The notes under the pieces: generated by a model
Seen by the model: the letters and a program-made list of their open reading frames with translations, nothing else
Told to the model about the DNA's origin: nothing
Database searches by the model: none
Made by a program: the position numbers and the translations under genes
In this document: piece after piece, positions 1-62,768 of the stretch
Layout of the letters: every line of letters begins with the position of its first letter
Numbering within the stretch: the first letter of the stretch is position 1
Assembly: GCA_016929395.1 (NCBI GenBank)
Contig: JAFGIX010000065.1
Span: 1 to 62,768 of the forward strand
Direction: 5' to 3'
Origin: Candidatus Zymogenus saltonus
GTDB lineage: Bacteria; Desulfobacterota; Zymogenia; Zymogenales; Zymogenaceae
Length of the DNA stretch: 62,768 nt

Positions 1-39
1 ATTTCCTCAACATTATCTCTTTTCGTTCAAATAACGCCC

Positions 40-474
40 CTAAAGCATCTCTTCGATGATCTCCGCCGCAAACCTGACAAACCCCGGGCACTTGGTGTAA
101 AAAAGCTGATTGTCGACGGCGAGACTCCGCCCCTCTTCCGTTCCGATGTCGCAACCAAGTAGATCTCTACAGACGATGGACCCGTTTTTCGCGTTGAATT
201 TTTCCGCGAACCGGTGGACCGCTTCGTAGGTCTTTTCCTTTGCGTCGAAATCTCCACCCTTCGAGGAAGGGAACTTCAGCCCCAGCACCATGAAGGCGCC
301 GGTCACCGCCCCGCATGTTTCCGCCATTCTGGCCATCCCCCCGCCAAACCCGCAGGATAATCTGAGCGCACTTTCGAGGTCGATGCCGAGCTCCACCCCG
401 TACGTCGACAGGATCGCCTGGGCGCAGTTGTAACCCTTTTCAAATTGAGAAACCGCATCTTCCGTCCTGCTCAT
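40..474 (-). CDS. C_GCAxxG_C_C family protein
   Basis: A 144-residue soluble protein with the cysteine pattern of the C_GCAxxG_C_C family, which is common in anaerobes and is thought to be redox-active or metal-binding. Visible cysteines are C17 (in NCAQA), C41, C54 (in CGAVTG), C102, C108 and C129. There is no signal peptide, so it should be cytosolic. The ATG at 474 is preceded by a GGAG motif about 9 nt upstream. It starts 32 bp after the stop of the hydrolase at 507-1595 on the same strand, so the two may be co-transcribed. The family assignment is firm. The biochemical role is unknown for the family. Confidence 0.85.
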   Translation of the reverse strand: MSRTEDAVSQFEKGYNCAQAILSTYGVELGIDLESALRLSCGFGGGMARMAETCGAVTGAFMVLGLKFPSSKGGDFDAKEKTYEAVHRFAEKFNAKNGSIVCRDLLGCDIGTEEGRSLAVDNQLFYTKCPGFVRFAAEIIEEML

Positions 475-506
475 AATTACAACTCCAATTCATTTGTTAT
501 TAGAAA

Positions 507-1595
507 TCACCGTTTATACGTCTCGGCCTTGACCTTTTCCACCATAAGTCTGTTGAATCTCTCAGGCTCCTCGAAACACGGGCTGTGGGCTGATCTTTCA
601 AACCAGATGAACTCCTTCTTTGGAGCTTTAAGCGCCTCGAAATATTCCTCGGCGAGCTCAAAGGGGGTGTTCCAGTCGTGCCTGCCGATCATGAAGTAGA
701 CGGGGACTTCCACCTCTTCGATCTCGGTCATGAAGTCTATCTTCATCACATCCTCCCACATCAGAGGAAGAGAGAATTTCAGCCCCTTCATAACGTTAAG
801 CGAATCAAATATCGTATACTCCTCATTGAAGATATATGTTATATATAAACTTCTATAACTGCTTTTGCCATAGCAAGCTCCCCCGAATTTCGTAAGCCAC
901 TTTCTTTGAACGAGGAGATCGTCACAACCGTTTTTGTAAAGGCCGTCTTTCGGTGGGCCTATCCTATTCAGCTCTTTCAGCGCTTTTCTGTTATTGGTCT
1001 TTTCCGCCGTCCGCAGCGTGAAATCGTACGAGAGCGCCTCGTTTCTCGCGCCGTCCACGCACTGGCCGATACCCACGTAGGCGTAGAAATCCCCGGGGTA
1101 TCTGTCTATCAGATACATTCCGAGGATGCTCCCCCAGGAGTGGCCGACAATATATATTTTGTCGGTATTGAACTTTTTCTTCAGATACTGGACAAGCTCA
1201 TGGGCGTCCGAGATGATCTGCTCCACGGTCATCGACTCCGGCGGTATATCCTTTGAATACGATTTACCGGCCCCCCTCTGATCCCAGGTGACCACCACGA
1301 AATCGGACTCCAGATCGCCGTTGTCCTTGATCACACTGGGGGTTGTGGGCACACCCGGCCCTCCGTGGATGAAGAGAAGCACCGGATTCCCCACATCGGT
1401 GCCCCTCATTACAATCCACTGATCCACCCCGCCGAGGTTCACCTTCTCTATCCTGGCGATGCTCCTCTCGGAAACCAGTCCGTTTGCATCGACGATCTTC
1501 GGCGTATAGCTGCACGCCAAGGCGACAAAAATAGTCATCGACAAAAGGATCATCGGTCGAAGCGATCGTATAAAACCGCGTTTATAACTTTTCAT
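507..1595 (-). CDS. Alpha/beta hydrolase lipoprotein, prolyl aminopeptidase (S33)-like
   Basis: A 362-residue alpha/beta-fold hydrolase. The N-terminus has a hydrophobic signal ending in a lipobox (ALAC, Cys28), so it is probably a membrane-anchored lipoprotein. HGGPG (77-81) is the oxyanion motif typical of peptidase S33, WDQRGAGKS follows near 104, and GHSWGS carries the nucleophile Ser153. The likely acid is Asp307 (GRHDW) and the likely base His337 (SAHSP). Family members release N-terminal proline or hydrolyse small esters and lactones; the substrate here is not readable. GAGGAGAG lies just before the ATG. It is followed at close range by the CGCAxxG gene. Confidence 0.85.
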   Translation of the reverse strand: MKSYKRGFIRSLRPMILLSMTIFVALACSYTPKIVDANGLVSERSIARIEKVNLGGVDQWIVMRGTDVGNPVLLFIHGGPGVPTTPSVIKDNGDLESDFVVVTWDQRGAGKSYSKDIPPESMTVEQIISDAHELVQYLKKKFNTDKIYIVGHSWGSILGMYLIDRYPGDFYAYVGIGQCVDGARNEALSYDFTLRTAEKTNNRKALKELNRIGPPKDGLYKNGCDDLLVQRKWLTKFGGACYGKSSYRSLYITYIFNEEYTIFDSLNVMKGLKFSLPLMWEDVMKIDFMTEIEEVEVPVYFMIGRHDWNTPFELAEEYFEALKAPKKEFIWFERSAHSPCFEEPERFNRLMVEKVKAETYKR

Positions 1596-1632
1596 CTTCT
1601 CTCCTCTTTTCTAAATTGAGAAAGTATATATT

Positions 1633-1658
1633 AAAAAAACCCGGACTGCAAGCCCGGG
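1633..1658 (-). terminator. Rho-independent terminator of the SNase-like gene
   Basis: Read on the minus strand, CCCGG, a 9-nt loop, CCGGG and then seven T residues. It lies 67 bp after the stop of the gene at 1725-2612 and before the start of the hydrolase gene at 1595, so it separates the two transcripts. Confidence 0.8.
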
Positions 1659-1724
1659 CCGTAATATTTTTTACTTTTATTGAAATTACTATTTGCCCCC
1701 GTCGGCACCATTAATCCTAAGGCA

Positions 1725-2612
1725 TCAATCCCCAGGGAGCAGGTTCATTGTTCCGACCGCCTCGGAGACGTCGTCGGGCCATACGAAGATGCGCTTGAAG
1801 GGCTCGACCTTGATGTAATCCTGCGGATTGTAGATCTTCCTCGTCGTCATATCGACGCAGTAGCGGCTTATCCATGCATATCTGTCCGCCGTGCTCATCT
1901 TGCTCCCCTCTACGATATTTTTTGTTATGTTAAAGAGCTTCACGCACATCCTGAATTCGTATCCTGTCAGGGACTTTTTGTCGGACCAGCATCCCGCCTT
2001 TCCCTTGTACGCCTTATTTGCGGCCTCGTAGAACATCACAAGGTCAACGTGCCTCGGGAGGCTGGGATAGATCATCATGGACGCCGCCCAGCCCGATTTT
2101 ATCATCAGCAGGTTGAATGTTGCCCGCTCCTCCCTCGTCATGGTCTCTCTCTCCTCCGCGCTGTACGAAGGCGCCATGTAGGCCAAAAGCCTGCCGTACT
2201 GATCGAAATGCTCGTCGGCGGCCATAATGAAGACGCTCCTCGGTTTGCCGCTTGGCCTTTTCAGTTTCTCTTCCACCATATCGGTGAACTTCCGGGATGC
2301 CTCCTCACCCTGGTCCTCCTGGAGGGTCCCCGCCTTCCCCGTCTCGAGCTTCGGCAGGAGAAACTTGCCGAGCTCCTTTTCGATGGGGGCCTTCCCCTCT
2401 TTTATCCACTCCGCCAGCTGGGCCAGGTTTCCATTCTGATTAGAGGGCCTCTGGTTCCCGGGATAGTGGACCTCCGGTGTTTCGATGCTCAACAACCTGA
2501 TGGATGTCGATACGTAAGGAGTATCACCGTCCGTTGCCCTAATATACTTCGTCGTTCCCACCGAATCAAGCTGCTGTCCCATAGGGTCCCAAAATATCAT
2601 AACGTCAGACAT
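1725..2612 (-). CDS. Thermonuclease (SNase)-like domain protein
   Basis: A 295-residue protein. The first 50 residues fit the staphylococcal nuclease fold: a DGDT stretch, then IRLLSIETPE, which matches the active-site strand with Arg39 and Glu47. DQYGRLLAYM later in the chain matches the third active-site region with its YGR arginine. The rest (a Ser/Glu-rich middle and a C-terminal third with KAGCWSDKK) is longer than a minimal nuclease and is not recognised. The reading frame extends upstream to 2705, but AAGGAGG lies 6 nt before the ATG at 2612, which decides the start. With that start there is no signal peptide, unlike most secreted SNases. Nuclease activity is inferred. Confidence 0.7.
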   Translation of the reverse strand: MSDVMIFWDPMGQQLDSVGTTKYIRATDGDTPYVSTSIRLLSIETPEVHYPGNQRPSNQNGNLAQLAEWIKEGKAPIEKELGKFLLPKLETGKAGTLQEDQGEEASRKFTDMVEEKLKRPSGKPRSVFIMAADEHFDQYGRLLAYMAPSYSAEERETMTREERATFNLLMIKSGWAASMMIYPSLPRHVDLVMFYEAANKAYKGKAGCWSDKKSLTGYEFRMCVKLFNITKNIVEGSKMSTADRYAWISRYCVDMTTRKIYNPQDYIKVEPFKRIFVWPDDVSEAVGTMNLLPGD

Positions 2613-2701
2613 AACAGACCTCCTTAAGATTGTTAAAAAAATTGCCAAGGTATTTTGTAGTGAAACTGCGCCGGGCTTTAACCGAAGCTCAGAAAGCGAA
2701 A

Positions 2702-2811
2702 TCAAGAACGATTAAGAAAATGCAGGATCAAGGCAAAGGAGATACAATTCCAAGGTAAAACAGATGTAAGATCAAAGTAAAGGAAATGTAGAATAAAGCT
2801 AAATGAGATGT
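2702..2811. repeat. Degenerate 22-bp tandem repeat
   Basis: Four consecutive 22-bp units start at 2724, 2746, 2768 and 2790, with a weaker fifth at 2702. They share a core close to ATCAAGGTAAA followed by RGAGATGT. The block is A-rich, non-coding, and lies in the divergent gap between the SNase-like gene (minus) and the thiamine-binding gene (plus). Confidence 0.65.
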
Positions 2812-2951
2812 GATTGGCTACACAGTTGTTCATGATATTATCACATTTGTATGATAATGTCAAGAATAGTGCTATTTCTTATGATTATTTTTATGCATGC
2901 TTTTATTTGTTCATGAGGAAATATTTACTATTTTTCGGAAGATATTTTTAG

Positions 2952-2957
2952 TATAAT
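2952..2957 (+). promoter_or_regulatory. -10 box for the thiamine-binding protein gene
   Basis: A perfect TATAAT 34 bp before the start codon, in AT-rich DNA. No convincing -35 box was seen at 16-18 bp. The gene has AAGGGAGGG at 2977-2985, just before the ATG at 2991. Confidence 0.5.
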
Positions 2958-2990
2958 GCAAAAGCTTCAAAGAACGAAGGGAGGGAAACT

Positions 2991-3251
2991 ATGACCCATA
3001 TATCTTGTGAGGTGAGCCTTTACCCGTTCGTGAAAGACGAGCCGTTCGAGCCGATACGAACCTTTATCAAGAGCGTCAAGGAGTCGGGGCTTTCGATCCA
3101 CACAGGACCGATGAGCTCCCATATCGAGGGCGATCTGGAAAAGGTCTTCGATGTCCTTAAGGGCACGTTCGGCGACGCCTGTGAGAGTGGCCCCGTTGTC
3201 ATGGTGATGAAGGTCTCCAACACCTGCCCCCCCTGGCATGAGCCGAAATAA
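2991..3251 (+). CDS. MTH1187-type thiamine-binding protein
   Basis: An 86-residue cytosolic protein of the MTH1187/YkoF-like (thiamine-binding, former DUF77) family. Conserved features visible are the N-terminal strand ending in SLYPF, the I-x-T-GPMSSHIEG region (about residues 36-48) and a C-terminal strand leading to a KVSNTC segment. Relatives bind thiamine or hydroxymethylpyrimidine and often accompany thiamine salvage genes. No thi genes lie beside it. An ECF S component is found 14 kb away, but no link can be shown. A strong Shine-Dalgarno supports the start. No TPP riboswitch was seen upstream. Confidence 0.8.
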   Translation: MTHISCEVSLYPFVKDEPFEPIRTFIKSVKESGLSIHTGPMSSHIEGDLEKVFDVLKGTFGDACESGPVVMVMKVSNTCPPWHEPK

Positions 3252-3385
3252 CACCGGTGATCCGCCCTTGCTTTAAAGAAAACTCTCTCAAAGCTGCGGG
3301 GTCTTCTCCACACTTGTAAGGGCAGTAAGATAATTTTAAAATTTTGAGCTTCACTCAAAGGTGCGAGCTTGCCGAGCTTGCTTAA

Positions 3386-4075
3386 ATGGATAATATGGAT
3401 AATATTGATAGTGCAGAGAATCCCTTCGACAACAGGAAAGTCGCGGAGTCTTACGAGGCCTACTTTGAAACGGAGAGGGGAAAAGAGATAGACACGGAAG
3501 AGAAAAGTCTCATCCGCTCCCTCGTGGGTGGGGGCGGCGGCAGGAGGCTCCTCGATGCAGGGTGCGGAACCGGTTACTTCGGCCGGTTCTTTATCGATCT
3601 CGGCTACAATGTGACAGGCCTCGACCCCTCCAGGGCGATGCTCCTCGAGGCGAAAAGGAAGGGTGGCGTAAGATGTATCCTCGGAGACGCCCACGATCTG
3701 CCGTTCCCAGACCGCTCCTTTTCAGGGGCGGCCCTCTTTACAGTCATCGAATTTGTGGATGATCCCGAGACGGTTATCGATGAGCTTATCAGGGTCTCCG
3801 ACAAATCCATTTTTATCGCTTTTCTGAACAGATGGGGCCCCCTGAACGTCAAGAGGTACATAAAAAACCAATTGGGGGGAAAGGACCTGTTCGCCGCGGC
3901 CCGCTTCTACTCTTTTAGCCAAATCCGCAGGATGATCGTAAGGTCGGCCGAAAAAGCGAAAAGGAGGTGCGAGATCAAATGGGGGGGAGCGCTGGGGCCG
4001 AGGTTAATCTCGACGAAGCTAACGAGGGCCCTCTTTTCCGAGTTCATCCTGATAAGGGCCGACCTCGATACCTGA
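3386..4075 (+). CDS. Class I SAM-dependent methyltransferase
   Basis: A 229-residue methyltransferase of the UbiE/Methyltransf_11 type. Motif I is LLDAGCGTGYFG (near residues 55-66), followed by GLDPS, which holds the acidic residue that contacts the SAM ribose. GDAHDLPFPDRSF is the post-II region and FIEFVDDPE-like residues follow. The start is uncertain because the first codons repeat ATGGATAAT and there is no clear Shine-Dalgarno for either ATG. The substrate is unknown and neighbours give no hint. Confidence 0.8.
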   Translation: MDNMDNIDSAENPFDNRKVAESYEAYFETERGKEIDTEEKSLIRSLVGGGGGRRLLDAGCGTGYFGRFFIDLGYNVTGLDPSRAMLLEAKRKGGVRCILGDAHDLPFPDRSFSGAALFTVIEFVDDPETVIDELIRVSDKSIFIAFLNRWGPLNVKRYIKNQLGGKDLFAAARFYSFSQIRRMIVRSAEKAKRRCEIKWGGALGPRLISTKLTRALFSEFILIRADLDT

Positions 4076-4408
4076 CACCGTTATCGGAAGCGGGGTCAAC
4101 ATTCGGGCTTTTTATATCGGCTTGACGAGGACGCCCTCTTCAATAAAGATAACTTGCCCGTCCAATCCTTACACAATTAAAAAATGAGGGAATACCCCCC
4201 CTGAAAAACGAGGACAGCCTGACATCCTCGGCCGTATCTTGTGCCTTACATATCAGGCCAAAAACCTCCTCCCCCCTCCCCTGCAATCCCAAACGCCCTT
4301 CAAGTGCCAAGGCTCCTCAAAAACCGAGCTTTTGGTTATGAGCGCCGAGGCCGCGATGATTCTCAAGACCCTGCTTAAACGAGATCGCCTGCCTAACAGA
4401 AAGAGGAG
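4076..4408. other. Intergenic region, convergent
   Basis: A 333-bp gap between a plus-strand and a minus-strand gene. Around 4246-4290 the DNA is C-rich on the plus strand, so it is G-rich on the sense strand of mgsA. No strong terminator or gene was seen; a short GAGGA/TCCTC hairpin at about 4210 is too weak to call. Confidence 0.4.
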
Positions 4409-4867
4409 TTACAGCTTCGGCACCTCCCTCTTTATCCTTGAGCTGAAATCTATCAGCGTTCTCTCGTAATCCTCTCCCATCAGGTGGGAAGAAATCATGA
4501 AGTCCGCCGTGGAGCGGTTGCACGCCACGGGGATGTTGAAGAGCACCCCGATCCTGAGGAGCGCCTTTACGTCCGGGTCGTGGGGGTGCGAGGCAAGGGG
4601 GTCCCAGAAAAAGATCATAAAGTCGATCTCACCATTGACGATCATGGCCCCTATCTGCTGGTCTCCACCCAGTGGGCCGCTGTTTAAGGAGCTTATTTTT
4701 AGTCCCAACTCCTCCTCTATCATCCTGCCGGTGGTGCCGGTCCCGAAAAGATCGTGTTTCGAGAGCGTAAGCCTGTTGAACTGCGCCCACTCCAGGAGGT
4801 CCCTCTTGCGGGCGTCGTGGGCCACAAGCGCTATCCTCTTCTTTTTCCTTATCAGCTTTGTTTTCAA
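4409..4867 (-). CDS. mgsA: Methylglyoxal synthase
   Basis: Converts dihydroxyacetone phosphate to methylglyoxal and phosphate, an overflow bypass of lower glycolysis. The family core is clear: IALVAHD, FGTGTTG (phosphate-binding), SGPLGGDQQIG with the catalytic Asp, FFWDPL and PHDPDVKALLRI. The frame is open to 4939, but a TTG at 4867 preceded by GGGGGA gives a 152-residue protein, the same length as E. coli MgsA. The upstream extension has no family counterpart. The start remains somewhat uncertain because TTG is a rare initiator. Confidence 0.9.
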   Translation of the reverse strand: MKTKLIRKKKRIALVAHDARKRDLLEWAQFNRLTLSKHDLFGTGTTGRMIEEELGLKISSLNSGPLGGDQQIGAMIVNGEIDFMIFFWDPLASHPHDPDVKALLRIGVLFNIPVACNRSTADFMISSHLMGEDYERTLIDFSSRIKREVPKL

Positions 4868-4989
4868 TATTAATCCCCCATTTAAAACAAATTTTCCATT
4901 GCCCCCTGCCTGTTGAGGCCGCAGGGGCACTTCGGTCAAGTCCTATAAATCGAAAACCGCGACTTAATATTCAAACAACTCAAGCCTGT

Positions 4990-5535
4990 TTATCTCAGCA
5001 GCGCGAAGCTCTCCACCACGTGCTTGAATACGCCCCTATTATCCTTGAGATATGAGTATGATCCCGAGATGTCGATGAAGTAGTCCATGTTGTTCCCGTA
5101 GAAATGGACGAACCAGTGGTTTACCGCCTGGGGGTCGTCTTTGATCACGTCCTTTACCATGATCCCGTAGCCCCCGGGGAACTCTATTGTCTCCAGATCG
5201 TCCAGTGTGGAATCGGGTTCTTCCATAAGCGCCTTCAGACCGTTCAGCTTGTTGAGGTAGTAGGTCTTGGTGGAATACCTCCTTGGTATCTCCGTTGTGA
5301 TAACCGATACCATCGGCACCACGGTTCCGCAGTCCTCTTCTCCTTGACCGGGGTTGAAACTCCACGATGTGAACTTCCCCTCTTTGCCGTCCATTTTGAA
5401 CCCGAGGGGAATATCCATAGAATAGCCGTACTTCATGCTCTTAAAGAGGACATATTGCTGGTCCTCGGCCGTTGAGAAAACGGCAAAGACGATAAGCGTT
5501 GCCAAAACGGTCAATATCGATATATTTAGCTTCAT
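4990..5535 (-). CDS. Secreted protein of unknown function
   Basis: A 181-residue protein with a clear signal peptide (residues 1-23, hydrophobic core after MKLN, cleavage probably near TAE). The mature part has alternating short strands, including YSMDIPLGF near the N-terminus and a C-terminal FKHVVESFALL helix. That layout recalls small PsbP/LpqN-like fold proteins, but no family was recognised. It has two cysteines at most. It lies alone, divergent from the YhhN gene, and is probably periplasmic. Confidence 0.6.
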   Translation of the reverse strand: MKLNISILTVLATLIVFAVFSTAEDQQYVLFKSMKYGYSMDIPLGFKMDGKEGKFTSWSFNPGQGEEDCGTVVPMVSVITTEIPRRYSTKTYYLNKLNGLKALMEEPDSTLDDLETIEFPGGYGIMVKDVIKDDPQAVNHWFVHFYGNNMDYFIDISGSYSYLKDNRGVFKHVVESFALLR

Positions 5536-5564
5536 TTTTTTCCTTTTTTGGTGACTTAAAATAG

Positions 5565-5593
5565 TTGCAATTTCTCCATAGCAATAGTATATA
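5565..5593 (+). promoter_or_regulatory. Candidate promoter of the YhhN gene
   Basis: TTGCAA at 5565-5570, a 17-bp spacer and TATATA at 5588-5593, 34 bp before the start codon. Confidence 0.45.
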
Positions 5594-5627
5594 TTATTAA
5601 ATAGAAAAAATAAAAGAGTAATTTCTC

Positions 5628-6296
5628 ATGTTCCCTTATGTGTATATTATCCCGTTTCTCGCAATATTCGTTGCCGTCCTCGTTACATCCGAGCTGAAAA
5701 AGGTGAAAAAGGGGACCTACGCCACCAAGCCGGTGGCGACGCTGTTGGTCATTTTGACGGCCCTCCTGTCGTTTAAGGTTCCCGAGACAACCCGCCAGTA
5801 CACGCTTCTTATCGTAATCGGCCTAGTCTTCTGCTTCGGCGGCGACATGGCGCTGATGTTCATGGAGTCGAAGAAGGCGTTCCTTATAGGGCTTGTCCTG
5901 TTTCTTCTGGGCCACGTCGTCTACGCCGTTACGTTTCTTATTTACGGCGGCGACTCCTCTCATCTTCTGCTGACGGCCCTCGTTCTATTCGTGATCGGTG
6001 TATTTATATATGCCTTTCTCTATCCCGGACTTGGCAAGATGAAGGTTCCAGTCGCCTTTTACATCTTAATAATCTCGGCGATGGTTGCGGCGGCGGCAGC
6101 CAGCCTCTTTTCGGCGTCGGTTCCGAAGACTGTCGCGTGGCTTATTACGATCGGCAGCGTACTCTTCTGGGTCTCCGATATTGTTCTGGGTGTAAACAGG
6201 TTCAGGATCCCGTTGAAATACGACCGCCTCTCGCTTATCGCCTACTACTCGGGGCAGTTTTTGATCGCCGTATCGACCTACTACTTCGTCTCGTAG
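5628..6296 (+). CDS. YhhN family membrane protein (lysoplasmalogenase-like)
   Basis: A 222-residue integral membrane protein with about eight hydrophobic segments. Motifs typical of the YhhN/TMEM86 family are GGDMALMF (near residue 69), GHVVYAVTF, and WVSDIVLGVNRF with YDRLSLIAYYSGQFLIA near the C-terminus. Characterised members hydrolyse the vinyl ether bond of lysoplasmalogens. Activity here is inferred from family. Plasmalogens are found mainly in anaerobes, which suits the setting. It converges with the patatin gene, only 6 bp away. Confidence 0.85.
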   Translation: MFPYVYIIPFLAIFVAVLVTSELKKVKKGTYATKPVATLLVILTALLSFKVPETTRQYTLLIVIGLVFCFGGDMALMFMESKKAFLIGLVLFLLGHVVYAVTFLIYGGDSSHLLLTALVLFVIGVFIYAFLYPGLGKMKVPVAFYILIISAMVAAAAASLFSASVPKTVAWLITIGSVLFWVSDIVLGVNRFRIPLKYDRLSLIAYYSGQFLIAVSTYYFVS

Positions 6297-6302
6297 GAAC
6301 GG

Positions 6303-7721
6303 CTATTTTCGAGGGGCATCCTTACCTTCGAAGTTCAGGAGGATAGTCTCTTTCATATCTCCGACGACTTCCTTTGCCAAGTCGTCGAGGAGCTTGGCCG
6401 ATTTGGGATCGATCTTGAATCTCGTCCCGATCTTCTTGAGCTCCTTTTCACCATTATCTTTATCTTTGTCATTGTCTTTATCGCTACAATTATCTTCATC
6501 GTTACCATTGTCTTTATCTTTGAGGTATGGGAGGTATGGAGAGAGGTAGACGAAGCGGACGTTTCTAAAGGCGGGGTTCTGCTGTAAAAGAAGGATGTTG
6601 TAGTAGATAAAGTATTTATGGCGATAATCGAAGATGTCGAGGCTCCTGCCCAGGATTTTTCCGGTGGTGAACTCTTCTATGGAGCACGTCGAGTCCTTGG
6701 GGTCGATTAGGTGGCCGGCGTCGATGATGAGCACGAGCCCCCCCCTGTATCTCTTATTCGGATCGCTGAACCTATTTAACATGAGCTGGATTACGGTTTC
6801 GAGGCCCAGATTGTCGGCGATGCCGCCGTCGTTGATGTGGAAGTATGTCATCTTCCCCGGCATCTTCTTCGTTTCGCCCTCAATGATGATCGGCCCAAAG
6901 AGGAGGGGTATGCTGGCGGACCCCATCACCGCCCTCGAGACCCTCATATTACCTATCGATTGGCCGATATCTCCGGCGAACATGGCGCCCTCCTCCTCTT
7001 TGACGGGCAAGATATACTCCCATGCGGCCGCCGTCTCTTCAGGCACCTCTGTTTTAGAGAAGGTATTAAATAAGAAGTCTGACCTTCTCAGCGTTGTGAA
7101 GAGGAATTTGGAGCCGTTGTCCATAACCGTCCCATTTATTATGATTGTGGGGCACTGCACCTTGAGCTGTCTCTCGTGAAGATCTCGGAAGTTTTTTGTC
7201 CCTCTTTCCGTGAGCATTCTATCGAAAACCCTCTGCAGTATCACCCCCTTATCCGTCGCCTTGAGGAATACCCTCTTCCACTGCCACGGCTTGTATATGG
7301 AGACGATCTCCTTTTCAAAGTTCCTCCTCATGTCTTCGGTGTAGTTATCGAAGAAAATATCATATTCTTTCTTTTCCCTTGTATCGACCACGGGCTTTCT
7401 CATGCAGTAGTACGCCGAGGCGAGGCTCCCCCCGGAAACGCACGATATGTAGTCGACCTCGTCCAGCACGCTCCTTCCGTCGGGGAGCTTTACCTCTTTG
7501 TAGAGCTCGTACAGGACCGACGAGGTCCAGACAGCGGCCCGGCTTCCTCCGCCGGAAACGGAAATCGCAAAGAAGAAGTCCCCGTCATCGGCGGCGGAGA
7601 ATTTTTCATCAACCTTTTCGGGCAATTTATTTATCGTGAATATATCCGGAATGACGCTGCAGGATATGAACGATACTGCAAAGAGGAGAAGAATAATCGT
7701 CATAAAAACTATACGCTTCAT
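6303..7721 (-). CDS. Patatin-like phospholipase lipoprotein (copy 1)
   Basis: A 472-residue patatin-fold acyl hydrolase. The frame opens at 7802, but the ATG at 7721 has GGAGGGAG just upstream and begins a lipoprotein signal ending at FISC (Cys21). The glycine-rich oxyanion loop (SGGGSRA) lies near residues 56-62, the nucleophile serine is in CVSGGS (Ser96), and the catalytic Asp is in NDGGIAD (Asp298). Near residues 400-430 there is an Asp/Asn/Lys-rich insertion encoded by a hexamer-like tandem repeat (6448-6524). Likely a membrane-tethered lipase acting on phospholipid. It is paralogous to the gene at 8344-9672. Confidence 0.85.
   Translation of the reverse strand: MKRIVFMTIILLLFAVSFISCSVIPDIFTINKLPEKVDEKFSAADDGDFFFAISVSGGGSRAAVWTSSVLYELYKEVKLPDGRSVLDEVDYISCVSGGSLASAYYCMRKPVVDTREKKEYDIFFDNYTEDMRRNFEKEIVSIYKPWQWKRVFLKATDKGVILQRVFDRMLTERGTKNFRDLHERQLKVQCPTIIINGTVMDNGSKFLFTTLRRSDFLFNTFSKTEVPEETAAAWEYILPVKEEEGAMFAGDIGQSIGNMRVSRAVMGSASIPLLFGPIIIEGETKKMPGKMTYFHINDGGIADNLGLETVIQLMLNRFSDPNKRYRGGLVLIIDAGHLIDPKDSTCSIEEFTTGKILGRSLDIFDYRHKYFIYYNILLLQQNPAFRNVRFVYLSPYLPYLKDKDNGNDEDNCSDKDNDKDKDNGEKELKKIGTRFKIDPKSAKLLDDLAKEVVGDMKETILLNFEGKDAPRK
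6448..6524 (-). repeat. In-gene low-complexity repeat coding an Asp/Asn/Lys stretch
   Basis: Repeated GATAAAGA/GACAATGA-like units inside the first patatin gene encode an alternating D, N, K and E segment. It stays in frame and is absent from the second patatin copy. Confidence 0.6.
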
Positions 7722-7800
7722 GGCTCCCTCCAGGTTATGAAATTTACATGCATTAGTCACGATTTCTCTTGCGTTTTTCTTCGGCCAACACTTTTCATTC

Positions 7801-8180
7801 ATACTGTGTCATCCCCAACCCGATTGGGAATCCTTATTCTGTCATTCCCAGCTTGACCGGGAATCCTTGTTTTGTCATCCCCAACCCGATTGGGAATACT
7901 TGTTCTGTCATTCCCAACTTGATCGGGAATCCTTGTTCTGTCATTCCCGACCTGATCGGGAATCCAGAAAAAATATTAACCTGGATTCCCGCTTCCGCGG
8001 GAATGACAGTATATTTACGGTTTCCGATTTCCTATGGAATCCTTGTTCTGTCATCCCCAACCCGATTGGGAATCCTTGTTCTGTCATTCCCAACTTGATT
8101 GGGAATCCAGAAAGAATATCAATCCCCTGCATACGCAGGGACAGGCTGGATTCCCGCTTTCGCGGGAATGACAGTATAAT
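7801..8180. repeat. Array A of dispersed palindromic repeats
   Basis: Nine palindromes of the form ATTCCC-N8/9-GGGAAT (arms up to 8 bp, ATTCCCAA/TTGGGAAT or ATTCCCGC/GCGGGAAT). Five copies start at 7809, 7842, 7875, 7908 and 7941, an exact 33-bp register joined by a near-constant CTTGTTCTG-like link. Two more start at 8051 and 8084. Two ends carry the long form, in which GGGAATCCAG, an inner CCCTGC/GCAGGG hairpin (about 8124-8140) and CTGGATTCCC build a compound stem. The unit resembles the neisserial dRS3 element. The array lies between the two patatin genes. Confidence 0.85.
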
Positions 8181-8343
8181 TACAGTTTCCGCCTCCCATG
8201 GAAATGACATTTTATGCTTCTTCTTAAAACCCCTTACGGGCAACGCCGCGCGATTGCCTCGTCGCTCGCCATTCAAAAAAGTCGCTTGTCGCAATGACAG
8301 TTTTTCCGTTATTTATGTCCCGCAGCTCATCAACGGTGCCATC

Positions 8344-9672
8344 CTACTCCCCCCCAAAGTTCTTGATAATCTCGTCCCTGACCTTCCCCACGACTTTTAC
8401 AGCCGCCTTCTCAAGGATTTCAACGTCCTTCTTCTTGATTCTCAGCCGTGTGGGGATCTTCTCAAATTCCTCGATGAGTTCTTTGTCATCGATGACGTAA
8501 GGGGATATGTGAACAATCTTGACTTTTTTGAGCTCCTCGTTTTGCAGGGAGAGCATATAAGTGACGTAAGTCAGGTACATCGCTTGACCCGAGTATATCA
8601 GGTTAGTCCGAGAGGTCAGCTCCTTCGCCTTGATATTCTCGGAGACTATGGTGTCATTCTGATTGATCCTGCGGCGGGCGTCTATCACGATGATCATCGC
8701 CCCCCTGTAATCTTTTTCGTCCACGTTGATGCGGTTTTCGAGGAGCTGCAGCACGGTTTCAAGGCCGAGGGGATCGCAGACCCCGCCGTCGCTTATGTGG
8801 AAGTAAGCCCCGGGCTTTTTAAGGAGCTTTTTACGGTTCATCAGGGGAACCGGGCCTATTAACGGAGGCGCGCTGATGGAAGACGCAATAGCCCACGATA
8901 TCTTCATGTCGCGAATGGAGATGCCGAGGTCTTCCGCGTAGAGGGTTGAATATATCTTGTTCTCAAAGGGGACATTGCTATTTCCTATTGGTGTGGGTCT
9001 GAACCCTTTCAGATAGCCTTCGCTGCCGGCTGCGAAGTTGGAGCGGTGAAGCGTCGTGAAGAGGAACTTGTCGCCGCTGTTCATAACCGTCCCGTTGACG
9101 ATGAGAACGGGCGTGTCCCCCCTCTCCGTCCTCTTCTGGAGATATTCAAATGTAAGGCCTGACAAATAGTAGAGGTTAAAGTCATTCTTCAAAAAGAAGG
9201 CCTTTTCCATCGGGGAGGTCAGTATCCGAGACCAGAGCCTTGGCCTAAAGAAAACGCTCTTTTCGATGTTTCTGCTCATCTCACCTATGAATTCCTTGAA
9301 GAACTCATCGTAGTCCTCTTCGTCCTTGTTTTCGTGGAGGGGCTTTTTGAGGCAGTAGTACGCCGACGACAGGCTGCCGGAGGAGACACACGATATGTAG
9401 TCCACCTCGTCAAGGATGCTCCTGTCCTCATCAAGCTCCACCTGTTTGAAGAGCTCCCTCAAGACCGCGGCGCTCCACACGGCGCTCCTGCTCCCGCCGG
9501 TCGATACCGTCACGGCCAGAAAGTAATCGCCGTCGTCGTGTTTCCAGACCTCATTTTTTACAGGCTCCGGCTGCCTGTATACAAGCCTGGACGGCGCAAT
9601 ATGAGCGCACCCGGTCAGCAGCAAAATGGTAAGAGTCGATACGACAAGGCGAGAGAGAAATGTTTTTGGCAT
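8344..9672 (-). CDS. Patatin-like phospholipase lipoprotein (copy 2)
   Basis: A 442-residue paralogue of the gene at 6303-7721. The signal ends in a textbook lipobox (LTGC, Cys22). The oxyanion loop is STGGSRSA (57-64), the nucleophile Ser97 sits in CVSSGS, and the acid is in SDGGVCD (near residue 309). Both copies share DEVDYISCVS and the layout of the middle region (LFTTLHRS versus LFTTLRRS), so they arose by duplication. The Asp-rich insertion of copy 1 is missing here. GGGGTGGGAAA precedes the ATG. It has its own strong promoter at 9753-9780. Confidence 0.85.
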   Translation of the reverse strand: MPKTFLSRLVVSTLTILLLTGCAHIAPSRLVYRQPEPVKNEVWKHDDGDYFLAVTVSTGGSRSAVWSAAVLRELFKQVELDEDRSILDEVDYISCVSSGSLSSAYYCLKKPLHENKDEEDYDEFFKEFIGEMSRNIEKSVFFRPRLWSRILTSPMEKAFFLKNDFNLYYLSGLTFEYLQKRTERGDTPVLIVNGTVMNSGDKFLFTTLHRSNFAAGSEGYLKGFRPTPIGNSNVPFENKIYSTLYAEDLGISIRDMKISWAIASSISAPPLIGPVPLMNRKKLLKKPGAYFHISDGGVCDPLGLETVLQLLENRINVDEKDYRGAMIIVIDARRRINQNDTIVSENIKAKELTSRTNLIYSGQAMYLTYVTYMLSLQNEELKKVKIVHISPYVIDDKELIEEFEKIPTRLRIKKKDVEILEKAAVKVVGKVRDEIIKNFGGE

Positions 9673-9752
9673 TTTCCCACCCCTTTAATGGATTGATGGA
9701 GGATCGACCTAAAACATTTTCAATCGGTTGGAATTAATGGATTAGTGCACAT

Positions 9753-9780
9753 ATTATACACGCACGGTCAGCTATTTCAA
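9753..9780 (-). promoter_or_regulatory. Promoter of the second patatin gene
   Basis: On the minus strand, TTGAAA (9780-9775), a 16-bp spacer and TATAAT (9758-9753). The untranslated leader would be about 75 nt. Confidence 0.65.
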
Positions 9781-9895
9781 GGAAAAAATTTCGGGCTTAA
9801 TTTTCTAAAACCGGCGCTCCCGTCAAGAAATTAATTGCCTTTTTCCCCTCAACGATGGTATATAATAGGGTAAGTAAAGAATTCTGGAGGGAGAT

Positions 9896-11254
9896 ATGTG
9901 CGATACATTCGTAGCCACGGGAGCGGCCACCTTCGACGGCTCCGTCATCTTCGCCAAGAACAGCGACAGGGAGCCGAACGAGGCTCAGGCAGTCGAGTAT
10001 TACCCCGCCAAGGTCTACAAGAAGGGTGAGGACTTAAAGCTTACCTATATTACGATACCTCAGGCGGTGGAGACCCGGGGCGTCCTTCTCTCCCGCCCCT
10101 TTTGGATATGGGGAGCCGAGATGGGGGCAAACGACGCGGGGGTGGTCATCGGAAACGAATCGGTCTTCACCAAGCTCCCGATGAGAAAGGAGAAGATGCT
10201 TTTGGGGATGGACCTTTTGAGGCTCGGCCTGGAGCGGGCCGACACGGCCGAGGGCGCCCTCGATGTAATGGCGGAGCTCCTCGGGAGGTACGGCCAGGGG
10301 GGGCCCGCCGGGTACGAGGACAAAAAGCTCCTCTATCACAACTCCTTTATCATAGCGGACCCGAAGGAGGCGTGGGTGTTTGAGACGGCGGACTACGAGT
10401 GGGCGGCGGTAAAGGTTAAAGGCGTCCGCTCTATATCGAACCGGATAACCATAGGAAATGAGTTCGACAGGTCGTCTCCCGGCCTCGTCGAGACCGCCGT
10501 GAAAAAGGGGTGGTGCAAGTCGGGGGAGGATTTTGACTTCGACAGGTGTTATTCCGACTGGTTCTTCTCGACCTTTTCGATGGCAAGGCAGAGATGCGAG
10601 AGAACCCAGGAGATGATCGACGGCGGGGCCGGCAAGATCGCCCCCCCCACTATGATGAGTTATCTTCGCGACCACAACATCGACGATGAAAAATACAGGA
10701 CGCAGAAGCGCTTTTTCATGGACGAGATATGTATGCACGCCGCAAACGGCCTCCCGAGGGCAAGCCAGACCACCGGGTCCCTGGTGTCCCACCTTACGGG
10801 CAAGATAAACACCCACTGGATAACGGGAACCGCCGCCCCCTGTACCTCGGTCTTCAAGCCGTTCTACTTCGAGGCGGGAAAGCTCCCGGACGTCGGCCCA
10901 GAGCCGACCGGCAGGTTCGATAAATCAACCCTCTGGTGGCGCCACGAAAGGCTCCACAGGGAGGTAATCAAGGACTACCCGAAAAGGATGAAAGCCTACC
11001 GGGACGAGAGGGACAGGCTCGAGGCGGAATTCCTGAAGGAGAGCGAAGAGCTCCTCAAGGGCGCCTCGAAGGGAAAAGGGGAAGAGTTTTCTAAGAAGCT
11101 CTACGCCTTCTCGGAGAACTGCTTCAAAAGGGCGGGGGAGGCGGAGGACAAGTGGATTGAAACCGTGAGGTCGATGCCGATAGAGAAAAAAGCAAATTTT
11201 GTCTATTCCAGCTACTGGAAAAAGCAGTCGAAGAAGGCGGGGATACAGGCCTGA
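9896..11254 (+). CDS. Peptidase family C69 dipeptidase (secernin-like)
   Basis: A 452-residue Ntn-hydrolase. It begins MCDTF, and Cys2 would become the N-terminal nucleophile after Met removal, as in dipeptidase A and secernins. GSVIFAKNSDREPNEAQ (near 15-31) is the family signature around the catalytic Asn/Arg/Asp. GPAGYEDKKLLYHNSFIIADPKEAWVFET is also conserved in position. The C-terminal 100 residues are helical and charged. It probably degrades dipeptides in the cytosol since no signal peptide is present. TGGAGGGAG precedes the ATG and a TATAAT lies at 9861-9866. Confidence 0.9.
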   Translation: MCDTFVATGAATFDGSVIFAKNSDREPNEAQAVEYYPAKVYKKGEDLKLTYITIPQAVETRGVLLSRPFWIWGAEMGANDAGVVIGNESVFTKLPMRKEKMLLGMDLLRLGLERADTAEGALDVMAELLGRYGQGGPAGYEDKKLLYHNSFIIADPKEAWVFETADYEWAAVKVKGVRSISNRITIGNEFDRSSPGLVETAVKKGWCKSGEDFDFDRCYSDWFFSTFSMARQRCERTQEMIDGGAGKIAPPTMMSYLRDHNIDDEKYRTQKRFFMDEICMHAANGLPRASQTTGSLVSHLTGKINTHWITGTAAPCTSVFKPFYFEAGKLPDVGPEPTGRFDKSTLWWRHERLHREVIKDYPKRMKAYRDERDRLEAEFLKESEELLKGASKGKGEEFSKKLYAFSENCFKRAGEAEDKWIETVRSMPIEKKANFVYSSYWKKQSKKAGIQA

Positions 11255-11332
11255 TATTTTCGTGTCGGGAGGATTGGTTTTATCGAGATGGGGGCCATTT
11301 TTTAGATGAGCAAAAACGGGAGGCAATGAACC

Positions 11333-11602
11333 ATGAAGCTGAACGTTAGGGCCTTTGCGCTTATGTGCGCGATTGTCTGGGCGGCCGCCGTTCTCCTCTA
11401 CACCTGGTGGATCATAATTTTGGAGGGGGCCACTGGGGAGATCACTATGATCGGCCGTATCTACATCGGATACAAGATCAGCGTCACCGGGAGTCTTATA
11501 GGGGCGGCCTGGGGATTCTTCGACGGCCTGATCGGGGGATTCATCATCGCCTGGCTCTACAATTTGCTCACAGACAAAATGCCGACCGTGAAAAAGGGTT
11601 GA
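11333..11602 (+). CDS. Small two-helix membrane protein of the bacterial 'holin-like' family
   Basis: An 89-residue protein with two hydrophobic segments (about 8-29 and 52-78) separated by a short polar loop (GATGEITMIGRIYIGYKIS). It resembles a family usually annotated as bacteriophage holin, though it is chromosomal in many bacteria and lysis function is unproven. No endolysin or phage gene lies nearby, so a phage role is doubtful. It starts 78 bp after the dipeptidase. GGGAGGCA precedes the ATG. Confidence 0.6.
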   Translation: MKLNVRAFALMCAIVWAAAVLLYTWWIIILEGATGEITMIGRIYIGYKISVTGSLIGAAWGFFDGLIGGFIIAWLYNLLTDKMPTVKKG

Positions 11603-11963
11603 TGCCGGCGGATTTGTATCCCGGGCTTGCCGCCTAAATGAAGTTTCTGTTCATTGAGAAAAGGGTGCCCTGCAAATTATCTTAACGCCGGATCAACAAG
11701 GCGAATCGGTCGAGATTGTTTCCGGCCCTGGAAAATATGGGTGCCGCTTATATAGCAAGCACCCGAATATTTATTGGTTCTATTTTTTACTATCAAAGGA
11801 GAGGGGACGGTCAATAATAAGACGGAAGAAAACCTGACCGTGCCGATGCCTCACGATCCAACAAAATATCGCCAGCAGAATATCAATATCTCCGCAGCCC
11901 CAGCCAAAAATTCAATCTCAAATATTGAGCTCCAGCTCAGCGCAATCGGCCGGCCGATCCTCT
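11603..11963. other. Intergenic region with one hairpin
   Basis: A 361-bp convergent gap. The only clear structure is a hairpin with arms GGGTGC (11739-11744) and GCACCC (11759-11764), with a further GCT/AGC pairing inside. It lacks a convincing T-run on either strand, so a terminator role is uncertain. No gene was seen. Confidence 0.4.
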
Positions 11964-12419
11964 TTATCTCGGGTACTCGTCCGTTATGTAATCCCTCAGA
12001 TACTTGGTCTCCTCCTCGAGGCCCGACCTGATAAAGTTTACGATGTCCTTCATCGAGATCACCCCGACGACCTCCTTTTTCGATACTATGGGAAGATGAC
12101 GGATTCTGTTCTCAATCATGACGTTGCTCGCCTTGTCCAGGGTGTCATCGGGAGAGGCGCAGATCAGGTCTTTGCTCATGATCTCCTTGACCTTATAGGT
12201 GCAGAGGTCTTCGGAGCAGGTGCCGAGATGCGTCAGGAGGTCCCTCTCGGTAATAATCCCTGTGTAGCTGCCCGAATCGTCCTTCACCAGAAGCGATCCC
12301 ACCTTTTCAACGTTCATCACGGCCACGGCCTCGCCCACGTCCACGTTCTCGTTGATCGAGAGGATCGAGGCACCCTTTTCCTTGAGGAGATCGGAAATTG
12401 TCTTCTTTTTCATAGACAT
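11964..12419 (-). CDS. CBS-domain pair protein
   Basis: A 151-residue protein made almost only of two CBS domains (about 10-70 and 80-140). The repeated I-x-E-R-D-L-L and I-S-M-K-D-I ends are visible. Such Bateman modules bind adenine nucleotides or SAM and act as sensors, but no partner domain is fused here. AAGGAG lies before the ATG at 12419, which is one codon ahead of a second ATG. A sigma70-like promoter precedes it (12461-12488). Confidence 0.85.
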   Translation of the reverse strand: MSMKKKTISDLLKEKGASILSINENVDVGEAVAVMNVEKVGSLLVKDDSGSYTGIITERDLLTHLGTCSEDLCTYKVKEIMSKDLICASPDDTLDKASNVMIENRIRHLPIVSKKEVVGVISMKDIVNFIRSGLEEETKYLRDYITDEYPR

Positions 12420-12460
12420 ACTCCTTCGATAGATAATTTAATTTCAAATGAATTTAGTAT

Positions 12461-12488
12461 AACATAGTGTTTATATTCAAATTGTCAA
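12461..12488 (-). promoter_or_regulatory. Promoter of the CBS-domain gene
   Basis: Minus strand TTGACA (12488-12483), a 16-bp spacer and TATGTT (12466-12461). Confidence 0.55.
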
Positions 12489-12529
12489 GGAGGATAAAAA
12501 ACTTTACATTACATATTTTATAGTATTTT

Positions 12530-12554
12530 AAAAAGCGGAGCAAATTCAATCCGC
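12530..12554 (-). terminator. Rho-independent terminator of the radical SAM gene
   Basis: Minus strand GCGGA, a 10-nt loop, TCCGC and then TTTTT, 16 bp after the stop of the gene at 12570-13793. Confidence 0.8.
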
Positions 12555-12569
12555 GATGACTGCCTTCTG

Positions 12570-13793
12570 TTACCTTCCGCAGCACTTCTTGTATTTCCTG
12601 CCGCTCCTGCAGGGGCACGGGTCGTTTCTCTTTACGTTTTGAAACGTTAGCCCCGACGGATCGATCTCTCCGCTCCTCACCAAGGCTACCCTCCGCCTTA
12701 CCTCCTCGATGTGCGGCTCGATGTGGTTAAGGAGCATCTTCCTCGCCGCGCAGAAGGTCGAGATGTTGTCGTATCCGGATGTGACGGACAAGCCATCCCA
12801 CCGGAACTTGGTGCAGTCGCCCCGGCAGAAGGCGAGATGGGGACAGGTTTTACACTTTACGTTCAGCTCCGCCTTCATCTCTCCAAACCTGAACCTCAGG
12901 GGGCTTGCCAGTAGCTCCTCCACCCGGTCTTCAACGATGTTTCCGAGCCTCCACTCCGGGTATACGAAGAAGTCGCAGGGGTAGGTGTCGCCGTTGTGCT
13001 CCACGAGGAAGTACGAGCCGCACCTCTCCAGCCACCCGCAGGAGGTCTTTCTTCCGTCGAGGAGGTAGATGAAGATGTCCTCGAAGATCCTGATCGATAC
13101 CTTGAAGAATCCCTCCTCCATCCAGAGATCGAAGAGGCGGGTGTGAAACTCCCCAAGCTGCTCCCCCGTTATGGAGTACGGTAGGGGCCTTCCCCCCTCG
13201 TCGTATTCCAAACAGGGGATGAACTGGAGGTGTGTAAAGTCGTTGTCGAGAAGAAACCTGTATATCTCCTCCGGCTTTCCCGCGTTTATGTCGGTCAACA
13301 GGACGAGGATGTTGAACGGGACGCCCCTCTCCCTCAGAAGGTTTGCGGCCTTCATTACCCTCCCGTACGTCCCCTTGCCGGCGTTGTCCTTTCTGTAACG
13401 GTCGTGGATATCCCTGGGGCCGTCAAGCGACAAACCCACGAGGAAGTTCCTCTGCTTCAAGAAATCGGCCCACGAATCGTCGATAACGACCCCGTTTGTC
13501 TGCAGCGAGTTCTCGACGACCTGCCCCGGCGACCTATATTTGTCCTGAAGACGGCAGACCTCCCTGTAGAAGTCGAGTCCCATAAGAGTCGGCTCGCCCC
13601 CCTGCCAAGTGAAGGAGTTGTGGCGTGCCCCCATCTCGAGGGTCTTTCTGATGATCGCCTCGGCCGTCTCGACCGTCATCATCTTGCCCACAGGGTAGAC
13701 GTCGGCCACACGCTTGTAGAAGCAGTAATCGCAGCTCAGGTTGCAGAGGTGGGAGGAGGGCTTTAGGAGGAGATATAGGCTCGGGATTATCAT
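12570..13793 (-). CDS. Radical SAM protein, anaerobic sulfatase maturase-like, with SEC-C tail
   Basis: A 407-residue radical SAM enzyme. The [4Fe-4S]-SAM motif is C17-x3-C21-x2-C24 (CNLSCDYC). The C-terminal half holds the SPASM-type cysteines (CGWLERCG, YPCDFF, CKTCPHLAFCRGDC, FCAARK) that bind two auxiliary clusters. Relatives convert a sulfatase Cys or Ser into formylglycine. The last 18 residues (NDPCPCRSGRKYKKCCGR) are a SEC-C zinc motif, a tail seen in some anaerobic maturases. No sulfatase gene is in the window, so the substrate is unproven. Confidence 0.85.
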   Translation of the reverse strand: MIIPSLYLLLKPSSHLCNLSCDYCFYKRVADVYPVGKMMTVETAEAIIRKTLEMGARHNSFTWQGGEPTLMGLDFYREVCRLQDKYRSPGQVVENSLQTNGVVIDDSWADFLKQRNFLVGLSLDGPRDIHDRYRKDNAGKGTYGRVMKAANLLRERGVPFNILVLLTDINAGKPEEIYRFLLDNDFTHLQFIPCLEYDEGGRPLPYSITGEQLGEFHTRLFDLWMEEGFFKVSIRIFEDIFIYLLDGRKTSCGWLERCGSYFLVEHNGDTYPCDFFVYPEWRLGNIVEDRVEELLASPLRFRFGEMKAELNVKCKTCPHLAFCRGDCTKFRWDGLSVTSGYDNISTFCAARKMLLNHIEPHIEEVRRRVALVRSGEIDPSGLTFQNVKRNDPCPCRSGRKYKKCCGR

Positions 13794-13950
13794 CTTTGTC
13801 CTTTCATCGCGGATAGGAAAATGATTTTCACCGCTTTAGATCTACCAAGGATATTCTACCCTTTTGGAAACGCTCATGCAAACGATTTTGTGCCGACAGA
13901 GAGATTGCAGAATTCAATATTCCGGCCTTGCTTAATTCACCTTTTTTCTC

Positions 13951-13978
13951 TTGAAAAATGATGCGGTTTACGTATAAT
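13951..13978 (+). promoter_or_regulatory. Promoter of the gene at 14024
   Basis: TTGAAA (13951-13956), a 16-bp spacer and a perfect TATAAT (13973-13978). Confidence 0.6.
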
Positions 13979-14023
13979 TTTCGTTAAATATTCGACAAAA
14001 TACCATTTACAGAAGACTAAAAA

Positions 14024-14584
14024 ATGAAATCACTCAAAAACCTGATCGCTATTGCGACGCCGACGAGTATTTTTGTCATTAGCGCCGTTATTATCAAGAC
14101 GTCCGACCTGTCTCACCTCCATCCCAATATCCAATTCATGGCCCCCCTCTCGATAATGGTCACGATCATGGTTATGGGAATCGGGAGCGGAAGCCTCTCC
14201 AACAGGTATAAAATCCCCTCGATCCCCTACGGCTTTTTCCTGCTGTACCAGCTCTTCTACATGACCGACACCGACATCCCGTTCAGGGTAGAGATACTCG
14301 ACGACTTCTTTGAGTTCGACGTCATCAACTCCGGCGCGCTTACGTGCATCATCAACTTCGTAAGCCTCTGCCACATATGCTGGGACAGGATGAAAACTTG
14401 GGAGATGAGAAGGACATATATGACCGTGATGATAATCCTTGGATTTCTCGCCGTCTTCTATCTGCCGTTTGAGATTCCGGACATGAATTTCTATATATTA
14501 TTGATCTCGCTCATCGGTTATTTTTTGGGTCTGATCGCCCCTAAGATGACGATCTTCCCGGCAGGAAGTCCGGTCAAGGACTAG
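14024..14584 (+). CDS. Membrane protein of unknown function
   Basis: A 186-residue protein with about five hydrophobic segments (roughly 7-24, 39-60, 67-82, 104-122, 134-175). No family was recognised. The loop near 83-100 is acidic (VEILDDFFEFDV). A good promoter lies upstream, but the Shine-Dalgarno is weak (AGAAG). It stands alone between the radical SAM gene and the UroD-type gene, which runs towards it. Confidence 0.55.
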   Translation: MKSLKNLIAIATPTSIFVISAVIIKTSDLSHLHPNIQFMAPLSIMVTIMVMGIGSGSLSNRYKIPSIPYGFFLLYQLFYMTDTDIPFRVEILDDFFEFDVINSGALTCIINFVSLCHICWDRMKTWEMRRTYMTVMIILGFLAVFYLPFEIPDMNFYILLISLIGYFLGLIAPKMTIFPAGSPVKD

Positions 14585-14695
14585 CCTAAAAAGGAGGCAT
14601 GACCAAAGAACGGCCCCGCCGATTCAAGATAAAAAAGACCATCTTGACAAACCGACTTCGACACTGGATTAATGGGTAAAAGCTATATCTAATCA

Positions 14696-15859
14696 CTACA
14701 TCGATATCGGGTATTTGCCGTACTTGTGGACGGCCTCTATCATGACCCTGACCTTCTCTATGTCCATGTCCGGGTGGTCGTGGGCGGGACCGAGTAGATA
14801 CCTCCCCCCCGGTGCGCACATCTTGATGAGGTGCCTTACCTCCTCCTCCACCTCCTGGGGTTTTGAGCGCTCCGTCAAGGTATAGTCGATTCCCACCCCG
14901 CCGACGATCGTGAAGACGTCGCCGTGCTTCTTTTTCTCCTCGAAAATATCCACGTTGGAGGTGTTTTCGTAGGCGTGGCCGCCGTCAAAGCCCCACTTGA
15001 TGAAATAATCGAAGAGCTTGGTGTTGTCGCCACAGGAGTGGATCATGACCCTCCCGCCCCGGTCGTGAACAGTCTTTGTGTACCTTGTGTAAAAATCTCC
15101 GAAGAGCTCGTCCATCAGCTTCGGATTCAACATGGGGCCGGTCTTGTACGCCATGTCGTCCCCCTTCAAAAGAACCTTGACGCCGGCGTCCATGACCGCC
15201 ATCTGTGTCTTCATGGTATATTCTTCGTTGTACTTTATGAGCTTCTGAATATACTCCCTGTTCTTTTTGAGGAGGATGGGCAGGGCCTGAAATCCCACCA
15301 TCTGAAGTATTATCTCGAAATTTCCGCTGGACACCTCCCCTATGATACATATCTTGTCCCCGTACTTCGCCATCGCCTTCTTGAAAAACTTGTAGGCCAT
15401 GTGGGCAAGCTCGTCTATATCCTGATGATACTCCCACGCATCGTACTCTTCCGGGGTGGAGATAGCCGGCCCCCTGTACATGAAATACATGTTGCCGTGG
15501 CCGTCATCGATCCAGTCCATGAAGCATCCGGTGGTCTTGGCCAGCGTATTTGAATCCCACAGCATAATGGTTCCCTCAAAGACCGCCCAGGTGCAGTCGA
15601 ATCCGAGCTCCACCGCCGCCTCGATCCTCTTCATCAGCCCGCTGCCCAAAAAGGGGTCAACGAGCAGTTTCTTGAGCTTTCTTCCCCACCTGTCTATGAT
15701 AAATGTGGAGACCGGATTTTTGAAAATAAGCTTCGGTGGTATAAGTGGTTTCCCGAGGACCTGCTGCACAGGCCAGTCGTCGAGGCTTGCCGAAAACGTA
15801 GGAACCCTGTCGATCTTCTTGCCGTCGATAGCGGCTACTATTCTTTCAGTAAAATCCAT
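14696..15859 (-). CDS. Uroporphyrinogen decarboxylase-family methyltransferase (copy 1)
   Basis: A 387-residue protein of the UroD superfamily, closer to the methylcobamide methyltransferases (MtaA/CmuA type) than to true HemE. The N-terminus is ERIVAAIDGKKIDRVP. A zinc-ligand-like IHSCGDN lies near 287-293, and FDGGHAYENTSNVDI follows. The C-terminal PAHDHPDMD supplies the rest of the pocket. Relatives move methyl groups from corrinoid proteins to thiols in anaerobes. No corrinoid protein is adjacent, so the acceptor is unknown. It is paralogous to the gene at 15996-17165. Confidence 0.8.
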   Translation of the reverse strand: MDFTERIVAAIDGKKIDRVPTFSASLDDWPVQQVLGKPLIPPKLIFKNPVSTFIIDRWGRKLKKLLVDPFLGSGLMKRIEAAVELGFDCTWAVFEGTIMLWDSNTLAKTTGCFMDWIDDGHGNMYFMYRGPAISTPEEYDAWEYHQDIDELAHMAYKFFKKAMAKYGDKICIIGEVSSGNFEIILQMVGFQALPILLKKNREYIQKLIKYNEEYTMKTQMAVMDAGVKVLLKGDDMAYKTGPMLNPKLMDELFGDFYTRYTKTVHDRGGRVMIHSCGDNTKLFDYFIKWGFDGGHAYENTSNVDIFEEKKKHGDVFTIVGGVGIDYTLTERSKPQEVEEEVRHLIKMCAPGGRYLLGPAHDHPDMDIEKVRVMIEAVHKYGKYPISM

Positions 15860-15948
15860 TTTTCACCCCTTCATGTTACCGGTCTTTATGATATTATTTC
15901 GAACGTGACTTGCATTACAGGGATTAGAATAACCAAAGAGGCCCTTTT

Positions 15949-15969
15949 CAGGAATATCCTTCATTCCTG
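15949..15969. repeat. Hairpin between the two UroD-type genes
   Basis: A perfect 7-bp inverted repeat, CAGGAAT and ATTCCTG, with a 7-nt loop. It has no T-run, so it may be an RNA-processing or regulatory element and not a terminator. Confidence 0.45.
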
Positions 15970-15995
15970 ATCCAGTCCCAAGCGACCGCGCTCTC

Positions 15996-17165
15996 TCACC
16001 CCATTTTAGCTACGGGGTATTTCCCGTATCTATGGGCGGCTTTAATCATGAGCCTTACCTTCTCCATATCCATGTCCGGGTGGTCGTGGATCGGGCCGAT
16101 CAGAAACCTCCCGCCGGGGCCGCAACGCTCGATCAGCTCGATAACCTTCTCCTCCACCTCCTCCGGCCTTGACCTGGTCGTCAGGAGGTAGTCCACCCCC
16201 ACCCCGCCGACGATCGTAAAGACGCCGCCGTGTTTCTTCTTCTCCTCGAAAATATCCACGTTGGAGGTGTTCTCGTAGGCGTGGCCGCCGTCGAAGCCCC
16301 AATCGATGAAGTAGTCGAACATCTGGGTGTTGTCCCCGCAGGAGTGGAGGAGGACCTTCCCTCCCCGGTCGTGAACCGCCTTGGTGATTCGCCTGTAGGA
16401 GTCTCCGAAGAGGTCGTTGCAGATCTTCGGGTTCATCATGGGGCCGGTCTTGAAGGCGAAGTCGTCGCCGTCGAAGATGACCCTGATTCCGGCGTCCATC
16501 ATCGCCATGTTGGTCTTCATGACGATCTCCTCCAGGAGTCGAATGAACCGCTTTATCAACTCGGGCTCTCTCCTTATGAAGAGGGCCATCCTCTCGAAGC
16601 CGACCGACCAGAGGATCGACTCGTGGATTCCGAAGGAGGATTGGCCCAGAAGACATATCCTGTCGCCGAATCTCGACCGGGCCTTCTTGAAAAATTTGTA
16701 CGTCTGATGCGAAAGGTCGTCGATGTCCGGGAAGTAGGGCCACTCGTCGAAGGCCCTGGGGGAGTCTATGGCGGGCCCCCGGTACATGTAGTAGGAGTTT
16801 CCGTGGCCGTCGTCCAAAATGTCGTAAAACGACCCGGTAACCCGTGCCATCGTCTTTGCGTCCCATATCATGAACATCCTCTCGAAGAGTCCCACCACCG
16901 AGTCGAACCCGAGGCTGACTGCCGCCTCGATGCTCTTCATCATCAGGTGGTCGAGGACTGGGTACAGGACTATGCCCCCGAACCTCCTGCCGAGGGTGTT
17001 GAGAAAAAATCCCGCAACCGGATTCTGGAGCATGAAGCTCCTGGCCAGAAGCGACCTCCCAAGGACCTGCTCCACAGGGTAGCTGTCCAGGTAGTACGAA
17101 AACGTCGGGACCCTGTCGGTCTCTTTCCCCTCGATTGCGGCTACAATCCTCTCTGTCGGATCCAT
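15996..17165 (-). CDS. Uroporphyrinogen decarboxylase-family methyltransferase (copy 2)
   Basis: A 389-residue paralogue of the adjacent gene. The frame opens at 17207, but the ATG at 17165 has AGGTGA upstream and gives MDPTERIVAAIEG, which aligns with the start of copy 1. LHSCGDN (metal site), FDGGHAYENTSNVDI and GPIHDHPDMDMEKVRLM match copy 1 closely, while the N-terminal third diverges. A corrinoid-linked methyltransferase role is inferred as for copy 1. The two genes point the same way 136 bp apart, so they are probably co-expressed. Confidence 0.8.
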   Translation of the reverse strand: MDPTERIVAAIEGKETDRVPTFSYYLDSYPVEQVLGRSLLARSFMLQNPVAGFFLNTLGRRFGGIVLYPVLDHLMMKSIEAAVSLGFDSVVGLFERMFMIWDAKTMARVTGSFYDILDDGHGNSYYMYRGPAIDSPRAFDEWPYFPDIDDLSHQTYKFFKKARSRFGDRICLLGQSSFGIHESILWSVGFERMALFIRREPELIKRFIRLLEEIVMKTNMAMMDAGIRVIFDGDDFAFKTGPMMNPKICNDLFGDSYRRITKAVHDRGGKVLLHSCGDNTQMFDYFIDWGFDGGHAYENTSNVDIFEEKKKHGGVFTIVGGVGVDYLLTTRSRPEEVEEKVIELIERCGPGGRFLIGPIHDHPDMDMEKVRLMIKAAHRYGKYPVAKMG

Positions 17166-17239
17166 TACATCACCTGTTAAAGCGTTGACTGTAGAAATCG
17201 CTGACAATTTCTAAATAGCCGGGTAAGTCAAAATCCCAC

Positions 17240-17495
17240 AGCCCTAAAAAAATGGGGGATAGCTATTTAGACAGCCCTCCCCCGCACCTTTCGATCTATC
17301 CCCGCCAAGCGCCCCCGGATTTAAGGCAATCCCTCGAATCGGGACCGCCCCCCCCAACCGCCCCCTTACAACCTCACCCCTAAAAAAATGACCCGCCCCT
17401 CCCTAAAATTGGAGCCATCCCCCTACTAAGTTAAACCAACCCCACCAAAAATATAACCGACTCCACCCTTCCCAAAGCTGATACTGACCAACCCC
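17240..17495 (-). repeat. G-rich degenerate array (sense strand) after the ECF S gene
   Basis: On the minus strand, runs of three to eight G recur about every 15-25 bp between AT-rich links (GGGGTTGG, GGGGCGGG, GGGGTGAGG). It begins right at the stop of the gene at 17496. It resembles the arrays at 24612-24880 and at the window end. The 330-bp gap holds nothing else recognisable. Confidence 0.6.
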
Positions 17496-18074
17496 CTACC
17501 CCCCTCCCCTTCCGTAGTAGGTGATATCCGTCCTTTTGGGCAGCGCCAGGGCGACGATCGGCACCAAGACGACCGCCACGGCGGCCGATATTCCCCCCTG
17601 GGCGACGTTGAACGGAAGCTCCGCAAGGGGGGGCGCATAATCCAGCCCGTAGATGATGTACTCCGCCCCGAAATAGCCGGCGACCATCCAGGCCGCGGCC
17701 AAGGCAAAGGAAAAAGCCGAAACGATGATTCCCTTTACACTCCAGGGCTTTACCTTGAAAAATCCCAGCAGGAACCCCGCCATCAATCCCTCGATCCCTT
17801 TTATGAAAAACGTCCAGGGCGCAAAATGGATATACCCCCCGATCATGTCGGCAAGGGCCGACCCCACTCCCCCGACGATCATGCCGAAGAGAGGCCCGAA
17901 GAGCGCCGCCGCAATAAAAATAAGGGCATCGCCGAGGTTGAAATAGCCTTTCGTGGCGACAATGGGAATCCTGACCACCAACGTTGCAACGGTAACCAGC
18001 GCGGAAAGGAGCGCGAGGAGCGCGAGCGTACGGGCCGACCGAAAATCGGCCCTCATCTTACCTTCGGAACTCAT
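17496..18074 (-). CDS. ECF transporter S component
   Basis: A 192-residue membrane protein with about five or six helices, matching the PF07155-type substrate-binding (S) subunits of energy-coupling-factor transporters. Typical elements are GYFNLGDALIFIAAALFGP (near 40-58), GGVGSALADMIGGYIHFAPWTFFIKGIEGLMAG (near 67-98), and a C-terminal NVAQGGISAAVAV. Such proteins capture a vitamin such as riboflavin or hydroxymethylpyrimidine and share one EcfAAT module encoded elsewhere. No EcfA or EcfT is here and no riboswitch is visible, so the substrate is not assigned. Confidence 0.8.
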   Translation of the reverse strand: MSSEGKMRADFRSARTLALLALLSALVTVATLVVRIPIVATKGYFNLGDALIFIAAALFGPLFGMIVGGVGSALADMIGGYIHFAPWTFFIKGIEGLMAGFLLGFFKVKPWSVKGIIVSAFSFALAAAWMVAGYFGAEYIIYGLDYAPPLAELPFNVAQGGISAAVAVVLVPIVALALPKRTDITYYGRGGG

Positions 18075-18174
18075 AATATTGCCTCACCTTGTTTATAAAA
18101 AATGCCGGGAATTGATCCACTCTAACTAAAGAGAGTCCAAGAAGTGTCCATGCCCGATTCGATATAGAAGGCCG

Positions 18175-18408
18175 TCAGGCGTAACCCCTCTCCACCTCAA
18201 CCACCCTTATCGCGATAAGCCCGATGTAGAGTCCCCTCATCTCCATAAGGGGCACCACCTTTTTCATCCTTAACACCTGAATGCCCCGCTCGACCTCTCC
18301 CTTCAAGAAACAGATATCGGTGGGGCCGAAGTTCTCCAGTTCTTCCACCCTCTTCATGATTTCCCTGTGGTGGAAACCTATAAACTTCTCGACGGCATCG
18401 ATCTTCAT
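18175..18408 (-). CDS. Small protein of unknown function
   Basis: A 77-residue frame starting MKIDAVEKFIGFHHREI, with a weak GGGAAAA upstream of the ATG. It is predicted helical with no membrane segment or cysteine cluster apart from one Cys. No family was recognised. It lies 100 bp upstream of the ECF S component on the same strand, so it may share a transcript. Coding status is uncertain. Confidence 0.4.
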   Translation of the reverse strand: MKIDAVEKFIGFHHREIMKRVEELENFGPTDICFLKGEVERGIQVLRMKKVVPLMEMRGLYIGLIAIRVVEVERGYA

Positions 18409-18573
18409 TTTTCCCGACGAAATGTTCGCCCCCCCTATATATCTTTATATCATTGAAAGTAGCATAAATCAATAGATTTCTACCCTTGAAGCCCAGACGG
18501 ACATCTCTGAAAAGCCTTGAGGACACCGGCAAGCAGCTTCTATCGTTCATAAAGGGCAAGGTCAGCAAAAGAC

Positions 18574-18602
18574 TTGATAATCTGCCGACATTCTGATATT
18601 TT
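18574..18602 (+). promoter_or_regulatory. Candidate promoter of the helicase gene (leaderless)
   Basis: TTGATA (18574-18579), a 17-bp spacer and TATTTT (18597-18602). Transcription would begin at about 18609, the A of the start codon. No Shine-Dalgarno is present. Confidence 0.4.
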
Positions 18603-18608
18603 ATTTAC

Positions 18609-20603
18609 ATGAAGAAGTACACGATCAAGCGCCAGCCGATAGAGGTCGATATATCCTCGATGTCGATCGACTACGCAAAACTCCTCAATCCCGCCCAGCT
18701 CTCGGCCGTAACGTTCGGCGGCGGGCCGTCCCTCATCATTGCCGGCGCCGGGAGCGGGAAGACCAGGACCCTCGTCTACAGGGTCGCGTACCTCGTCGAG
18801 CGGGGGGTGAAGCCCGCCTCCATACTTCTTCTGACGTTTACCAGAAAGGCCGCCCAGGAGATGCTGAAGAGGGCGGCGGCGCTGACGGGAAGCGGGATAG
18901 ACTCTACCTCCGGCGGCGTCGAAGGGGGGACGTTTCACTCGTTCGCCAGCCGTACGTTGAGGGAGTTCGCCCAGGAGGTAGGATTCTCCCCCTCGTTTAC
19001 CATCTTGGACAGGAGCGATTCCGAAGACGTGATCAACCTCATCAGGGGGGGAATGGGGCTGAACGTCAGGGAGCGGCGCTTTCCGAAGAAGAAGACGATA
19101 GCGGACATCTTCTCCAAATCGATAAACAGGTCCATCCCGATGAGCGAGGTCGTGGAGACCGAGTTTCCCCACTTCGCAAAGGAGATCGATCAGCTCTACG
19201 AGCTGTTGTCGGGTTACACCGAGTACAAACAGAAACACATGCTGATGGACTACGACGACCTCCTGGTGTATCTCGCGAGGTTATTGAAAGAAAAGGAGCC
19301 GGTGGCGGCAAAGCTGAGGGGCCGCTACGCCTATATCCTCGTCGACGAGTACCAGGACACCAACAGCCTCCAGGCCGACATAGTCAAGTACCTCGCCGGG
19401 GAGAACGGAAACGTCATGGTCGTTGGGGACGACTCCCAGAGCATCTACTCCTTTCGGGGAGCGGACTTCAAGAACATCATGGACTTCCCGAAGCTGTTTC
19501 CGAAAACTAAAATAGTGAAGTTAGAGGAAAACTACAGGAGCACCCAGTCGATCCTCGATCTGGCAAACACGATAATAGACAGGGCGAGGGAGAAATACAC
19601 GAAGGTCCTCTATACGAAGAGGGAGAAGGGCGGACCGCCGGCGCTGGTACCCCTTCCGGACGAGTCTACGCAGTCGGCCTTCGTGGCGCAGAAGATATTG
19701 GAGCTGAGGGAAGAGGGAGTGGCGCTCACCGACATCGCGGTCCTCTTCAGGGCCGGCTTTCACTCCTTTGACCTCGAGATGGAGCTGAAGAGGCGGAACA
19801 TCCCCTACGTCAAGTACGGGGGATTCAAGTTCATGGAGACCGCCCACGTGAAGGACATTATGGCTCACTTGAAAATCCTGACAAACCCGAGCGACGCCGT
19901 GGGATTGGAGAGGGCGCTTCTTCTGGTGGACGGTGTGGGGCCCGCCGCCGCAAGGGAGATCTCGGAGCACGTCATTTCCGAGGGGGTTACGTCGAAGGGG
20001 CTCTCATATTTTTCGGGCGACAGGAGGTACGGGGAGGGGATAGCGAGGCTCGCTGGGGCGATCTCGACCTTGGAGGAGAGCGAGATGAGCCCCGCCGACG
20101 CCGTCTCTCACCTGATAGATTACTACACCCCAATCCTCAAGAAGAGATACGACGATTACCCGAAGCGGCTCCAGGATCTGGAACACCTCTCGGTGATCAC
20201 CGGCAAGTACAGGGACCTCGACTCCTTCATGACCGACATGGCCCTGGAGCCCCCGAGCGACAGCGTCTCCGACATCGCGAGGGAAGACCCCGATCAGGAG
20301 AGGCTTATCCTCTCCACGATCCACTCGGCAAAGGGCCTGGAGTGGCACAGCGTCTTTATCATCTGGGCCGCCGAGGGGTATTTCCCCACGTCCTACGCCG
20401 CGGACTCCGTCGAAGACCTCGAGGAGGAGCTGAGGCTCATGTACGTCGCCGCGACGAGGGCAGAGCAGAACCTCTTTATCACCTATCCCGTAAAGATTAT
20501 AACCCACAAGGGCCCCACGTACGGGAAGGCATCGAGGTTCGTTATGGACATCGATGAAGGCGTTTTGGAGACCTGGGTGGTGGAGGAGGAGTGGGACGTA
20601 TAA
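18609..20603 (+). CDS. UvrD/PcrA-type ATP-dependent DNA helicase
   Basis: A 664-residue superfamily 1A 3'-5' helicase. LNPAQLSAV is the Q-motif region, GAGSGKT is Walker A (near 47-53), VDEYQDTN is Walker B (near 245-252), then GDDSQSIYSFRGAD (motif III), ENYRSTQSI (motif IV), LSTIHSAKGLEW (motif V) and YVAATRAEQNLF (motif VI). It is shorter than UvrD (about 720), mostly at the C-terminus. Family members act in repair and in clearing stalled forks. The start at 18609 has no Shine-Dalgarno; a promoter is spaced to give a leaderless message. Confidence 0.9.
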   Translation: MKKYTIKRQPIEVDISSMSIDYAKLLNPAQLSAVTFGGGPSLIIAGAGSGKTRTLVYRVAYLVERGVKPASILLLTFTRKAAQEMLKRAAALTGSGIDSTSGGVEGGTFHSFASRTLREFAQEVGFSPSFTILDRSDSEDVINLIRGGMGLNVRERRFPKKKTIADIFSKSINRSIPMSEVVETEFPHFAKEIDQLYELLSGYTEYKQKHMLMDYDDLLVYLARLLKEKEPVAAKLRGRYAYILVDEYQDTNSLQADIVKYLAGENGNVMVVGDDSQSIYSFRGADFKNIMDFPKLFPKTKIVKLEENYRSTQSILDLANTIIDRAREKYTKVLYTKREKGGPPALVPLPDESTQSAFVAQKILELREEGVALTDIAVLFRAGFHSFDLEMELKRRNIPYVKYGGFKFMETAHVKDIMAHLKILTNPSDAVGLERALLLVDGVGPAAAREISEHVISEGVTSKGLSYFSGDRRYGEGIARLAGAISTLEESEMSPADAVSHLIDYYTPILKKRYDDYPKRLQDLEHLSVITGKYRDLDSFMTDMALEPPSDSVSDIAREDPDQERLILSTIHSAKGLEWHSVFIIWAAEGYFPTSYAADSVEDLEEELRLMYVAATRAEQNLFITYPVKIITHKGPTYGKASRFVMDIDEGVLETWVVEEEWDV

Positions 20604-20769
20604 AACCGGATATTTAATCGATTTATCTAAAGATCAAGAATCCTCTTTCAATATTTTTGTCCACCTTTCTGATATGGACAGCCAAAGATCTTTCAGTTAT
20701 GATATTTTTAAATAAATTTAGATTTGCCGCCGCTGAAAACATGAATTACGACTCTCAAGGGAGCTTATA

Positions 20770-22374
20770 ATGAAGAGAAATATCAGTAAAGAGCTGCCAA
20801 AGCTCGCCATCGCCGAGGGGCCGTTATCGACGATCAAGACCGGGGCGCTTGTCGTGGGGATCTTCTCCAACGGAGACGGCCTCTCTCAAGAGGTTAAGAT
20901 GTTAGATACCGCCCTCAACGGAAAGATCAAAAGGCTTATCGTCTCGGGAGACTTCAAAGGCAGACCGAAGGAGACGCTGACGATATATCTTGACGACCAA
21001 ACGCCTGACGGCGAGGCGGCCGACACAGGCCCGGAGAGGATCATATTGGCCGGCCTTGGGAAGAGGGAGGAAATCGACCTTGACACGATACGGGCAGTAT
21101 CCGCGGCTGCGGCTAAGGCCGCAAAATCGATCGGGGTCAAAAAGATCGCCCTTCCCTTTGACCTCGCCGCGGGCTGCAAGATCGAGGGGGCCGACGACGC
21201 CCGGATTTCCGGGGACGTCTTCATCGGGGCCGCCCTCGGCACTTACGACTACACGGCGATAAAGGGGAAAAAGAAGCTCCTCAAGATAATAAAGGACGAT
21301 CATCACGAGGAGAAAAAGGAGCATATCGACGAGATCACGGTTGTCAACTACAGGATGGATAAGGCAAACGGCTCCGAGATCGAAGAGGGGGCGACGGCCG
21401 GGATGATCATCTCCGACTCCGTCTATCTCGCAAGAGACCTCATAAACGCGCCGCCCAACCTGATGACCCCGAGGCTCCTTGCAAGAACGGCCAAGGAGGT
21501 GGCCTTCAGGTATCAGCTTATCTGCGACGTCTTCAAGGCTGATGATATTAAGAAGATGAAGATGGGGGCGTTTTTGAGCGTGGCCAGGGGATCAAAGGAA
21601 CCGCCCGCACTGATAACGATCGAGTACGTCCCGAAGGAGAAGGCTGCAAAAAACGTGGCCCTGGTCGGAAAGGGGATAACCTTCGACAGCGGGGGTCTCT
21701 CTTTAAAGAGTGCCGAGGGAATGACGGACATGAAGACTGACATGAGCGGAGCGGCGGTGGTCCTTACGACGGTCATGGCCGCGGCAAGGCTGAAGCTCAA
21801 AACGGGGGTCGTGGGAATCCTCCCGGCGACGGAGAACATGCCGGGCTCAAACGCCACAAAGCCGGGGGATGTGGTCACCGCCATGGACGAGACGACCATA
21901 GAGATATTGAACACGGACGCCGAGGGAAGGCTGATCCTGGCCGACGCCATCACCTACGCGAAGAAATACGAGCCGACTGCCATCATCGACATCGCCACCC
22001 TTACGAGCGCCGTGGTAATCGCCCTGGGCAAAAAGGTGGCCGCCATATACTCCACCGACGACGCGCTTCTGGAAAGGCTCAAGGCGGCGTCCGCCGCGTC
22101 CGGCGAGAAGCTGTGGCCCATGCCCCTCTACAAACACTACGAGGAGCAGCTCAAAAGCGACATCGCCGACATCAAAAACAGTGGCGGCAGGGAGGCCGGA
22201 TCCATCACGGCGGCAACCTTCCTGAAACACTTCGCGGGAGACTACCACCCCTGGGCCCACATAGACATCGCGGGGACGGCCCGGGCCGAAAAGGAATACG
22301 ACTGGATCGCCAATGGGGGAACCGGCTTCGGCGTCATGCTCCTTCTTAGATTTCTGGAAATGATGGGGGAATAA
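20770..22374 (+). CDS. pepA: Leucyl aminopeptidase (M17)
   Basis: A 534-residue cytosolic metallo-aminopeptidase that removes N-terminal residues from peptides. The metal and active-site motifs are present: VGKGITFDSGGLSLK (near 301-315) with the bridging Lys and Asp, and NTDAEGRLILADAI (near 378-391), the M17 signature. A Lys/Glu/His-rich insertion (near 168-185) separates the N-terminal regulatory domain from the catalytic half. AAGGGA lies 7 nt before the ATG. It follows the helicase by 166 bp, so it probably has its own promoter. Confidence 0.93.
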   Translation: MKRNISKELPKLAIAEGPLSTIKTGALVVGIFSNGDGLSQEVKMLDTALNGKIKRLIVSGDFKGRPKETLTIYLDDQTPDGEAADTGPERIILAGLGKREEIDLDTIRAVSAAAAKAAKSIGVKKIALPFDLAAGCKIEGADDARISGDVFIGAALGTYDYTAIKGKKKLLKIIKDDHHEEKKEHIDEITVVNYRMDKANGSEIEEGATAGMIISDSVYLARDLINAPPNLMTPRLLARTAKEVAFRYQLICDVFKADDIKKMKMGAFLSVARGSKEPPALITIEYVPKEKAAKNVALVGKGITFDSGGLSLKSAEGMTDMKTDMSGAAVVLTTVMAAARLKLKTGVVGILPATENMPGSNATKPGDVVTAMDETTIEILNTDAEGRLILADAITYAKKYEPTAIIDIATLTSAVVIALGKKVAAIYSTDDALLERLKAASAASGEKLWPMPLYKHYEEQLKSDIADIKNSGGREAGSITAATFLKHFAGDYHPWAHIDIAGTARAEKEYDWIANGGTGFGVMLLLRFLEMMGE

Positions 22375-22532
22375 CAGACATCTTTTTCCCCTTATGGCCG
22401 CTTTCTTTTTTTGCAGTGGTTTGTATCCATCCGTTTTCTCTATACATTTTTTACATATTCTAAATCACAGTATCAGAAGATGCCGCGGCCTGTCTTCGTT
22501 GGTTCCTTTTCCAAACAATTTCCTCTTTTGAC

Positions 22533-22561
22533 TTGACAACACCCCCTTATTTTTTTAGAAT
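22533..22561 (+). promoter_or_regulatory. Strong sigma70 promoter of the acetoacetate-CoA ligase gene
   Basis: A perfect TTGACA (22533-22538), a 17-bp spacer and TAGAAT (22556-22561), differing from consensus at one base. It is followed at once by a palindrome. Confidence 0.75.
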
Positions 22562-22566
22562 TCTAC

Positions 22567-22588
22567 ACTGATTGAGAAGTCAATCAGT
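22567..22588. promoter_or_regulatory. Operator-like palindrome at the transcription start
   Basis: ACTGATTGA and TCAATCAGT are perfect 9-bp arms around a 4-bp centre. The site covers the predicted start of transcription, 6-27 bp after the -10 box, where a bound repressor would block RNA polymerase. The form suits TetR-family repressors, which often govern acyl-CoA metabolism genes. No regulator gene is nearby. Confidence 0.65.
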
Positions 22589-22635
22589 CTTCAAAAGTCT
22601 TTTTTGTTTACTATTACTTTTTATTAGGAGATGAC

Positions 22636-24600
22636 ATGACATCTGACAAACCCCTTTGGAAGCCATCGGAAGAGAGAATCAAGGGCACCAACATGTATCG
22701 CTTTATGAACTATATCAACGAAAGATTCTCCAAAGACTTTAAAACCTACGATCCGATGTGGGAATGGTCCATCGAAAACATCCCCGACTTCTGGGAAGCG
22801 ATCTGGGACTTTATGAATATTGTGCATTCAAAAAAATACGACAAGGTCTTGGTGGACGGGGACAAGATGCCCGGGGCCAAGTGGTTCGTGGGTGCCGAGC
22901 TGAACTTCGCCGAGAACCTCCTCAGACACGCGAAGGAGGACAAGACCGCTATCATCTTCAAGGGCGAGGCCCAGGATTTGGTCCACGTCTCCTACCCGGA
23001 GCTGTACGACAAGGTGGCCCGCCTTGCAAAGGCGATGCGGGAGATGGGGATAAAGAAGGGCGACCGCGTCGCCGGCTTTATGCCCAACATGCCCGAGACG
23101 ATCATGGCGATGCTCGCCGCAACGAGCATCGGCGCCATCTGGTCGTCATCGTCCCCCGACTTCGGGATAAAGGGCGTGCTTGATCGCTTCGGACAGATCG
23201 AGCCAAAGCTCATCTTCACCGCCAACGGCTACTCCTACAACGGCAAAAAGTTCAGCTCCCTCGAAAAGATCGCCGACATCTTAAAAGACCTCCCCTCCAT
23301 CGAGAAGGTCGTCGTGGTACCCTACACCGAAGAGAACGCCGACATCAGCGGGGTCAGGAACTCGGTGCACCTGAAAGACTTTATGTCGGACGAGAAGGGC
23401 CTTAAAATCGAGTTCGAGCAGGTCCCCTTCGATCATCCACTCTACATCATGTACTCATCGGGGACGACGGGGCTTCCCAAGTGCATGGTCCAGAGCGTGG
23501 GCGGCATCCTCGTGCATCACATGAAGGAGCTCATGCTCCACTCTGACCTTAAGCCTGAGGACAGGATATTCTACTTCACCACCTGCGGATGGATGATGTG
23601 GAACTGGCTTACAACGTCGCTCGCCGTCGGCGCCACTATAATCCTCTTCGACGGCTCCCCCTTCTATCCCGATCCGGGGGCTTTATTCACGCTTGCAGAG
23701 GATGTGAAGATGACCCACTTCGGCACCAGCGCCCGCTACCTGGCCGCCGTGGAAAAAGAGGAGCTGAAGACCCAGGGCAAGTACGACCTCTCCGAATTAA
23801 GATGCATGATGTCCACGGGCTCCCCCTTAAACGAGGAGCAGTTCGACTATGTCTACAGGGATATAAAGGAAGACATGTGCCTCTCGTCCATCGCCGGCGG
23901 AACCGACCTGAACGGCTGCTTCGCCCTCGGAAACCCGATGGGGGCCGTCTACAGAAGCGAGCTCCAGTGTCGGGGACTCGCCATGGACGTTCGGGCCTTC
24001 AACTCTAATGGGAAGCCGGTCGTGGGTGAAAAGGGAGAGCTTGTCTGCATGAAACCCTTCCCGTCGATGCCCATCTACTTCTGGCGAGACGAGGACGGCT
24101 CGAAATACCACAGCGCCTACTTCGACGTATACCCGAACATCTGGCGCCACGGAGACTTCATCGAGATAACTGAGCACAACGGCGTCATCTTCTACGGCCG
24201 CTCCGACGCCACCCTCAACCCGGGCGGCGTGCGCATAGGAACCTCCGAGATATACAGCGTGGTGGAAAACATGGGCGAGATCAACGACTGCATCGTGGTG
24301 GGCCAGGACTGGAAGAACGACGTGAGGGTGATCCTCTTCGTCAAGATGGCGGAAGGGGTGGAGCTCACCGAAGAGCTGGTAAAGAAGATAAAAACCGACA
24401 TAAAGAAAAACGCAACGCCCCGCCACGTTCCGTCAAAGGTAATAGCCGTGGACGACATACCCTACACCATTAACCTCAAGAAGGTCGAGCTTGCGGTAAA
24501 GAAGGTCATCCACGGGGAAGAGGTGCTGAACAAGGACGCCCTGGGCAATCCCCAGGCCCTCGACCTCTACAAGGACATCAAGGAGCTCAAAGAGGATTAA
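22636..24600 (+). CDS. Acetoacetate-CoA ligase (acetoacetyl-CoA synthetase)
   Basis: A 654-residue adenylate-forming enzyme that activates acetoacetate to acetoacetyl-CoA using ATP. The length and N-terminus (KPLWKPSEERIKGTNMYRF) match AacS more than acetyl-CoA synthetase. YIMYSSGTTGLPKCM (near 272-286) is the ATP-binding P-loop, TTCGWMMWNW follows as in AacS, and the C-terminal PRHVPSKVIAVDDIPYTINLKKVE carries the catalytic Lys near residue 615. AGGAG precedes the ATG. A strong promoter with an operator-like palindrome lies upstream, so substrate-controlled expression is likely. Confidence 0.9.
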   Translation: MTSDKPLWKPSEERIKGTNMYRFMNYINERFSKDFKTYDPMWEWSIENIPDFWEAIWDFMNIVHSKKYDKVLVDGDKMPGAKWFVGAELNFAENLLRHAKEDKTAIIFKGEAQDLVHVSYPELYDKVARLAKAMREMGIKKGDRVAGFMPNMPETIMAMLAATSIGAIWSSSSPDFGIKGVLDRFGQIEPKLIFTANGYSYNGKKFSSLEKIADILKDLPSIEKVVVVPYTEENADISGVRNSVHLKDFMSDEKGLKIEFEQVPFDHPLYIMYSSGTTGLPKCMVQSVGGILVHHMKELMLHSDLKPEDRIFYFTTCGWMMWNWLTTSLAVGATIILFDGSPFYPDPGALFTLAEDVKMTHFGTSARYLAAVEKEELKTQGKYDLSELRCMMSTGSPLNEEQFDYVYRDIKEDMCLSSIAGGTDLNGCFALGNPMGAVYRSELQCRGLAMDVRAFNSNGKPVVGEKGELVCMKPFPSMPIYFWRDEDGSKYHSAYFDVYPNIWRHGDFIEITEHNGVIFYGRSDATLNPGGVRIGTSEIYSVVENMGEINDCIVVGQDWKNDVRVILFVKMAEGVELTEELVKKIKTDIKKNATPRHVPSKVIAVDDIPYTINLKKVELAVKKVIHGEEVLNKDALGNPQALDLYKDIKELKED

Positions 24601-24611
24601 CCTCTTTTTCG

Positions 24612-24880
24612 TGCGTAGGGGTTGGGGCCAATATTGTGAAGGGGGTTGGGCAATATGATGAGGGGGGATGAGACAATAGTGCTCAGGGGGTCGGGCAACT
24701 GGAAAGTTGGCAAATAAGGATCGGGGCAATGTTGTAAGGGTGGAGGGTGATAACATGTAGGGGATCGGGCAATATTACAGGGGGTTGGAAAACGGGAATT
24801 TGGGGAAACGGGAAAACAGCGGAATTGGCCGATGGAGGATTGGGGAGGGATGGGGGATTCGCCCCTCGACCAATATCCCC
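24612..24880 (+). repeat. G-rich degenerate array (sense strand) after acetoacetate-CoA ligase
   Basis: G-runs at 24618, 24641, 24662, 24686, about 24722, 24738, 24760 and 24780 recur every 20-24 bp with one longer step. Consensus is roughly GGGGNTCGGGCAAT plus an AT-rich tail. The array begins 18 bp after the stop codon. Two better-preserved units lie at 62725-62768. Confidence 0.75.
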
Positions 24881-24923
24881 CGCCAAATTGCAAGGAGCTT
24901 GGACATAGATCGTTTTAACGTCA

Positions 24924-24955
24924 ACGGGGGTAGATTGAAATCCATCCCCGTTTTT
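24924..24955 (+). terminator. Rho-independent terminator downstream of the G-rich array
   Basis: ACGGGG (24924-24929) pairs with CCCCGT (24946-24951), with an inner GAT/ATC pairing and a TGAA loop, followed by TTTTT. It would end the acetoacetate-CoA ligase transcript after the repeat array. Confidence 0.8.
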
Positions 24956-24963
24956 ATTATGAC

Positions 24964-25017
24964 TAAATAAAAAGGGCACGTCCCAAGCTTTCAAGCAACT
25001 TAAGTTAAGGGCGTGCC
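24964..25017 (-). terminator. Candidate terminator of the DUF35/thiolase transcript
   Basis: Minus strand GGCACG (from 25017), a 31-nt loop, CGTGCC (to 24975) and then a T-rich run (CTTTTTATTT). The long loop and the 430-bp distance from the last gene weaken the call. Confidence 0.5.
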
Positions 25018-25451
25018 TCCTTCACAAACAACCAATACGGTCTTATGTCTTGTGTGGAAAGGCTGTTTCCCCTCTCCCGCCGCGTCCTTTTTATCAGTCT
25101 TGCTTTTTTATCAACTTTGATATTCCCCCCCCTCGAATACCTTCCCCATGGGGGCATCAGGGATTGTGCGGTCAAGCTCCCGCATCCCCATTGTACACAT
25201 GGCTTATATTCTCAACTCATACACCTCGTCTCTGCTCAACCTCGGCGGACAGATCGCCTTCGGCCACCTTATCGCCTTTATATCCCTTCCTCGTCCACAG
25301 CCCCGGCATCACCCGTCAAATTGCCAAACCACTTCCTGCTACACCCACCAAGTAAAAAATCATCCGCCGTTTTTTATTGCCCCGAAGCCCCCGACCGCTA
25401 TCACCGACATCAGATCCGAATCGAGAGCTCCGGCAATCCCGTCAGGGCAAC
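25018..25451. other. Intergenic region after the DUF35 gene
   Basis: About 430 bp with scattered C-runs on the plus strand (for example at 25124-25133), so G-runs on the sense strand of the DUF35 gene. No protein-like reading frame or RNA gene was recognised. Confidence 0.4.
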
Positions 25452-25862
25452 TCAGGCCTCGAAGCTGAACAGCGGCCTTGCCATGTCCCCCGCGGAGTAT
25501 TTGTCTCCAGGGAATACCTTGACTCCCATGACTACCCGCTTTCCGATGAGGTCCATATCCACCTTGTTCGGGGCGATGTCGATAAGGTTTCCCATGATCC
25601 AGGGGCCCTCGTCGAGCTCCACCATGACAATTATATACGGGGCCTCACACTCCCTCCCCTCCGCCGCCACGTAGTTGGTGGTGAAGGTCTTGACGGAACC
25701 CTTCCCCGAGAGCTCGGTGATCTCGAGGTTGGTGCCGGTACACTCGGAGCAGACCATCTTCGGCGGGACGTTAATCGCGCCGCAGTCGCCGCATTTCAGG
25801 CCGAGAAGTTTGTTTTTCTTCAGCGCCTTGTTGAACTCCTTGAAACTCAGCTTGTATTCCAT
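25452..25862 (-). CDS. DUF35 zinc-ribbon/OB-fold protein (thiolase partner)
   Basis: A 136-residue protein with an N-terminal helix, a rubredoxin-like zinc ribbon (CGDCG and CSECTG, near 23-43) and a C-terminal OB-fold. This is the DUF35 family, whose members form complexes with SCP2-type thiolases and are thought to bind or channel acyl-CoA. It starts 1 bp after the thiolase stop, so the two proteins are almost certainly made together and act as a complex. Confidence 0.88.
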   Translation of the reverse strand: MEYKLSFKEFNKALKKNKLLGLKCGDCGAINVPPKMVCSECTGTNLEITELSGKGSVKTFTTNYVAAEGRECEAPYIIVMVELDEGPWIMGNLIDIAPNKVDMDLIGKRVVMGVKVFPGDKYSAGDMARPLFSFEA

Positions 25863-25863
25863 T

Positions 25864-27042
25864 TTACCAACCCCTTTCCAGAATAATATTAACGAGTGTT
25901 CCGCCGTCGCCGCCCAGGGTGTCGGTCATGCCGATCTTGGCGCCCTCGACCAGCCTCTCCGGCTCCACCTCTCCCCTCAGCTGGTTCACTATTTCATATA
26001 CCTGACCGCCGCCGGTAGCTCCTATCGGGTGTCCCTTGGCCTTCAGTCCCCCGGAGGGATTTATCGCCACCTTGCCGCCTATTGCGGCCTCGCCCTTCAT
26101 CCAGGCCTCGCCCGATGTCCCGAACTCGAAAAAGCCGAGGCTCTCCACCGCGATGATGCTGGCAATCGAGAAACAGTCGTGGAGCTCGCAGACGTCGATG
26201 TCATCGGGTGTCCTGCCCGCCATCTTGTAGGCCAGCTTCGAGGAGACCTCCCTCGAATATATCCTGGGGAGGTACTTCTTCTGGCTCGAGAGGGGCCCGG
26301 CTGAGGCCTGACCCACGCCGGTAATATATACGGGCTTGTCGGTCAGCTTCTTTGCGGCGTCCTCGGACGCCAGTATCAGGGCCGACCCTCCGTCGGAGAA
26401 GGGACAGCAGTCGTGGAGCTGAATCGGCGTCGAGACCATGAAGGAATTGAGGACGTCCTCTATGGTTACCTCTTTTCTCATCTGGGCCTTCGGGTTATGC
26501 ATCCCGTACTTGTACGACTGGACCGACACCTGGGCCATCTGCTCCTTGAGCTTTTTCAGTGGGACGTTGTAATGGCTGGCGTAGAGGTGGGCGAGCATTG
26601 CGAACACCCCCGGAAATGTTATACCGCTGGGGAATTCGTATCTGCTGTCGCTGAACATGGCGAACGTCCTTGTCGCCAGCGGGGTCCCCATCGTTGCGGC
26701 CCTCTCCACGCCGCCCGCCAGGACTATATCGTAAAAGCCGGAGGCCACCCACATGAAGGCGTCCCTTACGGCCATCGAGGCGGAGGCGCAGGCGCCCTCG
26801 TACCTGTTGGCGGGCACGTTGAAACAGCCGATGTTTTCCGCCGCAAATGCCTGAACCATACCCTGTCCCTCGGAGAAATCCCCGAGGACGTTTCCCACAA
26901 AGAGGGCCTGAATGTCCCTCGGCTTGATATTCGACTTGGCCATCGCCTCCAGCGCCGCCTCGGCGAAGAGCTCCACCTCCGTCTTATCCTGTGCGGCCGT
27001 GAAATTTGTCTGGGCCACACCGATAACTGCTACCTTTTTCAC
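25864..27042 (-). CDS. SCP2-type thiolase (acetyl-CoA acetyltransferase-like)
   Basis: A 392-residue thiolase. The nucleophile Cys lies in EGACASASMAV (near residue 85), and the active-site His in GGLKAKGHPIGATG (near 343-356). The usual C-terminal CxGxG loop is replaced by TLGGDGGT, without the second Cys, as in SCP2/archaeal-type thiolases that need a DUF35 partner. That partner gene follows 1 bp downstream. It may cleave or form acetoacetyl-CoA, which fits the acetoacetate-CoA ligase nearby. The start codon is the GTG at 27042 with GGAGG upstream. Confidence 0.88.
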   Translation of the reverse strand: MKKVAVIGVAQTNFTAAQDKTEVELFAEAALEAMAKSNIKPRDIQALFVGNVLGDFSEGQGMVQAFAAENIGCFNVPANRYEGACASASMAVRDAFMWVASGFYDIVLAGGVERAATMGTPLATRTFAMFSDSRYEFPSGITFPGVFAMLAHLYASHYNVPLKKLKEQMAQVSVQSYKYGMHNPKAQMRKEVTIEDVLNSFMVSTPIQLHDCCPFSDGGSALILASEDAAKKLTDKPVYITGVGQASAGPLSSQKKYLPRIYSREVSSKLAYKMAGRTPDDIDVCELHDCFSIASIIAVESLGFFEFGTSGEAWMKGEAAIGGKVAINPSGGLKAKGHPIGATGGGQVYEIVNQLRGEVEPERLVEGAKIGMTDTLGGDGGTLVNIILERGW

Positions 27043-27103
27043 TACACTACCTCCTTTAGCTGTCTTAAAAAATCGCTTTTTCTTCTACAGTCACAATTTT
27101 CGT

Positions 27104-27109
27104 ATTATA
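27104..27109 (-). promoter_or_regulatory. -10 box of the thiolase/DUF35 operon
   Basis: TATAAT on the minus strand, 62 bp before the thiolase start. No clear -35 box was seen. Confidence 0.45.
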
Positions 27110-27690
27110 CGGTTCATTAAAGGGTAACGGCGACTTCCAATAAAAAAAGTAAGGACAAAAAAATCCCGCCGCTAAAGACAATCCGGGTTCCGGCCGCCGA
27201 AAATGAATTAATGGGGAGGCGGCCGTCCAGCACCTCTCAAAGCCGTGATCCTCGCCAGTCGCCGCATGACAATACACATAAATAACCGCGGCATAAATAG
27301 TATTTCCAATTGGGCGGGGGCCTGTGAGGCGTGCTTCGGCATAAGGGAAGGCGGGTGTGGGGGCCGCCGGAAAGGCCCCGGTTTTTGGCACATTAAGGCG
27401 GAGGGAGAAAATAAAATCCGAGTCGTACCCGATCTTCATATCAAAATCTTGCCGAGCCTTGACATAAAGGAGATAAGGAGAGAGACCTATTATCCTCAAA
27501 GGTTTTTATCAAAGGCGTTAGGAGTTTTGATATTTTTGCCAAAGAGCGATTCAGTAAATAGTACGAAGTTTCAAAGAACAATTTACTCTTCACATTCAAA
27601 AGAGATGGATTTTGATACAATAACTGTTTTTGCCGCGTCCTAAATCAGTGTCCCACGTACAAATAGCTTTGTGAAAAACGGTCTGCAATT

Positions 27691-27716
27691 CCCCCCCCCT
27701 CCCCCCCCTTTTTTTT
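27691..27716 (-). repeat. Homopolymer block after MeaB
   Basis: The plus strand reads nine C, one T, eight C, then eight T. On the MeaB sense strand this is an A-run followed by two long G-runs, 65-90 nt after the stop codon. Confidence 0.7.
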
Positions 27717-27780
27717 GTCATCACTCCCTGAGGTCGCCGCGGGATCTCACTCTTTCAAGCCGCTTAAGGGAGAAACCGCC

Positions 27781-28743
27781 TCAAACTCCCTTCTTGTAGG
27801 CACCGCAGACCTTGCCGATATTGTTAAATATCTCTTCGGCCGCGCTGTAGGGGTCTATCTCCCCGGACGATGCCATCTTCTGAACGAGGTCGTAATAATC
27901 TCCGCCGGAACAGATGGCCCCCTTGACGGCATCGTCCACCATCTGCTCCACGATCTTGAAAAGCTCCGCCTTCGACCTCTTGATTCTTCTCTCTTCCAGC
28001 CCCCCCGATCTTTCGAGGTATTTTCGGTGCTCCTCGATGACCTCGATAAGCTCTTCTATCCCCTGGTCCATCGTGGCCACGGTCTGAACGATTCTCTCCT
28101 TCCATCCCTTGTTTCCTCTATTCCCGAGCTGGAGCATGAACTCGAGCTCGGAAAGCATACGGGACGCCTCCGGGCGATCCGACTTGTTGACGACGTATAT
28201 ATCGCCGAACTCCAAGATGCCGGCCTTTATGCTCTGGATGGCGTCGCCGCCTCCGGGCATGGTGACGATAATCAGGGTTTGGACGAAGTTTTCGATGTCG
28301 ATCTCGTCCTGGCCCACGCCGATGGACTCCACGATGATAACGTCCTTTTTGAAGGCGTCCAGTATATTGATCACGTCGTTCGTCGCGATGGCGAGCCCGC
28401 CCGACGACCCTCTCGTGCCCATGCTCCTGATGAAGACCCCCTTGTCGCCCGTGAGCTCCAGCATCCTGACCCTGTCCCCCAAAAGGGCGCCCCCGGTCAG
28501 GGGGCTTGTGGGATCGACGGCGATTATGCCCACGGTCTTTCCCTGTTTTCTGTACGCCAAACCCAGCTTCGCGATGAGACTGCTCTTGCCGACCCCGGCA
28601 ATACCGGTAATCCCGATGATGTGGGCGCCTCCCCCGTATTTGTAAAGCCTCTTTATCGCCTCCCTCGCCCCGGGGTCGTTGTTCTCCACGAGGGTGATCA
28701 GCCGGGAGAGCGCATGATTTTCACCGTTTAAAAGCCTTTCCAC
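27781..28743 (-). CDS. meaB: MeaB-type GTPase (methylmalonyl-CoA mutase chaperone)
   Basis: A 320-residue G3E-family GTPase (MeaB/ArgK). GITGIAGVGKSSL (near 42-54) is the P-loop, VDPTSPLTGGALLGDRVRM (near 77-95) is the switch region characteristic of MeaB, and IVESIGVGQDE and VVNKSD are the G3 and G4 motifs. It protects and reactivates adenosylcobalamin-dependent acyl-CoA mutases. No mutase is in the window, but corrinoid-type methyltransferases and CoA-ester genes are. The start appears to be GTG at 28743 with AAGGGA at a long spacing, so the exact start is uncertain. Confidence 0.9.
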   Translation of the reverse strand: MERLLNGENHALSRLITLVENNDPGAREAIKRLYKYGGGAHIIGITGIAGVGKSSLIAKLGLAYRKQGKTVGIIAVDPTSPLTGGALLGDRVRMLELTGDKGVFIRSMGTRGSSGGLAIATNDVINILDAFKKDVIIVESIGVGQDEIDIENFVQTLIIVTMPGGGDAIQSIKAGILEFGDIYVVNKSDRPEASRMLSELEFMLQLGNRGNKGWKERIVQTVATMDQGIEELIEVIEEHRKYLERSGGLEERRIKRSKAELFKIVEQMVDDAVKGAICSGGDYYDLVQKMASSGEIDPYSAAEEIFNNIGKVCGAYKKGV

Positions 28744-29283
28744 AAGGTCTGTTCCCTTGGCACGACTTGAGATTGAACCTCCACTCTTGTTTGCTGTGTC
28801 TCTGATTTCTCTTCTCCTAAATAATCAGCTTGAACCATTTCCTTTTCAATATATTCCGGTCACTCCGGTAAACAGTGAAATTTCTCATTAGGATTACATT
28901 ATTTTGTCGATACGTCAAGAGATTTCAACCAATTTTCCGCTTCTCTTTTTAAATATCTTGCGACGCGGACAAACGCTCACTCACAAGTTTTAAAAAAACT
29001 GTTGACTGTCGATAAAGATTTTCTCAATCAGACAATGGGAATTAATTAGGACGGCAGTTCCTGCCAAAGGAAGGATGGGGAACAGGTATTAAAAACGTTT
29101 TCTATTTATGCGGCATCGCTTTTTTTAAGCGACCCGATTGGTGCGTCATTGGCCCGCCCGATGGACTGGCCAACCAATCGCAATGAAATTTCTTTCAGCT
29201 CCCTTTCAGTTCCATTTTCCCTAAAAAGCAAAAGAATTAAATGAACAGATCTAATATCTATCGGTCTATCGGGCATCACCTAT
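28744..29283. other. Intergenic region between acyl-CoA synthetase and MeaB
   Basis: A 540-bp gap, unusually long for this co-directional block. A nested hairpin lies at 29135-29180: outer arms CGATTGG/CCAATCG and inner arms TTGGCC/GGCCAA. A smaller TCGCTT/AAGCGA hairpin lies at about 29115-29132. No gene was recognised. An element ahead of meaB or a small RNA is possible. Confidence 0.45.
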
Positions 29284-31110
29284 TCAGTACATGCTCTCGA
29301 TGATGTCCTTGTACATCTCGTTTATCTGCTTGCGCTTCACCTTCATGGTGGGGGTCAGCTCGCCGTCCTCCTGGTCGAGCCTCTTGTCCAGTATCGTGAA
29401 CTTCTTTATCGACTCTACCCTGGCAAGCTCGTCGTTTACCTTTTCCACCTCGCCGTCGATCAGCTTTACTATCTCCGGGTTCCGGGAGAGGCTGGCGTAG
29501 GTGGTAAAGGGTATCCTGTTGTCCTGGGCGTACTTGGTCACGTTCTCCTCGTCTATCAATATCAGGGCGGTGAGATATTTTCTCTTCTCGCCTATCACTA
29601 CCGCATCGTTGATGTACGGGGACATCTTGAGCTTGTTCTCGATGAACTGGGGGGCGATGTTTTTGCCGCCGGACGTGATCAGTATATCCTTTTTTCTGTC
29701 GGTGATCGTCAGGAAGCCCTCGTCGTCCATCACTCCCACGTCCCCGGTATGGAGCCAGCCTTTGATAAGAGTCTCCGCGGTCGCCTCCTTGTTCTTGAAA
29801 TACCCCTTGAACACGTTCCCCCCCTTGACCAGTATTTCGCCGTCCTCGGCGATCTTTATCTCCACGCCGGGGAGCGGCTGCCCCACCGTGCCGAGCTTGA
29901 TATTGTCGCCCTGGTGGATGGTCGCCGGGCCAGCGTCCTCCGTCTGGCCGTAGACCTCCCTCATCGGGACCCCTATCGCATGGTAGAACTCCAGGACGGC
30001 GGGCGAGATCGGGGCGGCCCCGGATATGACGAAGCGGGCGCGCTCCAGCCCCAGACGCTCCTTGAGTTTTCTCATGACGACGTAATGATACAGGCCGTAA
30101 ACGAGCTTCAGTCCGAGGGGCACCCCCCCGGGTGAGAACTTCGCCTCGGCATACCTCATGCCGGCATTTATGGCCAGGTTAAAGACCAGCCTCTTGAACC
30201 ATGTGGCCTCCTGCATCTTGATGATTATCGTCGAGTGGTACTTCTCCCAGATTCTTGGGACGCCGAAGACCACGGTGGGAGACACCTCCCTCATATTGTC
30301 CGATACGGTGTCCAGATTTTCTATGAAGTTTGACGTATAGCCGAAGTATATGCCGTTGAATACGGTCATCACCCTCTCGGCGATGTGAGAGAGCGGGAGG
30401 TAGGATAAAATCTCGTCGCTTTTGTAGATGGGATTCGTCTTTCCGAGCGAATCGGTCGTCCAGATGATGTTTTTGTGGGTGAGCATCGCCCCCTTCGGCG
30501 GACCGGTGGTTCCGGAGGTGTACACTATAAGGGCGGTGTCGTCCGCCTCGATTGTTTTGAGCCTCTCATCTATTGCGTTCGGATTTTTGTTCGCATAATC
30601 CCTTCCCAGCTCGAGGAACTTCTCGAAGCTCATGACCATCGGATCCGAATACCTCTTTAATCCCTCCATGTCGATGATTATTATCTTTTCGAGGCCGGGG
30701 AGCCTGTCCCTCACCTCCAGGGCCTTGTCAAGCTGTTCCTCGTCCTCCACGAAGTAGAAGCGGGATTCGGAGTGGTCGAGGATGTAGTGGACCTCGGCTG
30801 AGGCGTTGGTGGTGTAGATCGCCGTGGTGATCCCGCCCGTCGTCTGAATCCCCATGTCGATAAAGAGAAACTCGGGACGATTTTCTGATATAAGGGCCAC
30901 CCTCTCCCCCTTTTTCACCCCGAGGGACAAGAGCCCGTTGGCGACCTCTCTCGCCCTCTCAGCGTACTCCCCCCAAGATATGTCGTGCCAGATCCCGAAC
31001 TCCTTCTTTCGCATGGCCACCTTGTTTTTATCCCTCTTGGCCCTGCTGTAAAGATATTCGGGGACGGTATTGAAGTCCCCTAAATTATCCCTAATCTCGG
31101 TCTCTTTCAA
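29284..31110 (-). CDS. Long-chain acyl-CoA synthetase (FadD15/FAA1-like)
   Basis: A 608-residue AMP-forming ligase that activates fatty acids to CoA esters. LIVYTSGTTGPPKGAML (near 193-209) is the P-loop, REVYGQTED (near 385) the A5 motif, GWLHTGDVG (near 448-456) the ribose-binding motif and TDRKKDILITSGGKNIAP the hinge. The arrangement matches the long-chain group with a divergent C-terminus ending in KVKRKQINEMYKDIIESMY. The start is a TTG at 31110, supported by AGGAGG 8 nt upstream. It follows livF by 268 bp and probably belongs to the same catabolic block. Confidence 0.9.
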   Translation of the reverse strand: MKETEIRDNLGDFNTVPEYLYSRAKRDKNKVAMRKKEFGIWHDISWGEYAERAREVANGLLSLGVKKGERVALISENRPEFLFIDMGIQTTGGITTAIYTTNASAEVHYILDHSESRFYFVEDEEQLDKALEVRDRLPGLEKIIIIDMEGLKRYSDPMVMSFEKFLELGRDYANKNPNAIDERLKTIEADDTALIVYTSGTTGPPKGAMLTHKNIIWTTDSLGKTNPIYKSDEILSYLPLSHIAERVMTVFNGIYFGYTSNFIENLDTVSDNMREVSPTVVFGVPRIWEKYHSTIIIKMQEATWFKRLVFNLAINAGMRYAEAKFSPGGVPLGLKLVYGLYHYVVMRKLKERLGLERARFVISGAAPISPAVLEFYHAIGVPMREVYGQTEDAGPATIHQGDNIKLGTVGQPLPGVEIKIAEDGEILVKGGNVFKGYFKNKEATAETLIKGWLHTGDVGVMDDEGFLTITDRKKDILITSGGKNIAPQFIENKLKMSPYINDAVVIGEKRKYLTALILIDEENVTKYAQDNRIPFTTYASLSRNPEIVKLIDGEVEKVNDELARVESIKKFTILDKRLDQEDGELTPTMKVKRKQINEMYKDIIESMY

Positions 31111-31219
31111 CAGATTTTCCTCCTGAAAAGGATTTTATCTTTTAAATAGAGCCTCTCGTTCAAACAAGGACGGTCCGCCGTAATTTGATAAGATATATTT
31201 ATAATAGCATTAAAAAACC

Positions 31220-31378
31220 ACAAACACTCAAAGTCCCCTTCCACCCCTCATCTAAAAAACCAGCTAACAGCAAATATCAACCTCCCCCCCATCCCCCCCT
31301 CTCCTCACGGCCTTACCAATACCCCATCGACCACCACCCATCGCCCATCGAATATCAAATCCCGAAACCGAACCCTCC
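31220..31378 (-). repeat. G-rich low-complexity stretch (sense strand) after livF
   Basis: On the minus strand, G-rich tracts such as GGGGGGGATGGGGGGG and GATGGGCGATGGGTGG follow directly after the livF stop at 31379. Periodicity is poor, but composition and position match the other G-rich arrays. Confidence 0.5.
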
Positions 31379-32227
31379 CTACCTCCACCTCTTTTTTCTC
31401 TTGTAGCGCTTGAACCCCTTGACCGAGTCCTCCTTGACAGCCCCGAGGTAAAACTCCCTGACGTCCTCGTTCTCCATGAGGTTCTCGCAGGTGTCGGAGA
31501 GGACTATCCTCCCGGTCTCTAGGACGTAGCCGTAGTCCGCGATGTGAAGGGCCATGTTTGCGTTTTGCTCCACGAGGAGGATCGTAACCCCCTCTTTATT
31601 GATCTCCCTTATTATCTCGAATATCTCCCTTACCAGAATTGGCGCAAGCCCCAGCGACGGCTCATCCAGCATCAAAAGCTTCGGGCGGGACATCAGCCCC
31701 CTGGCGATGGCCAGCATCTGCTGCTCCCCACCTGAGAGGGTGCCGGCAAGCTGCGTTCCCCTCTCCCCCAATACGGGGAAGTGTTCAAGCATTCGCTCGT
31801 AGTCGGCGTTGATGCCGTCCTTGTCCCTCCTTCTGTAGGAACCCATCCTTAGGTTCTCTTTGACCGTAAGCTCCGGGAAGACCTCCCTCCCCTCCGGGAC
31901 GTACGATATCCCCAGAGAGACGAGGTTTTCGGCTTTCTTTCGTTCGATGTTTTTGCCGTTAAAAACGATCTTTCCCTTCTCCGGCTGTTCTTCGAGAAGG
32001 CCGGCGATCGTCTTTAGAATCGTCGTCTTTCCCGCGCCGTTCGCCCCGAGGATCGTGACGATGCTCCCTTTTTCGACTGTGAGCGAGATGCCTTTCAGTG
32101 CCGTTATCTTGCCGTAGAGGGTTTCTATGTTCGACACCTCCAGAAAGCCCGACCCTCCCACGACATCCCCCCTGCTCATCCCTTTACCTCCACTCTTAAC
32201 ACCCCTGACGTTGTCGGTCTTACTCAT
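31379..32227 (-). CDS. livF: Branched-chain amino acid-type ABC transporter ATPase (LivF)
   Basis: A 282-residue ABC ATPase. Walker A is GANGAGKTT, the signature is LSGGEQQMLAIARGLMSRPKLLMLDEPS with Walker B, and EGREVFPELTVKENL is typical of LivF. An N-terminal extension of about 28 residues (Gly/Ser-rich) precedes the domain, and the tail is basic. The start overlaps the livG stop by 8 bp, which implies coupled translation. It powers uptake with LivG through LivH/LivM. Confidence 0.88.
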   Translation of the reverse strand: MSKTDNVRGVKSGGKGMSRGDVVGGSGFLEVSNIETLYGKITALKGISLTVEKGSIVTILGANGAGKTTILKTIAGLLEEQPEKGKIVFNGKNIERKKAENLVSLGISYVPEGREVFPELTVKENLRMGSYRRRDKDGINADYERMLEHFPVLGERGTQLAGTLSGGEQQMLAIARGLMSRPKLLMLDEPSLGLAPILVREIFEIIREINKEGVTILLVEQNANMALHIADYGYVLETGRIVLSDTCENLMENEDVREFYLGAVKEDSVKGFKRYKRKKRWR

Positions 32228-33002
32228 TTGCGGCCTCCTCCTCCCCCAGATAGGCCCTTATAACCTCGGGGTGCTTCTGGATCTCCTCCGGCTTTCCCCG
32301 GGCGATCTTCCTTCCGAAGTTCAGAGCCATGATCTCGTCGGAGATGCTCATGATCAGGTTCATATCGTGCTCGACAAGGATTATGGTTATCCCGAAATCG
32401 TCCCGGATGTCCTTGATCCAGATCATCAGGTCTTCCCTCTCCTCGAGGTTCATTCCCGCCGACGGCTCGTCCAAAAGCATGATCACGGGATTGGTCGCGA
32501 GCGCCCGCCCCAGCTCCACGAGCTTCCTCGTGCCGTAGGGGAGGTTTATGACAAACTGGTTCCTCGCCGACTGGAGGTCCAAAAAGTCGATGATCTCCTC
32601 GGCGACCTTCCGGTTCTCTATCTCCTCTCTCGCCATGAACTCGGTAAAGGAGAGCATCGACCTCACCACGCCTCCCTTCATATGGAGGTGCCTGCCCAAT
32701 AGGATGTTATCGAGGGCGGTCATGTGGGAGAAGAGCTCGATGTTCTGAAACGTCCGGGCGATGCCCAGCTTGGCAACCCTGTGGGGCTTCTTTTTGGTTA
32801 TGTCAATGTCTTTAAAAAATATCTTGCCGCCGTCCGGCCTGTAGTTTCCGCTGATGCAGTTGAAAATGGTCGTCTTTCCCGCCCCGTTCGGGCCGATGAT
32901 GGAGAATATCTGCCCCTTTTCAAGCTCAAAGGACACGTCCGAGAGGGCGGAAATCCCCCCAAAGGCGATTGACAAATTGGATACGGTCAGGATGGACATC
33001 AA
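32220..33002 (-). CDS. livG: Branched-chain amino acid-type ABC transporter ATPase (LivG)
   Basis: A 260-residue ABC ATPase. Walker A is GPNGAGKTT (near 36-44), IARTFQNIELF is the Q-loop region typical of LivG, LPYGTRKLVELGRALATNPVIMLLDEPSAGMN holds the signature and Walker B, and LVEHDM the switch His. It lies between livK and livF. A very stable hairpin separates it from livK. Confidence 0.9.
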   Translation of the reverse strand: MMSILTVSNLSIAFGGISALSDVSFELEKGQIFSIIGPNGAGKTTIFNCISGNYRPDGGKIFFKDIDITKKKPHRVAKLGIARTFQNIELFSHMTALDNILLGRHLHMKGGVVRSMLSFTEFMAREEIENRKVAEEIIDFLDLQSARNQFVINLPYGTRKLVELGRALATNPVIMLLDEPSAGMNLEEREDLMIWIKDIRDDFGITIILVEHDMNLIMSISDEIMALNFGRKIARGKPEEIQKHPEVIRAYLGEEEAANE

Positions 33003-33033
33003 ACAGTTCTCTTTATTAGAAATGGATGAAAGC

Positions 33034-33056
33034 GGGCGGGGGAGAGTCCCCCGCCC
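33034..33056 (-). ncRNA. Stable intercistronic hairpin between livK and livG
   Basis: A perfect 10-bp stem, GGGCGGGGGA/TCCCCCGCCC, with a 3-nt loop, between the livK stop (33073) and the livG start (33002). It lacks a T-run, so it is more likely an mRNA-stabilising or attenuating element that raises binding-protein output than a full terminator. Confidence 0.7.
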
Positions 33057-33072
33057 ATCAAATACGAATTTC

Positions 33073-34269
33073 TCACTCCGCGGGATAGAACCAGCCGGTT
33101 ATATCCTCCAACTCTCCGGTCTCTGCGTTCGCCTTCATAAGGTAGAAGGAGGTCTGTCCCCTGTGATCCTTTTTAGAGTAGGTCACGTCGTGAATGAACA
33201 TTCCCGAAACGTTCTTGAAAGAGTTCATCGACTTGATAAGGGACTCCCTGGTCAGGGGGCCCTTCACCTTCTTCAAACCTTCCACGAGGTACTCGGCAAA
33301 GTAGAAGCCGGCTATGGTAAACGTCCCTATGGCCTTGTCCACATCGCTCTCTGCGTACTCCTCCAGCGCCTTCCTGTACCATAAGGCTCCCTCGGAATCC
33401 CCCTGGGGATTCGGCGCGAAGTTCGCCACTATGGCGCCGTCCCAGGCCTTGCCCAGAAGCTTGATCATAACGGGATCGGAAATGGCGCTGGTGCCCAGCC
33501 ATTGGGGCAGAAATCCCAGCTGTGCGCAGGTTCCTACAAAGAGGGCTGAGTGCCTAGCGGTGCCGTAGATCACAACCGCATCAGGATTGGCCTGCTTCAT
33601 CTTGAGGGCGTGGGCGGAAAAATCGGTGTCGGACACCTCGTAGGCCACCCTCTCCACCACCTCGATGCCGTTCTCCGTTGCGGCCTTCTCCGCCCCGGCA
33701 AGCCCGTCACCGCCGAACTCGTCGTTCTGGTAGAACACGCCGATCGTCTTAACGCCGAGGTCCTTTGCGGCGTAGTTTACAAGCGCCTGCGCACCCAGAT
33801 AGTACTGGGGATAGCCAACGAATACATTATCCAGCGGCGGCTCGGATATGGAGCGGTTGCCGCCGATGACCCCGATCCAGGGAACATCGCTCTTGTCGAT
33901 GTAGTCCTTTACGGCCTCGACGTTAGCGGCCCCGAGGACCCCGACGATAGCAAAGACCTTCTCCTCTTCGACAAGCTTCTTCACGTTGGTGAGGGCGTTG
34001 GGGGGCATGTAGCCGTCATCCAGGATAACTATCTTGAGGTTCCTGCCGTTTATCCCCCCCTCGGCGTTTATCGCCTTGAAGTAGGTCTCCATTGCCCGCT
34101 GGACGGCGCCCCATGCATTGGCGGGGCCGGTCAGGGGGCCGGTGGTTCCGATCAGTATCTCGGTGTCCGTAACGCCGGGCACCTCCTCCGCCGGTTTTGG
34201 CTCACATCCGATAACACAAAAGAGCCCGAAGATTAGAACGAAAACTGCAAATAGTCTAAACGCTTTCAT
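33073..34269 (-). CDS. livK: Branched-chain amino acid-type ABC substrate-binding lipoprotein (LivK)
   Basis: A 398-residue periplasmic binding protein (Peripla_BP_6 type). The signal ends in VIGC (Cys about 22), so it is a lipoprotein. TEILIGTTGPLTGPANAWG (near 36-54) and GGINGRNLKIVILDDGYMP are the family's N-lobe signature. The frame opens at a TTG at 34284, but that lies inside the GGAGG; the ATG at 34269 has this Shine-Dalgarno at good spacing. The true ligand could be an amino acid, an amide or an aromatic acid. Confidence 0.9.
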   Translation of the reverse strand: MKAFRLFAVFVLIFGLFCVIGCEPKPAEEVPGVTDTEILIGTTGPLTGPANAWGAVQRAMETYFKAINAEGGINGRNLKIVILDDGYMPPNALTNVKKLVEEEKVFAIVGVLGAANVEAVKDYIDKSDVPWIGVIGGNRSISEPPLDNVFVGYPQYYLGAQALVNYAAKDLGVKTIGVFYQNDEFGGDGLAGAEKAATENGIEVVERVAYEVSDTDFSAHALKMKQANPDAVVIYGTARHSALFVGTCAQLGFLPQWLGTSAISDPVMIKLLGKAWDGAIVANFAPNPQGDSEGALWYRKALEEYAESDVDKAIGTFTIAGFYFAEYLVEGLKKVKGPLTRESLIKSMNSFKNVSGMFIHDVTYSKKDHRGQTSFYLMKANAETGELEDITGWFYPAE

Positions 34270-34367
34270 AATATACACCTCCAAATAATAATGGTGCTAA
34301 CACATCAAAAATACCAATCTTCATATATCACCCCCTTTTCCATCATAAGGTAACCAAATTTTATATT

Positions 34368-35471
34368 TTACACCTTCTTTACGTAATGCCTCGCCAGAAG
34401 CCCCGACGGCCTGATGCACAGAACGATAACGATCACCAGAAAGGCGAAGGGCGTTTTTAGATCCATCGACACGTAAAATCCGAAGAGGTTTTCCGTAATC
34501 CCCAGTATCCACCCCCCGATGATGGCCCCCGGAAGGCTCGTCAACCCCCCCATTGTCGCGGCGGCAAAGGCCTTCAGAAACGGAAACAGCATCGTGTTCG
34601 TATTCAGATAGAACTTCGCGGCGGTGAGAATCCCCGCTATTGCGCCGAGGACGGAGCTCATACCCCAGGTAAGGGCGAATATCCTCTTGGTCTTGATCCC
34701 CATGAGCCTTGCCGCCGATTCCACCTGAGAGGTCGCCCGCATGGCGGTCCCTACCTTTGAAAATCTGAAGAAGAAAAAAAGCAGTACGATGAGGAGCGCC
34801 GTTATGACGAGGATGATCAGGTCGAGCTGGCTTACCTCGATGTTCCAAAAAGCGATCATCTTGAAGTTCTCCGGCCCCATCGGGTTGGGCAGAGCGTGAT
34901 CCTGGGTGCCGAACCTGCTGCTGGCCACCCCGTCGAGAGCGAGCCAGAGCCCTATCGTAACGACTATCAGGCCCAGCTGAGTCGGCTCCTTGGCCGGCCC
35001 CATCGTGAAAAACTCGATTACAAAAAAGATAAAAAAGATCAGGCAGGAATAGAAGGCCGGCATATTTGAGCGTATCAGGAAGAAGATGCATCCCGCGAGG
35101 GTGGCCGCTATGAATAAAATGACCTTCCACTTTGTGATCGGCCTCAGCGTGAAGAACTCTATCGCGGCCCCCAGAATAAACGCCGAGATAAATATTATTA
35201 CGAGGATCAGAATAAACGCAAGCGTCAGGGGAAGCCCCCCCTCTATTCCCCCCCCTCCCCCTGAAAAGGAATTTACGGCCACGATAATCCGGGGCATATG
35301 CTTTTCCATCAGGGTATAGCAGCAGAAGGTGATAAACATCCCCATGTTTCCGTGGGCGAAGTTCAAGACCTCCGACGTCTTGTAGATCAGGACGACCCCC
35401 AGGGCGATCATCCCGTAGAGGCTTCCCACCGCCAGACCCTGCAGAGTCAAATATGTAATATCTCCATCCAT
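34368..35471 (-). CDS. livH: Branched-chain amino acid-type ABC permease (LivH)
   Basis: A 367-residue inner-membrane permease with about nine hydrophobic segments. GLAVGSLYGMIALGVVLIYKTSEVLNFAHGNMGMF at the N-terminus and RATSQVESAARLMGIKTKRIFALTWGMSSVLGAIAGIL (the EAA-like loop) identify it as LivH. It carries an insertion (about residues 60-155) with a Gly-rich segment and extra helices, longer than the E. coli protein (308). The ATG at 35471 is preferred over the TTG at 35483. Confidence 0.88.
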   Translation of the reverse strand: MDGDITYLTLQGLAVGSLYGMIALGVVLIYKTSEVLNFAHGNMGMFITFCCYTLMEKHMPRIIVAVNSFSGGGGGIEGGLPLTLAFILILVIIFISAFILGAAIEFFTLRPITKWKVILFIAATLAGCIFFLIRSNMPAFYSCLIFFIFFVIEFFTMGPAKEPTQLGLIVVTIGLWLALDGVASSRFGTQDHALPNPMGPENFKMIAFWNIEVSQLDLIILVITALLIVLLFFFFRFSKVGTAMRATSQVESAARLMGIKTKRIFALTWGMSSVLGAIAGILTAAKFYLNTNTMLFPFLKAFAAATMGGLTSLPGAIIGGWILGITENLFGFYVSMDLKTPFAFLVIVIVLCIRPSGLLARHYVKKV

Positions 35472-35498
35472 AATCGATTCCAACCCGTCGACTCAATA

Positions 35499-36653
35499 TT
35501 AAAAAGGCCACATCATCCAGTATACCTTAAGCCTTATCCAGATTCCCCTGATCCCGAGCGGCTCCAGCATTATTATGACGACCATGATTGCGCCCGTAAC
35601 GATGACGTTCAGATCGCCGTGCCCAGAGAGGAACTGGGGAAGTATCGTAAAGAGGACGGCCCCCGCTATCGATCCGAGGATGGAGCCGAGTCCCCCCACG
35701 ACGATGATTGCGAGCATAGTGATGGATGAGATGAGGCTGTACTGCATGGGGGCCACGAACTGAACCATATGCGCCTGCAGCGCCCCCGCCATCCCCGCAT
35801 AAAAGGCGGAGATCGCAAAGGCGAGCGTCCTGTAGTAGGTGAGATTCACCCCCACGGTCTCGGCCGCTATCTCGCTGTCCCTTATCGCTATGAAGGCCCT
35901 CCCTATCCTCGACTTCATCAGGTTGACGGCAAAAAGTACCAAAATGACCGTAATAAAGAGTATCAGGTAATAGACCTGCTTATCCGGCGTCAGCCTTATC
36001 GCCCCGATGAAAATATCGGTGTCCATCGTGTCGAATATCGCAAAAGTGGGAGTCTTCAGGCCCATCCTTCCGCCGGTCAATCCCTTCAGAAACTCCAGGG
36101 CCGGCCCGAAATCGAGGGGCGGGACAAACTCCCCCCCGCCTCCGCCCCCCCTGAAACCAAAGACGATCCTCGCCGGCAGATTTATGAATAAATTCACAAA
36201 CCTGATGAATAACCCGAGCACGGTGTCCCAGACGCCGAGCACCTGCTCGACGGCGATCCCAAAGCCGAGGGTAGCAATCGCCAGATAGGGTCCCTCCATC
36301 CTCAGGGCCGGAAGCCCGAGTATAAAGCCGAAGAGAGCCGCCATCAGGCCCGCCGTGGGAATCGCCAGGAGCATGGGGAAGCCGGCCTTCATCACCAGCA
36401 GAACCGAGGTGTAGGCTCCTATGGCAAGGAAGCCCGCATGACCCAGCGACACCTGCCCCGTATATCCCACAAGTATATTTAAGCCTATGGCTATTATTAT
36501 GTTGATAAAAAGTGTGCTTGCTATGTGTGTGTTGAAGCTGGTTGCGAAAAGCGGGAAGAATAAGAGAAAAACAAGCAGGATTAAAGTCCAGACACCGATG
36601 AAATTACTCTTTATGAGCTTTATATCCTCATAATAATTTCGCTTTAAATCCAT
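35499..36653 (-). CDS. livM: Branched-chain amino acid-type ABC permease (LivM)
   Basis: A 384-residue permease with about nine hydrophobic segments. LNILVGYTGQVSLGHAGFLAIGAYTSVLL (near 58-86) and RIGRAFIAIRDSEIAAETVGVNLTYYRTLAFAISAFYAGMAGAL (near 265-310) are diagnostic for LivM. It is the first gene of the transporter block; livH follows 27 bp later. AAGGGA precedes the ATG. The central loop (about 165-180) contains a glycine run. Confidence 0.9.
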   Translation of the reverse strand: MDLKRNYYEDIKLIKSNFIGVWTLILLVFLLFFPLFATSFNTHIASTLFINIIIAIGLNILVGYTGQVSLGHAGFLAIGAYTSVLLVMKAGFPMLLAIPTAGLMAALFGFILGLPALRMEGPYLAIATLGFGIAVEQVLGVWDTVLGLFIRFVNLFINLPARIVFGFRGGGGGGEFVPPLDFGPALEFLKGLTGGRMGLKTPTFAIFDTMDTDIFIGAIRLTPDKQVYYLILFITVILVLFAVNLMKSRIGRAFIAIRDSEIAAETVGVNLTYYRTLAFAISAFYAGMAGALQAHMVQFVAPMQYSLISSITMLAIIVVGGLGSILGSIAGAVLFTILPQFLSGHGDLNVIVTGAIMVVIIMLEPLGIRGIWIRLKVYWMMWPF

Positions 36654-36686
36654 ACAATCCCTTTTCGAGCTTTGCCGGATCTTCAG

Positions 36687-36750
36687 ATTTGACTTGAGAG
36701 TGAGCGGGGAAAATATACAATATGAGATTGAGGGAGAGAAGAAGTCAAAT
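36687..36750. promoter_or_regulatory. livM promoter with a spaced inverted repeat
   Basis: Minus strand TTGACT (36748-36743), a 17-bp spacer and TCATAT (36725-36720). The -35 box lies in ATTTGACTT (36750-36742), and the exact inverse lies at 36687-36695, 46 bp away. The pair could bind a looping regulator or pair in RNA. Confidence 0.45.
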
Positions 36751-36860
36751 TAATGTTGCTTCTGTATATCAAAAACGGCAAACAAATTCAAGTCTTTTTT
36801 TATGAAAACAGCTTTTTCAATTGTATTATTGCCGATTAATGTGATTATAAGAAAATTTTT

Positions 36861-36889
36861 TTGACCACACAAATTTAATGTAATATTAT
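36861..36889 (+). promoter_or_regulatory. Candidate promoter of the spermidine-synthase-like gene (leaderless)
   Basis: TTGACC (36861-36866), a 17-bp spacer and TATTAT (36884-36889), so transcription would start at or next to the ATG at 36896. GAGGA abuts the ATG with no spacing, so it cannot act as a normal Shine-Dalgarno. Confidence 0.45.
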
Positions 36890-36895
36890 TGAGGA

Positions 36896-39349
36896 ATGGA
36901 CCCCCATGAGAAAATAGGAAGGTCGACGCTTACCGGAATCGGCTCCCTGACCTTCGGGGCGATAGTGCTCGAGGTTTCCTTAACGAGGCTCTTTTCGGTC
37001 TCCCAGGGCTACCACTTCGCCTTTCTGGTCGTAAGCATCGCGCTTTTGGGAGTCGGGGCCGGGGGGAGCTTCCTGATGGCCTTCGGGGACAGGATCAAGG
37101 GATCAATGAACGTTCTGCCGACGGCATCGTTCCTCTTTTCCGCGACCACCTTGGCCTCCTACGTTTGCGTGAACAACATCCCCTTCGACCTCGATAGAAT
37201 CGCCGTGGATCCGAGACAGCCCTTCTTTCTTTTCGCCGCCTATTTCGCGCTGTCCGTCCCCTTCTTCTTCTCTGGGCTTGCGGTCGCGTTCATCATCTCG
37301 AGGGCGCCCCGATTCTCAGGGCGGATATTGTCCGCCGATCTGATCGGCGCGGGGTTCGGCGGCGTTTCGGCCCTCCTCTTCCTGAGCATAAGCGGCGGGA
37401 AGACGGGGATCATAGCCGCCTCCCTCTTAGGCGGGGTCGCCGCCCTCTTCCTGTCGAGGGGAAGGATAACGTTTATCTTGTGGTCGGCGGCAACGCTGAT
37501 CCTCCTTCTTTTCGCCCCACCCTTCATGGACGTCAGGATATCCCCCTACAAGGAGCTGTCCCAGGCCCTGAGATACCCGAACTCCAGCGCCGAGACCTTC
37601 TACAACGCGGTGTCGAGGATAGACCTCGTAAAAAGCGGCGCCGTGAGAACCGCCCCCGGAATCTCCCTGAAGTACACCGAAGACCTCCCCGAGCAGCTGG
37701 GGCTTTCCGTCGACGGGGAGGGACTCGTCGCCGTAACGAGGGGGAACGGGACGGGAGACGACTGGAGGTTCGTCGAGTACCTCCCCTCCTCCCTGCCCTA
37801 CTATTTGATCGAAAGCAAAGAAAGTAAAAAGCCGGAAATCCTCCTACTGTATCACGGTGGCGGGATGGAGATCGCCGGGGCGCTGCGGCTCGGAGAAAGC
37901 AGGGTCACAGCCGTGGAGAGAAACCGACTCATTATTAAGCTTATAGGGGAAAAACTTGACGGGTTTACGGGGGGACTCTTGAGAGACGAGAGGATCACGG
38001 TAAAAGTAGGCGCGCCGAGGGCGCTCCTCTCCGGTGACGATGAGACCTACGACCTCATCGTGATAGCCGGCCCCACGACCCTCGGAGCTTCGAGCAGCGG
38101 GACGGGCGGGATAGGGGAGAACTACGATCTGACGATCGAGGCGGTTGGCCTCTACCTCTCCCACTTAAGGCCGGGCGGCTACATAACCGTCACCAAATAC
38201 ATGATCCCGCCCCCCAGGGAGGAACTGAAGCTCCTCGCCACGCTCGCGGCTGCCATGAAATCGGTCGGTCTCTCCCCGTCCCGTTCAACGCTGGCGATAC
38301 GAAGCTGGGGCACCATAACCTGCGTCGTCAAGAAAGGCGGGTTGTCCAAAGAGGAGGTGGAGATCACAAAGCGGTTTTGCGAGAATCGCTCCTTTGACAC
38401 GGTCTATTTCCCGGGGATCAACGAATCGGACATCAACAGGCACAACATCTTCTCGGAGCCGGTCTACGAACGCTGCATCAAAAAGATCTTGGAGGAAACG
38501 GAAAAGGCAACTCCCTCGAAAAGGAACGCCTATTTTGACGAAGCCCGAGCCGAAACCGGGTTCTTTTCGGACTACCTCTTCGACGTCAGGCCCGCCACCG
38601 ACAACAAGCCGTTTTACTACAAATTCTTCAAGGGGGACAGGGTTAAAGAGACGTATCTCGCCGTGGACAAGAAATGGCCGATACTCCTGAAGGGGGGCTA
38701 CCTGGTGTGGGTCGTGTTCCTGCAGGGGATGATATTGAGCCTTCTCCTGATCGTCTTTCCCGTCCTGTTCAAGAGGAGGAGGATCAGAAGGGGCGACCTC
38801 TCCTCCCTCTACCCGTTTTTCGCCATAGGCCTCGCCTTTATCTTCCTGGAGATCGGGCTGATCAAGAGGTTCATTTTCTTTCTCGGCGAGCCGACTTTCG
38901 CCGTCAGCGCCGCCGTCTCCTCGATCCTCGTCTCCGCGGGGCTGGGAAGCTACACGTCGGGGAGGATAAAGGGAATCGGGATCAGGTACCTCCTCATCTC
39001 GGCCGTGGTCGCCCTCTCGGCCTTGATACTTATCTACAGGCTTTTTCTCGTCGGCATCCTCGACGGCCTGATAGCGCTTCCTACAGTCGTCAAGTACATG
39101 GCTTCGGCCCTCATAACGGCGCCGTTGGGCTTTGCCATGGGCTTCCCGTTCCCAACGCTGATAAGAAAGGCTGAGGTGGACGGGAGGGGTGAGCTGATTC
39201 CCTGGGCGTGGTGCGTAAACGGAACCGCCTCGGTCGTGGGGGCCCCGCTTTCGGTTATCTGCGCCCTTTCGGCCGGCTTTTCCGGCGTGATGGCGGCGGC
39301 GGCCCTCCTATACCTCACGATTCTTCCCGCCCTCGTCCGAAAAAGGTGA
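36896..39349 (+). CDS. Membrane-bound spermidine synthase-like protein
   Basis: An 817-residue protein in three parts. The N-terminal 210 residues form about seven membrane helices starting with GIGSLTFGAIVLEVSLTRLFSV, the usual start of fused transporter/spermidine-synthase-like proteins. The middle (about 310-580) is a spermidine synthase-like Rossmann region with LLYHGGGMEIAGAL and RVTAVERN. The C-terminal 220 residues add about seven helices. Some motif I glycines are kept, so SAM or decarboxylated-SAM binding is possible. The substrate is unknown. No Shine-Dalgarno is present and the message may be leaderless. Confidence 0.75.
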   Translation: MDPHEKIGRSTLTGIGSLTFGAIVLEVSLTRLFSVSQGYHFAFLVVSIALLGVGAGGSFLMAFGDRIKGSMNVLPTASFLFSATTLASYVCVNNIPFDLDRIAVDPRQPFFLFAAYFALSVPFFFSGLAVAFIISRAPRFSGRILSADLIGAGFGGVSALLFLSISGGKTGIIAASLLGGVAALFLSRGRITFILWSAATLILLLFAPPFMDVRISPYKELSQALRYPNSSAETFYNAVSRIDLVKSGAVRTAPGISLKYTEDLPEQLGLSVDGEGLVAVTRGNGTGDDWRFVEYLPSSLPYYLIESKESKKPEILLLYHGGGMEIAGALRLGESRVTAVERNRLIIKLIGEKLDGFTGGLLRDERITVKVGAPRALLSGDDETYDLIVIAGPTTLGASSSGTGGIGENYDLTIEAVGLYLSHLRPGGYITVTKYMIPPPREELKLLATLAAAMKSVGLSPSRSTLAIRSWGTITCVVKKGGLSKEEVEITKRFCENRSFDTVYFPGINESDINRHNIFSEPVYERCIKKILEETEKATPSKRNAYFDEARAETGFFSDYLFDVRPATDNKPFYYKFFKGDRVKETYLAVDKKWPILLKGGYLVWVVFLQGMILSLLLIVFPVLFKRRRIRRGDLSSLYPFFAIGLAFIFLEIGLIKRFIFFLGEPTFAVSAAVSSILVSAGLGSYTSGRIKGIGIRYLLISAVVALSALILIYRLFLVGILDGLIALPTVVKYMASALITAPLGFAMGFPFPTLIRKAEVDGRGELIPWAWCVNGTASVVGAPLSVICALSAGFSGVMAAAALLYLTILPALVRKR

Positions 39350-39383
39350 CCGGGCACCCCCCTGATATAAGCGGAATCCTCCC

Positions 39384-40121
39384 CTACCGCCTCTGGGCCT
39401 CGCCTGTCATCGGGACGAAGCGAACGGACATCAGGTGCCGAACTTTGTAATCATCACCGTCTCTGGTCACGAGTGTCAGGGTCTGAAAATACTCCGTGCT
39501 CCCCAGGGGGATGACGAGCCTTCCGCCGTCCTTGAGCTGCCTCAGGAGGGGAGGAGGAATGTGGTTTGCGGCGCATGTAACGACAATCGCGTCAAAGGGG
39601 GCCGCGTACTCCCAGCCGTAGTAGCCGTCGCTGGCCCTGACCTTAACGTTGTGGTATCCGAGTCTAAGGAGCCTCTTCTCCGCCTTGTCCGCCAGGAGCC
39701 GTTTTATCTCGATTGTGTAGACCTCCGCCGCTATAAGCGAGAGGATCGCCGCCTGATAACCTGAACCAGTCCCTATCTCCAGGACCTTTGAGTTGGTTTT
39801 GAGCTTCAGAAGCTCCGTCATCACTGCAACGATATAGGGCTGGGAGATTGTCTGTCCCTGCTCGATGGGAAGGGGATAATCCCCATAGGCTTTATCGACC
39901 AGCTCCTTTGGGATGAACTTGTGCCTCGGAACGGCCATCATGGCCGAGAGGACCCTCTCATCCGTAACTCCCCGGGCCTTTATCTGGTTTACGACCATGT
40001 TCTTTCGCTGGCCGTAATATTTATCCTTATCCATTTTAGCCCCTTCGGCCCCGGAAGCCGGAATCAAAAGGATGCAGACGAGGAGAAAAACGGTGAAGCC
40101 TCTTAGACTTATCCTGTTCAC
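39384..40121 (-). CDS. Exported protein-L-isoaspartate O-methyltransferase
   Basis: A 245-residue PIMT. It repairs isoaspartyl residues in aged proteins using SAM. RVLSAMMAVPRHKFIP, YPLPIEQGQTISQPYIVAVMTELL and VLEIGTGSGYQAAILS are the family's three hallmarks, with TCAANHIPPPLLRQL further on. Unlike cytosolic Pcm it has a signal peptide (residues 1-25), so it should act outside the cytoplasm. The frame opens at 40181, but the GTG at 40121 has GGGGAA upstream. How SAM would reach it in the periplasm is unclear. Confidence 0.88.
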   Translation of the reverse strand: MNRISLRGFTVFLLVCILLIPASGAEGAKMDKDKYYGQRKNMVVNQIKARGVTDERVLSAMMAVPRHKFIPKELVDKAYGDYPLPIEQGQTISQPYIVAVMTELLKLKTNSKVLEIGTGSGYQAAILSLIAAEVYTIEIKRLLADKAEKRLLRLGYHNVKVRASDGYYGWEYAAPFDAIVVTCAANHIPPPLLRQLKDGGRLVIPLGSTEYFQTLTLVTRDGDDYKVRHLMSVRFVPMTGEAQRR

Positions 40122-40245
40122 CTCGATTCCCCTTTTTATATAACAGTCCACCGATTTATATTTAAAAGTCAGAGAACTCAAACGACCCGCGTGTGACGGG
40201 ATACGATCTTCGAGAAGGCCATCGACCCCAAGAAGAGTCGGCGGT

Positions 40246-40755
40246 CTAACCCCTCAAATCAATCTTCAATAGGTTCCCGTCGAGTCTGACATTGTATATC
40301 CTGAGGTTTTTTTCCGCTGGGCCCATGATCCTGTTCCCCTTGAGATCGAAGGCGCTGGACCCGGCGCTGGAGCAGATGAACTGCTTCTTGTCGTGGTGAT
40401 ATTCCAGCTCCACGCCGCGGTGGGTGCAGTGAATCGAAGCCGCAACGTATTCATTCTCCCCCACCCTTGCGATAATCAGAGCGTCAAGAAGCCTCGAATC
40501 GATTATCTTCACCGACCCGCCCACAATGCTGAGGTCGGGGGTTTTGTCGAGATTGACAACGACCTCCGGCCCCTCCTCGACGGTATAGGCTTCGCTGTCT
40601 ATCGGCGGCGTTTTGCCCACGCCCGTAAAGGTGGAACAGCCGGAGATCCCGCAGAGGCAGACCGTAGCCCCGGCCGACACCGCGCCGCATATAACGAAAT
40701 CCCTCCTCGTTATTCCTTTCTCATCGATCTTATCATCGACCTTCTCATCAACCAT
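40246..40755 (-). CDS. Rieske-like protein with one missing cluster ligand
   Basis: A 169-residue Rieske-fold protein. The N-terminus has a Tat-type signal (ITRRDF, then a hydrophobic stretch ending in ISGCS, which could also be a lipobox). The first ligand pair is intact (CTHRG). The second motif, normally CxxH, reads CSSAGSSAF, so the ligand His is Ala. GNRIMGPAEKNLRIYNV matches the fold's end. The ATG at 40755 has GGAGG upstream and is preferred to the ATG at 40779. Cluster binding is doubtful unless another ligand is used. It lies 117 bp downstream of the FHA kinase on the same strand. Confidence 0.75.
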   Translation of the reverse strand: MVDEKVDDKIDEKGITRRDFVICGAVSAGATVCLCGISGCSTFTGVGKTPPIDSEAYTVEEGPEVVVNLDKTPDLSIVGGSVKIIDSRLLDALIIARVGENEYVAASIHCTHRGVELEYHHDKKQFICSSAGSSAFDLKGNRIMGPAEKNLRIYNVRLDGNLLKIDLRG

Positions 40756-40872
40756 TTCAGTCCTCCACTTTTTAAACATGTTAAACCAAAACCTCTATCG
40801 ACTTATATCACACCAATCTGACGAAAAACAATAACCACGGCACAACCCCCCACATCCGGACGCCGGAAGTCG

Positions 40873-42474
40873 TCATTGACCGAAGACGAAGGTCGTCCTT
40901 CCTATCTGGATTTTATCCCCCTGGGAGAGGGGTATGCGGGTGACCGGTTTTCCATTGACCGTCGTTCCGTTCTTGGAGCCGAGGTCTTCTATAACATATC
41001 TCCCGTTATCCACCTTGATCATAGCGTGCCTCCTCGAGGCCTTGGCGTCGTAGTTCAGCGCTATGTCGTTTTCCGGGCTTCTGCCGATGCGAACGGGATC
41101 GACCCCGAGGCGTATGACCACCCCCTTCGCCTCCACGCTGATGACTGTCAGGTAGCCGCCCCCCGAAATATCTTTGGCCCCCCCTCCCGCCGGCTGCTTA
41201 CGGGGGGGTGGGGCCTCCCGCCTAATGGTCGCCAGCATAAGCTCCCTTGCCATCTCCGAGGCGCTCGAGAAACGATCCCCGGGATTTTTCCGCATCGCCT
41301 TTAATATCACCGCCTCGAGATACTCCGGGATATTCCTGTTTATCGAGCTCGGGGCCGGGGGATTTTCCTGGATGTGCTTGTTCAAGACGGCCAGGTGGTC
41401 CCCCTCGAAGGGGGGCCTTCCGGTGGCCATCTCGAAGAGTATTACGCCCATGGAGTAGAGATCGGAGCGGTGATCGACCCTGTCCCCCCTCGCCTGCTGG
41501 GGCGACATGTAATAAGGCGTTCCAATTATCGTCCCAAGGGAGGTGATGGTCCTCTTTGTGGTTATCCTCGCTATCCCGAAGTCCATCACCTTGACGATCC
41601 CGTTTCTCATCAACATCAGGTTTGCGGGTTTCAGATCCCTATGCACTATGTTCAGGCCGTGGGCATAGTCGAGGGCGGAAAGGGTCTGGGACGCAACGTC
41701 GAGGGTGAACTTCAGGTCGAGGGGCCCCCTCTTTTTGTATATCAGCTCGTTTAGCGAAGAGCCCTCCAACAGCTCCATGACCAGGTGCGGGACCTTCCCG
41801 TCCATAACCATCCCGTAAATCCGCATGATGTTCTTGTGATTGAGCTTTATCCCGAGTTCTCCCTCCCTCTTTATCCGCTCGAGGTTTTCCGGCTCCGCTA
41901 TTATATCCCGATGGGGGATTTTCACCGCCGCAAAGCCGCCCCCGGGAACAAGCTTCGCCCGATACACCGTGGAGTATCCCCCCACCCCTATCTCCTCGAT
42001 TATCTCATAGGAGTCAAACGTCACCCTCTCCGGGGCGGTGGAAACCCTCCCCGGGGCCGGTGCCGGGCGCCTATTAATATTCGAGTAGTCACGGTCGGGG
42101 TCGTCGACAAACCGGAGGATCACCCCCCCCATCCTTATCTCGTCTCCGGGACTCAAGAGGGCCGTCTTTACCTTCTTGCCGGAAACGAACGTCCCGTTGG
42201 AAGAGCCGAGATCGTGGATGAAGAATCCCTCCTTCTCACTCACGATCATCGCGTGGTTTCTGCTGACCTCGAGATCGTTTAATAAAATATTGTTTTGCGG
42301 GCCTCGCCCGATTGAGATCTCTGGGCTGTCTATGGGAAAGAGGTCGCCCTGGGCCGAGCCTGACAGGAGCTTTAAGAAAAAGCCCGAGCCTGAGGCCGGC
42401 TTTTTTGCCCCCGAGGGTTTCGGGACGGAGCCTTCGCTCCCCCCGCCGTCTACCACCCTGGTCTTGCTGGACAT
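40873..42474 (-). CDS. FHA-kinase-FHA serine/threonine protein kinase
   Basis: A 533-residue soluble kinase. FHA domain 1 spans about 33-122 (IGRGPQNN, SRNHA, SSNGTF). The kinase domain spans about 156-410, with the G-loop GVGGYSTVY, Lys185 (AAVK), HRDLKPAN (278-285), DFGIA (298-302) and an activation loop with several Thr (TTKRTITS). FHA domain 2 spans about 440-533 (IGRSPEND, SRRHA, SKNGTT). All catalytic residues are kept. It probably phosphorylates the neighbouring FHA proteins on Thr and is recruited by its own FHA domains. ATG 42474 is preferred to an upstream start at 42618. Confidence 0.92.
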   Translation of the reverse strand: MSSKTRVVDGGGSEGSVPKPSGAKKPASGSGFFLKLLSGSAQGDLFPIDSPEISIGRGPQNNILLNDLEVSRNHAMIVSEKEGFFIHDLGSSNGTFVSGKKVKTALLSPGDEIRMGGVILRFVDDPDRDYSNINRRPAPAPGRVSTAPERVTFDSYEIIEEIGVGGYSTVYRAKLVPGGGFAAVKIPHRDIIAEPENLERIKREGELGIKLNHKNIMRIYGMVMDGKVPHLVMELLEGSSLNELIYKKRGPLDLKFTLDVASQTLSALDYAHGLNIVHRDLKPANLMLMRNGIVKVMDFGIARITTKRTITSLGTIIGTPYYMSPQQARGDRVDHRSDLYSMGVILFEMATGRPPFEGDHLAVLNKHIQENPPAPSSINRNIPEYLEAVILKAMRKNPGDRFSSASEMARELMLATIRREAPPPRKQPAGGGAKDISGGGYLTVISVEAKGVVIRLGVDPVRIGRSPENDIALNYDAKASRRHAMIKVDNGRYVIEDLGSKNGTTVNGKPVTRIPLSQGDKIQIGRTTFVFGQ

Positions 42475-42589
42475 AAGTCTATAAAACCTATTATCCCGGT
42501 CTTTTAAAATATATGAAACGGCCCGTCTCAACGGGCTTCGGCGAGGGATAACAACGGCGATTACCACAGTTAAGAAATCACTGTGAGAA

Positions 42590-42818
42590 ACGCCCGGACA
42601 ACCTACCCTCCCCCCCAATATCGCCCCGCAATCCCCATTCCCTCGACCACCCCTAAATTATGGGTTTACGACCCCCACTTCCTCCATCCCGTCACACCAT
42701 CCACCAATATCCGAAACCGCCGTCGCCCAAACGGTCAAAATCAAGCCCGTCCGCGAGATCGGCACGGCCCCCCCATCAAATCGACCCATACCCCTACAAA
42801 ACGGCCCGGCGATGCCGC
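42590..42818 (-). repeat. G-rich degenerate stretch (sense strand) after the PP2C gene
   Basis: On the minus strand G-runs recur (GGGGTATGGGTCG, GGGGGTCG, GGGGTGGTCGAGGG, GGGGATTGCGGGG) from the PP2C stop at 42819 onward. Spacing is irregular. It occupies most of the 344-bp gap before the kinase gene. Confidence 0.55.
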
Positions 42819-44636
42819 CTACTTCCCCTCACTTGTCTTGCAGAGGGGCTCAGACTCCCTCTCCACCAGGACCTTCTCCACGGGGACTATCTTGTATTCA
42901 CCGTCGCCGCCCCTGACAAGGAGATAGACGATGTCGCCTCCCGACGCAATCCTCACGATCTCCCCCTCTTCCACCGGAGCAGGGATCTTTAAGGATGTCT
43001 TGTTGACCAAGTCGATTTTGAACAACTCCTTACTTGACGCAGCAAAGAGGGCGCCCCCCTCTCCGATCTTATAAATATCGACGATTTCCTCTGGAAACGG
43101 CTCCACGTCCGGACTGCATATCTCCCTGGGCATTCCCGCCCCGGCGTGAAGGAGGTAAAACCTCCCCCCGTCCACGTAGATAAATCCGGGGGGACTTATG
43201 AATTTAGAGTCTTTCTCGTAGAACGGGAAGGCGAACGCCCCGGTCGGATTTTCGAGCTTCCACTTCCTCTCGATCCCGTTTTTCCCCTTTATCGATGCCC
43301 AGTAAAGCCCACTGGAGAAAATGAAGTAGATGTTGCCGTCGAGGACGGTCATGGCGGCCGGGGATTCCGCTTCTACCTTGGGAAGCTCGATGGAGACCCC
43401 CTCGGACCACTTGCCGTTGGAGGGATTGTAGGTGGAAAAGGAAACCGTATCCTTCTTTTTCTCCCCCTCGGTAATGCCCATTACCCCCAGAACCTTATTT
43501 CCGGGGGGATTTTCGGTGTAGGTAAGGGCTAGGGGCTTTCCGATCTTCTCCGCGATGGGAATCTCGTTTATATACAGCTCCGCCTCGTTCTTGCCCTCCG
43601 CATTTGCCGGGTCGTAGGTTACAATGGAGGCCATATCAAGCACATGGAGCTTGCCGTCTCCGAAGACCATCCCTTTTGGATTGATGACATCGATCTTGAT
43701 AACGGGAGGCGGGCCCGTCTCCACTGGCTCTTCCGGCGGTGTGATTTTGGGCAATATCAAGATCGCGGCCGTAACAAGCGCAGCGGCAAAAAGCGTTGCA
43801 GCACCAGCAGCAACGGCCATCGATCTCTTTCCGATCCTCACCCTTACACCGGCCTTTCTCAGCCTCTTTCCGGCCACGCTATTTACCATGACGACCTGAA
43901 CGGTGATATTGTCGTGACCGCCCCGCTCCTTTGCGAGCTCAACCATCTGCCTTGCCGCCTCCTGCGGTGAGTGGGAGGAGACGTACGTCAAGAGCTCCCT
44001 GTCCTTTACCAGCCCGGAAAGCCCGTCACTCATAAGGAGAAAGATATCGCCGGGCATTATGTCTATCGGCCCGAAAATATCTACATCCACCTTCGGCTTC
44101 GAGCCCAGACTCCTCGTTATGACGTTGCTGTAGGGATGGTTCTCCGCCTGCTCGGGGGTGAGTCCCCCCGCCCTCACCTGCTCCATTACCCAGGAGTGAT
44201 CCTGCGAAATCTGGGCGATTGTGCCGTTTCTAACGAGATAGGTGCGCGAATCCCCCACGTTGGCGACGATGGCGCTCCTGCCGACAATGGAGAGGGCGCT
44301 CACTGTGGTTCCCATCCCCTCCTTGTCAGGATTTCTCCTCGCCTCGTCATATATCTCCCCGTTCGCCGCCTCGACAGACAGCTTTAGGGCCTGGGCGGGA
44401 TTCAAAGGGGCTCTCTCGGAAAAATATATCCTGCCGATGGTCTTCACGGCTATCTGGCTTGCCACCTCTCCCGCCGCGTGTCCCCCCATCCCGTCGCAGA
44501 CCACATAGAGCCTCCCCTTCGCGGCCAAGAGCATCTCGTTGTCCGGCTCGAAGGAGCCGTAGTAATCCTCATTGTGATCCCTCACAAGCCCGACATCCGT
44601 CAGGCTTGCGAAGGTGACGTCGCCCTTTGAACCCAT
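42819..44636 (-). CDS. PP2C-family protein phosphatase with membrane anchor and outer domain
   Basis: A 605-residue protein. The PP2C domain (about 8-252) keeps the metal motifs: DVGLVRDHNED (D20 region), CDGMGGH (47-53), SDGLSG (203-208) and GGHDN (239-243). A single membrane helix follows (about 273-296). The C-terminal 300 residues, outside the membrane, contain repeated strand-rich segments (LYVIDMAS-like, IYFIFSSGLYWASI, FYLLHAG, LFAASSKELFKID, VYLLVRGG), which suggests a beta-propeller sensor. It starts 9 bp after the vWA gene with AAGGAG, so both are co-translated. It probably reverses the kinase. Confidence 0.9.
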   Translation of the reverse strand: MGSKGDVTFASLTDVGLVRDHNEDYYGSFEPDNEMLLAAKGRLYVVCDGMGGHAAGEVASQIAVKTIGRIYFSERAPLNPAQALKLSVEAANGEIYDEARRNPDKEGMGTTVSALSIVGRSAIVANVGDSRTYLVRNGTIAQISQDHSWVMEQVRAGGLTPEQAENHPYSNVITRSLGSKPKVDVDIFGPIDIMPGDIFLLMSDGLSGLVKDRELLTYVSSHSPQEAARQMVELAKERGGHDNITVQVVMVNSVAGKRLRKAGVRVRIGKRSMAVAAGAATLFAAALVTAAILILPKITPPEEPVETGPPPVIKIDVINPKGMVFGDGKLHVLDMASIVTYDPANAEGKNEAELYINEIPIAEKIGKPLALTYTENPPGNKVLGVMGITEGEKKKDTVSFSTYNPSNGKWSEGVSIELPKVEAESPAAMTVLDGNIYFIFSSGLYWASIKGKNGIERKWKLENPTGAFAFPFYEKDSKFISPPGFIYVDGGRFYLLHAGAGMPREICSPDVEPFPEEIVDIYKIGEGGALFAASSKELFKIDLVNKTSLKIPAPVEEGEIVRIASGGDIVYLLVRGGDGEYKIVPVEKVLVERESEPLCKTSEGK

Positions 44637-44645
44637 TTTTGCTCC

Positions 44646-46148
44646 TTACCCCTTTGATTTGACGATCCTGATGATTGCTTCCGTATCTCCAAAGCCTATC
44701 TTGTCACTGTCCTTTATAACCCTCGTGGAGACCTTCTTCCCGTCTACGAAGGTGCCGTTCGTGGAGGCAAGGTCCGTCAGCCTGTACCTTCCGTCCTCGT
44801 TGTCGATCACCGCGTGCTCCCGGGAGATGGTGTCGTCGGAGAGAGATATGTCGTTTGCGCCGGTCCTGCCTATCTTGGTCCTCTCTTCCTTGAGGTTGAA
44901 GCTCTTTCCCTTGTCCGGGCCCTTCGTTATTTCGATCCAGGCGGTGAGAAATTCCTCCGCCTTCATAATCACGGTTTTGTCCGCGGGATAGGCGGCTCCC
45001 GTCCCCCTCATCGTCCGTCTCCCTTCCTCGACCCCGCCCGCGGCAAGACCCGTAACGGTCATCGAATCGTCCATCACATCCGAATCGGGCGGGTACTCCC
45101 CTGCCTCCGCACCTTCCCCCTTCGACTTTCTCTTCTGGCTGACTATCACGATAATCAGGATGATAATCAAGACAACCAGACCGGCTACGGCTATCCAAAA
45201 CCAAGTCCAGTTCCAGGCGGTGGTAGGAGGTGAAACCTTGGGCGATATAAACGTCCTGTCGTCCTTGAATATGGAGTCGCCGATGGAAACGGAAAGCCCC
45301 AGGGTATGCTGGAGGCCGTCGCCCGTAAGGGCGGTCGTGACGTAGGTGAGGATATACTGGTTCTTTAACTGCTCCGAGATCGCATCGTAAAGTGTGACCA
45401 GATCGGAAGATGTCGGCGCGAAGAGGGCCTCTCCCCCCGTCAGACGCGATACCCTCATTAAAGGCTTCCTGTCCACATTCGGCCCCAACCCGATCGTATA
45501 GACCGGTATGGAGGAGTCCTTGGCCCTTGTTATGCCGTCGTCGATCGTCAGGACGCTCCCCTCGTCCTTGCCGTCGGAGAGGATAATAATCACCTTCCTG
45601 AAGGGAAGTCCCGGCCTCGATCCTATCTCCAGGGCCTTGTAGATGGCATCGTAGAGGGCGGTCTTCGTTCCGGCGACGTCGAGCCCCTCGATGGCCCTTT
45701 TGAGAGACTCCTTGTCCGACGTAAACTCGGAGATTATATGCTCCTTGTCATTAAAATCGACCACGGCGGCCAGGTCGTTATCCCCCAACCCCTCCACGAA
45801 TTTCAGGGCCGCCTCCCGGGCGTGTTCCATCGCCTGACCTTTCATGCTGCCGCTCGTGTCGATGGCAAGGACAACGGCGATGGGCTCTCCGGAACGCAGC
45901 ATCGATTCAACTGTGAAATTCGTGGGCCCGGGAATCCCGTCTTCGGTAATCGTGAAGTTGCTTTCGAAAAGCCCCTTGACCGGCTTATTACTATCGTCCA
46001 CAACTGAGATGTAGGCTTTTATCTCCGGGAACTTCGATGTGTCGATCTGGTTTATCTTCACGCTGTACTCGGCCTTGACGGTCACGGCTGAAGTCAAAAA
46101 ACAAAAAAGAGATAAAAGAAAAAACGCGGTTTTTACTCGGTTTTTCAT
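44646..46148 (-). CDS. vWA-TM-FHA membrane protein
   Basis: A 500-residue protein. It has a signal peptide (1-26), then a short Ig-like region, a von Willebrand factor A domain (about 90-260) with an intact MIDAS (DTSGSMK near 97-103, and IILSDGKDEG), one membrane helix (about 315-337), a polar linker and a C-terminal FHA domain (about 404-500: KIGRTGAND, SREHA, STNGTF). The vWA part should face the periplasm and the FHA part the cytosol, so it could relay a ligand signal to phosphorylated partners. Thr-rich linker segments (RRTMRGTG, DKTVIM) are plausible kinase targets. ATG 46148 has GGGGGGAG. Confidence 0.92.
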   Translation of the reverse strand: MKNRVKTAFFLLSLFCFLTSAVTVKAEYSVKINQIDTSKFPEIKAYISVVDDSNKPVKGLFESNFTITEDGIPGPTNFTVESMLRSGEPIAVVLAIDTSGSMKGQAMEHAREAALKFVEGLGDNDLAAVVDFNDKEHIISEFTSDKESLKRAIEGLDVAGTKTALYDAIYKALEIGSRPGLPFRKVIIILSDGKDEGSVLTIDDGITRAKDSSIPVYTIGLGPNVDRKPLMRVSRLTGGEALFAPTSSDLVTLYDAISEQLKNQYILTYVTTALTGDGLQHTLGLSVSIGDSIFKDDRTFISPKVSPPTTAWNWTWFWIAVAGLVVLIIILIIVIVSQKRKSKGEGAEAGEYPPDSDVMDDSMTVTGLAAGGVEEGRRTMRGTGAAYPADKTVIMKAEEFLTAWIEITKGPDKGKSFNLKEERTKIGRTGANDISLSDDTISREHAVIDNEDGRYRLTDLASTNGTFVDGKKVSTRVIKDSDKIGFGDTEAIIRIVKSKG

Positions 46149-46452
46149 ATCTCCCCCCGTAAATAAGATTTTATACAGATATGTTATAAAGTAAAAGCAA
46201 ACGTCCATAACCGGACGCCCCTCAGCCCCTTCCCCTCCCCTTTACATATATAACTTCGATCCCTTGAAAGCCCTTGTATATCTGAACGGTTTAACCACAA
46301 AATGGGACGCAATCATGGTGAACTTAAACCATCACTCAGCCGAATAACCGCGATACAGACACTCCCCACTCCCGCAAATTCCCCTGCTCAAAGCGACCTG
46401 GGCCTTTAAGCCCCCAGCCCTCGGCAATTTAAGATAGGAATTCGTGATTACC
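46149..46452. other. Intergenic region upstream of the vWA-FHA gene
   Basis: The first 300 bp of a 466-bp gap. It contains a C-rich stretch on the plus strand (about 46216-46243) but no gene, clear promoter or terminator. Confidence 0.35.
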
Positions 46453-46614
46453 CGACCCCCCGTCCTTCTTATCCCTCCTCCGGCCTCGACCCCCCATATC
46501 GCGGAGACCGGCATCGAAACGCCTTCAACGAAATTCGGCCCTTCTCCGTCCTGCCTTCTTCGCCCTCCCTCCTCTTTCCCTCCCCCTCCCCCCCTAAAAA
46601 AAACGGCCTAATCC
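46453..46614 (-). repeat. G-rich stretch (sense strand) after the FHA gene at 46615
   Basis: On the minus strand, GGGGGGGAGGGGGAGGG and GGGGGGTCGGGTAATCACG-like blocks start a few bases after the stop codon. One block resembles the GGGGNTCGGGCAAT unit of the array at 24612. Confidence 0.55.
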
Positions 46615-47379
46615 CTACAGGCTCTTGAAGACGAATTTCATCTCGCCCAGGGTGATGTTGTCACCGTCCCTCAGCTGGGCCTTGCTTATCTTTTTATCGT
46701 TCAGGAACGTCCCGTTTCTGCTCGCCAGGTCGTAGAGGATATATTTTCCCCCCTCGTTTCTGATCTTGGCGTGGTGTCCCGACACCGTCTCGTGGTCGAT
46801 AATGACGTCACAGTCCGTTCCCCGTCCCACATCCGCCTCGTCCCCTCGGATATCGAAGCGCTCCCCCTTCCTGTCGCCGGAGGTGACGACCAGCCACCCG
46901 GTAACAGGCGCCCTGTCTCTCTCGGATATGAGGACAGTCCTATCGGGCGTGTTCGCCCTGCCGCCGCCCCCTCCCCTCATATCCATCGTCTCGCCGCCGG
47001 AGGGCACGCTGTGAGGGGCCGTCACAGTCTCCCTGACCGTTATCGCCGCCGGGCCCGGCTGGTAGCCGGCATCCGGCATCTGCGCCCTCACCCCGTATCC
47101 TCCAGCCATCTCCTTCGGGCGTGCCAGAAGGTAGATTAGCCATCCTATCGGGAAGAAGAATATCGAGAAGACCCAGAGCGCCCCGCCTCCCCTCGCCTTG
47201 CAGTCCTTGAAAGACCATATAACCGCCCAGACAAAAAGGGCGAACATAATCAGACCGATCAAGGCGATCACTATAAAAAGTATAATGTTGAGTATCGCCC
47301 CCGGATTCCCCTGTCCCATCAGGAAGGGCAAGGAGAACAGGAAGATCAGAAAAGTTAATAGCCTCTCTTTTTTTATCAT
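46615..47379 (-). CDS. Membrane protein with C-terminal FHA domain
   Basis: A 254-residue protein. Hydrophobic segments lie at about 5-22 (signal or helix), 29-55 and 67-86; the last two resemble a PLDc_N-type membrane hairpin (FVWAVIWSFKDCKARGGGALWVFSIFFFPIGWLIYLL). A Pro/Gly-rich linker (about 95-160) contains Thr sites (PDRTVLI). The FHA domain (about 165-252) has VGRGTDCD, SGHHA (the usual Arg after Ser is Gly) and SRNGTF. GGGGGAA precedes the ATG. It has its own candidate promoter (47475-47503). Confidence 0.88.
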   Translation of the reverse strand: MIKKERLLTFLIFLFSLPFLMGQGNPGAILNIILFIVIALIGLIMFALFVWAVIWSFKDCKARGGGALWVFSIFFFPIGWLIYLLARPKEMAGGYGVRAQMPDAGYQPGPAAITVRETVTAPHSVPSGGETMDMRGGGGGRANTPDRTVLISERDRAPVTGWLVVTSGDRKGERFDIRGDEADVGRGTDCDVIIDHETVSGHHAKIRNEGGKYILYDLASRNGTFLNDKKISKAQLRDGDNITLGEMKFVFKSL

Positions 47380-47474
47380 TTTTTATTCCCCCAAATTTTA
47401 CTAATACTTCTTCTTTCTTTCAAACCCGTACATTCAATCCCTTTAGAACCTCTTACAATATCAGCATTTACTGT

Positions 47475-47503
47475 TTTTAACACAAATTTTGTAACTTTGT
47501 CAA
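47475..47503 (-). promoter_or_regulatory. Candidate promoter of the FHA gene at 46615-47379
   Basis: Minus strand TTGACA (47503-47498), a 17-bp spacer and TTAAAA (47480-47475). The spacer contains a small ACAAA/TTTGT palindrome. Confidence 0.5.
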
Positions 47504-47617
47504 ATATTGTCTTTTGAATAAAGAGCGTGAAAACAGAGCGATATTCGACCTTATATATCCCATATCTCCATATCGTCTTTCGTGGGCCGCCGCCTGCAAA
47601 TACAGGCTCATTATAGA

Positions 47618-48265
47618 TTATAGAATCGCAATCAAAAGACCAATGACAAAAACTATAGCAGAAAGCACGGCCATCACTATCTGCCAGATCAACAACGCCA
47701 GTAGACACCCCTTTCCGTCCGGCGGATTCCCGTATGCCCTCTCAAATTTTTTTGCCTCGAAGTAGAATACGAGGTTGAGAATCAATCCAACCGGCCAGGT
47801 AATTACAAGTATGTAGAGTCCAAGAACTAAAAAGCTCATACCGAGATAGCTCTTGTAGGGCGGCGGTGCCGAAACATTGACGTTAACCGGCTGTATAACG
47901 GCCGGACCGGCCGGCTGTGGATGGGGAGCGGACGCCCCCGGGTAAGGAGCGGGCGCCCGGCCCGTCGATATGGGAACGTCGCTGTAATACTTGATCTTCG
48001 TCCCCGATATCTCGACCGTGTCCCCAACCTTCAGGCTCACATCTTTGTTTATGAAAAGCGCGCCGTTCACGTAGCTCCCGTTCTTGCTCCTGTCGCTGAA
48101 CGTGAGGCCCCTGCTTCCCGACCTGAAAAAGCCGTGATCCCTGGAGGCGTTGTCCCCGCCAATCACGATGTCGTTGTGGCTTCCCCTGCCCACCGTAATC
48201 GTAGATTTCTCAGACTCAAATCTCCTCGATGCGCCCCTTTCATCCTTGATTACAAAAACCTTCAT
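47618..48265 (-). CDS. FHA-domain protein with two C-terminal membrane helices
   Basis: A 215-residue protein with the reverse order of its neighbour. The FHA domain comes first (about 1-95: VGRGSHND, SRDHG, KNGSYVNG), then a Pro/Ala-rich linker (100-135), then two hydrophobic segments (about 141-170 and 187-215). The phosphothreonine-binding Arg, Ser, His and Asn positions are kept. It is the first gene of the phospho-signalling cluster and follows a near-consensus promoter (48331-48359). Confidence 0.88.
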   Translation of the reverse strand: MKVFVIKDERGASRRFESEKSTITVGRGSHNDIVIGGDNASRDHGFFRSGSRGLTFSDRSKNGSYVNGALFINKDVSLKVGDTVEISGTKIKYYSDVPISTGRAPAPYPGASAPHPQPAGPAVIQPVNVNVSAPPPYKSYLGMSFLVLGLYILVITWPVGLILNLVFYFEAKKFERAYGNPPDGKGCLLALLIWQIVMAVLSAIVFVIGLLIAIL

Positions 48266-48330
48266 AATTTCACCTAAAAAATGAGGTGGAATATAAAAAT
48301 GTTTGCCGCTTGTTCTTATTTATGCGTATT

Positions 48331-48359
48331 AGATTACATAAATGTAACATGATTGTCAA
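48331..48359 (-). promoter_or_regulatory. Promoter of the FHA/kinase cluster with an operator-like palindrome
   Basis: Minus strand TTGACA (48359-48354), a 17-bp spacer and TAATCT (48336-48331). TTACAT (48334-48339) and ATGTAA (48342-48347) form an inverted repeat that overlaps the -10 box and spacer, a position suited to a repressor. Confidence 0.65.
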
Positions 48360-48628
48360 TTTTATATTTTCCTCAATAATCGGCCGCAGAAAAGAGATTG
48401 GACCTGTCTTTTCACACAAAACCCTACGGCGTTTAAACCTCCGTGAAATGCGAGTGTATCTTTTTTGTTCATTGTATTTGACATCCGTTCAATTTGTCAT
48501 TATGATACTGAAAAGCGCCGGGGGATTAAACGGGAGAGACCGGCCTTTGTCAACAACTCAGTATCGATCGAGGTCTAAAAAAAGGTCGTTACACTAATAT
48601 ATAATAAAGGTATTTGTGGGAAGTTGGA
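48360..48628. other. Divergent intergenic region
   Basis: AT-rich DNA between the FHA cluster promoter and the zinc-ribbon gene. A TATAAT lies at 48600-48605 ahead of the zinc-ribbon gene, without a convincing -35 box. Nothing else was recognised. Confidence 0.4.
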
Positions 48629-49141
48629 ATGGGGTATTTTTTTGCATTTCTCGGGGTTATCGCCTTTGCCGCATCACTCTACTTCTGGGGGCAGATCTAC
48701 TTTTACATCCTGGCCATAGGCGGTTTTCTATCCTTCATATACGGCATTAAGACCATACAGGTGGCCAGAAAGGAGGGAATCAAAAAGAGTGCTTCCAGCA
48801 AGGTGGACAGGCTGGCAAGGGATAAAAGGATTCCCACAAAGATCTGTCCTACTTGCGCAAAGGAGATCGAGGCGAGCTCCAAGGTGTGCCCCTTTTGCAA
48901 CCACCATTACCAGATAATCTATTCGCTGACCGTTTTTGCACCCATGGACAGAAAGCAGAGGGAGTCCCTCGTCAAGACCCTCTCGGCGAAGACCGGCAAG
49001 TCCGCATCGGCGATCAGCCTGGAGCTTGACAGAGGGATGGTCTTCAAGTTCACAAAAAGGGAGCTTTACCTCAAGAACAAGCAGATATTCGAGAATATCG
49101 GCTGCCGGGTAAAAGTGGCGGAGATCCTCTCGAATCGATAG
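48629..49141 (+). CDS. Membrane-anchored zinc-ribbon protein
   Basis: A 170-residue protein of unknown function. Two hydrophobic segments (about 2-18 and 22-40) are followed by a basic linker and a zinc ribbon, CPTCAKEIEASSKVCPFC (two CxxC pairs). The C-terminal 90 residues carry a compact alpha/beta region with KLSAKTGKSASAISLELDRG-like content. The frame opens at a TTG (48614), but the ATG at 48629 has GGAAG at a better distance. It diverges from the FHA cluster. Confidence 0.65.
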   Translation: MGYFFAFLGVIAFAASLYFWGQIYFYILAIGGFLSFIYGIKTIQVARKEGIKKSASSKVDRLARDKRIPTKICPTCAKEIEASSKVCPFCNHHYQIIYSLTVFAPMDRKQRESLVKTLSAKTGKSASAISLELDRGMVFKFTKRELYLKNKQIFENIGCRVKVAEILSNR

Positions 49142-49454
49142 GCGCTCGGGCCTTCAATGATGCGTTTTCGTCCAAGGTTTCGAGCTAATATTAAAACAGC
49201 CGGGCAATTCGTTCGGCCTTCAAAGAATCTCATTTAGGGAATTCGCCTCCCTCTCACAACCACAGTAAAGACTTACCATTTATTCGGGAAACGACGGGCA
49301 AAATCTCTTTAAGTCCTTGATATTATTAATATTTTTTACTGCTTAAAAAATAGGCTGTTTCCGAAAGCGTATCAATTTCAAGGACTTTTGTGCCATGCTA
49401 ATCGACTTATCCACGATCTTTCCACAACCGTCCCCAAACTCGATTCGGAATCAA
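49142..49454. other. Intergenic region before repeat array B
   Basis: About 310 bp of AT-rich DNA after the zinc-ribbon gene. No gene, promoter or clear terminator was seen. Confidence 0.35.
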
Positions 49455-49764
49455 GATTGTCATTTCCGACCCGCTTGGGAATTTATTTAGTCATTCCCAG
49501 CTTGATTGGGAACTTATTCTGTTATTCCCAACTTGATTGGGAATCTATTTTGTCATTCCCAGCTTGACTGTGAATCCAGAAAAATATCATTATGGATTCC
49601 CGTTTTCCAAGGGAATGACATCTATTTATTTTGTCATTCCCAACTCGATTGGGAATCCAGAAAAAATATTAAGCCCCTATATACGCGGGGACAGGCTGGA
49701 TTCCCGTTTTCACGGGAATGACAGTATGTTTCCAAATTCCCGCTTCCCAAGGGAGTGACATCTA
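49455..49764. repeat. Array B of dispersed palindromic repeats
   Basis: Four palindromic units start at 49460, 49491, 49522 and 49553, an exact 31-bp register (array A uses 33 bp). A compound copy follows at about 49633-49723: GGGAATCCAG, an inner CCCC...GGGG hairpin and CTGGATTCCCG...CGGGAATGACA. The array ends at the stop codon of the acyl-CoA synthetase at 49765. Confidence 0.85.
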
Positions 49765-51297
49765 TTACTTCGAGTACTTCTCCACCAGGACGAATTTTGT
49801 GACCTTTCCTGTGGGCGTCCTCGGGATGGAGTCGGCAAAGATCACCCTCTTGGGCGCCTTGAAGTGGGCCGTCTTGCCCCTGACATACTCGATAATCTCG
49901 TCCTCTGTTACCTCGATATCGGGATTCTTCAAAACCACCGCCGTGACGAGCTCCCCCCACTTTTCGTCGGGGAGGCCTATGACGGCGCAGTCCATTATCG
50001 CGTCGTGGCTCATGAGTATGTCTTCCACCTCAACGGCGAACACGTTCTGCCCCCCGGAGATGATCATGTCCTTCTTTCTGCCGGAGAGATATAGAAATCC
50101 CTCTTCATCGAACCTTCCTAAGTCCCCTGTGTAAAACCACCCGTCCTTGAACATCTCCTTGGACTTCTCCTCGTTTTTGAAGTAGCCGGTGGTCACCGCG
50201 GCGCCCCTCCCTATGATCTCCCCCACCTCCCCCACCGGGACGTCCTTCCCCTTTGTGTCCACGACCCTCACGTCCGACCCGAGATGGGGAAGGCCCACCG
50301 AATCGGGCTTCCTCTCCTTATCATTAGGCTTGATCTGCGTCAGGATGCCGCTCTCCTGGAGTCCGTAATACTCGTAGATGTTGGGGCATATCTTCTCCTT
50401 GACCTTCTCCTGAAGGCTCCTTGGAAACGGGGCGGCGGCAAAGACAAGACCCCTCAAAGACGAGTAATCGTAATTATCAAAGTCGGGAAAACTCATGACG
50501 ATATTCGCTATGGTGGGAACCCAGTTCGAGATCGTCACCTTCTCATCCCCGATGAGCTTCAGCAAATTTCCCTGTCCGAACTGGTGTATGACGTTTCTGG
50601 CGCCGACCATAAACGCCATCGCGCACCAGGCGAATCCCACCCGCCCGAAGATCGGAAAGACGGTGAGGATCACGTCGTTTTCGCAAAGATCATGGGCCAT
50701 CGCCATAAAAGGCCCCGCCGCCACATTGTTGTACTGCGTCAGGAGGTACGCCTTCGGAAGCCCCGTAGTCCCGGAGGTCAGGTTCATGTACTGGATGTCC
50801 TCCTCGAAGACCTCGACATCCGGCTCCTCCACGGACGACTCTTTTACCAGCCCGTCGTATGACTCGGCAAAGCCCGGGACTTCGTCACCCACACCGATGT
50901 AGCGCTTGATGTCCTTGAGGTCCCCCCTCATCCCGTCAACTACCTCGGTAAAACCGGGGTCGAATATGAGGTTTTCCGCGTCGCAAAAGGTCATAAGCTC
51001 AACCATCTCGTTCGGGGCGAGGCGGTAGTTCAGGGGAATCCCCATGACCCCGATCTTCGCCAGGGCGAAGTAGGTCTCCACAATCTCTGCCCTGTTGTAC
51101 AGTAAGAATGCGCAGACGTCCCCCTTCTTCAGTCCCAGAGACAGGAGGCCGTTTGCCAGGGCGTTGGTCCTCTCGTTCATCTCGTGAAAGGTAAACCTTC
51201 TTCCTGTCATGGAGCAGAAGATCGCCTCCTTCCCGGCGTAGCGCGCCGCCGCAACCTTGATTATGTTTCCCACCTGAAGAGTTCCTGTGGCTTTCAT
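49765..51297 (-). CDS. AMP-forming acyl-CoA synthetase
   Basis: A 510-residue member of the class I adenylate-forming family. YMNLTSGTTGLPKAYLL (near 170-186) is the P-loop, EYYGLQESG (near 320) the A5 motif, GWFYTGDLGRFDEEGFLYLSGRKKDMIISGGQNVFAVEVE the hinge region and IPRTPTGKVTKFVL carries the catalytic Lys near the C-terminus. The size suits medium- or short-chain or aromatic acids; the substrate is unknown. Repeat arrays of the same family flank it on both sides in the same orientation. AAGGAG precedes the ATG. Confidence 0.9.
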   Translation of the reverse strand: MKATGTLQVGNIIKVAAARYAGKEAIFCSMTGRRFTFHEMNERTNALANGLLSLGLKKGDVCAFLLYNRAEIVETYFALAKIGVMGIPLNYRLAPNEMVELMTFCDAENLIFDPGFTEVVDGMRGDLKDIKRYIGVGDEVPGFAESYDGLVKESSVEEPDVEVFEEDIQYMNLTSGTTGLPKAYLLTQYNNVAAGPFMAMAHDLCENDVILTVFPIFGRVGFAWCAMAFMVGARNVIHQFGQGNLLKLIGDEKVTISNWVPTIANIVMSFPDFDNYDYSSLRGLVFAAAPFPRSLQEKVKEKICPNIYEYYGLQESGILTQIKPNDKERKPDSVGLPHLGSDVRVVDTKGKDVPVGEVGEIIGRGAAVTTGYFKNEEKSKEMFKDGWFYTGDLGRFDEEGFLYLSGRKKDMIISGGQNVFAVEVEDILMSHDAIMDCAVIGLPDEKWGELVTAVVLKNPDIEVTEDEIIEYVRGKTAHFKAPKRVIFADSIPRTPTGKVTKFVLVEKYSK

Positions 51298-51344
51298 GGT
51301 ATTACTCCTTTGATAATAGACAAAAAAAGAATTATAAAATAGCT

Positions 51345-51597
51345 TCCTTTTTGAAAAATATCAATCCCCACATACGCGGGGACAAGCCTGGATTCCCGCT
51401 TACGCAGGAATGACAGTATATTTATTAATCCCTCTCTTCCGAGGGGAATGACATGTATTTATTCTGTTATTCCCAACTCTAATGGGAATTTATTCTGTCA
51501 TTCCCAACTTGATTGGGAATCCAGAAAAAATACTAATCCCCCACATACGTGGGGACAGGCTGGATTCCCGCTTCTCACGGGAATGACATCTATATCT
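51345..51597. repeat. Array C of dispersed palindromic repeats
   Basis: A truncated compound copy (about 51350-51417) lacks its left arm. Then two simple units start at 51467 and 51498 (31-bp register), the second leading into a complete compound copy to about 51590. It lies between the acyl-CoA synthetase start and the rtcB end. Confidence 0.85.
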
Positions 51598-51651
51598 GCA
51601 TTATCCCCGCCCCACAAGACAACACTACCAAGCAGAAAACAGAGTGCCCAC

Positions 51652-53091
51652 CTACCCCTTCATCACGCCGATGGGCTTGAGCCTTGCCACCTTCTTCGAT
51701 ATCCCGGCGTTGTGGGCCACCTCCACCACACTGTCGACGTCCTTGTAGGCCTCGGGCATCTCTTCGGCCAGAGAGGTCTTCCCCCTTGCCGTGACGAAGA
51801 CGCCGCCATCCATCAGCTCCCGGGCTATCGACCTCCCCCTCGCCTCCCTCTTCGCCTGATTGCGGGACATCACTCTTCCGGCGCCGTGGCAGGTGCTCCC
51901 GAAGGTCTCCTTCAGCGCCCCCTCGGTTCCGACCAGAACGTACGAGGCGGTCCCCATATCCCCCGGTATCAGGATCGGCTGGCCCACCCCTCTGTAGACC
52001 TCGGGGACGAGCCTGTGACCCGGGGGAAGGGCCCTCGTGGCTCCCTTCCTGTGGACGCAAAGCTCCCTCTCCTTACCATCTATTTCGTGTCTCTCTATCC
52101 TCGCTATGTTGTGGCAGACGTCGTAGACGAGGCTCATCCTCAAATCCTTGGGGCTTGCCCTGAAAAATCTCTCGAAGACATCCCTTATGAAAGAGGACAT
52201 GGCCTGCCTATTTGCCCAGGCATAGTTTGCCGCGCAGGCCATGGCGGAGAGGTAATCCCTTCCCGCAGCCGACTTGATCTGTGCGCATGCCAGCTGCCTG
52301 TCAGGAATTTCTATCCCCTCGTCCAGGGTAACGCGTCCCAGCCTTTTCAGGAACTCGTCGCATATCTGATACCCGAGCCCCCTCGATCCGGAGTGTATCT
52401 GAACGACAACGCCGTCGGTGAAAAGCCCGAAGGAGTTAGCTGCCGCCTCATCGTAGATCTCGTCCACGAAGCCGACCTCTATGAAGTGGTTGCCGCTCCC
52501 CAATGTCCCCATCTGGTCCCTCCCCCTCTCGAACACGCGCTCCGATAGGAGTTTGGGGTCGGCCCCCTCCATCCTTCCGCCGTCCTCGGTGTGAACGAGG
52601 TCTGCCTCAGTCCCCATCCCGTTCTTCACGGCCCACCTCGCCCCCTCCCTCAACACGTCGAGCTCGTCCTTTCCCCTCAACCTCAGCTTCCCCGCGGAGC
52701 CTACCCCGGAGGGGATTGTGTGAAAAAGCTCCATGGTCAGCTCCTTTATCTTCGGTAATACCTCCGAGACCTGAAGCTCCGACCTCAAGAGCCTGACTCC
52801 GCAGTTTATATCGTACCCGACCCCTCCCGGAGATATGACGCCGGTATCGACATCGAAGGCCGCGACCCCGCCGATCGGAAACCCGTAGCCCCAGTGTATG
52901 TCGGGCATGGCCAGGGACGGGCCGACAATCCCTGGAAGGGTCGCAACGTTTGCGACCTGAACGGGGCCGTTATCTTTTTTCACGTCCTCGATCATCGCAT
53001 CGTCGGAGTAGATGATCCCATCGGTCCGCATCTTTCCGGACCTTTCTATCTTCCACCTGTACGGGTCTATCTTTTTAAGCTTTATATCCAT
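51652..53091 (-). CDS. rtcB: RNA-splicing ligase RtcB
   Basis: A 479-residue GTP- and Mn-dependent RNA ligase that joins 2',3'-cyclic phosphate (or 3'-phosphate) ends to 5'-OH ends. The metal site Cys97 is in GVGYDINCGVRLLRS, SGNHFIEV and HSGSRGLG supply histidines, and His402 in CHGAGRVMSR is the guanylylated residue. The length matches archaeal-type RtcB more than the shorter E. coli enzyme. The ATG at 53091 has GAGGGGAAG and is preferred to the start at 53145. Archease lies 10 bp upstream. Confidence 0.95.
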   Translation of the reverse strand: MDIKLKKIDPYRWKIERSGKMRTDGIIYSDDAMIEDVKKDNGPVQVANVATLPGIVGPSLAMPDIHWGYGFPIGGVAAFDVDTGVISPGGVGYDINCGVRLLRSELQVSEVLPKIKELTMELFHTIPSGVGSAGKLRLRGKDELDVLREGARWAVKNGMGTEADLVHTEDGGRMEGADPKLLSERVFERGRDQMGTLGSGNHFIEVGFVDEIYDEAAANSFGLFTDGVVVQIHSGSRGLGYQICDEFLKRLGRVTLDEGIEIPDRQLACAQIKSAAGRDYLSAMACAANYAWANRQAMSSFIRDVFERFFRASPKDLRMSLVYDVCHNIARIERHEIDGKERELCVHRKGATRALPPGHRLVPEVYRGVGQPILIPGDMGTASYVLVGTEGALKETFGSTCHGAGRVMSRNQAKREARGRSIARELMDGGVFVTARGKTSLAEEMPEAYKDVDSVVEVAHNAGISKKVARLKPIGVMKG

Positions 53092-53101
53092 TGTCTTCCC
53101 C

Positions 53102-53578
53102 TCATACGTCAAAGACGATCGCGGCCCTGTGCCTATCGCCCTCACTACTATCGGCTCCGTCTATCTCTATCTTAAGCCCGTGATAGGTGACCGCCTTTAT
53201 CTCCGTCTTGATCCCGTGTCTCTCGATATCGAATTTCTCCCCTGTACATACGGCCTTAACGACCTTTTCAGTCAACTCGACAATCTCAAAACGAAAAAGC
53301 ACAACTCCCTTTACGGTAAAGGTGTACAGAAGCTCTCTCAACCAGTCGATCAGGAGCTCTTCGAGGGAGTCTCCCGCCGCGGCGACCTCACGGCGAATCT
53401 CCTTTTCCCCTCCCAGCCGGTCGATCCCCACGAGGAGGTCGGCCAACGCCTCCCCCGCCGAGACAAACAGCCCCTCCCTCCCCTCTCCGACAACCTCGAT
53501 CCTCAGATCGGCGGTGTGGTCAAGGAGCCGATATTTATTGCCACGGCTATTGTTACGGCTATTTTTATGGGCCTTCAC
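53102..53578 (-). CDS. Archease (RtcB cofactor)
   Basis: A 158-residue archease, which speeds RtcB guanylylation and multiple turnover. YRLLDHTADLRIEVVGE holds the metal-binding DHTAD motif, LLIDWLRELLYTF is the conserved middle helix and AVTYHGLKIE the C-terminal strand. The basic N-terminal 14 residues (KAHKNSRNNSRGNK) precede the domain; the start looks like GTG at 53578. It sits 13 bp after rodA and 10 bp before rtcB, so the pair is fused into the rod operon. Confidence 0.93.
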   Translation of the reverse strand: MKAHKNSRNNSRGNKYRLLDHTADLRIEVVGEGREGLFVSAGEALADLLVGIDRLGGEKEIRREVAAAGDSLEELLIDWLRELLYTFTVKGVVLFRFEIVELTEKVVKAVCTGEKFDIERHGIKTEIKAVTYHGLKIEIDGADSSEGDRHRAAIVFDV

Positions 53579-53591
53579 CGGAAACGCCCCG

Positions 53592-54698
53592 CTAAAAAAT
53601 ATTCCTTCTCCTATAGATATTGAGGAGGAGACCCACCCCGATAAGCATCGTCACTAGCGACGTCCCACCGTAGGAGAGAAACGGCAGAGGGATGCCGACG
53701 ACGGGAAATATCCCTGTCGCCATTCCTATGTTGATAAACGACTGCCACATTATGATGATCGAGATTCCCACCGCCACCACCGCTCCGAAGACATCCCTCG
53801 CCGAGCGGGCAATGTGGAATCCCCTCAGAACAATAATGCAAAAGAGGACGAGAAGTACAATCGATCCGATAAAACCCCACTCCTCGGCCAGGACGCTGAA
53901 GATGAAGTCGGTGTGCTGCTCCGGCAGGAACTGAAGCTGGCTCTGGGTGCCGTGCATGTACCCCTTGCCGATGATCTTACCGCTCCCCACGGCGATCTTC
54001 GACTGGATGATATGGTAGCCTGAGCCGAGGGGATCGGTGTCCGGCCTGAAAAAAGTGAGTATCCGCTGGCGCTGGTACGGTTTCAGGAACCGCCAGCCAA
54101 AGATAAACGCCGGAAACATGGACACCACCCCGGTCAAGATTACCGCCGCGGCGGTTTTTGGGCGCATCTTCACAGCGATGAGAAGGGTGCCAAAGACCAG
54201 AACTATGAGTCCCGCAGAGCCAAGGTCGGGCTCCTTTATTATCAGGACGGTCGGAACGACCGCGAGGATCGCCGGGATAAGGAGGTGCCTTATTGTGATG
54301 CCGTCAACGGGCATGTTTTTCTGTAAGTAGCGTCCAAGGGCCAGAATCATCGACACCTTCACAAACTCCGAGGGCTGAAACGATATCGGCCCAAGGGCAA
54401 ACCAGCGGGCGGCGCCTCCGGTTCGATCCCCGAAAAAGAGGACTGCGACGAGGAAGAAAACGGAGACCAAATATATCCCGTAGGCCCACCTCTCGAAAAA
54501 GCGGGTGTCGATAAACATGGTGACAAACATGAGAGAGAGCCCGAGCGCTGCCCAGTATATCTGTTTGATGTAGAGGGAGACGGCCGAGATCTCCTCCATC
54601 CTTGAGGCGGAGTAGAGGTTCAATATCCCCACCAAGAGGATTATGACAACGGCGGTCAAGAGAACGGTGTCCATCTTTTTTAAAATATCTTTGATCAC
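53592..54698 (-). CDS. rodA: Rod shape-determining peptidoglycan glycosyltransferase RodA
   Basis: A 368-residue SEDS-family polymerase with ten membrane helices. It links lipid II in side-wall synthesis together with PBP2. GGAARWFALGPISFQPSEFVKVSMILALG, KEPDLGSAGL and the catalytic-loop region SKIAVGSGKIIGKGYMHGTQSQLQFLPEQHTDFIFSVLAEE are typical. It starts with a GTG that overlaps the mrdA stop by 4 bp, so translation is coupled to PBP2. Confidence 0.95.
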   Translation of the reverse strand: MIKDILKKMDTVLLTAVVIILLVGILNLYSASRMEEISAVSLYIKQIYWAALGLSLMFVTMFIDTRFFERWAYGIYLVSVFFLVAVLFFGDRTGGAARWFALGPISFQPSEFVKVSMILALGRYLQKNMPVDGITIRHLLIPAILAVVPTVLIIKEPDLGSAGLIVLVFGTLLIAVKMRPKTAAAVILTGVVSMFPAFIFGWRFLKPYQRQRILTFFRPDTDPLGSGYHIIQSKIAVGSGKIIGKGYMHGTQSQLQFLPEQHTDFIFSVLAEEWGFIGSIVLLVLFCIIVLRGFHIARSARDVFGAVVAVGISIIIMWQSFINIGMATGIFPVVGIPLPFLSYGGTSLVTMLIGVGLLLNIYRRRNIF

Positions 54699-56530
54699 CT
54701 TCTCTTTCTCTCCTTGAGCTCGAAGTACTTCTTTATGACCTCCCCCACTATGGGGGACGCCGCCGTGCCCCCGAACCCGCCGTGCTCAACGAGGACGACG
54801 ACGGCGATCTCCGGCTTTTCGAGGGGTGCAAAGGCCACAAACCAGGCATGGTCCCGAAGCTCGTAGGGGAGGTATTTGCTGCTCATCCGCCCAGTTATCA
54901 CCTGGGCCGTACCGGTCTTTCCGCAGACGTTTTTATCCTTTACCCTCGCCCTCCATCCCGTTCCGTGGGGCTCGTTGACGCCGCCGTAAAACCCCGATTT
55001 TAATATCTCCAGGTTCTCCGGAGACACCAAAACCTCCCCCCTCTTGACCTTTTTGAATTCCTCTATCGTCTCCCCCTCGGGGCTCAATATCTTCCTTACT
55101 ATCATCGGCTCGTAGACTGTGCCGCCGTTTGCAGCGGCGGAAAAGGCGACCAGAAGCTGGAGGGGCGTAACGAGGGTATAGCCCTGGCCGATGGAGCACG
55201 AAATAGTCTCCCCAGGATACCAGGGCTGGCCGAAGTAGTCCTTCTTCCACTTGGGGGACGGATTTATCCCAACCTTTTCGTTGGAGAGCTTGATTCCCGT
55301 AAGCTTGCCGAAGCCGTAGCTGTCGCCGTAGCGTGAGAGCCCCTCGATCCCGACGCCGTTTCCCACCTGATAGAAGAAGACGTCGCACGACTCCACAATG
55401 GCCCTGTGGATCTTTATCCCGCCGTGCCCCCCGGCCTTCCAGCAGGCAAAGGCCCTTCCTCCGAATCGATAGTAGCCGGGGCAGTAGAGCTTCTTGTCGA
55501 TATCGATAAATCCCTCCTCGAGGCCCGCCGTGGCGGTGATCAGCTTATAAGTCGATCCCGGCGGGTATTGTCCCGAGATCCCCTTGTTCTCGAGGGGGTG
55601 CCTGGGGTGATTGACCAGCGCCTTCCACTCATCGGCGCTGATACCCTTGGCGAACGTGGCGGGGTCGAAGCCGGGGGCCGAGACCATCGCCAATATCTCG
55701 AAGCTCCGGGGATCCATCGCAATGACGGCGCCGGCGTAGTCGTTCTCCTCCATAAGGCGCCTTGCGAACTCCTGAAGCTCAAGGTCTATAGTAAGGACGA
55801 AGTTGTTTCCCGGAACGGGATCGACCTTCCCCAGAAACTTAAGCTCCCTTCCGGTGGAATCGACCTCCATCTGGATACCGCCGTCCACGCCCCGTATCTC
55901 CCTGTCCCACTGCTCCTCGATCCCGCTCTTTCCGATGATGTCCCCCGTCTTGTATCCCCGGTACTTCTCCAATTCCAGCTCGTCGTCGCCTATCTCCCCC
56001 ATGTATCCAAAGAGGTGCGGGGCCAGAGGGCCGTAGACGTAGTTTCTTATCGGCAAGACCTCGAGCTCAAGCGCCGGGTAGCGGTGGATGCGCGAGATCA
56101 ACGGCGCCATGTCGTCTTTCGGGAGGTCCCTCACGACAGTCAGGGGCCGATACTTCGGGTTCTTATCCTTCTCCCTCTTGAGATTGGTCTTAAGGATCCC
56201 CGCCTCTACGCCGGTGAGCTTCGATACATTAGCCAAGGCATCGTCGATATTCTCTACGTACTCCGTCGCCAGCTTTACGTCGAACGAGGGCCTGTTGTCC
56301 ACTACCACACGTCCGTGACGATCGAAAAACATACCCCTCGGAGCCGGCACCTTGACGAACCTTATCCGGTTGTTCTCGCTCAATATGCGAAAGGTCTCCC
56401 CCATGTAAAGCTGGAGGTATGCGAGCCTCACACACAATCCCATAAAGAGGAGCACGGCGACAATCCCGATCAGGGTAACCTTGACCGACCGATGCGGATC
56501 AACCCTCTTTATGTCGTAATCGGACATCAA
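54695..56530 (-). CDS. mrdA: Penicillin-binding protein 2
   Basis: A 611-residue class B transpeptidase that cross-links peptidoglycan during elongation. One membrane helix (about 17-37) is followed by the dimerisation domain (FDVKLATEYV region) and a transpeptidase domain with the SxxK nucleophile in GSTYK (near residue 325), SCD (near 379) and KTGTAQ (near 533). It forms the elongasome core with RodA, whose gene overlaps its end. Confidence 0.95.
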   Translation of the reverse strand: MMSDYDIKRVDPHRSVKVTLIGIVAVLLFMGLCVRLAYLQLYMGETFRILSENNRIRFVKVPAPRGMFFDRHGRVVVDNRPSFDVKLATEYVENIDDALANVSKLTGVEAGILKTNLKREKDKNPKYRPLTVVRDLPKDDMAPLISRIHRYPALELEVLPIRNYVYGPLAPHLFGYMGEIGDDELELEKYRGYKTGDIIGKSGIEEQWDREIRGVDGGIQMEVDSTGRELKFLGKVDPVPGNNFVLTIDLELQEFARRLMEENDYAGAVIAMDPRSFEILAMVSAPGFDPATFAKGISADEWKALVNHPRHPLENKGISGQYPPGSTYKLITATAGLEEGFIDIDKKLYCPGYYRFGGRAFACWKAGGHGGIKIHRAIVESCDVFFYQVGNGVGIEGLSRYGDSYGFGKLTGIKLSNEKVGINPSPKWKKDYFGQPWYPGETISCSIGQGYTLVTPLQLLVAFSAAANGGTVYEPMIVRKILSPEGETIEEFKKVKRGEVLVSPENLEILKSGFYGGVNEPHGTGWRARVKDKNVCGKTGTAQVITGRMSSKYLPYELRDHAWFVAFAPLEKPEIAVVVLVEHGGFGGTAASPIVGEVIKKYFELKERKRR

Positions 56531-56571
56531 AAGGCCTCGTTAAAAACCCGACAAATGTTCCCGGCAAAAGT

Positions 56572-57144
56572 TCATATAAGCGGGATCTCCTCCTCCTCCC
56601 GCATGAACCTGGTAAAATAGTAGCCCCCCCGCTCCGGATCGATAAACTTGATTATTAAAAAGAGGGGGACCGACACGGCCGCTGTAAGGAGCGAAGAGAA
56701 AACGATATGGCGAAGTAATAAGTCGATCTCCCCCGCCGCGAATCGGCTCAGAAGAAAGACCGTGACAAGGATCGCGTTCAGGCTTAACGTAATCGCGGCC
56801 GTCGTCAGAAACATAATCAAGGGTCTATCCGCATAGATGAGACTCGAGATCACTCTCGCCGCCCCCATTGCGTAGAAGGCGCAGAAAAAACCCTGGCCTG
56901 TCGGGGCGCTGGAAGAAAGGTCGAAGAGGAGCCCCAGAACCGCCGTTATGAGAAAGCATAAGCCCGGAGACTTGTAGATTCCCACGTAGATGATGAAGAT
57001 GAAGAACCACTCCACCCTGATCCCGAAGAGTTCCGGGACTACCCCCTGAACTACAACGGCTAAAAAGCCGAGGGGGATAAAGAGGATAAAGCCTACTATC
57101 CTTCTCCCCCTGCTCATCCTGACATATTTATCCGCTTTATTCAT
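56572..57144 (-). CDS. mreD: Rod shape-determining protein MreD
   Basis: A 190-residue inner-membrane protein with about five or six helices, a basic N-terminus and VVPELFGIRVEWFFIFIIYVGIYKSPGLCFLITAVLGLLFDLSSSAPTGQGFFCA matching MreD. It overlaps mreC by 8 bp. A second in-frame ATG ten codons in has an AGGATG ahead of it, so the exact start is uncertain. It bridges MreC and the cell-wall enzymes. Confidence 0.88.
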   Translation of the reverse strand: MNKADKYVRMSRGRRIVGFILFIPLGFLAVVVQGVVPELFGIRVEWFFIFIIYVGIYKSPGLCFLITAVLGLLFDLSSSAPTGQGFFCAFYAMGAARVISSLIYADRPLIMFLTTAAITLSLNAILVTVFLLSRFAAGEIDLLLRHIVFSSLLTAAVSVPLFLIIKFIDPERGGYYFTRFMREEEEIPLI

Positions 57145-57985
57145 CTGGGGTTTCTATTTTCGACCTAATGATAATCAAGACCTCCTCGACGCTCTTGAGA
57201 TCCACTTTAGGCGCCACCACAATATCCTGAAAGAGGCCGTACTTGGGCCTCTTCGCCTCCGCTATCCTTCCCACCAGAAGCCCCTTGGGGAATATATTTT
57301 CCATCCCGGATGTGACTACCACATCGCCCGGCTCTACTACGTTCTTTCTGTCCACAAACGATAGGTGAATAGTCCCGTCCGCGTAGCCCTCCAGCACACC
57401 CCTGGTGCGGTCATCCTGAAGGGTCACGGCTATTCGGCTCCTCCTGTCGTTAAGGAGCATGACGGTGGATGATTTGTCGGAGACGTTAAGGACGATCCCC
57501 ACTATCCCGCTTACGGACATCACCGGAAGGTCCCTGACAACGCCGTTCTCTTTCCCCTTGTCGATTATTATCGCGCTGGAATAGGGGGCCGGGTCGCTTC
57601 CGATTACCCTTGCGGGCAGCAGCGTATAGGGCGCAATCATCGTGAATCCGAGCATCTCCTCGAGTCTTCGGTTATTCTTCTCGGTCTCGATGTATAGGGT
57701 CTTCAGGTTGTCGTACTTGGAGGAGATACGCTCGAGGTGTTTTTTCAGCTCCTCGTTTTCCTCCTTTAAGTCTTTCAAATGGATATAGTGATCCCAGACG
57801 GAACCGACCTTGTGAAAGAAGGAACCTATCAGTTCAAATACCGGCGAGGTTATCTCGAGAAACAGACCCCTCGATTTGCCGGCGTGGGATGTGTTGTGAC
57901 CGAAGGCGATAAAGACAAAAAACGATGCAATAAGGAGTGCGATGCAGATCAGCGCTACCCTGTGCCGCCGAAGAAATTTATACAT
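57137..57985 (-). CDS. mreC: Rod shape-determining protein MreC
   Basis: A 282-residue protein with one N-terminal membrane helix (about 11-29), a coiled coil (about 65-105, HYIHLKDLKEENEELKKHLERI) and the beta-barrel MreC domain (ARVIGSDPAPYSSAIIIDKG, GIVGIVLNVSDKSSTVMLLNDRRSRIAV). It organises the elongasome in the periplasm. The ATG overlaps the end of the DNA methyltransferase gene by 8 bp. In most bacteria mreC follows mreB directly; here two restriction-modification genes come between. Confidence 0.93.
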   Translation of the reverse strand: MYKFLRRHRVALICIALLIASFFVFIAFGHNTSHAGKSRGLFLEITSPVFELIGSFFHKVGSVWDHYIHLKDLKEENEELKKHLERISSKYDNLKTLYIETEKNNRRLEEMLGFTMIAPYTLLPARVIGSDPAPYSSAIIIDKGKENGVVRDLPVMSVSGIVGIVLNVSDKSSTVMLLNDRRSRIAVTLQDDRTRGVLEGYADGTIHLSFVDRKNVVEPGDVVVTSGMENIFPKGLLVGRIAEAKRPKYGLFQDIVVAPKVDLKSVEEVLIIIRSKIETPDE

Positions 57986-58838
57986 TGCTCTGTTTAAGCC
58001 CCACTATTTCCAGTTCAGACTGCATAAAAAGGCCGTCCTTCTCTATTTTAAGACGTTTATTGGCAACCATAATATAATCGGGATCGATTTCTATGCCGAC
58101 GCTGTTCCTTCCGGCTTTCATGGCGGCCAACATGGAAGTACCGGAGCCGCAAAAGGGATCGAGGATTGTATCTTCCACAAAAGAGAACATCCTTACAACT
58201 CGATAAGCAAGCTCCACGGGAAAAGGCGCCGGATGCTTTCTTGTCGACTCCCCCGGTATGTTCCAGAACTGGCGAAACCACTGATGAAAATCCTCCTTCG
58301 ATATTTTGCTCTCTTTCCGTTGTCTGTCTGTGGGTTTTCGGTATCCCCCGGGCTTTCTCTGCATTAAAATAAACTCTATGTCATTCTTTATGATTGCGTT
58401 AGGCTCATAAGGCTTACCTAAAAATTTCGTGCCGTTATTTGCCTCGAAAGAGGCGTTTGATATTTTATGCCATATAATTGGATTCAGGTTATCAAATCCG
58501 ATCTTTCTGCAGATTACGGAGATATCCGAATGAAGAGGCACAACCACATGACGCCCGAAGGCGCGCCTCGACAAACAGACATCACCAACGACACAAACCA
58601 GTCTCCCCCCCGGGACAAGGACCCTGTAGCAATCCTCCCAGACCTTTGACAACTCGTCTAAAAAAGTCTCGTATTCCTCAATGTGTCCCATCTGATCCGG
58701 GTTTTCGTTGTATCTTTTCAGCGTCCAATACGGCGGCGAGGTCACCACGAGATGTACTGATTCATTCTCGATGAAGGACATATCTCTCGCATCACCTAAT
58801 ATCAGTTTATGGTAGGTTTTCTTGACGGCAGAGTTCAC
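57978..58838 (-). CDS. Type II DNA methyltransferase (beta class)
   Basis: A 286-residue DNA methyltransferase. The catalytic motif IV TSPPYW (33-38) precedes the SAM motif I DPFCGSGTS (227-235), the order of the beta class. Both N6-adenine and N4-cytosine enzymes are in this class; TSPPYW with a serine favours N4-cytosine. From memory it resembles CTAG-type m4C enzymes, but that is not proven here. It starts with GTG overlapping the endonuclease gene by 4 bp and ends inside mreC. It protects the host DNA from the adjacent endonuclease. Confidence 0.9.
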   Translation of the reverse strand: MNSAVKKTYHKLILGDARDMSFIENESVHLVVTSPPYWTLKRYNENPDQMGHIEEYETFLDELSKVWEDCYRVLVPGGRLVCVVGDVCLSRRAFGRHVVVPLHSDISVICRKIGFDNLNPIIWHKISNASFEANNGTKFLGKPYEPNAIIKNDIEFILMQRKPGGYRKPTDRQRKESKISKEDFHQWFRQFWNIPGESTRKHPAPFPVELAYRVVRMFSFVEDTILDPFCGSGTSMLAAMKAGRNSVGIEIDPDYIMVANKRLKIEKDGLFMQSELEIVGLKQSNV

Positions 58839-59653
58839 CGGATTACTCCCAAACTTGAAAGGACCATCTTAACCGCGTTGAAAATGGAGTCCTTTGAATC
58901 AGAGGCAAAACAGATGACATCGATATTTTCCGAAGAGAGCCTGTTGTGAATATTTATCTGTTCTTCTATGAAGGGGTAATATATAATTGCCGCGAATTTT
59001 GCTTGAGGAAATGCGCTTTTCAATTTATTCGATTTGTTGATGATTTCATCAATCCGCTTATGAATATCCCTTCTTGCTTCAATCCTTTTTATATCTATGC
59101 TGTACTTGATTGCGCCCTCTTCGGGACATGCTGCGTCAATTTCATATTTCTCATTCTCTGCTGTAAACTGCCTCTTCTTAAATCTTAAAGGACTTAATCT
59201 ATTTAACGAACTTACGATCCTTTTTTCCCACCTTCCCTTTATTTTTCTAATCTCTTTGTCTACAAATTCCGTCCTGTCTATATTCGAAAGTGTTGATAGC
59301 TCCAAATAGCTCGGCAGAAAGGGTTTTATATAACCTGCTATTGCGGTCGCTTCCTGCTTGCTGAGTTTTGGATTATATGTATTTACATTTTTTATTTGCA
59401 GGTCTCTCTCAATCGATCTCCCGGCGATATTGCATATTACCGTCAGGGGCTTTAAAAGCAGTGGATAATCGTTTATTATATCAGCAAGATCGAGGGCGGA
59501 AATATCAGAAAATATAATAACTTCAGCCGAACGTATTTCGATATAAGATGAAAAGGCCTTTTTCAAATAACTTTCAATTTCTGCCTGGCGTTTTTTTGCA
59601 TCTTCCAAAACCCAAGAAATGTATTCAGCATGAGTTCCATATTCTTCACTCAT
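58835..59653 (-). CDS. Probable type II restriction endonuclease
   Basis: A 272-residue protein coupled to the methyltransferase. A PD-(D/E)xK-like site is visible: EIDAA (Asp173) followed by SIDIKR (Asp187 and Lys189). The N-terminal half (about 1-130) is helical and contains DISALDLADIINDYPLLLKPL. The gene is clearly richer in A and T than its neighbours, a sign of transfer. The restriction role is inferred from the motif and the partner. The Shine-Dalgarno is weak (AAGGAC). It starts 96 bp after the mreB stop. Confidence 0.8.
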   Translation of the reverse strand: MSEEYGTHAEYISWVLEDAKKRQAEIESYLKKAFSSYIEIRSAEVIIFSDISALDLADIINDYPLLLKPLTVICNIAGRSIERDLQIKNVNTYNPKLSKQEATAIAGYIKPFLPSYLELSTLSNIDRTEFVDKEIRKIKGRWEKRIVSSLNRLSPLRFKKRQFTAENEKYEIDAACPEEGAIKYSIDIKRIEARRDIHKRIDEIINKSNKLKSAFPQAKFAAIIYYPFIEEQINIHNRLSSENIDVICFASDSKDSIFNAVKMVLSSLGVIR

Positions 59654-59749
59654 TTTTGAAAAGGTCCTTGAAACTTATATCTTACATCTTTAATGATACT
59701 ACAAAAAAAACCGTAATTATATATTCCCTAAACTAATAAACTCTCTCCC
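59654..59749 (-). promoter_or_regulatory. AT-rich gap between mreB and the endonuclease gene
   Basis: On the minus strand this 96-bp gap holds TATAAT-like boxes (within AATATATAATTA and GATATAAG), so the restriction-modification genes may have their own promoter in addition to read-through from mreB. Confidence 0.4.
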
Positions 59750-60793
59750 TCATCTACCCAAAACGGCGACCTGCTTCAAGAGGTCCTGGTCGTCCAGCGT
59801 TCTGCCGCAGCCGAGGACCACGACCGACAATGGATTTTCCGCAATGATTATCGGAAGCTTGGTCTCCTTCTTGAGGAGCCTGTCTATATTCTTGATCAAA
59901 GCCCCGCCTCCGGAGATAACTATCCCCTTGTCCACGAAGTCGGACGAGAGCTCAGGGGGGGTGTTTTCCAGGGCCCGCAGCACGGTCTCGACGATCATAT
60001 CCATCGGTATCGAGAGCGCCTCGTTTACCTCCACGGCGCTCACACTCTGTACCTTAGGAATCCCCGACACCAGGTCCCGCCCCTTTATATCGACCGTCCT
60101 GTTCTCCCCCTCCACAAGAGCCGTTCCCAGCTCCATCTTCAACTTCTCAGCGGAGCTCTCCCCTATGAGAAAGTTGTATTTCCTCTTCAAATACTGGACT
60201 ATCGCCTCGTCCATCTTGTTGCCGCCCACCTTGACCGACTCCGAATAGACTATCCCGTTCATCGAGATTACGGCCACCTCCGTCGTCCCGCCGCCGATGT
60301 CAACAATCATGTTTCCCGAGGGCTCGGAGATCGGAAGCCCCACACCTATCGCCGCCGCAATCGGCTCGTCGATCAGGTAGACCTCCCTAGCGCCGGCCGT
60401 GCTGGCTGACTCTATAACCGCCCGTCTCTCCACCGGAGTAATACCGGACGGCACGGCGATTATTATCTTCGGCCTAATTAAAGAGCGCCGCGGAGACGCC
60501 CTCTTGATGAAGTGCTTCAACATGTGCTCCGTAATCTCGAAATCTGCGATGACCCCGTCCTTCAAGGGCCGTATGGCTACGATCTCCTCCGGAGTGCGGC
60601 CGAGCATCAACTTCGCCTCTTTGCCAACCGCTATTATCTTCCTCTCGCCTCTCGGACCCTCCTTTATCGCAACCACGGAGGGCTCGTCCGCCACTATCCC
60701 CTTACCCTTCAAATAGACCAGAGTGTTGGTTGTGCCCAGGTCAATGGAGAGGTCGTTGGAAACTATATCTACAAGTGAATTCAGTATCATCAA
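59750..60793 (-). CDS. mreB: Rod shape-determining protein MreB
   Basis: A 347-residue bacterial actin that directs side-wall synthesis along curved membrane. SIDLGTTNTLVYLKGKGIV is the phosphate 1 motif, VDIGGGTTEVAVIS (near 170-183) phosphate 2 and GIVISGGGALIKNIDRLL the adenosine motif. It heads the rod operon and is preceded by a strong promoter. Confidence 0.97.
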   Translation of the reverse strand: MMILNSLVDIVSNDLSIDLGTTNTLVYLKGKGIVADEPSVVAIKEGPRGERKIIAVGKEAKLMLGRTPEEIVAIRPLKDGVIADFEITEHMLKHFIKRASPRRSLIRPKIIIAVPSGITPVERRAVIESASTAGAREVYLIDEPIAAAIGVGLPISEPSGNMIVDIGGGTTEVAVISMNGIVYSESVKVGGNKMDEAIVQYLKRKYNFLIGESSAEKLKMELGTALVEGENRTVDIKGRDLVSGIPKVQSVSAVEVNEALSIPMDMIVETVLRALENTPPELSSDFVDKGIVISGGGALIKNIDRLLKKETKLPIIIAENPLSVVVLGCGRTLDDQDLLKQVAVLGR

Positions 60794-60919
60794 TCACTCC
60801 TGAAACATGTGGTTCAAATCCCAAAAGCCCATTAGTCCGCCAAGGTTAAAGCCTCCATCCCTTCAAGATGAAAATCCATGTTGATTTTGCCAAGTCCTGC
60901 CTATAAAAAACCCATAGGG

Positions 60920-60948
60920 ATTATAGCGATAAAATGTAATATAATCAA
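60920..60948 (-). promoter_or_regulatory. Promoter of the mreB operon
   Basis: Minus strand TTGATT (60948-60943), a 17-bp spacer and a perfect TATAAT (60925-60920). The leader would be about 120 nt. Confidence 0.7.
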
Positions 60949-61028
60949 GGAAAATCTTTTGACTTAAATTCCAAAGCGACCATTGCCCCCGATATTTACC
61001 TTGAAACAGGATTAAAAACAAATTTATC

Positions 61029-61057
61029 TTGCATTTTTCATCTCTCTCTGATAATAG
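61029..61057 (+). promoter_or_regulatory. Promoter of the PpiD-like gene
   Basis: TTGCAT (61029-61034), a 17-bp spacer and TAATAG (61052-61057), 38 bp before the ATG. Confidence 0.5.
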
Positions 61058-61094
61058 AATCCTATTGTGTAAGACTACATTCAGGGGGAAATAG

Positions 61095-61814
61095 ATGCTG
61101 GACATAATGAGAAAGAGCGCGAGCTCCTGGTGGCTGAAGGCGCTCCTCTTGGCGGTGGCGTTGAGCTTCATCATCGGCTTTGGGATTCTCACCTCATTCA
61201 GAAACGAAGATCAGAGCCGTTTCGCCGCCAGGGTCGGAAAAACGATAATCACCCACGCCGAATTTCAAACGGCCTTTGAAAATCAACTCAAGGCAATAAA
61301 GGAAAAGTACGGCGAGGATCTGGAGGAAGAAGACATAAAGAAACTCGGCATCAGAAAATCGATCCTGGATGACCAGATCGATAAAATCCTCGAAATCGAG
61401 GAGGCAAAGAAGCTCAACATCCCGGTGACCGACGAGGAGGTTCGGGACGCTATAAAGAGCATTCCCTATTTTCTAAAAGACGGGGAATTCGACTACGATA
61501 CCTACAAAGAAGTCCTTAAATACAATAAACTTACAGAGGCCGGCTTCGAGGCGATCATAAGAAATGATATTATGATCCAGAAGTTCTCGGGTCTCATCAA
61601 GAACTCGGCAAAGGCTTCCGAAGAAGACGTAATAGTTATTGCGAAGACATTTCAGGGGATAACGCCCGAGGAGTACAACGAGCTTTCCCCGGACGAGAAA
61701 GAGCTTTTAAAAGCGAACGCCCTCATGGTAAAGAGGATCGAGGAATACAACAACTTCATCAAAGAGCTCAGATCCAAGGCGGATATAGAATACAATAAAG
61801 ACTATCTCGATTGA
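61095..61814 (+). CDS. PpiD/SurA-type N-terminal chaperone domain protein without PPIase domain
   Basis: A 239-residue protein with a short cytosolic start (MLDIMRKSASSWW), a membrane helix (about 14-35) and a SurA_N-type helical domain facing the periplasm (ARVGKTIITHAEFQTAFENQLKAI, ILDDQIDKILEIEEAKKLNIPVTDEEVRDAI). This is the layout of PpiD, but the parvulin prolyl isomerase domain is absent and the chain stops where it would begin. It may assist export or be a shortened paralogue. AGGGGG precedes the ATG. Confidence 0.8.
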   Translation: MLDIMRKSASSWWLKALLLAVALSFIIGFGILTSFRNEDQSRFAARVGKTIITHAEFQTAFENQLKAIKEKYGEDLEEEDIKKLGIRKSILDDQIDKILEIEEAKKLNIPVTDEEVRDAIKSIPYFLKDGEFDYDTYKEVLKYNKLTEAGFEAIIRNDIMIQKFSGLIKNSAKASEEDVIVIAKTFQGITPEEYNELSPDEKELLKANALMVKRIEEYNNFIKELRSKADIEYNKDYLD

Positions 61815-61916
61815 GTTCCCCTCTTCAAGGCTCCGAAAGATTGACTTCGGCCGATAAAACCAGGTCCGCCGGGAGACAAAACCATACTAAGACTGTTGTC
61901 GGCTCAAGCCAAACTG

Positions 61917-61937
61917 GTCTTCAAAAAAGACTTTTTT
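61917..61937 (+). terminator. Weak terminator after the PpiD-like gene
   Basis: GTCTT and AAGAC around a 5-nt A-rich loop, then six T, about 100 bp after the stop codon. The stem is short and AT-rich. Confidence 0.4.
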
Positions 61938-61978
61938 GTCCAATTGAGGTTTTAAATATTTTGAAGGGAAACTCTTAA

Positions 61979-62338
61979 GTGAAATCCAAACACGGCGGCA
62001 AATTAAAAGAGACGTTCCGGGCCCTGGCCCTGATTCTCCTCCTCTTTGCATCGCTCCAGGAGATATCCGGGCTCCTTCTGAAATGGACCGGAAGCGCCGG
62101 GGACTGCCTTCTTCTGGCCCTCTTTTTGATCCCCGCGCTGTCGGCTGTGCCCATCTACTTCAGGATAAAGCCCTTCAAGTACGTCGCCCTCATAGCCTCG
62201 CTGGTGATTTTAAGCCTAAATATATATCAAATGGCAAAAATAGGAGTCTCAATACCCCTAATCGCGACCTCTATCTCTCTCCTTTTTGCAATCATCATAC
62301 TCTTCTCCCTCATTAGGGCCGATAAACATAATCAGTGA
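61979..62338 (+). CDS. Small membrane protein of unknown function
   Basis: A 119-residue protein with four hydrophobic segments (about 11-28, 40-55, 63-82 and 88-112) and a basic start. It begins with GTG, with GAAGGGA about 9 nt upstream. No family was recognised. Confidence 0.55.
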   Translation: MKSKHGGKLKETFRALALILLLFASLQEISGLLLKWTGSAGDCLLLALFLIPALSAVPIYFRIKPFKYVALIASLVILSLNIYQMAKIGVSIPLIATSISLLFAIIILFSLIRADKHNQ

Positions 62339-62371
62339 CCCAGAAACTTCCACCATATACTCTAATTACTA

Positions 62372-62401
62372 TTGACATACACGCTTGGACTATGATATTT
62401 A
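62372..62401 (+). promoter_or_regulatory. Candidate promoter of the gene at 62433
   Basis: TTGACA (62372-62377), an 18-bp spacer and TATTTA (62396-62401). Confidence 0.45.
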
Positions 62402-62432
62402 ATAATATAGAATAATTCAATCAGGATATGAG

Positions 62433-62639
62433 ATGAAGCTCAACGGAGACCCGGAAGGCATTGAAGAACTGAAGTTCTTCCATGACTCCGACGAAAAAAA
62501 AGATTACCTGAAAATGATCCTTAACGAGGCAAAGACCAATACGGACAACAAGACCGAGTTTAAGGACAGAAACAACGATAAAAAATATATCCTTACCTTC
62601 GATCCGAGCTCAGGGGACTTCGTCGTGGAAAAGGGGTAG
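62433..62639 (+). CDS. Small acidic protein of unknown function
   Basis: A 68-residue, highly charged protein rich in Asp, Glu and Lys, with no membrane segment or cysteine. The end reads YILTFDPSSGDFVVEKG, which looks like two short strands. AGGATATGAG precedes the ATG. It has a plausible promoter of its own. No family was recognised. Confidence 0.5.
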   Translation: MKLNGDPEGIEELKFFHDSDEKKDYLKMILNEAKTNTDNKTEFKDRNNDKKYILTFDPSSGDFVVEKG

Positions 62640-62717
62640 CCGAAATTTAAAGCCATCGGAATAATCAAGCATCATATTAAAAACATCATATTAAGCATAA
62701 GGAGGGCCGATCAATTT

Positions 62718-62768
62718 TAGTAACGGGGGTCGGGCAAGTTTTATTGTGGGGTCGGGCAAGTTTTGAGG
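62718..62768 (+). repeat. G-rich repeat array, cut by the window end
   Basis: Two well-kept 23-bp units start at G-runs 62725 and 62748, both reading GGGG(G)TCGGGCAAG followed by T-rich DNA. They match the consensus of the array at 24612-24880 and again lie after a plus-strand stop codon. Confidence 0.75.

Follow-up and report, generated by a model that had tools for sequence, protein, structure and literature searches.

A predicted TetR-family operator at the promoter of an acetoacetate–CoA ligase gene in Candidatus Zymogenus saltonus, and its likely cognate regulator

We analysed a 62,768-nucleotide stretch of DNA (the window), which is contig C65 of the draft genome G000 of Candidatus Zymogenus saltonus (3.76 Mb, 92 contigs, 99.6% complete). 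Within it, a 261-bp intergenic stretch between an M17 aminopeptidase gene and an acetoacetate–CoA ligase gene (AACS) holds a promoter and a palindrome:

22533-22538, + strand: −35 hexamer TTGACA, read directly; 6/6 kept in the related genome G001
22556-22561, + strand: −10 hexamer TAGAAT, read directly, 17 bp from the −35 hexamer; TAAAAT at equal spacing in G001
22567-22588, no strand assigned: predicted operator, perfect palindrome ACTGATTGA-GAAG-TCAATCAGT, starting 5 bp past the −10 hexamer
22626-22630, + strand: ribosome-binding site AGGAG, identified by eye
22636-24600, + strand: AACS, 654 aa, ATG at 22636; NCBIfam TIGR01217 and NF002937 above cut-off

The identity of AACS is given by its scores against TIGR01217 (928.2 bits, cut-off 520.9) and NF002937 (963.6 bits, cut-off 639). 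The first-pass annotation had described a near-perfect promoter and a perfect palindrome before this ligase gene, and sequence, coordinates and gene identity were all confirmed. Just 3′ of AACS lies a degenerate 22-bp tandem repeat (24618-24698; GGGGTTGGGCAATATGATGAG, 3.6 copies), and a G/C-run-rich stretch near C17:9244 looks similar to it by eye. Convergent with AACS, at 25452-27042 on the minus strand, are genes for an OB-fold (ChsH2-like) protein and a thiolase; a matrix scan with the two operator classes defined below found no class-A (at least 8 bits) or class-B (at least 6 bits) site before them.

The promoter agrees with the sigma-70 consensus (TTGACA-16..18-TATAAT, at most one mismatch) at 11/12 positions with a spacing of 17, is conserved in G001, and is the sole 11/12 match in 20500-27800. 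The pattern TTGACA-N16-18-TANAAT occurs once in the whole window against 0.02 expected in shuffles, and a looser scan of 20500-27800 returned four promoter-like sites against 4.2 expected. Transcription would be expected to start ~6-8 bp after the −10 hexamer, at the left end of the palindrome. For perfect palindromes with arms of at least 9 and a gap of at most 8, simulated sequence gives 2.1 (sd 1.6) and the window five; palindromes of such size are not clearly rare, so the one at AACS needs support from other evidence. It is raised above chance by its place 5 bp past the −10 hexamer, by its conservation in G001, and by a family of related sites.

Of the 59 genomes searched, G001 alone belongs to the same genus, and its AACS is 88% identical. 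The operator core (22569-22586) is kept at 18/18 positions and the whole palindrome at 20/22, with 6/6 positions of the −35 hexamer, 5/6 of the −10 hexamer, and identical spacings. Divergence is concentrated in the promoter spacer (10/17 positions kept), the upstream intergenic sequence (56/158) and the leader (18/34).

A palindrome that would start at or beside the transcription start, and that folds into a 9-bp hairpin, might act as RNA at the 5′ end of the AACS message (as a stabiliser, attenuator or terminator) and not as DNA, and a similar palindrome at C17:9244 has terminator-like A and T runs alongside. The fold, however, has a z of −0.86, with 33/200 shuffles as good; G-C accounts for 3/9 pairs, and the T run begins 12 bases past the stem. 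The palindrome therefore has neither the G+C-rich stem with an immediate T run nor the shuffle-beating fold of an intrinsic terminator or 5′ hairpin. It is absent from the 12 terminator-like sites of a terminator scan, no Rfam match was found at gathering scores in 21800-25400, and like sequences recur before TetR genes in several families. We regard a hairpin role as highly improbable.

Uniqueness of the palindrome had been named in the first-pass annotation as grounds against an operator. The exact 22-mer is indeed single copy in the genome (next best: three mismatches), but its core motif recurs, so uniqueness of the exact 22-mer is too strict a test. The genome scan proposed there found, with relaxed arms, sites upstream of acyl-CoA genes and of a tetR gene. 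TGANTGA-N4-TCANTCA has eight exact and five one-mismatch sites in G000, against 0 in the reversed control. Nine of these 13 lie outside called ORFs, those on C17, C30 and C54 touch doubtful short ORFs, and the one-mismatch site on C55, inside a 563-aa ORF, was set aside as a candidate operator.

Two classes of palindrome were distinguished. Class A (TGAATGA-N4-TCATTCA) precedes a FadR-like TetR gene on C32, with a fadJ-like gene behind it, and in G000 also FadE-like acyl-CoA dehydrogenase genes (C15, C27); the C32 protein carries TetR_C_4 and scores 194.4 bits against the FadR model NF053878, just under the cut-off of 200. Class B (GATTGAC-NN-GTCAATC, in longer form AGATTGAC-NN-GTCARTCA) precedes a second TetR gene, on C1, whose product we call TetR-B. 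Class-B sites with at most two mismatches number 10 in G000 and five in G001, against one in the reversed control for each; the matches C4:12189 and C23:7123 were set aside because they lie inside ORFs.

We scored sites with a matrix for each class, leaving the AACS site out of both. The class-A matrix was built from 23 sites, hybrids also excluded, and its true sites score 21.3-31.1 bits. The class-B matrix holds 12 sites with leave-one-out scores of 22.7-28.3 bits, which lean high because the sites were gathered by near-exact pattern matches. It includes two sites with less clear targets, L203 (a Band_7 gene) and L197 (an OB-fold gene 309 bp away), and L194, which overlaps the first codons of the longest ORF; G002:C54, G003:C40:24571 and G003:C3:42473 were seen and left out, being inside ORFs as called. 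Against these matrices the AACS site reaches 23.2 bits as class B, near the bottom of the true range, and 12.6 bits as class A. Class-B sites of 23.2 bits are expected by chance 0.026 times in the genome. The site has the class-B form, with one mismatch in the 14 fixed positions, at the inner base of the left arm (GAG for GAC), and lacks the class-A form. By its sequence, the predicted AACS operator is class B.

The operator might nonetheless be read by the FadR-like TetR of C32, which would place AACS in the fatty-acid regulon. Classes A and B share an 18-bp frame, and the two regulators are related (32% identity between TetR-B and the C32 protein). Hybrid sites that pair a TGATTGA arm with a TGAATGA arm, found in G000, G001 and G003, score as class A (21.3-22.6 bits), so a C32-type regulator seems to tolerate one T-type arm. 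Against such ownership, both arms of the AACS site are T-type, with the matrix scores given above, the C32 gene itself carries a purely class-A operator, and the recognition helices differ (ADG vs AYG). On the matrix scores we rejected class A as owner of the site, and we consider control by the C32 protein unlikely. The hybrid boxes precede an MFS transporter gene (G000:C53:14553, G001:C197:530 and G003:C3:19142), in G000 of L-lactate type (NF049980, 397.2 bits, cut-off 320) and in G000 and G001 followed by a gene for an AMP-binding, acetyl-CoA-synthetase-like ligase. A further hybrid, G002:C26, scores 19.2 bits as class A and 20.3 bits as class B.

Class-A boxes were also seen at other genes. 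FadR-type boxes precede ATP synthase genes in three places (L079, L077 and L202): G000:C63:9264, with P-II-like, ATP-synt_I and ATP-synt_C proteins behind; G000:C52:36198, with two ATP-synt_B genes; and G003:C26:102643, with ATP-synt_I and ATP-synt_A. A fatty-acid regulator over ATP synthase would be unusual. In 4/4 genomes of the family, a class-A-type box adjoins dnaK and precedes an acyl-CoA-dehydrogenase gene (G000:C15:16526, L281 in G002, L282 in G003 and L283 in G001); dnaK was recognised by eye in L282 and L283, and in G001 an extra ORF lies between box and dehydrogenase gene.

The regulator that goes with class B is encoded on C1:

L080:3298-3939 (G000:C1:46197-46838), − strand: TetR-B gene, 213 aa, FadR-related TetR

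TetR-B carries the Pfam domains TetR_N and TetR_C_4 (YsiA-like), and two acyl-CoA dehydrogenase genes follow its gene. The class-B site before it, AGATTGACTTGTCAGTCA, lies 5 bp past a TTGACA/TATAAA promoter-like pair with a spacing of 15, so the genome contains a candidate cognate regulator with a class-B site of its own, in a promoter-then-operator layout like that at AACS (TTGACA, 15 bp, TATAAA, 5 bp, TGACTGACAAGTCAATCT). Among the 20 TetR genes of G000, only that of TetR-B (L008) has a nearby class-B site above 12 bits, and TetR-B alone has an AYG recognition helix. Orthologues 57-70% identical to the G000 protein occur in 4/4 genomes of the family, and all of them have a class-B site upstream. 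The genome is a draft (92 contigs, 99.6% complete) and binding by TetR-B is itself a prediction, so the site might be used by another regulator missing from the assembly, or by a non-TetR protein; with matching site and helix found together in TetR-B only, and with the pairing present throughout the family, we judge this extremely improbable. The earlier proposals of a TetR-type operator and of a repressor encoded elsewhere are thus borne out as predictions: the class-B matrix and the related sites before tetR genes support the operator, and TetR-B, on another contig, is the likely repressor.

Beyond the family, a profile of the four family TetR-B proteins matched 14/297 genomes of the phylum at E ≤ 1e-40. 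In five of 10 outside-family homologues (L229, L230, L231, L233 and L234), a class-B site of 23.5-27.9 bits lies immediately ahead of the gene or at the start of its longest reading; of the other five, two have class-A sites and three have neither (L232 and L238 with a YG helix, the third with ADG). Among 395 genomes, 11 contain exact class-B matches, 14 in all against 0 in the reversed control, and seven of these sites lie directly before a TetR gene matched by the TetR-B profile at 117 bits or more. Four of those seven genes are additional to the ones from the profile search; since class-A proteins score 120-143 bits against the same profile, these four are no closer to TetR-B than class-A proteins are. 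When 20 proteins are placed on a tree, the four class-A rows group together (84/90). The class-B rows are not one clade, three changes being needed: L233, L269, L270, L271 and L277 lie in a separate clade, and its members other than L233 score no better than class-A proteins against the TetR-B profile. Judged from these sequences, the common feature of the class-B rows is the recognition helix, which is (A/S)YG in 13/13 class-B-paired rows and ADG in 4/4 class-A rows.

The class-B members counted in G000 comprise AACS, the TetR-B gene and its dehydrogenase genes (C1), and a thiolase-thiolase-OB-OB operon that starts 118 bp past the site C63:10640-10657. Elsewhere in the family, a class-B site precedes an operon for a CoA-transferase and a beta-keto-acid cleavage enzyme (BKACE), exact in G003 and, in G002, weaker than any matrix site at 20.7 bits; other targets are BKACE alone (G001), thiolases (G003) and acyl-CoA ligases (G003, G002). 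No close BKACE orthologue was found in G000 (best 34%). Outside the family, targets include an HMG-CoA lyase (G086; 263.4 bits, cut-off 246) and an AMP-binding ligase behind a BKACE gene (G034). Acetoacetate is a product of BKACE enzymes and of HMG-CoA lyase; its activation is the work of CoA-transferase and AACS, and thiolase cleaves the activated product. Some neighbours fit poorly: in G386 biotin carboxylase and FabK-like genes follow the class-B site, in G003 (C35) a Band_7 gene does, and in G385 the place is unclear. In five distant genomes, class-B sites with at most two mismatches number 3, 6, 1, 2 and 1 against 0, 0, 2, 2 and 0 in the reversed control, and so few sites do not demonstrate a regulon beyond autoregulation there. 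The site G000:C17:9244 (L074:4043-4064; GTTGATTGA-CTCT-TCAATCAAC) scores 19.3 bits as class B, lies between an A run and a T run, and neighbours a BtuR/methylmalonyl-CoA mutase pair and queA/tgt genes. With these terminator-like flanks, that score, and BtuR, the closest minus-strand gene assigned to a family, starting ~1 kb away, we did not count it as a member; it is perhaps a two-way terminator that resembles an operator by chance.

The class-B site at AACS is found at the orthologous gene in G001 and not at the more distant AACS homologues examined. Sequences of up to 400 bp upstream of 41 of 80 named AACS loci contain no site at one mismatch or fewer; nor do those of the 25 loci from other families (L025-L049), where the best class-B score was 8.3, and two-mismatch matches turned up at L034, L045 and L100. 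Across all 80 AACS loci of other bacteria (839,416 bases), no class-B site reaches 15 bits, 13 reach at least 9 and two at least 12, in contrast to the sites at the five outside-family TetR-B genes. Two sister genera are without a close AACS homologue (best 27-30% identity). The site is thus kept within the genus only, and the link between TetR-B and AACS rests on two genomes.

The nearest known system is FadR (YsiA) of Bacillus, a TetR-type repressor that controls fatty-acid degradation and is released by long-chain acyl-CoA. The best PDB matches of TetR-B are 5gpa/5gp9 and 3whb, which we take to be structures of Bacillus FadR proteins; 3whb is titled 'Fatty acid metabolism regulator protein'. 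TetR-B resembles FadR in its YsiA-like TetR_C_4 domain, in an 18-bp palindromic operator similar to the B. subtilis box, and in its acyl-CoA gene targets. It differs in scoring 121.9 bits against NF053878, below the membership cut-off of 200, in its AYG helix in place of ADG (the latter taken from the class-A rows of the phylum), and in being paired with GATTGAC-NN-GTCAATC and not TGAATGA-N4-TCATTCA. The LiuR and LiuQ regulons (branched-chain amino-acid use) likewise control acyl-CoA breakdown in related pathways, and aacS genes reportedly belong to regulons of this type, in work attributed to Kazakov from 2009. In the excerpted text of PMC5343134, LiuR is of MerR type and LiuQ is a TetR regulator unique to betaproteobacteria, and only five of the regulators studied have deltaproteobacterial orthologues; on these descriptions of protein family and host group, we set both apart from TetR-B. 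The same excerpts describe FadP and PsrA as TetR-family regulators of fatty-acid degradation regulons in beta- and gammaproteobacteria, with FadP placed in betaproteobacteria; TetR family and fatty-acid regulon liken them to TetR-B, again by description.

The sites and how far they are conserved, their assignment by matrix, and the co-occurrence of class-B sites with TetR-B homologues were all read from sequence; from these we infer binding, repression and ligand as follows. The palindrome at 22567-22588 is likely the operator of a TetR-family dimer, with TetR-B as its cognate protein, and we are fairly confident that TetR-B would repress AACS by covering the transcription start and be released by an acyl-CoA. 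TetR-B would repress its own promoter through AGATTGACTTGTCAGTCA and AACS through TGATTGAGAAGTCAATCA, in a position like that of its own site, and a third target would be the thiolase-thiolase-OB-OB operon, through C63:10640. Sitting on the transcription start, TetR-B would keep RNA polymerase out, occlusion being the simplest reading. The presence of 'Fatty acid metabolism regulator protein' among the nearest solved relatives of TetR-B makes an acyl-CoA ligand likely without naming it; the releasing ligand may be one made during breakdown of acetoacetate, beta-keto acids or other short acyl-CoAs. Once TetR-B is released, acetoacetate would be activated to acetoacetyl-CoA and passed to thiolase cleavage. 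AACS probably belongs to a small control circuit for acyl-CoA and acetoacetate, since its site closely resembles the site before a repressor gene elsewhere in the genome. The first-pass interpretation as a whole is, on these predictions, partly supported, its tight repression and its induction by an acyl-CoA or ketone-body signal being conjectural.

A broader reading, possible but doubtful, is that TetR-B represents a separate group, patchily spread in the phylum, that reads TGATTGAC-NN-GTCAATCA through its (A/S)YG helix, governs the family's handling of acetoacetate and beta-keto acids (AACS, CoA-transferase with BKACE, thiolases), and senses acetoacetyl-CoA or a close short acyl-CoA and not a long-chain one; AACS would have been recruited in the genus of the window, with the sister genera using the CoA-transferase/BKACE operon. 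A search of the open literature found no paper on the TetR-B regulator or the AACS operator, its coverage being one open library, with several lists off-topic. The regulatory principle is ordinary, TetR control of acyl-CoA genes being already known as a kind. For specificity, an (A/S)YG versus an ADG helix would distinguish TGATTGAC from TGAATGA sites between two related TetRs in one cell. For the lineage, a little-studied one within the Desulfobacterota, the finding offers a predicted operator for acetoacetate activation, together with the regulator that likely reads it and a set of targets.
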